Below are positions 1-30,390 of a stretch of DNA of 30,390 nucleotides, piece after piece. The notes under the pieces were generated by a model. It was given only the letters and a program-made list of their open reading frames with translations, did no database searches and had not been told where the DNA came from. Position numbers and translations under genes: made by a program. The DNA comes from a virus: positions 1-30,390 of the IMG/VR virus record IMGVR_UViG_3300032214_001157, one strand, 5' to 3'. Each line of letters opens with the position of its first letter. The stretch's first letter is position 1.

Positions 1-75
1 CATAATTCAACAGAGGTAGTCGTTGATCCAATCAGTTTTGAACCTTACGTTCCTAACTCTTTACCGACATTGTGA
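1..75 (+). CDS. 3' end of an open frame, probably the upstream part of the large tail protein
   Basis: Twenty-four sense codons enter from the left edge and end in TGA at 73-75. The frame is the same as that of the large tail protein that follows, and it stays open after the TGA through to base 3390. No ATG, GTG or TTG occurs in frame between the TGA and the GTG at 142. The translated residues (ending PNSLPTL) look like ordinary structural-protein sequence. Either this is the natural C-terminus of a separate gene, or one gene has been split by a TGG-to-TGA change or a base error. I favour the second reading but cannot prove it. Confidence 0.45.
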   Translation, partial: HNSTEVVVDPISFEPYVPNSLPTL

Positions 76-141
76 GGGAGTGTTACATTACAACAATCAC
101 AAATTGCCAACCAAGATGCTTGGGAGGCTTTAGAGACTGAA

Positions 142-3100
142 GTGGGATTCTCTACAATAACAAACTTAAGATATACTTCGGCTGGGTCATATATTACTGA
201 TTTCTTTGTGGACAATAACATTGCATTCACATCACAAAATGTTGTGTTGTTAGCACCATTGATCAAAATGTATGCTACACAGAAATTGAATAACCCAAAC
301 ATCAACTCATCATCATTCCAAAATCAATTGAGTACGTATTTGGGAAGAGAAGATGACATCCAAGATGTTTTCTTAAATGGTGTTTTGGAATCATTACGAA
401 CCAATTTAAGTGACCAAGTTCAATTACCTGAGAGGGTTGTTAAAAGTGTAATTAGTGGAGAACAAAGTAAGGTTGAAAACTATGAGGTCTTCAAAGCTCT
501 GAATGATAAGTGGATTGCTGGAGGTGATTACAAGACAAAGACCTTGTTTGAAGATTTCTTGTTTATGGACAGGGCGTCTAGAAATATTGGAGATACTATT
601 CTAATCGACATATTCGAGTTAAAAAATATGTTCAGTGAAAATTCTTTGAACCAAGCAATGAGTGTGTTCACATTTATTGGAGGTATTCTAATCAAGAATA
701 ATTTTACTGTGATGCCTTTACCAGCATATGTGAACTTTTATAACGTACAAGATGTTGATGGAGTTTCTTCTCCAAAACCAGAAGGGTCACTACAATTCGC
801 TAATAGTTTGTGGGGAACGTTCTTGGATGTTGATTACAGAAATTCAGGTCCGAAAATGATCTGTTTCTACACAGGTAAACCATCTCAATATTTGAACTTA
901 CCGAAACAAAATTCAAGGTTTAGAGATGACGCTTTTGAAATGAGAAGGGCATCAGACAATCCATTGATTGAAGATCAACAAGGAAAGAAAGATTGGGCTT
1001 TATCAAACAAGTGTGTTGGGTTCAACGTTGATGTCGGAACAAGGAATCAAAACATTTTTTATTCCTTTACCGTGTCTCAAGACAATGGAGTTGCAACCTC
1101 TGAATCAATTAACACCCAATTGAACATGGTTGATCAAGCTTCGGGTCGAGCTGTTGCAACACAAAATAATAGTTTATTTAACCTTTATAAACAAAGAAGT
1201 TATAAGTGTTCAGTTGTTAGTTTGGGCAATGCTTTATTGCAACCTACTATGTATTTCAACCTCAGACATGTTCCCATGTTCAATGGTCCATACATGATTA
1301 CTGATGTGTCCCACTCAATACAGCCAGGAACGTTCCAAACAACGTTCAATGGAGTAAGACAAGGGGTTTATGATTTACCGGCAATCGATAGTTTCTTACA
1401 AAGTATTAACCAAAATCTAATAACAAGACTAGAAGAAATTCTAAAAATCAATAAAGATCAGGTTACTGTATCAGGAACAACAAACAATATCAAATCTGAT
1501 AGCGTTGTGCAAAAAGCAGATAATACATTGGATACTACCAATTCATGTAATTCTAAGTTAGATTCTGTTTATCTTAACGCTAGTCTAGGTTATGAGGCTG
1601 TCAATGGAACTGCAACAGAAGTTTCACCAGAGGAATTCGCGGCGGTTCTTAAAAGGATTGTGCCTAATGACGAACAACTACAAACAATTATTTATTGTAT
1701 ATCTTACATAAGAACTTTCCAAGTAAGTTCCAATACCAAATTAGGTAAATTCTATGCTTGGAATAATAACTTAGCAACTTTAAGTTTGGATGTGAATTGG
1801 GGAGGACAAGTATCATTATTACCTAGAACTTACAGTTGTATAAATGTAAAAACAACTGACTCTAAAAGTACTTCATTACCTATAACTCATTTCAGTTCTT
1901 TGGATGATTATGTTAGATTCATGGCGGGAAAATTAAGGGCAAGAGTTTCTGAAATTTTACAACCTGGTATGGGATTGGCGAAATACTATGTTTGTCTTTG
2001 GCCACAGAAAAGCATCGACCTCGATTACTACGATCAAAACAAACCTAGATTTGCACAGACTGAACAGACATTCTTTGAAGCTTTAGCGTCTGCAGTTCGT
2101 GTTGGGCTAATCAACGCTGATGGATCAACGAAATTAAAGGAGGATATTAAAAAAGACACAAATAACTCAACGGCACCGAATGTCACTCCAACTCCAAGTC
2201 CTGTTGTAGGATGTCCACCACCAGCAATCAAATCATTCTCACCAAGTGCTGGATACATAGGAACAATTATTCAACTCAACGGAACAAACTTCGAATCGAT
2301 TAAATCGATAACTGTTGCGGGTCAAGTAGTAAATCTTAGTACAGTTAGAGTGTTTAATCCACAAACTCTGAGATTCACATTACCTGACATTATTATACCG
2401 TCAGGACAAAATCTTGTACAAGGTAAGATTGTTATTACTACAGATTCAGGAGTTTCAGAAACCCCATTGAATTTTACCTTCAATCCGGCATTGGTAAATA
2501 TATCTGGTCTTTCTCCTGGAGGGTCGCAGAATGAAGTAACTGAGCAGCCTTCAATAACTCAACAAAATATCGCTGGATCAAATCCAAATCCACAAAATAC
2601 TGGGCCTATAACTCTAATAGAAAGTAAAAAAGTTAAAGATGAGACAGGAAGTACTTCTGAGTTAGTGGTCAAAGTTAATCCTGAAGTTACGGGTTGGAAA
2701 ATTAGTAAAACTAATTTATATAGTTACACTATCCGCAAAGTTGTAGATGGACCTAATAATACACTCGAATTAAAAGAAGTTAAAACATTAGATAATCAGA
2801 AACTTGAACAATTTGTTTCGGAAGACCAACAAGAATTTGAGGTAAACAAAGAACAAATGATTAAACTTCTAAATTTAGAAGATTTTAGGTTTGAAACTAC
2901 CAAAACTATTGTAAATATAATTTTGATGGCAGTTCCTGATGATAAATCATTGAACCCTAAAAATGTCGACCTACCTTTTACTTTTGAACTTGATATTCCT
3001 CAAAACACTCCTCCGAATTTATTACAATTAAATTTGGTATCGGAGACGAATTCTGGTCCTTTACCAAACTTTAACGGTCCTAGTTACTATAATATTGAAA

Positions 3101-3390
3101 AACCGAATGGTGGATATTACACTTATTCGCTTGGAACCACAGTGAGAGGTGCTATTTTAGAACGAGATGGTAAATTGAATTTGGATAATGCGGTAATACA
3201 ACCTGCGATAATTGACAGAGTTCCTGAATTAGATACTGTACCAATTACTATCCAAAGTGACGCTAGTACAAAATTCACTAAGTTGATTAAAGTTTCATCA
3301 TTGGGGACTTTTCAGATGGGAATAAGATATACTGTCCCAGAGTTCCCGAACGCAGGATTTAACGCAACGTCAGAAAAGATTATTTTATAA
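142..3390 (+). CDS. Large tail/baseplate hub-like structural protein with gpD-like segment and IPT/TIG domain (5' end uncertain)
   Basis: Encodes 1082 residues from GTG 142, but this start is doubtful: there is no convincing leader, and the frame is open back to the TGA at 73-75 with coding-like sequence, so the true gene probably begins outside the window. Residues about 350-425 carry a pattern typical of late-control gpD/hub proteins (SLGNALLQPTMYFNL, then FNGPYMITDVSH and a Phe-x-Thr-Thr strand), suggesting a place in the tail hub or spike. Residues about 495-625 form a separate globular region that faintly recalls glucosaminidase-type domains. A Ser/Thr/Pro linker (about 672-695) leads into an IPT/TIG immunoglobulin-like domain (about 690-785, with FSPSAGYIGTIIQLNGTNF). 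The last 300 residues are strand-rich and unrecognised. All Trp codons here are TGG. The function is inferred from the gpD-like pattern and the late-gene context. Confidence 0.8.
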   Translation: MGFSTITNLRYTSAGSYITDFFVDNNIAFTSQNVVLLAPLIKMYATQKLNNPNINSSSFQNQLSTYLGREDDIQDVFLNGVLESLRTNLSDQVQLPERVVKSVISGEQSKVENYEVFKALNDKWIAGGDYKTKTLFEDFLFMDRASRNIGDTILIDIFELKNMFSENSLNQAMSVFTFIGGILIKNNFTVMPLPAYVNFYNVQDVDGVSSPKPEGSLQFANSLWGTFLDVDYRNSGPKMICFYTGKPSQYLNLPKQNSRFRDDAFEMRRASDNPLIEDQQGKKDWALSNKCVGFNVDVGTRNQNIFYSFTVSQDNGVATSESINTQLNMVDQASGRAVATQNNSLFNLYKQRSYKCSVVSLGNALLQPTMYFNLRHVPMFNGPYMITDVSHSIQPGTFQTTFNGVRQGVYDLPAIDSFLQSINQNLITRLEEILKINKDQVTVSGTTNNIKSDSVVQKADNTLDTTNSCNSKLDSVYLNASLGYEAVNGTATEVSPEEFAAVLKRIVPNDEQLQTIIYCISYIRTFQVSSNTKLGKFYAWNNNLATLSLDVNWGGQVSLLPRTYSCINVKTTDSKSTSLPITHFSSLDDYVRFMAGKLRARVSEILQPGMGLAKYYVCLWPQKSIDLDYYDQNKPRFAQTEQTFFEALASAVRVGLINADGSTKLKEDIKKDTNNSTAPNVTPTPSPVVGCPPPAIKSFSPSAGYIGTIIQLNGTNFESIKSITVAGQVVNLSTVRVFNPQTLRFTLPDIIIPSGQNLVQGKIVITTDSGVSETPLNFTFNPALVNISGLSPGGSQNEVTEQPSITQQNIAGSNPNPQNTGPITLIESKKVKDETGSTSELVVKVNPEVTGWKISKTNLYSYTIRKVVDGPNNTLELKEVKTLDNQKLEQFVSEDQQEFEVNKEQMIKLLNLEDFRFETTKTIVNIILMAVPDDKSLNPKNVDLPFTFELDIPQNTPPNLLQLNLVSETNSGPLPNFNGPSYYNIEKPNGGYYTYSLGTTVRGAILERDGKLNLDNAVIQPAIIDRVPELDTVPITIQSDASTKFTKLIKVSSLGTFQMGIRYTVPEFPNAGFNATSEKIIL

Positions 3391-3400
3391 CATAACAACA

Positions 3401-3411
3401 TATTTATATAA
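3401..3411 (+). promoter_or_regulatory. Candidate late promoter element TATTTATA(TAA)
   Basis: TATTTATATAA lies between the stop at 3390 and ATG 3422, with 13 bases between the TATTTATA core and the ATG. The same core precedes other late genes at 12693, 15109, 23455 and 29881. It matches T4 late TATAAATA at 6 of 8 positions. The promoter role is inferred from position and recurrence. Confidence 0.5.
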
Positions 3412-3421
3412 AAAGATTCTT

Positions 3422-3646
3422 ATGAACATTAAATCAGCATTAGACAATTATCTTGGTAAATCAGTTAGATATTCTCAAGAAGACAACGGAGATGGAACTA
3501 AACAAGTTTGTGACTTGGATACAGGTGATTGTTACACAGTAAGAGAAAGGGATGGACTTATCGAAAGAGCGGGTCATCAAACTACTGCAAACCGAAAGGT
3601 TAGAGTAGAAACCGCTAACGGAATAAAAACATTATTAAATGGTTAA
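3422..3646 (+). CDS. Small conserved-looking hypothetical protein (74 aa)
   Basis: Starts at ATG 3422 behind the A/T-rich leader and candidate promoter, and ends with TAA just 3 bases before the next ATG, so it is probably co-transcribed with the 222-aa gene. The product is small and charged. It has two cysteines flanking an acidic turn (QVCDLDTGDCYTVRERDG) and a basic second half. It has no signal peptide or membrane segment. I do not recognise the family. Its place between a tail gene and a coiled-coil protein suggests a virion or assembly role, but nothing in the sequence proves it. Confidence 0.75.
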   Translation: MNIKSALDNYLGKSVRYSQEDNGDGTKQVCDLDTGDCYTVRERDGLIERAGHQTTANRKVRVETANGIKTLLNG

Positions 3647-3649
3647 GCA

Positions 3650-4318
3650 ATGAGTTTAGATAAAAAAATTATAAGTGAGATACAAAGGTATCAAAAAATA
3701 AATCAATATATAATGGAACAAGCTGGAGATGTTCCCGCAGATCCTGGATTAGCGGCATTAACTCCACCTGCGCCAGCACCTGAGGCGGGGGCACCTGCAC
3801 CGGCAGGAGCACCACTTCCGGCAGATGAAACCCCTCAACCCATCGATGTTGAGTCAGATCCAGAAGTCGAGAAAATTGACGATAAGGGAGAATCTGAAGA
3901 AACGGAATCAGGTTCAGAAGAACTTGACATCACTGAACTAGTCGATTCGCAAAAAAACATAGAGACTAAACAAGAAGAATATTTTAACAATCTATTCAGT
4001 CAACTAAGTGATCTCCAATCGAAACTAAGTGAGATGGATACGATTATGACAAAGTTAAACTCTTTGGAAAACAAAATTGAAAAATACAGAGAAAAAACTC
4101 CACAAGAAAAGTTGGAACTCAGATCATACGATTCTTATCCTTTTAATCAAAAACTATCTCAGTTTTTTGATGATAAGCAAGAAGAAATGGAAAAGACAGG
4201 AAAAAATGATTATATTTTGACAGCGGATGAAGTTACTGATATAAATGTTAATGACATTAAGAATTCATTCCAACCTGGTTCTATAGAACAAGATCCATAC
4301 AAAACATCTTTTAGATAA
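3650..4318 (+). CDS. Pro/Ala-rich, acidic, coiled-coil protein (222 aa), probable structural or assembly protein
   Basis: The N-terminal 25 residues look helical. Residues about 28-60 are a Pro/Ala linker that creates a GC-rich patch (about 3765-3830) in otherwise AT-rich DNA. Residues about 60-95 are strongly acidic (many Glu/Asp/Ser). Residues about 95-150 have heptad-like Leu/Ile/Met spacing (LFSQLSDLQSKLSEMD, then a second helix), which predicts a coiled coil. The C-terminus is polar. The gene follows the 74-aa gene by 3 bases and ends about 20 bases before a strong terminator, so it closes the first transcription unit. The layout would fit a scaffold, chaperone or linker protein of the tail. 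I do not recognise a named family. Confidence 0.8.
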   Translation: MSLDKKIISEIQRYQKINQYIMEQAGDVPADPGLAALTPPAPAPEAGAPAPAGAPLPADETPQPIDVESDPEVEKIDDKGESEETESGSEELDITELVDSQKNIETKQEEYFNNLFSQLSDLQSKLSEMDTIMTKLNSLENKIEKYREKTPQEKLELRSYDSYPFNQKLSQFFDDKQEEMEKTGKNDYILTADEVTDINVNDIKNSFQPGSIEQDPYKTSFR

Positions 4319-4337
4319 TCATCTATCACAATGTTTT

Positions 4338-4362
4338 AAAGGTATCTTCGGATACCTTTTTT
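4338..4362 (+). terminator. Rho-independent terminator with UUCG tetraloop
   Basis: AAAGGTATC (4338-4346) pairs perfectly with GATACCTTT (4351-4359) around a TTCG loop, followed by further T residues. It lies 20 bases after the stop of the 222-aa gene. The stable UUCG loop is a common feature of T4 terminators. It separates the tail genes from the gp32 unit. Confidence 0.92.
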
Positions 4363-4387
4363 ATTTGACTAAAGTCGCACAATTAAC

Positions 4388-4401
4388 TATTATTATATAA
4401 A
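4388..4401 (+). promoter_or_regulatory. Possible promoter region of the gp32-like gene
   Basis: The 65-base gap between the terminator and ATG 4428 contains TATTATTATATAA (4388-4400), with TTATATAA as its core. A gene lying directly behind a strong terminator needs its own promoter, and this is the best A/T-rich box. It is related to, but not the same as, the TATTTATAA element. No clear -35 box is visible. Confidence 0.35.
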
Positions 4402-4427
4402 CAAATTACCTAACTAAATTAAAATTT

Positions 4428-5276
4428 ATGAGTTCATTAGACGCCGTATTGGCACAGTACGAAAAAAATCAGCAAGGGGGCGGGGCCCAATCGAGAATGT
4501 CGCAAGACGAAAGAATGAAAAAGTATTTTGCTTTGATCTTAGGAGACAAAGAAAAATCAGGACAGAGAAGAGTTAGAATTCTCCCTACATCAGATGGATC
4601 ATCACCATTCAAAGAAGCGTGGTATCATGAAATCCAAGTTGGAGGTCAGTGGCAGAAATTCTACGATCCAGGAAAAAATGACAACGAACGTTCACCTTTG
4701 AATGAGGTTTATGAAGAGTTGATGTCAACTGGTAAAGAATCTGACAAAGAATTGGCAAAACAATATAAATCACGTAAGTTTTATATTGTGAAGTTAATTG
4801 ATAGAGACCATGAAGAAGATGGACCAAAGTTTTGGAGATTCAAACACAACTATAAGAACGACGGTATCTTAGACAAGATCATACCTATTTGGAGAAATAA
4901 AGGAGATATTACTGACCCTACTAATGGTAGAGATTTGGTTATTGAACTATCGAAAGCTAAAACACCTAAGGGTAAAGAGTATACAACTGTGTCAACTATC
5001 ATGTATGATGATCCAGCACCAGTTCATACTGACAAAGCTCAATCAAAAGCTTGGATTGATGATGAATTGAGTTGGACTGATGTGTATTCCAAAAAACCTG
5101 TAGAATACCTTGAAGCAATCGCAAGAGGAGAAACACCTAAGTGGGACAACGAAAAGGGTGGTTACGTTTATGGTGACTCGTCAGTTTCCGAAGAAAGTTT
5201 CGGTGGAGGTTCTAAAAAATCCTCATACGTAGATCCACAAATGGATTCTGATATTGACTCAGATTTACCGTTCTAA
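4428..5276 (+). CDS. 32: gp32-like single-stranded DNA-binding protein
   Basis: 282 residues, against 301 in T4 gp32. It coats single-stranded DNA during phage replication and recombination. The N-terminus is a short helix followed by a Gly/Gln-rich basic region. The core keeps the OB-fold pattern of the family: VRILPTSDG at about 49-57, an EAWYHEIQVGGQW strand, and a KFWRFKHN segment matching the T4 FKYRF region. The C-terminus is acidic and ends DSDIDSDLPF. The protein contains no cysteine, so the T4 zinc site (three Cys, one His) is absent; the place of the T4 CPVC motif reads SPLN. The gene is flanked by terminators on both sides, which would make an abundant monocistronic message. ATG 4428 is the only sensible start. 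Confidence 0.93.
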   Translation: MSSLDAVLAQYEKNQQGGGAQSRMSQDERMKKYFALILGDKEKSGQRRVRILPTSDGSSPFKEAWYHEIQVGGQWQKFYDPGKNDNERSPLNEVYEELMSTGKESDKELAKQYKSRKFYIVKLIDRDHEEDGPKFWRFKHNYKNDGILDKIIPIWRNKGDITDPTNGRDLVIELSKAKTPKGKEYTTVSTIMYDDPAPVHTDKAQSKAWIDDELSWTDVYSKKPVEYLEAIARGETPKWDNEKGGYVYGDSSVSEESFGGGSKKSSYVDPQMDSDIDSDLPF

Positions 5277-5286
5277 ATAACTTTAC

Positions 5287-5317
5287 GAGCATAGGTCAAA
5301 AACCTATGCTCATTTTT
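5287..5317 (+). terminator. Terminator/attenuator hairpin between gp32 and uvsX
   Basis: GAGCATAGGT (5287-5296) pairs perfectly with ACCTATGCTC (5302-5311) around CAAAA, followed by ATTTTT. It starts 11 bases after the gp32 stop and ends only 10 bases before the uvsX ATG. There is no room for a separate promoter after it, so uvsX probably depends on read-through or on a promoter inside gp32. Confidence 0.88.
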
Positions 5318-5327
5318 ACTTCATATT

Positions 5328-6329
5328 ATGGCAATTAAAAAGAATGACTTCGAGAGTTTGAAGAAAAAATTTTCAACCTCTGCAAAATATAAACCCCAAA
5401 GATTTTTTGATTTGGGACCTGACTTCTTAGATGCAGTTGGACTTCCTGGTCCTGCAGTTGGACATTTGAATATGTTCTTGGGTCATTCGGATACCGGTAA
5501 AACTACCGCTTTGGTAAAAACGGCAGTTGATGCTCAGAAGAAAGGTATCCTCCCTGTATTCATTATTACTGAACAGAAGTGGAGTTTCGAACATGCCAAA
5601 CTAATGGGTTTTCAATGTGAGGAAGTTGTTGATGAAGAAACAGGAGAACTCGATTGGGACGGATTCTATATTTTCAACAACAATTTTGACTATATTGAAC
5701 AGATTACAGATTATATCAACAGCTTGTTAGATGCTCAAGAAAAAGGTGAGTTGGACTATAGTTTGTTGTTCTTATGGGATTCAGTTGGTTCTGTTCCATG
5801 TAAGATGACCTTTGAAGGTAAAGGTGGAAAACAACACAACGCATCTACATTGGCGGACAAAATAGGTATGGGTATCAACCAACGTATTTCAGGTTCACGT
5901 AAAGCAGATTCTAAGTATGAAAATACTTTGGTAATTGTTAACCAACCTTGGGTTGAATTACCTGACAATCCATTTGGACAACCGAAGATTAAAGCTAAAG
6001 GTGGTGAAGCCATTTGGTTAAACTCATCATTGGTATTTTTGTTTGGAAATCAAAAAGGGGCTGGAACAAACAAAATTACTGCAACAAAAGACAAGAGAAG
6101 TGTTAAGTTTGCCACAAGAACTAAAGTGTCTGTACTGAAAAACCACATCAATGGTTTAGGATACGAAGATGGAAAAATTATTGTTACTCCTCACGGATTT
6201 TTAGCGGGTAAAGAAGCATCAGAAGAAAAGACATCCATCGAAGCTTACAAAAAAGAATATGCCGATTATTGGAAAGATATTATTGGTTCTGATGGTGATT
6301 TCACCTTAAAAGAAGAAAAAGAAGATTAG
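5328..6329 (+). CDS. uvsX: UvsX/RecA-type recombinase
   Basis: 333 residues, against 391 in T4 UvsX. It forms ATP-dependent filaments on single-stranded DNA and catalyses strand exchange for recombination-dependent replication and repair. The Walker A motif is GHSDTGKT at residues 52-59. The Walker B strand is LLFLWDSVGS, with Asp151. A following stretch (IGMGINQRISG) and a NQPWVELPDNPFGQPKIKAKGG segment match the DNA-binding loop regions of UvsX. The C-terminus is acidic. The gene lies directly behind gp32, its working partner on single-stranded DNA. The start ATG sits 10 bases after a terminator hairpin, which probably keeps its expression below that of gp32. There is no Shine-Dalgarno sequence. 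Confidence 0.95.
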   Translation: MAIKKNDFESLKKKFSTSAKYKPQRFFDLGPDFLDAVGLPGPAVGHLNMFLGHSDTGKTTALVKTAVDAQKKGILPVFIITEQKWSFEHAKLMGFQCEEVVDEETGELDWDGFYIFNNNFDYIEQITDYINSLLDAQEKGELDYSLLFLWDSVGSVPCKMTFEGKGGKQHNASTLADKIGMGINQRISGSRKADSKYENTLVIVNQPWVELPDNPFGQPKIKAKGGEAIWLNSSLVFLFGNQKGAGTNKITATKDKRSVKFATRTKVSVLKNHINGLGYEDGKIIVTPHGFLAGKEASEEKTSIEAYKKEYADYWKDIIGSDGDFTLKEEKED

Positions 6330-6358
6330 TTTATTGTTCCACATTTAAATCACGAGTT

Positions 6359-7360
6359 GTGATTAAAACATTATTAGTTGACGGAGACAATCTGTTCAAA
6401 ATTGGATTTCACGGAGTAAAAGAGTTATATAATGGTGGAGACCACTTAGGTGGAATTTACCATTTTATAAACATTATCAGAAAATTTTTAGAAGAACATA
6501 ATCATGATAAAGTGGTTGTGTTTTGGGATGGAAGTTCAAACTCTTCCATAAGAAAATCCTTATATCCTCAATACAAAGCTAATAGAAAGCATGATATGAA
6601 TGAGTTCAAATACGAATCATATCTACAACAAAAAGCCAGAGTTAAGCAATATTTGGAAGAAATCTTTGTTCGTCAGGTTGAAATGAAAAATAACGAAGCT
6701 GATGATCTGATTGCGTATTACTGTAAAATTTCTACAGACGAGAATATCATTATCTTTTCCGCAGACAAGGACCTCACCCAACTCATCTCAGAACGTGTTA
6801 CAATATACTCTCCTACCTCTAAAATGTATTTGGGGTATGGTGACACCATTTCGATAAATAAGGTCAACATACCTCACCAAAACGTCTTATTAACAAAGAT
6901 CTTCACGGGTGACAAATCGGATAACATCGATGGTATCGAATTACTAGGTGAAAAGACCTTAGTAAAACTTTTCCCTGAAATGTTGGAAAAACCATGTACT
7001 GTGGAAGAAATTTTGGATATTGCACGAAATAACACACAACCAAAAAAAATCAAAGCTTTAGAAAATATTTTGACTGGTAAAACCAAAAACGGTATACTTG
7101 GAGAAACTTTCTATGAGTTAAACAAAAAAATAGTAGATTTGTCCAACCCTTTAATTACCGATGATGGAAAAGAATTAGTAGAACAAATATACCAAGATAC
7201 CATTGATCCATCTGATCGTGGTTACAAAAACTTAATGAGAATGATGATGGAGGATGGTCTCTTTAAGTATCTACCCAAAAACGATGAAGCTTGGGTTGAT
7301 TTCCTCCGACCATTTATGAAACTTACACGAAAAGAAAAAAGAAACACAAACAAAATTTAA
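6359..7360 (+). CDS. rnh: 5'-3' exonuclease of the T4 RNase H/FEN family
   Basis: 333 residues from GTG 6359, the first start after the in-frame TAG that ends uvsX. A PIN-like metal-dependent nuclease that would remove RNA primers and 5' flaps from lagging-strand fragments. Metal-binding acids are visible in the family order: Asp8 and Asp10 (VDGDNL), Asp57 (FWDG), the KANR helix at 73-76, Glu113/Asp115/Asp116 (NNEADDLIA), Asp136 and Asp138 (SADKDLTQL), and Asp185/Asp188 (TGDKSDNI), followed by a short helix-turn-helix region (GIELLGEKT). The LTKIFTGDKSDNI segment closely parallels T4 RNase H. The gene lies among other replication genes and is spaced 29 bases from uvsX and 8 from the next gene. 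Confidence 0.92.
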   Translation: MIKTLLVDGDNLFKIGFHGVKELYNGGDHLGGIYHFINIIRKFLEEHNHDKVVVFWDGSSNSSIRKSLYPQYKANRKHDMNEFKYESYLQQKARVKQYLEEIFVRQVEMKNNEADDLIAYYCKISTDENIIIFSADKDLTQLISERVTIYSPTSKMYLGYGDTISINKVNIPHQNVLLTKIFTGDKSDNIDGIELLGEKTLVKLFPEMLEKPCTVEEILDIARNNTQPKKIKALENILTGKTKNGILGETFYELNKKIVDLSNPLITDDGKELVEQIYQDTIDPSDRGYKNLMRMMMEDGLFKYLPKNDEAWVDFLRPFMKLTRKEKRNTNKI

Positions 7361-7368
7361 TTCCTTCT

Positions 7369-7821
7369 ATGAAAGAACAAGACAGTACAAAAATGGAATT
7401 TCTATTAACTCTCAATGACAACATTGTAGTTCAAAGATTTTTCAATGTTAGGGGTTATAACCCTAAAGCAAAAAATTCAGTTGACCTTTATTATTTAGTT
7501 GAGGAGATTGCGCGAGATTTGCAATATCACCTAAAAATGAAAACTGTAATCTACATGACAGACAACAGTGAATCTATCATGCATGATGCGTCGATTATGG
7601 ATACTTCATATACTGACGGTCCTGAAATTTTTAATATTTTAATCAAAAATGGTGACACGACAATTTGTCACAGAATTTTTGATGGAAAATTTTTCCCACC
7701 AAAAGTGAGGTATACTGTGGATGTACGTCCATTCTTGAAAGATATCTTACGAGATCTTACTGACATTTTTTCATCCCAATCATTAAGTTTCAAATATTTG
7801 GATCTTGATCTAAGTAAGTGA
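7369..7821 (+). CDS. Hypothetical protein in the replication block (150 aa)
   Basis: Starts at ATG 7369, eight bases after the exonuclease stop, and ends in TGA 35 bases before the helicase gene, so it is surely part of the replication operon. The sequence alternates strands and helices (EFLLTLNDNIVVQRFFNV, LYYLVEEIARDLQYHLKMKT, PEIFNILIKNGDTTICHRI). It has no signal peptide, membrane segment or recognised catalytic motif. The position between RNase H and the gp41 helicase invites comparison with helicase-loader or accessory proteins such as T4 gp59, but the length (150 against 217) and sequence do not let me claim that. The function is unknown. Confidence 0.82.
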   Translation: MKEQDSTKMEFLLTLNDNIVVQRFFNVRGYNPKAKNSVDLYYLVEEIARDLQYHLKMKTVIYMTDNSESIMHDASIMDTSYTDGPEIFNILIKNGDTTICHRIFDGKFFPPKVRYTVDVRPFLKDILRDLTDIFSSQSLSFKYLDLDLSK

Positions 7822-7856
7822 ATATTTAATAATACTAAGGGGCATATTACGACAAC

Positions 7857-9242
7857 ATGAACAAAAATTTCGATTATTTGGGGAACACATTCCAGATTCA
7901 GTTATTGAATCAGATTGTGGTAGATAAAGATTTTTCTTCTTCAATAATGGATGTTATTGAAGCGAATTATTTTGATAACAAGTATTTCAAGATCATTCTT
8001 CAAATGATCAAAGAATACTATGTAAAGTATGAGTCCACTCCAAATTTCGATACTCTCGAACAAATTGTTAAGTCTGAAGTTTCTCAAGAACTGGTTGTAA
8101 AAATTGTATTAGACACCCTTAAACAAGTTAAAGACGCTCCGTTTGAGGGGACTCAATTTGTTCAGGAAAAAGCTTTGAAGTTTTGTAAACAACAAGAACT
8201 TCAAAAGGCGATGGACAAGGCTCAGAAGATAATCACCCAAGGTGATTTCGAATCTTACGACAAAGTTGAAGGTTTAGTTCGAGAAGCGTTACAAGTTGGA
8301 GAAATCGAAAAAGGACAGTCTGATATTTTCTCTGATTTGGATACAGTTTTGGATGAGGACTATAGACATCCAATACCTATGGGAATACCTGGTATTGACA
8401 AATTGTTGAAGGGTGGATTAGCTAAAGGAGAAATTGGAGTTATACTTGCACCAACTGGTGTTGGTAAAACAACAATACTAACTAAAATCGCTAATACGGC
8501 ATTCAATATGGGATATAATGTCTTACAAATATTTTTCGAAGACAACCCTAAGATAGTTCAACGTAAACATTTTACAATTTGGACAGGTATTCCACCTGAC
8601 GAATTGGCGAATCATAAAGAAGAAGTGATGGGTAAAATTACTGAGATTCAAGAAACAATGAAAAACAAACTTGTTCTCAAAAAGTTAGCTTCGGATACTA
8701 TGACGATGAACCAAATCAAAAACCAAGTTAGGAAGTTGATTGCTGACGGAACAAAAATCGATATGGTTATGTTAGACTATATTGATTGTGTTTTACCTGA
8801 GTCATCATCGAAAGATGAGTGGAAAGCTGAAGGGTCTGTTATGAGAGGTTTTGAGGCTATGTGTCACGAACTAAATTTAGTCGGATGGACAGCAACTCAA
8901 GGTAACCGAAGTAGTATTTCTTCTGAAGTAGTAACTACAGACCAAATGGGTGGATCAATTAAGAAAGCTCAAGTTGGACACGTAATCATTACAGTAGCTA
9001 AAACTCTTCAACAGAAAGAAATGAATCTAGCGACTATCGCAATCACAAAGTCTCGTCTTGGAAAAGACGGAGTTGTTTTCGAAAATTGTAAGTTCAACAA
9101 CGAATTACTTGAAATTGATACAGAAAGCTCTGTGACATTCTTAGGATTCGAAGAACAACAAGAAGAGAAAAAAAGAGACAGGGTAAAAGAGTTGATGGAG
9201 AAAAGAAAACAAAAAGAGTCACAACAAAAACAACAATTATAA
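7857..9242 (+). CDS. 41: Replicative DNA helicase, gp41/DnaB family
   Basis: 461 residues (T4 gp41 has 475). A hexameric 5'-3' helicase that opens the fork. The N-terminal domain (about 1-150) is helical, like DnaB. The RecA-like motor begins with [17 protein letters not shown], then Walker [10 protein letters not shown] at about 198-206, an NVLQIFFED strand, Walker B VMLDYIDC at about 305-312, the sensor TATQGN at about 342-347 and a late KSRLGKDG arginine-finger region. The tail is basic and Lys/Gln-rich (about 440-461). The gene is followed 13 bases later by nrdB. No primase gene is present in the window. The start is ATG 7857; an AAGGGG stretch lies too far upstream to be a normal ribosome site. 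Confidence 0.95.
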
Positions 9243-9255
9243 AATACAATTACTT

Positions 9256-10203
9256 ATGGAAAAAATTTTAACAGAAAATCCTAATCGATTTGTCATATTC
9301 CCTATTGAGCATAACGATATTTGGGAGTTTTATAAATCTCACCAAGCGGCATTCTGGACTGCAGAAGAAGTCGACTTGACTAATGATATCAGGGATTGGA
9401 ACAACTTGACAGAAAACGAACAATATTTTATTAAAAACATCCTTTCATTCTTTGCCGCCTCTGATGGTATTGTGAATGAAAACCTAGCTGAGAATTTTGT
9501 CAAAGAAGTTCAATACCCTGAAGCAAAGTTTTTCTATGGATTTCAATTGATGATGGAAAACATTCACAGTTTGATGTATTCCTTGTTGATTGATACCTAT
9601 ATCTCTAACGAGAAAGAAAAACAACTTTGTTTCACGGCTTTGGATAATCTGCCTGCGGTTCAAAAGAAAGCTAAATGGGCTTTGGATTGGATCAAGAACT
9701 CTACTTTCCAAGAAAGACTCGTTGCATTTGCCGCGGTAGAAGGTATATTTTTCTCAGGATCATTTTGTTCAATCTTTTGGTTGAAATCAAGAGGTATTAT
9801 GCAAGGATTGTGTAATGCTAACAGTTTAATTTTCAAAGATGAAAACCTTCACTGCGACTTCGCAATTCACTTGGTGAACAATCATTTGGAAAACAAACCA
9901 TCTGAAAAAAGAATTAAAGAAATTCTATTGTCCGCTTTGGAGATTGAAAAAGAATTCATCACTGAATCACTACCAGTTTCACTTATCGGTATGAACTCTA
10001 ACCTCATGAAACAATATTTGGAATTCGTCACTGACCAGTTGTTGGTTAAGTTTGAATGTAAAAAAGAGTTCAATGTAGAACAACCATTTAAATTTATGGA
10101 ACAAATTGCGGTTGAGACAAAAGGTAACTTTTTTGAGTCTAGAACTATGGAATACCAGAAGGCTAAACTAAACGAAGAATTATCATTTGATTCTGATTTT
10201 TAA
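9256..10203 (+). CDS. nrdB: Ribonucleotide reductase class I, small (beta/R2) subunit
   Basis: 315 residues. It carries the diiron-tyrosyl cofactor that starts reduction of ribonucleotides to dNTPs. All metal ligands can be placed: Asp70 (AASDGIV), Glu101 and His104 (MENIHS), Glu162 ([10 protein letters not shown]), Glu196 and His199 (DENLHCDFA). The radical Tyr is Tyr108, four residues after His104. Spacing matches mouse R2 (D139-E170 is 31 residues; here D70-E101 is 31), and the core is closely eukaryote-like. The N-terminal extension of longer R2 proteins is missing. The C-terminus ends LSFDSDF, like the R2 tail (mouse FTLDADF) that docks on NrdA. nrdB precedes nrdA here by 18 bases, the reverse of the T4 order. 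Confidence 0.97.
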
Positions 10204-10221
10204 TTTAATACTTTTATACCT

Positions 10222-12648
10222 ATGATGTCATTAAAAATTAAAAAGAGAAACGGGGATGATGTTGCATTCAATCCTCAAAAAATTTATAATAGAATTAAAC
10301 GAGCTGCAAAAGGTTTAACTGTAAACTCTGATGAGATTTTCATTAAGGTGATTACATCAGTACCAACTGAAGGTAATATAACAACAAAAGAGTTAGACAA
10401 ACTTGTTTATGAGATTGCAGCGGCATATACTGGCAGTCATTATGATTATTCGAGACTTGCAGCATCAGTTGCTATTTCATCGTATCATAAAGAAACTTCC
10501 CCAAGTTTTTATAACGTGATGCATGCTCTTCATGTTGATGGTGTCGTTCATGATGAACTAATGTATATCGCCGAAAAGTATGGTCCGTCTAAGATTGATG
10601 AGGTAATCAATCATGAGAATGATTATAATTTTGATTACTTTGGATGGAGGTCTTTACAAGAAATGTATTTGTTGAAGACACCTGAAGGAAGAACAATTGA
10701 AAGACCACAACATATGTACATGAGAGTGGCGTTGTGGGTAACCAATTCATTTGAAGAGGCGGTAGAGTATTATCATTCATTATCAAGTCAAAGAATTTCT
10801 AAGGCGACTCCAATAATGATTAACGCAGGAACCAAAGTCCCTCAACTTGCTTCTTGTGTATTACATTATAATAATTCAGATTCAAGAGAAGGATTATTAA
10901 AAACCTTGAATGATATTTCAACATATTCTTCAGATGCTGCGGGTATTGGATTGTCTATGTCAAACATCAGAAGTAAAGAAAGTAGAATCAAATCATCTGG
11001 TGGTTTTGCTGGTGGATTGTTAAAATATCTTAAGATTGTAAACGAATCTTTAAGGTTCTTCAACCAACAAGGAAGAAGACCTGGTAGTGCTGCGATATAC
11101 TTGGAACCATGGCACAAAGATATTTTCGATTTATTGGATATCAAAAAGAATACAGGTGCTGAAGAATTGAGGGCAAGAGATTTATTTACCGCACTTTGGA
11201 TTCCTGATAATTTCATGAGAGCGGTAAAAAACAATGAAGATTGGTATTTGTTCTGTCCAAATGATATTATCAAAGCTGGTATCAAACCTTTACAAGAGTG
11301 TTATGGTGAAGAGTATGAACAAAACTATCGTAAGGCTGTTGACTTGGGTATTGGTCGTAAAGTGAAGGCACAAGAGGTATGGAGTAAGGTAATTGAATCT
11401 CAAATTGAGACGGGTGTTCCTTACTTGTGTGCTAAGGATAGTGCGAATAAGAAAACAAACCATCAAAACATTGGTGTTATTAAGCAATCTAACCTATGTA
11501 ATGAAATTTATCAGTACACTGACGAAAAGACTACTGCAATTTGTACCCTATCTTCAATTGTGTTGAAAAACTTTATTGTTGACGGTAAGTTTGATTATAA
11601 CCTTCTAATCCAAGAAGTAAGAAAGGCTGTAAGAGCATTGAATAATGTTATTGATAAAAACAATTATTCTACAGAAAAGGGCCTTAAGGGTGGTCTTGAA
11701 CAACGAGCAATCGGAATTGGTGTTCAAGGATTAGCGGATGTGTTTTGTCTTTTGGATTACGTTTTCACTTCGGATGAAGCCAAAACGTTGAATAAGAATA
11801 TCTTCGAGGCAATTTATTTCGCGGCAGTTACTGAGAGTAATGAATTGTGTAAGAAAGGTATCAGAAAACCTTATGAGTTCTTCAAAGGTTCTCCAATGTC
11901 AAAAGGTATTTTCCAATTTGATATGTGGGGTCTTAATGACTCTGATTTGTTCTTGGATTGGGAAACATTAAAAAAAGATGTTCAAGAATATGGTGTTTGC
12001 AATTCATTATTCACCGCTCAGATGCCAGTTGCGTCATCAGCTAAGATTACAGGTTCATTCGAAATGACCGAACCAGCACACTCTGCGTTATTTAATAGAC
12101 GTGTTGTAGGTGGTGAAATTATGATTGTAAACAAATACTTGATTACTGACTTTGAGAAAATTGGTATTTGGTCTGAGGATTTGAAAAATGAAATTATTTT
12201 GAATGAAGGATCAATTCAAAACATTAACTTTAATCAATATCTTGATGTTGAGGATAAAAACTACAACAAAAAAGTTAAAAGAATTGAACACTTGATTCCA
12301 AAATATAAAACTATTTGGGAGATTTCACAGAAAGAATTGATTAACATGGCGGCAGACAGAGCACCATTTATTGATCAATCTCAATCTATGAACATTTATA
12401 TGCCGAATCCAACATTGTCAAAGATTACTTCTTCACACTTCCACTCTTGGGAAAAAGGATTGAAAACTTTGTGTTACTATGTAAGAACAAAGGCAATATC
12501 GACAGGAGCGAAACATTTGGCGGTTGACATTTCAAAAATTCAAAAACCAAAACCTCAACAAGAAGTACCTAAAGTAGATTATAGTAGTATGAATTTACCA
12601 CCAAAACCTGAAGGTATCGAAATTGAATGTTTTGGATGTTCATCTTAA
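10222..12648 (+). CDS. nrdA: Ribonucleotide reductase class I, large (alpha/R1) subunit
   Basis: 808 residues. The catalytic subunit that reduces ribonucleoside diphosphates, partner of the NrdB encoded just upstream. An ATP-cone regulatory domain occupies residues about 3-95. Catalytic residues are in the class Ia pattern: Cys212 (LASCVL) and Cys441 (AICTLSS) as the redox pair, and Asn424, Cys426 and Glu428 (SNLCNE) as radical and acid-base residues. They nearly superpose on human RRM1 numbering (218, 427, 429, 431, 444). The C-terminus ends CFGC (Cys803, Cys806), the shuttle pair re-reduced by thioredoxin or glutaredoxin. Two ATG codons are adjacent (10222, 10225); either may be used. A terminator follows directly, so nrdA closes the replication block. 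Confidence 0.97.
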   Translation: MMSLKIKKRNGDDVAFNPQKIYNRIKRAAKGLTVNSDEIFIKVITSVPTEGNITTKELDKLVYEIAAAYTGSHYDYSRLAASVAISSYHKETSPSFYNVMHALHVDGVVHDELMYIAEKYGPSKIDEVINHENDYNFDYFGWRSLQEMYLLKTPEGRTIERPQHMYMRVALWVTNSFEEAVEYYHSLSSQRISKATPIMINAGTKVPQLASCVLHYNNSDSREGLLKTLNDISTYSSDAAGIGLSMSNIRSKESRIKSSGGFAGGLLKYLKIVNESLRFFNQQGRRPGSAAIYLEPWHKDIFDLLDIKKNTGAEELRARDLFTALWIPDNFMRAVKNNEDWYLFCPNDIIKAGIKPLQECYGEEYEQNYRKAVDLGIGRKVKAQEVWSKVIESQIETGVPYLCAKDSANKKTNHQNIGVIKQSNLCNEIYQYTDEKTTAICTLSSIVLKNFIVDGKFDYNLLIQEVRKAVRALNNVIDKNNYSTEKGLKGGLEQRAIGIGVQGLADVFCLLDYVFTSDEAKTLNKNIFEAIYFAAVTESNELCKKGIRKPYEFFKGSPMSKGIFQFDMWGLNDSDLFLDWETLKKDVQEYGVCNSLFTAQMPVASSAKITGSFEMTEPAHSALFNRRVVGGEIMIVNKYLITDFEKIGIWSEDLKNEIILNEGSIQNINFNQYLDVEDKNYNKKVKRIEHLIPKYKTIWEISQKELINMAADRAPFIDQSQSMNIYMPNPTLSKITSSHFHSWEKGLKTLCYYVRTKAISTGAKHLAVDISKIQKPKPQQEVPKVDYSSMNLPPKPEGIEIECFGCSS

Positions 12649-12656
12649 AACAATTT

Positions 12657-12687
12657 AAATCCCAACTTATGTTGGGATTTTTTATTT
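12657..12687 (+). terminator. Rho-independent terminator after nrdA
   Basis: AAATCCCAAC (12657-12666) pairs perfectly with GTTGGGATTT (12671-12680) around TTAT, followed by a T-rich tract. It starts 8 bases after the nrdA stop and separates the replication and nucleotide unit from the late baseplate genes. Confidence 0.93.
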
Positions 12688-12692
12688 TGGGC

Positions 12693-12701
12693 TATTTATA
12701 A
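12693..12701 (+). promoter_or_regulatory. Candidate late promoter element TATTTATAA
   Basis: TATTTATAA lies right after the terminator and 28 bases before the gp25 ATG, where the baseplate unit needs a new promoter. A weaker second copy (TATTTATC, 12719-12726) sits 3 bases before the ATG. The promoter role is inferred from recurrence upstream of late genes. Confidence 0.55.
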
Positions 12702-12729
12702 GGAAACTAATCGAAGTATATTTATCTTT

Positions 12730-13200
12730 ATGGCGAACGGAGTTACATATGGATTAAATTTCCCATTTCGGGATTCTCGACGTGGGGATTATTTGGAACT
12801 CACAGAATTTGAGTCCCAACAAATCAAATCGGATTTAATACATTTATTATTAACTAGAAAGGGAAGTAGATATTATTTACCTGAGTTTGGTACTAGATTG
12901 TATGAATTTATTTTTGAACCATTTGATGGTTTGACATTTGACGCTATACAATCGGATATTAGAGACGCGGTTGAAACCTTCATGCCAAACTTATTATTAA
13001 ATCAAATATCTATTACACCAGCTGATCCTGAATTAGAGGTTGATACAATGTTGGGTGAAAATACTGTAGGGACAAGTGAATCGCCAGTTTATAGATTTCC
13101 AGGAAAAGGGACATCTGAGTATACTGCAAAAATTAGAATAGATTACGCGAACAATAGAAGTTCTTTTGCTCAAAGTGATTTTGTTATTATAAATATTTAA
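12730..13200 (+). CDS. 25: Baseplate wedge protein gp25 (GPW/gp25 family)
   Basis: 156 residues (T4 gp25 has 132). A lysozyme-fold wedge component that joins the baseplate to the inner tail tube and sheath. The core pattern is clear: an N-terminal GLNFPFRDS, then a helix (QQIKSDLIHLLLTRKGSRYY) followed by LPEFGTRLYEFIFEP, the hallmark of the gp25/GpW family, and a helix IQSDIRDAVETFMP. A loop of about 25 residues (about 100-130) accounts for the extra length, and the last strand is KIRIDYANN. The gene starts the late baseplate unit after the nrdA terminator and is followed 5 bases later by gp6, the usual family neighbour. Confidence 0.94.
   Translation: MANGVTYGLNFPFRDSRRGDYLELTEFESQQIKSDLIHLLLTRKGSRYYLPEFGTRLYEFIFEPFDGLTFDAIQSDIRDAVETFMPNLLLNQISITPADPELEVDTMLGENTVGTSESPVYRFPGKGTSEYTAKIRIDYANNRSSFAQSDFVIINI
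13188..13195 (+). promoter_or_regulatory. Exact T4 late promoter consensus TATAAATA before gp6
   Basis: TATAAATA lies inside the last codons of the gp25 gene, 10 bases before the gp6 ATG at 13206. It is the exact T4 late -10 sequence, and I noticed no other plus-strand copy. Because it encodes the C-terminus of gp25 in AT-rich DNA it could be chance. Confidence 0.3.
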
Positions 13201-13205
13201 TATAA

Positions 13206-15044
13206 ATGGCTAATCGTAAAATATCATATACCACTAGAGATTATCAGGGGATAAGAACCGAACTATTAAATTATGTGAGGACTTATTATCCCGAGCTCAT
13301 ACAAGATTTCAATGACGCTTCAGTATTTTCTGTGTTCTTAGATTTGAATGCCGCGGTTGCTGATAACTTACACTACCACATTGATCGAAGTATTCAAGAA
13401 ACGGTTCTTCAATACGCGCAACAAAGATCTTCAATATATAATATAGCAAGAACTTATGGTTTGAAACTTCCTGGCCAAAGACCATCGGTATCTTTGGTTG
13501 ATTTTTCAATCACAGTCCCGGCGTTCGGAGACAAAGAAGACGAACGATACCTTGGAATTTTAGCAAGAGGATCTCAAGTCACTGGAGCGGGAATTGTATT
13601 TGAGAATGTATATGATATAGATTTCACATCTCCTTACAACGCTCAAGGTTTCCCAAATAGATTAAAAATACCTAACTTCAACGCTAATAATGTTTTAGTT
13701 AACTACACAATTACCAAAAGAGAATTAGTTGTAAACGGTGTTACCAAAGTATTCAAAAGAGTCATTACTCCAAATGATGTAAAACCATTCTTCGAACTAT
13801 TCTTACCTGAGAAAAATGTTTTGGGAATTACGAGTGTTTTATTAAAGAGTGGAACTGAGTATACTAATTTGCCAACTACAGCTGAATTTTTAGGTTTGTC
13901 TAATAAATGGTATGAAGTCGATGCATTAGCTGAAGATAGAGTTTTCATCGAAGATCCAACTAAAGTTTCAGATCAACCTGGTATTAAAGTAGGTAGATAT
14001 ATTCAAACTTCTAATAGATTTATAAGTGAATATACTCCTGAAGGATTTAAAAAACTCACATTTGGAGGTGGAACAAATACCGCTCAAGATGCTCTTGATC
14101 AGTTTACAACCTTAGGTGCTACCTTAGATATACAAAGATATTCAAATAATATATCTTTGGGATCGGCTCTTACACCTAATTCAACACTATTCGTTCAATA
14201 CAGAGTTGGTGGGGGATTGGGTACAAACTTGGGGACAAATGTAATTACACAAATCGGAACAGTTTCTTTCTTTGTCAATGGACCATCCGAAATTACGAAC
14301 TCCTCAGTTGTAAACTCATTAAGATGTAATAACGTCACTGCTGCAGTAGGTGGCGCTGGATTACCTTCACTGGAAGAAATCAGAAATTATGTGTCATTCA
14401 ACTTCTCAGCACAAAAGAGAGCTGTGACAGTTCAAGATTACGAATCTATAATTAGAAACATGCCATCAGAGTTTGGGGCACCTGCTAAGGTTTCTGTCAC
14501 TGAAGATAACAACAAGATTCTTATTCAGCTTCTATCATACGACACCTCAGGTAAGTTGACCAACATTGTTTCGAATACTTTGAAACAAAACATTGCAACT
14601 TATTTGTCAAACTATAGAATGATGAATGATTATATTTCAATTCTTACTGCTGAAGTAATAGATCTGAGCTTAGAAGTATCGATAGTTCTTGATTCCGCAC
14701 AAAACTCAGGACAAGTAATTGCTGATGTTGTTGATAGAATATCAACATACTTCAATCCACAAACACGACAGTTGGGTCAAAATGTTTATTTGTCTGAAAT
14801 ACAAAGTATAGTACAGAATCAAAATGGTGTATTGACTGTGGCTGGAATTAAAGTGTTTAATAATGTTGGAGGACAATACTCTTCAGCTGAGACATCAATG
14901 CAATATTCGAATCCCGAAACACGAGAAATTCAACCAGTAGATGACACAATATTTGCGCAACCTTTCCAAGTCTATCAAGTTAGATATCCGGCAAAAGATA
15001 TCAAGGTGTCCGTGAAAAACTTCCAATCTATAACCTTTTCTTAA
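13206..15044 (+). CDS. 6: Baseplate wedge protein gp6 (baseplate J-like)
   Basis: 612 residues (T4 gp6 has 660). It forms the ring of wedge dimers that surrounds the hub and transmits the contraction signal. The N-terminus (YTTRDYQGIRTELLNYVR, then SVFSVFLDLNAAVADNLHYHIDR and an Ala/Tyr helix ending YGLKLPGQ) is the classical gp6/J start. The middle is strand-rich, and residues about 395-520 contain the conserved core (PSLEEIRNYVSFNFSAQKRAVTVQDYESIIRNMP, with KRAVT-x-QDYE). The C-terminal part is a further strand domain. The gene follows gp25 by 5 bases, the conserved pair order in T4-like and P2-like tails. A hairpin-like region and a late promoter element follow. Confidence 0.94.
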   Translation: MANRKISYTTRDYQGIRTELLNYVRTYYPELIQDFNDASVFSVFLDLNAAVADNLHYHIDRSIQETVLQYAQQRSSIYNIARTYGLKLPGQRPSVSLVDFSITVPAFGDKEDERYLGILARGSQVTGAGIVFENVYDIDFTSPYNAQGFPNRLKIPNFNANNVLVNYTITKRELVVNGVTKVFKRVITPNDVKPFFELFLPEKNVLGITSVLLKSGTEYTNLPTTAEFLGLSNKWYEVDALAEDRVFIEDPTKVSDQPGIKVGRYIQTSNRFISEYTPEGFKKLTFGGGTNTAQDALDQFTTLGATLDIQRYSNNISLGSALTPNSTLFVQYRVGGGLGTNLGTNVITQIGTVSFFVNGPSEITNSSVVNSLRCNNVTAAVGGAGLPSLEEIRNYVSFNFSAQKRAVTVQDYESIIRNMPSEFGAPAKVSVTEDNNKILIQLLSYDTSGKLTNIVSNTLKQNIATYLSNYRMMNDYISILTAEVIDLSLEVSIVLDSAQNSGQVIADVVDRISTYFNPQTRQLGQNVYLSEIQSIVQNQNGVLTVAGIKVFNNVGGQYSSAETSMQYSNPETREIQPVDDTIFAQPFQVYQVRYPAKDIKVSVKNFQSITFS

Positions 15045-15075
15045 TAGGTTTATTATACTCATTTCTTGTTTATGA

Positions 15076-15107
15076 TTTAAGGTGTGTGTTAGAAAATAAC
15101 ACCTAAA
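15076..15107 (+). other. Imperfect hairpin in the gp6 downstream gap
   Basis: TTTAAGGTGT (15076-15085) can pair with ACACCTAAA (15099-15107) with one bulged A; an alternative GTGTT/AACAC pairing also exists. No T-run follows, so it does not look like an ordinary terminator. It ends within the candidate promoter upstream of the 1568-aa gene. Nothing else is seen in this 87-base gap. Confidence 0.35.
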
Positions 15108-15118
15108 CTATTTATAAA
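15103..15118 (+). promoter_or_regulatory. Candidate late promoter, 16-base repeat copy 1 (contains TATTTATAA)
   Basis: CTAAACTATTTATAAA is identical to the element at 23449-23464. TATTTATAA (15109-15117) is 14 bases before ATG 15132, the same spacing as the second copy. The identical sequence and spacing before two late genes argue for a functional start signal. Confidence 0.65.
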
Positions 15119-15131
15119 CTAAAGATAATAC

Positions 15132-18100
15132 ATGGGTGATTCATATAGAATTAGGACCGAACTTGGAACCAACAAATCTATAAATTTACAGTTGGACCAA
15201 GATTTCGAGTTTCTAGAAATCCTATCTCTCAAGATTCAACAAAGTGAAATTTACACAAGGAGTTGTGCTGACTATGGCGTTTTAGTTGGTAGAGTCACCG
15301 CAAACAACGGATTTGGACTACCAAACGCGAGAGTTTCAATTTTCATTCCTATTGAACAGATAGATGAATCAAATCCAATTATCTCAAGTATATACCCTTA
15401 TAAATCTCCTACTGATAGGAATGAAGATGGGTATAGATACAACCTATTACCCTACAATCCTTCATATTCAAAACATGCCGCAACTGGTACATTTCCCACA
15501 AGATCAGATGTATTGACTGGATCGACTGTGGTTGAAATCTACGACAAATACTTCCGATTTACATCTAAAACTAATGAGAGTGGTGATTACATGATTATGG
15601 GAGTTCCGTTGGGAGAACAAACCATAGTTATGGATGTCGACTTATCTGACATTGGTGAATTTTCACTAACGCCACAGGATTTGATTAGAATGGGTTTGAC
15701 AACGGAAGCACAAGTTGCTGGGAATAGATTTAGATCATCAACTGATTTAAATTCTCTCCCACAAATTATCAATCTATCGAAGACTGCAGATATTTCTCCA
15801 CTTTGGGGAGATCCTGAAATTTGTCAAATATCAATCAACAGAGTTGATTTTGATTTAAGGGACGATGCTAATGTTGATATTCAGCCCACCTCAGTATTCA
15901 TGGGGTCAATGTTTTCTTCTCCTGATAAGTTCAGGATTAGGAAGAACTGTAAACCTAAAGATAACTTAGGTAATCTATGTGATCTCACATCAGGACCAGG
16001 TCAAATATTGGCAATACGTCAAACTATAGATCAAGATGAGGATGGTAATCCTGTTTTGGAAGTTTTCGAGTTGGAACAAGCTGGAAACATTATTGATGGG
16101 GATGGAACGTGGTTGACTGAGTTACCAATGAATTTGGATTATGTTATCACCAACGAATTTGGTGAAAGAGTTGTCTCTAATGATCCAACTTTGGGTATAC
16201 CAACTAAAGGGAAATATAGATTCAAAATCAAATGGACGCAACCAAATGATTTGACTATGCAAACAAGGCGACCAAGTTATTTGGTTCCTAATGTAAGAGA
16301 ATATGGGTGGTTAGACCCTGACGTGGACCCAACAAACTTAGGGAGTCAAACACAGAAAAAAACTCAAGAAAGCTCATATTATTTTGGGTTAGCGTGGTCA
16401 GGGTATACAAATGGATTTACTGGCACGGCCCAAATAGATAGGTTAAACGAAATTATCGACTGTGAAGACACGTTCTATCAGTTTCAATTCAACCGAGTGT
16501 ATACAATTTCATCGTTGATTGACCAATACAAAAAAGGTGATGGACGAGGAAAATTTATTGGGATTAAAGAAATTGATGATGATTCTTGTTCAAGTACAAT
16601 AAATAAGTTCCCAGTCAACGACGGTTTTAAAAATTTCGACTTATTATATTTTCTTTTTTCAATAATTTTCACTGTCATACAATTTGTTGGGTCGGTTTTA
16701 TTAGTTGTTGCCCACCTTTTACTTTTCATATACACCACAGTCATTGAAGCTTTGTGTTTTTTATGCGGAATTAAAATTCTACGTTTGAGACCCTTCGCGT
16801 TTATTTGTAGAGTTCTAAGGATCAAGTGTGAGACAAAAAGTTTTTTGGTACGTTTACCAATGCTAACTTACCCTGATTGTCAATCATGTACTTGTACAGA
16901 AACTAACGTTGACTCATCAGCTCTTTTAGGAGGAACTAATGGAGTGTTGACATATGTTTCCTCACCATCAAGTTATTATGATGGATTACAATCTTTGTTT
17001 GGTGCAGATGGAACACCTTCTGAGGATGTCCAACTCAAATCTTTGATTTTCTCAGAAGCCCTCGGAGGTAACGATGACTCAGTAACAGATTTAAACATAT
17101 TTAAAACACCGGTGTCTCAAGTTGTTAGATTTCTATCGGACGAATCTGATGAAAGAAAACACTTTGCTTATTCAAAAAGTTTGTCATTAGGTGAGAGAAT
17201 AAACTTGTTTAATACAAGAAAATCTTATTTCGAGGAATTGAATAAAATCAAAGTCACTTTTTCTAAAAATTCAAATTTAGGAAAGTTTCACTTTGATAAC
17301 TCAGTGACTATTTTGTCTAACCAATTTTATGAGTCAGGACAATTACTAACAACGGTAAATCCTGCAACATCAACTGACAAAAATTTCTTTTTTATAACAC
17401 AAACTAATAATGGATTAGTCAATGGAATTACAGGGACAACGATTCAAGGATCAACAAATGTTACAGTGAATTATGCTTTAACCGAACTGACAGATACCAG
17501 TGTCTCATATTACCTACCAACAGGAAGTACTGTAACCCGTCAACAATATCCTCAAGACAGAGAATATTTTCAAGTTGTGACGGCAATCACAATATCTGAC
17601 GCAATAAAAATATGGAGTACTAGTGATTTGGAAACCTTCCCTAATGTTTTGAGTGCTCCATCAAGAATATTTTTGGCTAAGCATAGGAGTACAATAGGAT
17701 ATAAGGAAGAGGAAAATCTTTTGATAAGTCCACTTTCGGTACTAGAAAATTTAGATAGTCAATACATTTTAATCCTACAAAGAGGTGTCGATCCATATTC
17801 TCCAACATATGAGAACGAATATAAACTCGGTAGAATATTTGGTAAAAATATAGATGATAGTAGTTTGACAATAACTGCTACAACTCGATTGAACATTCCT
17901 ATTCAAAAGTTGACACAGACAAATATTTCTGTGCAACCTTTCAACCAAAATGGAATGTTTTATCCATCTTATTTTTTCCAAGCTGGAAATGGGTTCAGTG
18001 GATTTACAACTTCCACAGTTGGTTATTATGGTAGTTTGGATGCAACACGTGACACAATAGGTGATGGGTTGAACAAGAGAAATATCGGAGGTGTAATTGG

Positions 18101-19838
18101 GATGGTTTCAGCAACTAACAATGATTTTTATTCCTCAACGCAAAACGCCGCGAAATATGATTTATCCGAAGATGTTTCGGGAGCGTCGTACATATATGGA
18201 AACATTACCGCTGGATTTAGTTTTGGTTATAGGGATGTAAGATTTATATATTTGACACCAAATGCATATCCGACATTGACTGGATCCCCAATGTCTATCT
18301 CATCCAAAGTTAATAATGTAATGAGAACTGACAGATTACCTTCATCTGATGCGTTGAATGGTAGCGCTTGGACTACAAATCCTGCATTGTTACAACAAAA
18401 CAACAACTTTATATTTTATGAAATACCTGAATTAGATGAACCTACAGAATTGGTTGGATATGCTACGGGTGCACAAATTGCTACTGCTGATTTAGAGGGG
18501 CTACCAAATGAATTGACGGTATTATCAACATTTGATTGTGAGAACATGGTTGGATTAGATTGTTATACTGGTTTTGGAAATAACTTCGAAGTCAATCAGG
18601 AATGTACAACCAAAGATGCGGTTGAAAAGGGGTGTTATATTTTCATGAGAAGACCTGGTTTGGATTTGGTGAAAGATCTTGGAAACTTTGGAGAATGGGC
18701 TTTCAGATTTAGATTTTTCTATGGATTGTGCCGAGGAGTTCTTTCCCAATCATTTATGAATAATTGGGTGAATGGGTCATTATATTTTTTTCCGATTCAA
18801 GTTGATACTTTCTATAATAAACAAAATAGAGTTGGACAAGTTAGATTTTGTGAAGATGTTGTGTATTACAATCGGGATAGTAATAATTTCTATTATAGAA
18901 GTAGTCCTTATAACAATAATAGTAATAAATTCATAGGTAAGAGATCGGATCAAACAGGAGTCAACGATCTAAATCTATTGTTTCCTACGACTGTAATCAA
19001 CTTAGGCATGAAGGATTATTTCTATTCTGAAATAACATTTGATCCTTCAACTCGAGGATTTATATTACCAAACATTAACCCAACAAGTTATGCTGACACT
19101 TCGGACTTGGTCAACCTTTTTGTAATATCTAGAATCACTGATGAAAATTTCTTACAACAATTGATACCTTTGGGAGATAACTCAATAAACCAATTGTTCT
19201 CAAGAGATGAGAGAAGAATAGATGGGGATTTAGCTCAGTTAATGTCAATTAACAGTGAAATTGGTAATATCAATTTTTCTCCTGAGTATTATGACAACGT
19301 GCCGGGTGAAACTAATCAGCCAACACAAATTCTTGGAACCGCAAAGAACCCGACAATTGCGGTGTGGTTTTCTTCAACGACAGAAGATTTACAAACTAAG
19401 GACTATCTAACACCAGGTAAAATCAATTTTAGAGGAGAAGATAACATCGGATATTATCCATACCCGTATGAAATAAAATCTCAACAAGTTCCATTCTATC
19501 AGTGGAAGTTAGATAATACAAAATTGATATTCGGAACTCAAGATAATACGTGGGCGACATCTTCTTCTGATATTGTTCAAAACACTAGATACCAATCTTT
19601 GGATAGGTATTCAACAAGTACACCTTATTTCTTAGGATCGAACGCTATATCTAATGACTTGAATGCTCGAGGGTATATCTTTAATGTGAATGGAACCGTA
19701 GGTGATGGGCAATACCTTTCAACGGGTGCAATCAAACAAAAGTTTGTTGTGGGAGCTCCATTCCAATTCTATTTCGGAACCATAGTTGGTCAAACCGCTT
19801 TGGATAAATTCAAAACAAAATACTCCGTAGATGAATAA
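15132..19838 (+). CDS. Very large baseplate/tail structural protein with Ig-like N-terminus and hydrophobic Cys-rich centre (1568 aa)
   Basis: Residues about 45-165 resemble a CNA-B/carboxypeptidase-regulatory-like fold (GVLVGRVTANNGFGLPNARV, then TNESGDYMIMGVPLGEQTI). Residues about 504-550 are strongly hydrophobic (start LLYFLFSIIFTVIQFVGSVL), long enough for two membrane spans or a buried helical hairpin. They are followed by a basic Arg-rich stretch and a cysteine cluster (CFLC, FIC, IKC and CQSCTC within about 55 residues). The rest is strand-rich. More paired cysteines occur near 1135-1170 (CENMVGLDC, QECTTKDAVEKGC). The gene occupies the place of T4 gene 7 after gp6, but I see no direct gp7 similarity; the 995-aa protein is the better gp7 candidate. 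The stop overlaps the next start by 8 bases (ATGAATAA). A structural role is inferred from context. Confidence 0.88.
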   Translation: MGDSYRIRTELGTNKSINLQLDQDFEFLEILSLKIQQSEIYTRSCADYGVLVGRVTANNGFGLPNARVSIFIPIEQIDESNPIISSIYPYKSPTDRNEDGYRYNLLPYNPSYSKHAATGTFPTRSDVLTGSTVVEIYDKYFRFTSKTNESGDYMIMGVPLGEQTIVMDVDLSDIGEFSLTPQDLIRMGLTTEAQVAGNRFRSSTDLNSLPQIINLSKTADISPLWGDPEICQISINRVDFDLRDDANVDIQPTSVFMGSMFSSPDKFRIRKNCKPKDNLGNLCDLTSGPGQILAIRQTIDQDEDGNPVLEVFELEQAGNIIDGDGTWLTELPMNLDYVITNEFGERVVSNDPTLGIPTKGKYRFKIKWTQPNDLTMQTRRPSYLVPNVREYGWLDPDVDPTNLGSQTQKKTQESSYYFGLAWSGYTNGFTGTAQIDRLNEIIDCEDTFYQFQFNRVYTISSLIDQYKKGDGRGKFIGIKEIDDDSCSSTINKFPVNDGFKNFDLLYFLFSIIFTVIQFVGSVLLVVAHLLLFIYTTVIEALCFLCGIKILRLRPFAFICRVLRIKCETKSFLVRLPMLTYPDCQSCTCTETNVDSSALLGGTNGVLTYVSSPSSYYDGLQSLFGADGTPSEDVQLKSLIFSEALGGNDDSVTDLNIFKTPVSQVVRFLSDESDERKHFAYSKSLSLGERINLFNTRKSYFEELNKIKVTFSKNSNLGKFHFDNSVTILSNQFYESGQLLTTVNPATSTDKNFFFITQTNNGLVNGITGTTIQGSTNVTVNYALTELTDTSVSYYLPTGSTVTRQQYPQDREYFQVVTAITISDAIKIWSTSDLETFPNVLSAPSRIFLAKHRSTIGYKEEENLLISPLSVLENLDSQYILILQRGVDPYSPTYENEYKLGRIFGKNIDDSSLTITATTRLNIPIQKLTQTNISVQPFNQNGMFYPSYFFQAGNGFSGFTTSTVGYYGSLDATRDTIGDGLNKRNIGGVIGMVSATNNDFYSSTQNAAKYDLSEDVSGASYIYGNITAGFSFGYRDVRFIYLTPNAYPTLTGSPMSISSKVNNVMRTDRLPSSDALNGSAWTTNPALLQQNNNFIFYEIPELDEPTELVGYATGAQIATADLEGLPNELTVLSTFDCENMVGLDCYTGFGNNFEVNQECTTKDAVEKGCYIFMRRPGLDLVKDLGNFGEWAFRFRFFYGLCRGVLSQSFMNNWVNGSLYFFPIQVDTFYNKQNRVGQVRFCEDVVYYNRDSNNFYYRSSPYNNNSNKFIGKRSDQTGVNDLNLLFPTTVINLGMKDYFYSEITFDPSTRGFILPNINPTSYADTSDLVNLFVISRITDENFLQQLIPLGDNSINQLFSRDERRIDGDLAQLMSINSEIGNINFSPEYYDNVPGETNQPTQILGTAKNPTIAVWFSSTTEDLQTKDYLTPGKINFRGEDNIGYYPYPYEIKSQQVPFYQWKLDNTKLIFGTQDNTWATSSSDIVQNTRYQSLDRYSTSTPYFLGSNAISNDLNARGYIFNVNGTVGDGQYLSTGAIKQKFVVGAPFQFYFGTIVGQTALDKFKTKYSVDE

Positions 19839-21528
19839 GTATACTTTAATACCGAGTGGACTAAGATATAAAGGTGCTCCGTCTATTGATGAAGAACTCT
19901 CTATCACATTACAGCAACAAGGCCAACAGATTACTGAATATGATAGAACTCAAACAATCAACTTAGCTCAAGTTTATGAAGATGAAAGACAAACCTGTAC
20001 AGTTTTTAGACCTACTTTTAAAATAACTTATTTATATGATAATGTTTATGACGGAGTAACAACTTATCAACCGTTCGAATATAATCTATATTATACAGAC
20101 CCGAGTAAATCAAAACAAAGTGGTATATGGAAAGGGTTTCCCCAATACTATGAGTTTGATTTCTATAGACCGAACGTGAATGACTCTCATTTTTCTTACA
20201 AATCTAAAAGTGCTTACACTTATAATTGGATGTATTATTTAACATATCCATTCAAGAATGACTATGAGAAAGAGCTGACTTATTATTCTTCGGATGATAA
20301 TAACATAACTTGGGTTGCATCTCAAGGAATTCCGTTCACCATACAAAGGACTACACAAAATGGAAATGGTCTCATTTCATTTATTTGTATTGCTCCTCAT
20401 GGATTAACTCCAGGAGAGTATGTTGAACTATCTTTAACTTATCGAGATTCAAATATCTTTCAAGTATATTCTTTAGGGAATGGTAAATTTGAAAGTGATG
20501 TACACGTATTTAATGTGTTCAATATTGGATACACAGGATCAACATTTAATAATGGAGTTGAAGGCACGTTCAAAAGAGTCATTAACCCTGATAATTTGGA
20601 GGAAACGAAATCAAAGTATTATATAAAACAATATAAGTTTCTAACAAACATAGAAGATCTTGCAATGACAAAGGCGGGATTTGAGAAAAACGTATTCAAT
20701 GAAGATAAAAAGATTGAATATAGCTCAATAACACCAAATTTAGTTACAAGAATTTCTCAAAAAAATAGTAGTAACACTTACGATGTTACAACAAACTATG
20801 ATCTCGATCTTGTAAATTTGTTGGACAATCAAAAAAGACCAATCAATGAAATTAGTTTGACAATCGTCAATAAAGGATATTCAGGGTATTTCAATCAACC
20901 TTTGAATAGAATTGGTATCAAACAAGGGTGGGAGTTCAATTTAACAAAAACCACTAATCCATGGTGGGATTTGAATAATGAAACGTCAAATTCTAATGTA
21001 TTAACTTCAGCATATACTCAAACAAATGGATCAACAAAAACTTTCTTCTACAACTTAGATTTGAAAAAAGATGATGTTATGGATGGAGATTTTTGTGAAT
21101 GGAATGATTATGAACAAACAGAGAGAGTTGTTTCACCATACTATCATAAGATAAAATTCAATCAAAATGTTTTCCAATCAACTCCTGACTATACAACTAA
21201 CCCACCAGGATATTATTATACACCACATAATTCAATGACTTTGAAAGTTTTTTCGGATTATGTTGAGACAGGTGAATTAGAAACTATAGACGCAACTCCA
21301 AGTTGGGCATTTTACTCCACAGCGGATGAACAATTCAGATGGAGAGACTTATATACCTATGGATATATTGACAACTTAGGTAGGGGAGTAGACTATCCAT
21401 TTATGAATACTGCACAATATCCATATACAAGTGTAGTATTTAGACTAATCCCTGAAGGAATAAACTACAACGACAACCTAGATGGATCTGACGTTGCATT
21501 CAAACCATTAGTCGATGAATGTGAATAA
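19831..21528 (+). CDS. Virion structural protein, likely baseplate (565 aa)
   Basis: It overlaps the 1568-aa gene by 8 bases and the next gene by 14 bases, so translation is probably coupled. The sequence is Tyr/Asn/Thr-rich and strand-dominated, typical of tail proteins. It has segments such as GLRYKGAPSIDEEL near the start, an APHGLTPGEYVELSL strand pair in the middle and a C-terminal RWRDLYTYGYIDNLGRGVDY followed by FRLIPEG. No signal peptide, membrane segment or enzyme motif is seen. It lies between the 1568-aa protein and smaller structural genes, roughly where T4 has gene 8, but sequence alone does not show homology with gp8. A structural role is inferred. Confidence 0.85.
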   Translation: MNKYTLIPSGLRYKGAPSIDEELSITLQQQGQQITEYDRTQTINLAQVYEDERQTCTVFRPTFKITYLYDNVYDGVTTYQPFEYNLYYTDPSKSKQSGIWKGFPQYYEFDFYRPNVNDSHFSYKSKSAYTYNWMYYLTYPFKNDYEKELTYYSSDDNNITWVASQGIPFTIQRTTQNGNGLISFICIAPHGLTPGEYVELSLTYRDSNIFQVYSLGNGKFESDVHVFNVFNIGYTGSTFNNGVEGTFKRVINPDNLEETKSKYYIKQYKFLTNIEDLAMTKAGFEKNVFNEDKKIEYSSITPNLVTRISQKNSSNTYDVTTNYDLDLVNLLDNQKRPINEISLTIVNKGYSGYFNQPLNRIGIKQGWEFNLTKTTNPWWDLNNETSNSNVLTSAYTQTNGSTKTFFYNLDLKKDDVMDGDFCEWNDYEQTERVVSPYYHKIKFNQNVFQSTPDYTTNPPGYYYTPHNSMTLKVFSDYVETGELETIDATPSWAFYSTADEQFRWRDLYTYGYIDNLGRGVDYPFMNTAQYPYTSVVFRLIPEGINYNDNLDGSDVAFKPLVDECE

Positions 21529-22345
21529 ATTTCAAATTAAACAAGGTGGGGTAACCAACAAGCAGATCAATATTCCTGTTCAATTACAATGGGATTATTT
21601 GGGTATGGACTTGTCGATAGATGAGTATGAAGTCAAAATGATCGAAGAGGTGATTGGAAAAGGACGAGACTTTGAAGTTTCTCGATTTGCTCACGCACCT
21701 GCGACTGGGACAACTGATAACACCGAGGTTAATTATGAATTCTACTTTTACTCGGGTGGATCTTTGAATGACCAATCAAATTGGAGATTGGACTATCAAA
21801 GTGAGGGATTTACACCACAAGAAATATATTATTATAGAAATAACTTTGCAAATTCTTTTTTTAAATTGGACTTGTATGATACCCCCGATGAAAAAAAACA
21901 AACCAATTATGTGACAATCATATTACCTACTCAACAAGGTTTGACTATGGAGGCACAAATGCAAAGAACTTTGGTTAACATAAAGAAACCAAAATTTGTT
22001 TTGGATTATATAGGAGATAAAGATGGTTTTTTTATTTATTGGTTGAAAAAAAGGACTTTCTTGAATATTGACACATTCTACATGTCAGCAAAATTTTATG
22101 ATGCCAAAGTTGGGCAATTCAAAACTATGATGACAGGTCGGGGATCGAATCCATTGGATCTAACTAACGGACCACAATATAACTTAGTTGGTAATAAATA
22201 CGCTTTCGACAATACACAATATTTTTATTATACCGTAAAGTTGAACTATAGAACTTTGGCTTACGAAGTTCTGAATACTTATGGGCAAAGGTTGGGAACC
22301 AATATTCCCATAAAATGGTATGAGTACGTCAATCCAACGCAGTAA
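21515..22345 (+). CDS. Hypothetical structural protein (276 aa)
   Basis: The start ATG lies inside the end of the previous gene (14-base overlap), and the stop shares one base with the next ATG (TAATG), so the three genes form a translationally coupled cassette. The protein opens with FQIKQGGVTNKQINIPVQLQ, a strand-rich N-terminus. It contains a YYRNNFANSFFKLDLYDTPDEKKQ segment and a QRTLVNIKKPKFVLDYIG stretch, and ends with paired strands (YYTVKLNYRTLAYEVLNTYG). No known domain is recognised. The context and composition suggest a tail or baseplate component. Confidence 0.83.
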   Translation: MNVNKFQIKQGGVTNKQINIPVQLQWDYLGMDLSIDEYEVKMIEEVIGKGRDFEVSRFAHAPATGTTDNTEVNYEFYFYSGGSLNDQSNWRLDYQSEGFTPQEIYYYRNNFANSFFKLDLYDTPDEKKQTNYVTIILPTQQGLTMEAQMQRTLVNIKKPKFVLDYIGDKDGFFIYWLKKRTFLNIDTFYMSAKFYDAKVGQFKTMMTGRGSNPLDLTNGPQYNLVGNKYAFDNTQYFYYTVKLNYRTLAYEVLNTYGQRLGTNIPIKWYEYVNPTQ

Positions 22346-23439
22346 TGGGACAAGATTATTATAAGTTTATAGTTTCACCTGAAAACATCAAAGGAGACCT
22401 CTCAGTTGTTGATTATAAGGGAACGCCTGTCGGAGTGTATTCTGCAATGACTCAGGTTGTCAGCGCTGGACCAAGTGGAACTTCTATCTTGACAGGGCTG
22501 TCTGTTAATATTCTATTGAGACAAACTGCCGTGGATGTTGGGTATTATAGTCCATTTGATGGTGCGGTTTTACAGAAAGATGTAGTTACGAACTTTATTT
22601 TTTCTTCAACTACGTCGAATCCATACATTTGGAATATATACAACACATCTGAGCAATTTCAAAAGTTTTTGGAATTATCTTCTTACAAGGTCGATTGGGG
22701 GGATGGAAGCCCTAAACAAACTATTACGACATTTTCTCCTGATTCGATAAGCCACACCTATCCCGAAGCAACTACTCAGTATACCATTACTTTGGAACAA
22801 ACAAATCCTTGGGGGGTGACTAAGGTATCCAAAAAAATAAATGTTCCATATTCAAATGTTGTTCCCTTCAATCCAACAGGACAAGCATTCTTTGCACCTT
22901 CAACTGGAAATTGGATTGGTACTCCCGTTTCTTATGATTATATCTTTTCAGGAGACGCGGTAAATGAAGTTTCGGCACAAACATCTAACAACTATGTAAC
23001 GGTGCCATTCACAGTTTCAGGTAATACTAAATCAAGAGTAAATGAATTAGCATTGTATGGAACTCCAAAATTTCAAGTCGGAGTACCTGTAATTTCAAAT
23101 GGACAAATATGGGGGGCGATATCGGACATCAATCCAATATACACCGCCTATACTATTACAGAGGTAAATTATTATGACTACAATGACGGAACAACCATTT
23201 TCTTTCAACAATCTTCAGGATTTACTTCAAATAATTTGACTTCAGTTCCTATCACAAAAGATGAGGTTTTACTGAAAGTGATCGACCAAGCACAAATACA
23301 GACAAATGTTTTTGTGGAAAGAGGAAAAGTAAGTGCCTATGAGAGAGTTCAAAGATTGGGAGAAGTAGATAACTTGGGGGATATGATCAACTACGGGTAT
23401 GGATTTTTTAATGTAGTTAATAAGCAAAGACCTCTTTGA
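22345..23439 (+). CDS. PKD-domain structural protein (364 aa)
   Basis: A clear PKD domain lies at residues about 114-165: YKVDWGDGSPKQ, then SHTYPEATTQYTITLEQTN and WGVTKVSKKI. The WGDG turn and HTY-x(6)-YTITL strand are its hallmarks. PKD domains are Ig-like folds used in extracellular adhesion, so this protein may be a decorated baseplate or fibre-attachment component. A second, weaker repeat-like stretch (NYYDYNDGTTIFFQQSSG) lies near residues 275-292. The C-terminus (AYERVQRLGEVDNLGDMINYGYGFFNV) is unusual in being predicted helical. It overlaps the previous gene by one base and ends in TGA before the next promoter-like element, so it closes this cassette. Confidence 0.87.
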   Translation: MGQDYYKFIVSPENIKGDLSVVDYKGTPVGVYSAMTQVVSAGPSGTSILTGLSVNILLRQTAVDVGYYSPFDGAVLQKDVVTNFIFSSTTSNPYIWNIYNTSEQFQKFLELSSYKVDWGDGSPKQTITTFSPDSISHTYPEATTQYTITLEQTNPWGVTKVSKKINVPYSNVVPFNPTGQAFFAPSTGNWIGTPVSYDYIFSGDAVNEVSAQTSNNYVTVPFTVSGNTKSRVNELALYGTPKFQVGVPVISNGQIWGAISDINPIYTAYTITEVNYYDYNDGTTIFFQQSSGFTSNNLTSVPITKDEVLLKVIDQAQIQTNVFVERGKVSAYERVQRLGEVDNLGDMINYGYGFFNVVNKQRPL

Positions 23440-23448
23440 AAAAAAGAA

Positions 23449-23464
23449 CTAAACTATTTATAAA
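23449..23464 (+). promoter_or_regulatory. Candidate late promoter, 16-base repeat copy 2 (contains TATTTATAA)
   Basis: CTAAACTATTTATAAA matches 15103-15118 base for base. TATTTATAA (23455-23463) lies 14 bases before ATG 23478, as in the first copy. It fills the only gap between the PKD-domain gene and the next late cassette. Confidence 0.65.
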
Positions 23465-23477
23465 ATAAAAATAAGAT

Positions 23478-24386
23478 ATGGCAATTGGATCATATGGCAC
23501 GATAAGACCTTCAGATGTTTCACCCGCTGACGTTGAAATCATAATGAATTACACTCCAACAAGAGATGTGACAGATCAATTTGTGTTAACAAAATTAGAT
23601 GCACAAACTATTCTGAGACCTTATTTCGCAAACAGTGAAACTGGAGGTACACCAGGAGTAGAAGTTTTGGGAGGACTTTACAATTTAACTCTTCCTGCGA
23701 ATCAATTTAACGCTTTGGGAATTTATACACTTTATCTGAGACCAGCCGAGATTAGAACAGTAATCTCAGATTGTGGGGTTCTAAGTGCATTACCGAACGT
23801 GAAAGGTATTATCATTGACATTACAGATGTACCAGTACAATATCAGAATAAATTTGTACCACAGGGATTAGTTGGATTTAGAATTGAATATCTAAACTCA
23901 GACGGATCTAGAATACCCAACTTTTTCAGAGTTGTTACATCTAGTTTCTTTTGCGAACCTGTTGTAACTAATGAAGTAAACACGACTCAGAAAGCTATAC
24001 GATATAGATATGTTGATGGAAATTCAAATTTAATATTTCTAACATTATCTCCTTCATCTTCGCCAACAAACAAACCAAACGCAACACCGTTTATTGGTCA
24101 GCCAGATCAGAATATTATCATTACTAATACCTTTTTCAATCCAGTGACAATCGAAATTGAAATGGTTGAGTACGATATCTCATCTCTTGCGATTGCTCTG
24201 TATGGTAATCAAACTAAATCTATCGATGATGGTATATACACTATCTACGACTCAAGTAACAACATATACAGACAATACAATCTTTACGAAATTAGAGATC
24301 AATTTAATGCTCTTCTTTATGAGGTTAGACAGAGTAGAGGTAATAATATTGATTTCAGTAAAAACTTTACAAACATAACTAGTTAA
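23478..24386 (+). CDS. Hypothetical structural protein (302 aa)
   Basis: It begins a new cassette behind the late-promoter element, and its stop overlaps the next ATG by one base (TAATG). The N-terminus (GTIRPSDVSPADVEIIMNYTPTRD) is followed by strand-rich sequence with LGGLYNLTLPANQFNALGIYTLYLRP, a β-sandwich-like pattern, then a Ser/Pro/Asn loop (SPSSSPTNKPNATP) and a C-terminal helical region (YNLYEIRDQFNALLYEVRQSRG). No known domain is recognised. The tight coupling with the gpI/gp7-like gene suggests it works with the baseplate wedge. Overlapping ORFs in other frames look like shadows. Confidence 0.84.
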   Translation: MAIGSYGTIRPSDVSPADVEIIMNYTPTRDVTDQFVLTKLDAQTILRPYFANSETGGTPGVEVLGGLYNLTLPANQFNALGIYTLYLRPAEIRTVISDCGVLSALPNVKGIIIDITDVPVQYQNKFVPQGLVGFRIEYLNSDGSRIPNFFRVVTSSFFCEPVVTNEVNTTQKAIRYRYVDGNSNLIFLTLSPSSSPTNKPNATPFIGQPDQNIIITNTFFNPVTIEIEMVEYDISSLAIALYGNQTKSIDDGIYTIYDSSNNIYRQYNLYEIRDQFNALLYEVRQSRGNNIDFSKNFTNITS

Positions 24387-27373
24387 TGGCTACGACTCAA
24401 AGTACTACCAAATTTTTTTACCCACCACGGCCAGGTAGTGGTGCTGCAACCTTCTCTGACAATATTGTAGGATTACAAACAGTTGAAGGGGGAGGGTTGA
24501 CGCAAGGTAACTTCGAGTTTACAACTTCGGTAGTTGAAAAAGTTAACAGAACTTTTAACGTAGGAGCGTTTTCTGAACCAATCAATTTAGAGGGATTAGA
24601 TATCAATGATGTTAATGAAAGTAGAAGAATACTTGCAACACAATTCAGAGTTTACCCGAACTATGATGTGTCTCAGGTTCTAAACTTTTCGATGTATGGA
24701 TCATTAAGTAAACGATTCCAAGTTTCGATAACAGACATCATTCATAAGTTTCCAGCATCACTCGATGTAGTATTTAACAATCCACAGTTTATTACAGCCG
24801 CAACGGCTACAAATATATCTTATGATTCAGTATTAGATGAAACATCTTTTCGTGTCTTTGTAAGTAGAATCAATAACCCTTTTGATATCGATTATTCAAT
24901 TTCTGCGGCAACTAATCTATCGGTTAGGGAGATTGTAGTTTCACCATATCGTAATTTATATAACACCTATTTGGACTATTGCGTCTCCATTGACGACAAT
25001 ATTTTCAACTTAGTTTCTTTCACTCCATCACCAACATTATCGACAGGATATGTTGATTTCATAGTTTCGGGAGCACCTTTCGGAACAACTGCGGCAACTT
25101 TCTTTAGAGATTTTCAAATTAGACCAAACGATTTTGTTGTAGATAAAGTTTTCGCTGAAGACTTCGATGAAGTACAAAAGTTCCTTCTTAATAGATTGAT
25201 TAGACCCGAGTATACCGCCCTCTTCCAAGTTCCACAACAAAACGAAGCTGGACAGTTTTTTACAGACTACAAACAAGTAACTTGGCCAAAAGAAGGAGTT
25301 TGGAACTTGGATATCAAGTCATTCTTGTTCGAAAATTATTTATCTCAATTGGAACAGATCGCCGCCAACTTAGATGAGTTTAAAACTAATTTAGTTTCAA
25401 GATTTTTAATCTCTGACTCGTTGAAGGAATTTGATACGCTTGGAAGAAAAGTTGAGAAAATATTTCAAATTTATGGTAGAAGTTTCGATCAAATTAAACA
25501 ATTTATTGATGCGTTAGCTTACATGAATTCCGTAAGTTATAATGCGACAAACGACATACCATCACAACTGTTAGTAAATTTAGCACAAACTTTAGGTTGG
25601 AGCTCTAATTTTTCTCCAATAACAAATGAAGATTTTCTAAGTTCCGTATTTGGGAATACATCAACACCAACATATCCTGGATATGCTAGAGCTCTAACAC
25701 CAACTGAGTTAAACTACTCCTTCTACCGTAATTTAATTCTAAATGCGTCATACCTTTTCAAGTCAAAAGGTACTCGAAGATCTGTAGAGTTTATGTTACG
25801 GTTAATTGGGGCTCCTGAATCACTAATCGAATTCAATGAATACATATACTTGGCTGACCAAAAAATCAACATGGAGCAATTCGATGTTCAATGGGCGGCT
25901 ATCTCAGGTGGTACTTATGTTGAAAATACACCAGCATATCTACCGGGATCAACGTATAAAATCAAAGGACAAGTATTCACAGCGTTTACCTCAACTAACA
26001 CATATACTGATGTCACAACACAATTAGATGATTACCCTGTAGATTTTGAGGGATACCCTGACGCTCCTTTAAACACGGAAAGTTATTTCTTCCAAGTAGG
26101 GGCTGGATGGTATGAGTCAACACCATCCCATAGAAGTCCCGAAGAAACTGTTATAACTGGTAATGTTTTCACAGGTCAAAATTTTGATGTTCAGACACAG
26201 CTGACTCCATTCAGTTATGGACAACCATATCTTGATAGATTCAGAAATTTCCCATTCATGACTGAAGGATTCAAATTGAAAAAAGTTGTGGATAACAACA
26301 AATCATGGTTGAGGGATGATGACAAAATAAGAATTTCAACGAGTGCGGACTATAATGCATATTACTTTGTAGACAACGAAAAGTTGGTACTCAATGTTAA
26401 AAATGCTGATATTTTCTTAAACCCATCACAAGGGTTAGTTTATGATGTGTGGGATCAATCAAGAAGATATGACTATCCAATACCTGAAACTGGACTCACA
26501 GTTAATTATCCTGTACCAGGGGGAGTCGATTCTACCTTTGTAAATCCTGAACCGAAAAAGAAAACATTTTTTGAATTTTCTCAAACCTTTTGGGAAAATA
26601 TGATCAATGTTAGAAATAGACAATACATCACGGATGGAAAGACAGGAGGATATCCTACTCTACAATCTATCTTTTGGAAATATATTGAATCTCAAAATAC
26701 GGTAGGTTTACCAAACAATCAATATACCTATCAGAAATTGATAGACTATGTAAATGGTATTGGTCCTTATTGGATGAAGTTAGTTGAACAAATGGTTCCA
26801 GCAACAACTTTGTGGAACACAGGAGTCAAGTTAGAAAACTCAATATTCCAAAGACAAAAATTTGTTTACCGAAGACAGAGAGGATGTCAATTTGTGCCAG
26901 TCCCTGTCGATCCTTGTTATATAATCTCGAATATTTTCGATTATACATGTACAACAGAATATGTAGATTTTAACATATATCCTTGGTTGAATGGAGATGT
27001 TGATGTCAATGACTTTAATAGTATCTTGAGTAACCGAGTCAATAATATGTTAGCCCAAAGTGGATTGACTCTCAATGATTGTGTCCAGAATTCAATAGAA
27101 ACTACTTGGTATGTTGACCTAAGAATAGATAATCAAATCTTGATTCAAGAACAATTCTATACAGGATATGGATTGAATGACGTTCCAACAAACACCTTAT
27201 GGAGAAATGCTTTGATTCAGTATTTACCACAGTTATATGATTATGGGTTTACCTATTTCTTGAACGGAAATTTTCTGACAATAACAAGTTTGACTTGTAC
27301 AGAAAGAAATTTGAATGATACGCTTTCTCTGAATTCTGGGATAAATATAAGTATAAACTGTACTAATAACTAA
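24386..27373 (+). CDS. Large baseplate protein with P2 gpI-like core, candidate gp7 equivalent (995 aa)
   Basis: Residues about 305-480 are helical and resemble phage tail protein I: FLFENYLSQLEQIAANLDEF, then GRKVEKIFQIYGRSFDQIKQ, QLLVNLAQTLGW, and the hallmark segment YLFKSKGTRRSVEFMLRLIG. Work on T4 and P2 baseplates equates gpI with part of T4 gp7, so this is the best gp7 candidate here; its length (995 against 1032) agrees. Residues about 510-830 are strand-rich. The last 100 residues hold a module with Cys899, VPT at 933-935 and Cys992 that recurs in the next gene. Both ends overlap neighbours by one base (TAATG). The wedge role is an inference from the gpI-like core and the gp25-gp6 context. 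Confidence 0.87.
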   Translation: MATTQSTTKFFYPPRPGSGAATFSDNIVGLQTVEGGGLTQGNFEFTTSVVEKVNRTFNVGAFSEPINLEGLDINDVNESRRILATQFRVYPNYDVSQVLNFSMYGSLSKRFQVSITDIIHKFPASLDVVFNNPQFITAATATNISYDSVLDETSFRVFVSRINNPFDIDYSISAATNLSVREIVVSPYRNLYNTYLDYCVSIDDNIFNLVSFTPSPTLSTGYVDFIVSGAPFGTTAATFFRDFQIRPNDFVVDKVFAEDFDEVQKFLLNRLIRPEYTALFQVPQQNEAGQFFTDYKQVTWPKEGVWNLDIKSFLFENYLSQLEQIAANLDEFKTNLVSRFLISDSLKEFDTLGRKVEKIFQIYGRSFDQIKQFIDALAYMNSVSYNATNDIPSQLLVNLAQTLGWSSNFSPITNEDFLSSVFGNTSTPTYPGYARALTPTELNYSFYRNLILNASYLFKSKGTRRSVEFMLRLIGAPESLIEFNEYIYLADQKINMEQFDVQWAAISGGTYVENTPAYLPGSTYKIKGQVFTAFTSTNTYTDVTTQLDDYPVDFEGYPDAPLNTESYFFQVGAGWYESTPSHRSPEETVITGNVFTGQNFDVQTQLTPFSYGQPYLDRFRNFPFMTEGFKLKKVVDNNKSWLRDDDKIRISTSADYNAYYFVDNEKLVLNVKNADIFLNPSQGLVYDVWDQSRRYDYPIPETGLTVNYPVPGGVDSTFVNPEPKKKTFFEFSQTFWENMINVRNRQYITDGKTGGYPTLQSIFWKYIESQNTVGLPNNQYTYQKLIDYVNGIGPYWMKLVEQMVPATTLWNTGVKLENSIFQRQKFVYRRQRGCQFVPVPVDPCYIISNIFDYTCTTEYVDFNIYPWLNGDVDVNDFNSILSNRVNNMLAQSGLTLNDCVQNSIETTWYVDLRIDNQILIQEQFYTGYGLNDVPTNTLWRNALIQYLPQLYDYGFTYFLNGNFLTITSLTCTERNLNDTLSLNSGINISINCTNN

Positions 27374-29082
27374 TGGCCTTGAATTATAATATAACGGTAA
27401 CTGGAGATTGTAGTAGTAACAATTCAGGGGCATTTAATTTATATGTTAGTGGAGGTACCCCTCCGTATACAGTAGAATTTTTAAGTCCTGTCTACGCATC
27501 ACAAACTATCACGACACAACCAGCTTCATTAGTTGGATTGGCGAGTATAGTCTATCAGATGAGAGTTAACGATAGTAGTTTACCTACTAACGAACAATTC
27601 TTATTAAACATACCAATTTCTAGCGGAGTTTGTGGGTCAATTGTTGCAACACAAAATACAACTTGTGGTCTGAACAATGGATCAGTAACTGGATCGTCTA
27701 CATCCCTTTATTCGTCAACAAACTTTTCATTATATGATGTAAATAACAATTACATCACTTCATCTGTTACCAATACTAACGCAGTAGTATTCGGAGAGTT
27801 GAGTGCCGGGACTTACTATTTGGGTGTAACTGACTTGGGGGGTTGTACTGCATTCACCCAAACTTTCATCATTGAAGATTCAGGTACTTTGAATTATGGA
27901 TTGTATGCGGTTCCTAACTCGAGTTGTGGAGGATCACCAATAGGGAAAATATTTGTTACAGGTCAAACAGGTTTAGCACCTTACTCTTACTTGTGGAGTA
28001 ATGGCCAGACAGGAAGTACTATCACGGGATTGACTTCGGGTACTTACTCTGTAGATGTAACAGACTCTTATGGATGTACTGTAACTAAAACCGCTGTCAT
28101 TACAGATGTCAATCCTGTGGGATTAGGATTATTTACTTCAACGGCTCCGAGTTGTTTACAATCGAACGGTGTGATAAATATGACTATCACAGGGGGGACT
28201 GAACCCTTTTACTACTCTGCGTCAACAGGAGATGTTTTGGTTTCTTATTCAAGAACATATACTTTATCTAACCTTTCCGCTGGACAATATAATTTCCAAG
28301 TAACTGATGCAGGCCTTTGCCAAATGTTTGCTGGTACCACCTTGGAGTCACCGAGTGGTATAACGTCGGTCTCGGTTCAAGGACAAAATTCAAGTTGTTC
28401 TAGTAGCAACGGATCTATAACTGTAAATGTAGTAGGTGGAACTACACCTTATACATACACTTTGATATATCCAACTGGAAATCAATTAAACATCAATACA
28501 AGTCAAACAACGCAAATATTTGAAAACCTAAGTGGGGGGACATATACTGTTGGAGTTGCGGATAACTCGGGGTGTTCTTACCTCGAGGAGTTAACGATTA
28601 TTGCTCAAAATAAGTTTTCATTCTCAACTCAAGTTGGTGGAACTTCTTGTAATCAAAACAATGGAACGGTTACTATATTAACCACAACGGGAGCGACACT
28701 TCCTTTAGATTATTCTGTGGATGGAATTCAAAACATTGTTGATACAAATTTAACAGGTGTCACGTTCAATAACTTGTCGGGAGGTACGCACATTATAACT
28801 GTAACTGATGCTGATGGATGTGCAAGAACTAGCAACATAGTTGTTCCTTTCAGTCAACCACTTACTTATTCGTTGGTAAATACTTCCTGTGGTAGTGGTA
28901 ATAGTGGAAAAATTACAGCATTCATTACTTCAGGAGAACCTCCATTCACTTTCAATTGGTCGACTAATGTTCCAAATAATCCTCAGTCAATCCAAGTATC
29001 CGGATTAACTGCAGGAACCTATTCATTGACCGTGGTCGACAATAATGGTTGTTCTCTCACAAGAAATTCTACTATCTCTTGT
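27373..29082 (+). repeat. Seven tandem SprB-like protein repeats
   Basis: Coding region for residues 1-570 of the 710-aa protein. First-Cys spacings are 85, 87, 76, 81, 84 and 80 residues. Repeats are divergent at the DNA level, so they are an old tandem expansion kept by selection rather than a recent duplication. Confidence 0.85.
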
Positions 29083-29505
29083 AATCAAAATTCTTTAACC
29101 TACCAAACATATACAATGGGTGCTGAGGTATTTAACATTGAGTCCCCAACGAAGTTTGGATTGTTACAAATGTTGAATGAAGGGTTCGTAGATTTAACTA
29201 ATGCCAACAACGGATGTGATCTTGTTAATGCAACATTTACTGCAAAAGTTTCAGTTAATCCATCAGGAGTTGTGGCAACTCAAAATTTCTTTACTTCAAC
29301 ATCGTTAGTAGAAGTTCCGACTGATAATCAGTGGTATGACACTTTAAAAACTTTGTTGTTGGGAATAAATGGAGTTGGTAATGTTTCAATTGATCAGTTG
29401 AATAACCAAATAACGATTGAAACAAGCCGAAACAATACTTCATTGGAAGGAGAAGAAATTGTCGTAGAGTTGATAATCGATTATAACATAATTTGTTTAT
29501 CATGA
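27373..29505 (+). CDS. SprB-repeat tail/fibre protein (710 aa)
   Basis: Seven repeats of about 80 residues can be aligned on a first Cys (residues 13, 98, 185, 261, 342, 426, 506). Most copies show the SprB-repeat pattern: Cys...NNGS, a GG-x-x-PY turn, an L-S-x-G-x-Y strand and V-x-D-x-x-GC (examples LSAGTYYLGVTDLGGC, LTSGTYSVDVTDSYGC). Repeat 1 is degenerate. SprB repeats are best known from Bacteroidota surface adhesins. Residues about 575-710 form a C-terminal module shared with the preceding gene (Cys615, VPT at 648-650, Cys708). There is no signal peptide, as expected for a virion protein. Likely a fibre or spike that contacts the host surface. The gene overlaps the previous one by one base and the next by four (ATGA). 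Confidence 0.9.
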   Translation: MALNYNITVTGDCSSNNSGAFNLYVSGGTPPYTVEFLSPVYASQTITTQPASLVGLASIVYQMRVNDSSLPTNEQFLLNIPISSGVCGSIVATQNTTCGLNNGSVTGSSTSLYSSTNFSLYDVNNNYITSSVTNTNAVVFGELSAGTYYLGVTDLGGCTAFTQTFIIEDSGTLNYGLYAVPNSSCGGSPIGKIFVTGQTGLAPYSYLWSNGQTGSTITGLTSGTYSVDVTDSYGCTVTKTAVITDVNPVGLGLFTSTAPSCLQSNGVINMTITGGTEPFYYSASTGDVLVSYSRTYTLSNLSAGQYNFQVTDAGLCQMFAGTTLESPSGITSVSVQGQNSSCSSSNGSITVNVVGGTTPYTYTLIYPTGNQLNINTSQTTQIFENLSGGTYTVGVADNSGCSYLEELTIIAQNKFSFSTQVGGTSCNQNNGTVTILTTTGATLPLDYSVDGIQNIVDTNLTGVTFNNLSGGTHIITVTDADGCARTSNIVVPFSQPLTYSLVNTSCGSGNSGKITAFITSGEPPFTFNWSTNVPNNPQSIQVSGLTAGTYSLTVVDNNGCSLTRNSTISCNQNSLTYQTYTMGAEVFNIESPTKFGLLQMLNEGFVDLTNANNGCDLVNATFTAKVSVNPSGVVATQNFFTSTSLVEVPTDNQWYDTLKTLLLGINGVGNVSIDQLNNQITIETSRNNTSLEGEEIVVELIIDYNIICLS

Positions 29506-29834
29506 GCAGTCAGGTTGTAGTCACAGAGATTTCGGGAGGAACATACCCAATTAGTGTATTCATATCGGATATTTACGGAAACTATGAAACTTTTTTGGGA
29601 ACAATTAGTACTGGACCAGTTCCTCCAAACATAGAATATAACACAGTAATTCCACCAATATTTCAAACTGCACCTGAAATATTGTTGAAAATGGTTGATG
29701 CTAACAATTGCCAAGTATTTAAAGTATTGACTTGTGTATTTGGTGATTTCATCATAACTCAAAATGGAATTATAATAATAACTCAAAGTGGTAACAGTTT
29801 GGTTTTACAGTCATCGGAAGACGTTCCTTTATAG
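29502..29834 (+). CDS. Small structural protein, partial SprB-like repeat (110 aa)
   Basis: The start is ATG 29502, overlapping the stop of the 710-aa gene by four bases (ATGA); the in-frame TTG nine bases earlier is less likely. The product begins VVVTEISGGTYPISVFISD, which resembles the SprB-repeat GGTY strand. Its middle (PEILLKMVDANNCQVFKVLTC) recalls the end of SprB repeat 7 (SLTVVDNNGCSLTRNSTISC). The C-terminus is a repetitive strand (GDFIITQNGIIIITQSGNSLVLQSS). It is probably a small fibre or attachment protein translated by coupling with the 710-aa gene. No family is assigned with certainty. The gene ends with TAG before the next promoter-like element. Confidence 0.82.
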   Translation: MSSQVVVTEISGGTYPISVFISDIYGNYETFLGTISTGPVPPNIEYNTVIPPIFQTAPEILLKMVDANNCQVFKVLTCVFGDFIITQNGIIIITQSGNSLVLQSSEDVPL

Positions 29835-29880
29835 AACGAAAAATAAAATGGTATATATAGAAAAAAATAATATACAAAAA

Positions 29881-29889
29881 TATTTATAA
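29881..29889 (+). promoter_or_regulatory. Candidate late element TATTTATAA close to the last start codon
   Basis: TATTTATAA lies only 3 bases before ATG 29893. That is too close for a normal -10 box unless the message is leaderless, so this copy could have another role or be chance. A second A/T-rich box (GGTATATATAG, about 29850-29860) lies further upstream. Confidence 0.35.
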
Positions 29890-29892
29890 GTT

Positions 29893-30390
29893 ATGTCAAA
29901 CACTCGAATAACTGATTTACCCATAGTCTCCGCTGCAACCCCAAACGACAGACTATACATTGTTACTGGCTTTACTGGAGGAACCTCAGGTACTTCAGGT
30001 CAGATTGCTTTTTCATCATTCACTGCTAGTATTTCAGGTGGAACTAGCGGTACAAGTGGGTCATCAGGATCGAGTGGAACATCGGGGACTAGTGGGACGA
30101 GTGGAACTAGTGGATCTTCAGGACTTGAAGGTAATTTGGCTATATGGAGATTTACGGGAAATACCGATACTACAAGTAATCCAGGATCTTCATATTTTTC
30201 ATTGAATACAGGTGATGACTTTTCATTGACAACAACTTCAATTGCAATCAATGATACTGCTTACGCGCCATCGGCATCTTTCCAAACTATATTAAATTCA
30301 CTTACAGTTGATACAATTATTAAACTTGTAAGAGTTGATGATCCATCATATTTCAAAGTTCTTAAAATTACCGCAATAATTCCACCTCAA
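29893..30390 (+). CDS. N-terminal part of a tail-fibre-like protein with Gly-Thr/Ser-Ser triplets (runs off the window)
   Basis: 166 codons from ATG 29893 stay open to the right edge. The N-terminus (MSNTRITDLPIVSAATPNDR, then LYIVTGFTGGTSGTSG) resembles the start of phage fibre proteins, which often begin with a short attachment segment. A block of nine Gly-Thr/Ser-Ser triplets follows (residues about 50-77), giving a thin collagen-like shaft, although proline is absent. After it the sequence becomes globular (LAIWRFTGNTDTTSNPGSSY). The gene follows the SprB-like genes at the end of the fibre cassette. I infer a host-recognition or decoration role. The C-terminal, receptor-binding end lies outside the window. 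Confidence 0.85.
   Translation, partial: MSNTRITDLPIVSAATPNDRLYIVTGFTGGTSGTSGQIAFSSFTASISGGTSGTSGSSGSSGTSGTSGTSGTSGSSGLEGNLAIWRFTGNTDTTSNPGSSYFSLNTGDDFSLTTTSIAINDTAYAPSASFQTILNSLTVDTIIKLVRVDDPSYFKVLKITAIIPPQ
30040..30123 (+). repeat. Gly-Thr/Ser-Ser triplet repeat in the fibre protein
   Basis: Nine consecutive triplets (GTS or GSS) plus a final Gly. Codons vary between copies (GGA/GGT/GGG, ACT/ACA/ACG), so the block is held by protein selection rather than recent slippage. A shorter GTSGTSG copy lies about 45 bases upstream. Confidence 0.85.

What the first reader, a model, noticed from the sequence alone, without database searches (positions are those of the whole stretch)
27373..29082. A phage tail protein made of seven SprB-like repeats mimics a host adhesin
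Repeats of about 80 residues, aligned on Cys at 13, 98, 185, 261, 342, 426 and 506, follow the SprB-repeat pattern. SprB is the mobile adhesin of gliding Flavobacteria. A virion fibre with the same repeat could bind surface polysaccharide as the host adhesin does, or could have been captured from a host gene. It also identifies the likely host phylum.
Basis: partly seen in the sequence, partly recalled or inferred. Interest (0 to 1): 0.6.

Follow-up and report, generated by a model that had tools for sequence, protein, structure and literature searches.

The report
Phage baseplate-linked rod of SprB repeats
A common, uncultured lineage of contractile-tailed phages, which probably infects Bacteroidota, carries next to its baseplate genes a seven-bead rod made of the same protein module that those bacteria use in their surface adhesins; it looks like a tail part rather than a working copy of the adhesin.

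Summary
The ORF is 27373-29505 (710 aa). Among 89 relatives the protein always directly follows the same 995-aa baseplate-type protein, and all 87 full-length relatives keep the seven-repeat layout. Its C-terminal domain is homologous to the end of that 995-aa protein. There is no signal peptide and no T9SS sorting domain, so it is a tail component, not an exported adhesin. Repeats at one position are orthologous across phages, and different positions are about as far apart as phage and bacterial repeats. The array is therefore old, and host capture is possible but not datable. The conserved layout, with swapped modules downstream, fits a shaft or adaptor better than the receptor-binding tip. 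SprB-type polysaccharide binding is untested. A Bacteroidota host is likely. New here: the first cysteine of one repeat is lost together with the second cysteine of the next repeat in bacterial arrays (replicated) and in phages. This predicts disulfide staples between neighbouring repeats. Precedent: BACON-repeat tail proteins of crAss-like phages.

The parts
27373..29505 (+). SprB-repeat tail protein, 710 aa plus stop
   Evidence: ORF, Pfam PF13573, 89 relatives
27379..27633 (+). repeat 1 (residues 3-87); has the first Cys (13) but no Cys in the F-G loop
27634..27888 (+). repeat 2 (residues 88-172)
27889..28119 (+). repeat 3 (residues 173-249); PF13573 hit over cut-off
28120..28359 (+). repeat 4 (residues 250-329)
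28360..28617 (+). repeat 5 (residues 330-415); best PF13573 hit, 35 bits
28618..28854 (+). repeat 6 (residues 416-494)
28855..29082 (+). repeat 7 (residues 495-570)
29083..29157 (+). low-confidence linker (residues 571-595)
   Evidence: pLDDT under 50
29158..29502 (+). C-terminal alpha/beta domain (residues 596-710), homologous to the end of the upstream 995-aa protein
   Evidence: hhalign E 7.5e-9 over 97 columns; same H-E-E-H-E-E-E order in two separate models
24386..27373 (+). 995-aa baseplate-type protein; its stop overlaps the fibre's ATG (TAATG)
   Evidence: residues 302-483 align with the large baseplate-cluster proteins of phages Mel-JY01 (E 1.6e-6) and immuto (E 1.2e-4); next to the fibre gene in 89 of 89 relatives
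26993..27370 (+). C-terminal domain of the 995-aa protein (residues 870-995)
29502..29834 (+). 110-aa protein, ATGA overlap with the fibre gene; conserved first three quarters, variable end
29893..30390 (+). start of a collagen-like SGTSG-repeat protein (cut by the window end; 1524 aa in relative L006)
12730..13200 (+). gp25-like baseplate wedge protein
   Evidence: phrog_261 E 3.7e-17
13206..15044 (+). gp6/J-like baseplate wedge protein
   Evidence: phrog_219 E 4e-23

Best explanation
The gene makes a baseplate-anchored, extended rod of a contractile-tailed phage. Seven SprB-type beta-sandwich domains form a string. The C-terminal domain, a paralogue of the end of the neighbouring baseplate-type protein, ties the string to the baseplate or to its fibre-attachment site. 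The small 110-aa protein and an exchangeable downstream module (collagen-like here, another type in most relatives) probably make the distal, host-range part. The cysteines are predicted to staple each repeat to the next: C13-C158, C98-C235, C185-C316, C261-C401, C342-C483, C426-C560, with C506-C570 closing the end, locking the rod when it meets oxidising surroundings after lysis. Shown by computation: SprB membership, seven domains, synteny, the shared C-terminal domain, the cysteine covariation. Inferred: presence in the virion, rod function, disulfide formation, order of the parts.
For: Tail operon with gp25-like and gp6-like proteins; the 995-aa neighbour aligns with a large protein of the baseplate cluster of two named phages and precedes the fibre in 89/89 relatives, with stop/start overlaps. 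C-terminal domain shared by the two proteins, hhalign E 7.5e-9, same element order in separate models. Constant layout: 87 of 89 relatives are 709 aa or longer, nearly all 709-719; the two shorter ones are cut by contig ends. Identity to the window falls in order p302 90%, 995-aa 79%, fibre 67%; only 19 loci match the start of the downstream collagen-like gene, and a different ORF family follows in most. Cysteine pairing: AB Cys of repeat i with FG Cys of repeat i+1, odds ratio 72, p 1e-11 in one set of mostly bacterial arrays and 164, p 5e-10 in another; bacterial within-array shuffles reach the observed double losses in 0/2000 and 11/2000; inside one repeat p 0.10 and 0.62. In phages L086 loses C13 and C158 together, and the L028/L029 group loses C506 and C570 together.
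Against: No virion proteomics. Model pTM is 0.34, so rod shape and order of domains in space are not shown. The model of the 995-aa protein is poor except mainly at its C-terminal domain. Best PHROG match of the repeats is a Hoc-like head decoration family. The fibre evolves faster than its upstream neighbours, which leaves room for a binding role. Some double cysteine losses come from one array (five of nine in L163), and array-end effects seen in the first set were not clearly seen in the second.
Confidence: 0.68

Rival explanations
1. It is itself the adhesin of the phage: the SprB repeats bind surface polysaccharide of the Bacteroidota host.
For: SprB repeats occur in many Bacteroidota proteins; tandem BACON repeats near phage tail genes were also proposed to bind hosts (PMC6949934); the fibre is less conserved (67%) than the upstream proteins.
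Against: Seven orthologous repeats with no gain or loss, and whole-length conservation, unlike a receptor-binding tip; exchange happens downstream. I found no paper showing sugar binding by an SprB repeat.
Confidence: 0.22
2. It is a Hoc-like decoration of the head made of Ig-like domains.
For: phrog_3945 'Hoc-like head decoration' E 1.2e-8 over one repeat; best PDB sequence match is a phage decoration protein, E 0.0018.
Against: These are matches to a generic GGxxPYxYxW beta-sandwich; the gene sits in a baseplate operon and shares its C-terminal domain with the neighbouring baseplate-type protein.
Confidence: 0.06
3. It is made in the infected cell and exported to the host surface, as a phage-encoded copy of a host adhesin.
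For: Such a protein does exist in a 642-kb phage record, LR756502: signal peptide, 14 SprB repeats and a T9SS type B sorting domain.
Against: The window protein starts MALNYNITVTGDC without a hydrophobic leader, ends in a baseplate-type domain, and has no T9SS sorting match over cut-off.
Confidence: 0.03

Closest known systems
Tandem BACON-domain tail-associated proteins of crAss-like phages (PMC6949934)
   Same: Tandem arrays of a domain typical of Bacteroidota, encoded beside phage tail genes, with host binding suggested but not shown.
   Different: Different domain family; crAss-like arrays arose by traceable duplications or by transfer of single domains, whereas here seven diverged, position-specific repeats are kept in every full-length relative.
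SprB, mobile gliding adhesin of Flavobacterium johnsoniae, and other T9SS substrates with SprB repeats
   Same: PF13573 repeats in tandem, with two conserved cysteines per repeat in the bacterial arrays examined.
   Different: SprB is 669 kDa and exported by the T9SS (PMC9127263); the phage protein is 710 aa, has no export or sorting signal and sits in a baseplate operon.
A0A6J5LD72, 'SprB repeat', uncultured Caudovirales phage (BFVD/UniProt)
   Same: 714 aa, 34% identity over the whole length, Foldseek E 2e-63; already bears the automatic name 'SprB repeat'.
   Different: Apparently automatic annotation only; I found no functional or evolutionary study of it.
GhpA, grappling hook protein of Aureispira (PDB 9flp, 9fly, 9flw)
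   Same: Best Foldseek matches in the PDB, E 2e-19, strings of beta-sandwiches of a Bacteroidota surface protein.
   Different: No sequence relation found; VIA-align ranks fibronectin type III domains equally high (Z 10-11), so this is a shared common fold.
Flavobacterium phage immuto and Microcystis phage Mel-JY01
   Same: Nearest named phages by gp6-like protein (26-27%); immuto is also nearest by helicase; similar baseplate gene order.
   Different: No SprB repeat anywhere in either genome.

Membership tests
SprB repeat, PF13573 | Profile score over the curated cut-off | tested here: met
   64.3 bits against 28; two single repeats over cut-off
SprB repeat, PF13573 | Tandem repeats of about 80 aa with conserved Cys and GG-P-Y-W core | tested here: met
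SprB-type T9SS adhesin | N-terminal signal peptide | tested here: not met
   N-terminus MALNYNITVTGDCSS read by eye; no prediction program available
SprB-type T9SS adhesin | T9SS C-terminal sorting domain (TIGR04131, TIGR04183, CHU_C) | tested here: not met
   No TIGR04131 or CHU_C match; TIGR04183 and Por_Secre_tail only below cut-off and inside the repeats. The same scans find TIGR04131 and CHU_C in the LR756502 protein
SprB-type T9SS adhesin | Adjacent sprF/porP-like gene | not tested
   Window ORFs were not all scanned for PorP/SprF
Phage tail-associated tandem domain proteins (BACON type) | Tandem array encoded beside tail genes | tested here: met
Phage tail-associated tandem domain proteins (BACON type) | BACON domain | tested here: not met
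   No BACON match in the Pfam scan at E 1
Hoc-like head decoration | Profile match over the protein | tested here: inconclusive
   phrog_3945 matches one repeat only
Virion structural protein | Present in purified virions | not testable with these tools
   No isolate, no proteomics

The most novel reading that the evidence does not exclude
SprB-repeat arrays, in bacterial adhesins and in phage rods alike, are covalently chained: the A-B loop cysteine of each repeat is disulfide-bonded to the F-G loop cysteine of the next, and the phage uses this as an oxidation-locked tail rod.
Probability: 0.55. Interest if true: 0.55.

Novelty: new variant of a known kind. Interest (0 to 1): 0.42.

Why it matters
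It shows a second Bacteroidota surface module, after BACON, fixed as a core part of a widespread phage tail: 542 matching viral contigs in one scan. It offers a marker for phages of Bacteroidota. It gives a simple, testable structural rule for SprB repeats, for which sequence searches found no solved structure.

Tried and rejected
Recent capture from a host gene: not supported, since bacterial matches are only 26-36% identical and each repeat position is its own cluster. Phage repeats as one clade: not rejected, p-AU 0.868; the test that adds the other phage repeats did not finish. Best-match bits favoured bacterial repeats over other phage positions for most positions, but this came partly from more bacterial rows; with equal numbers the result is mixed. 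BLOSUM comparison of the two C-terminal domains alone was weak (z 1.8); profile comparison was needed. Foldseek with the 995-aa model gave nothing, as most of that model is low confidence. Bacteroidota promoter motifs were more frequent than in a Markov simulation, but the extended sites lay mostly inside genes, so uninformative. The second query of the phylum survey drew the same sample as the first and so gave no outgroup. A search of named phages with the 995-aa protein found nothing.

Full report
WHAT IS THERE. The window is a 30-kb virus record. The ORF at 27373-29505 on the + strand codes for 710 residues. A second cysteine set lies at 87, 158, 235, 316, 401, 483 and 560. The seven repeats are 76-86 residues long; 19 of 21 pairs of repeats align better than all 200 shuffles. 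AlphaFold2 with 42 aligned relatives gives seven beta-sandwiches (pLDDT mostly 75-93), a low-confidence linker at 571-595 and a separate domain at 596-709.

SURROUNDINGS. The cluster holds gp25-like and gp6-like baseplate wedge proteins. The 995-aa protein directly upstream aligns over residues 302-483 with the large baseplate-cluster proteins of Microcystis phage Mel-JY01 (E 1.6e-6) and Flavobacterium phage immuto (E 1.2e-4). Its stop codon overlaps the fibre start (TAATG), and the fibre stop overlaps the start of a 110-aa protein (ATGA, true start 29502). Then comes a collagen-like SGTSG-repeat protein, cut by the window end and 1524 aa in relative L006.

SHARED C-TERMINAL DOMAIN. The last domain of the fibre and the last domain of the 995-aa protein are homologous: hhalign E 7.5e-9, 97 columns, 21% identity, with flanking cysteines kept. 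Two separate models give the same order of elements, helix-strand-strand-helix-three strands. I read this as a duplicated assembly or attachment domain, which ties the repeat string to the baseplate. That step is inference.

RELATIVES. All 87 full-length relatives are 709 aa or longer, nearly all 709-719, and in the alignments read the seven repeats line up one to one down to 40% identity. The 995-aa protein is next to the fibre in 89 of 89. Mean identity to the window is 90% for the 302-aa protein, 79% for the 995-aa protein and 67% for the fibre. Only 19 loci match the start of the collagen-like gene, and most relatives shown carry a different ORF family there (MSTYSILVTNNAPGC...) behind the 110-aa protein. 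So the exchangeable, probably host-range, part lies downstream of the SprB protein.

ORIGIN. A tree of 152 repeats puts each of the seven positions on one side of a branch across eight phages (support 39-99), with poor resolution deeper down. Holding all phage fibre repeats as one clade is not rejected (p-AU 0.868). Repeats of one phage are about as unlike each other as they are unlike bacterial repeats; bacterial repeats of one locus are more alike (mean score 136 against 106 between genomes), and the repeats of phage record LR756502 more still (183). The window's array is thus old and differentiated. Bacterial relatives come almost only from records named as Bacteroidota, and about one in six sampled genomes of that phylum has the repeat, against none of 14 control genomes. 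An ancient gain from Bacteroidota is plausible but neither dated nor directed by these data.

HOST. Only 2 of 21 window genes have a Shine-Dalgarno-like site, as in Flavobacterium phage immuto (1 of 20) and unlike Microcystis phage Mel-JY01 (10 of 21). Nearest named phages by gp6 and helicase include immuto. With the SprB domain itself this makes a Bacteroidota host likely, not certain.

CYSTEINE STAPLES. Each typical repeat has a cysteine in the loop after the first strand (AB) and one in the loop before the last strand (FG). In tandem arrays from the bacterial scan (with a few phage arrays), loss of the AB cysteine of repeat i goes with loss of the FG cysteine of repeat i+1 (odds ratio 72, p 1e-11), not clearly with that of the same repeat (p 0.10). 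In bacteria only there are nine double losses against 4.7 in within-array shuffles, reached in 0 of 2000. A second set of 43 bacterial arrays from other loci, partly of the same genomes, gives odds ratio 164, p 5e-10, nothing within a repeat and nothing at i+2; shuffles reach the observed count in 11 of 2000. In the phages, repeat 1, which has no preceding repeat, lacks the FG cysteine; L086 has lost C13 and C158 together; the L028/L029 group has lost C506 and C570 together. The simplest reading is a disulfide between neighbouring repeats. Weak points: five of the nine first-set double losses lie in one array; array-end effects were clear in the first set but not in the second; no coordinates were available to measure distances; no paper found in the library discusses it.

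COMPARISON. Best PDB structural matches are the Aureispira grappling-hook protein GhpA (E 2e-19), but fibronectin type III domains score as well by VIA-align and no PDB chain is convincingly related by sequence, so the fold is common. A phage protein in UniProt, A0A6J5LD72, is a 34% identical full-length relative already named 'SprB repeat'. The published parallel is tandem BACON domains in tail-associated proteins of crAss-like phages (PMC6949934). The window protein belongs to the SprB-repeat family but not to the SprB-type exported adhesins: no leader, no T9SS sorting domain.

VERDICT. Real, tail-associated, lineage-wide and old; partly anticipated by automatic annotation and by the BACON case. 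The adhesin-mimic reading remains possible but is not the best-supported one. The most useful new points are the shared baseplate domain and the predicted staples between repeats.

Noticed in passing
L032:9448-14457 (LR756502.1, 642-kb uncultured phage record): A complete T9SS type B adhesin in a phage record: signal peptide, 14 SprB repeats, PKD, CHU_C/TIGR04131 sorting domain, beside topoisomerase genes; the record has a terminase and two more CHU_C matches. This looks like a true phage-borne host-type surface adhesin.
   Followed up: partly
L181:10711-13200, L182:10766-13615, L183:8376-10694, L184:8389-10878: Long relatives carry a second protein with two spaced SprB-like repeats, in a cluster of fibre-like genes next to a conserved 728-747-aa protein (MAYIIKNTAGLINTRLTDVGRR...).
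   Followed up: partly
window 29502-29834 and following; L006, L020, L050, L066: The 110-aa protein has a conserved first three quarters and a variable end, and the gene after it switches between a collagen-like type and another family among relatives: a likely host-range exchange point.
   Followed up: partly
CP034120.1 (L128): Record titled 'Glaciecola amylolytica' is full of SprB repeats, and its phylum sample is identical to that of Flavobacterium; probably a mislabelled Bacteroidota genome.
   Followed up: partly
L172 (VHBA01000007.1): MAG titled 'Sphingomonadales bacterium' also encodes an SprB-repeat protein; transfer, contamination or mislabelling not resolved.
   Followed up: no
window 29740-29831 (end of the 110-aa protein); L028 and L029, C-termini of the fibre: Short motif at the ends of different tail proteins (such as FGDFIITQNGIIIITQSGNSLVLQ, or YQKVFQDDFEFIFQDGDEYIFQ); meaning unknown.
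   Followed up: no
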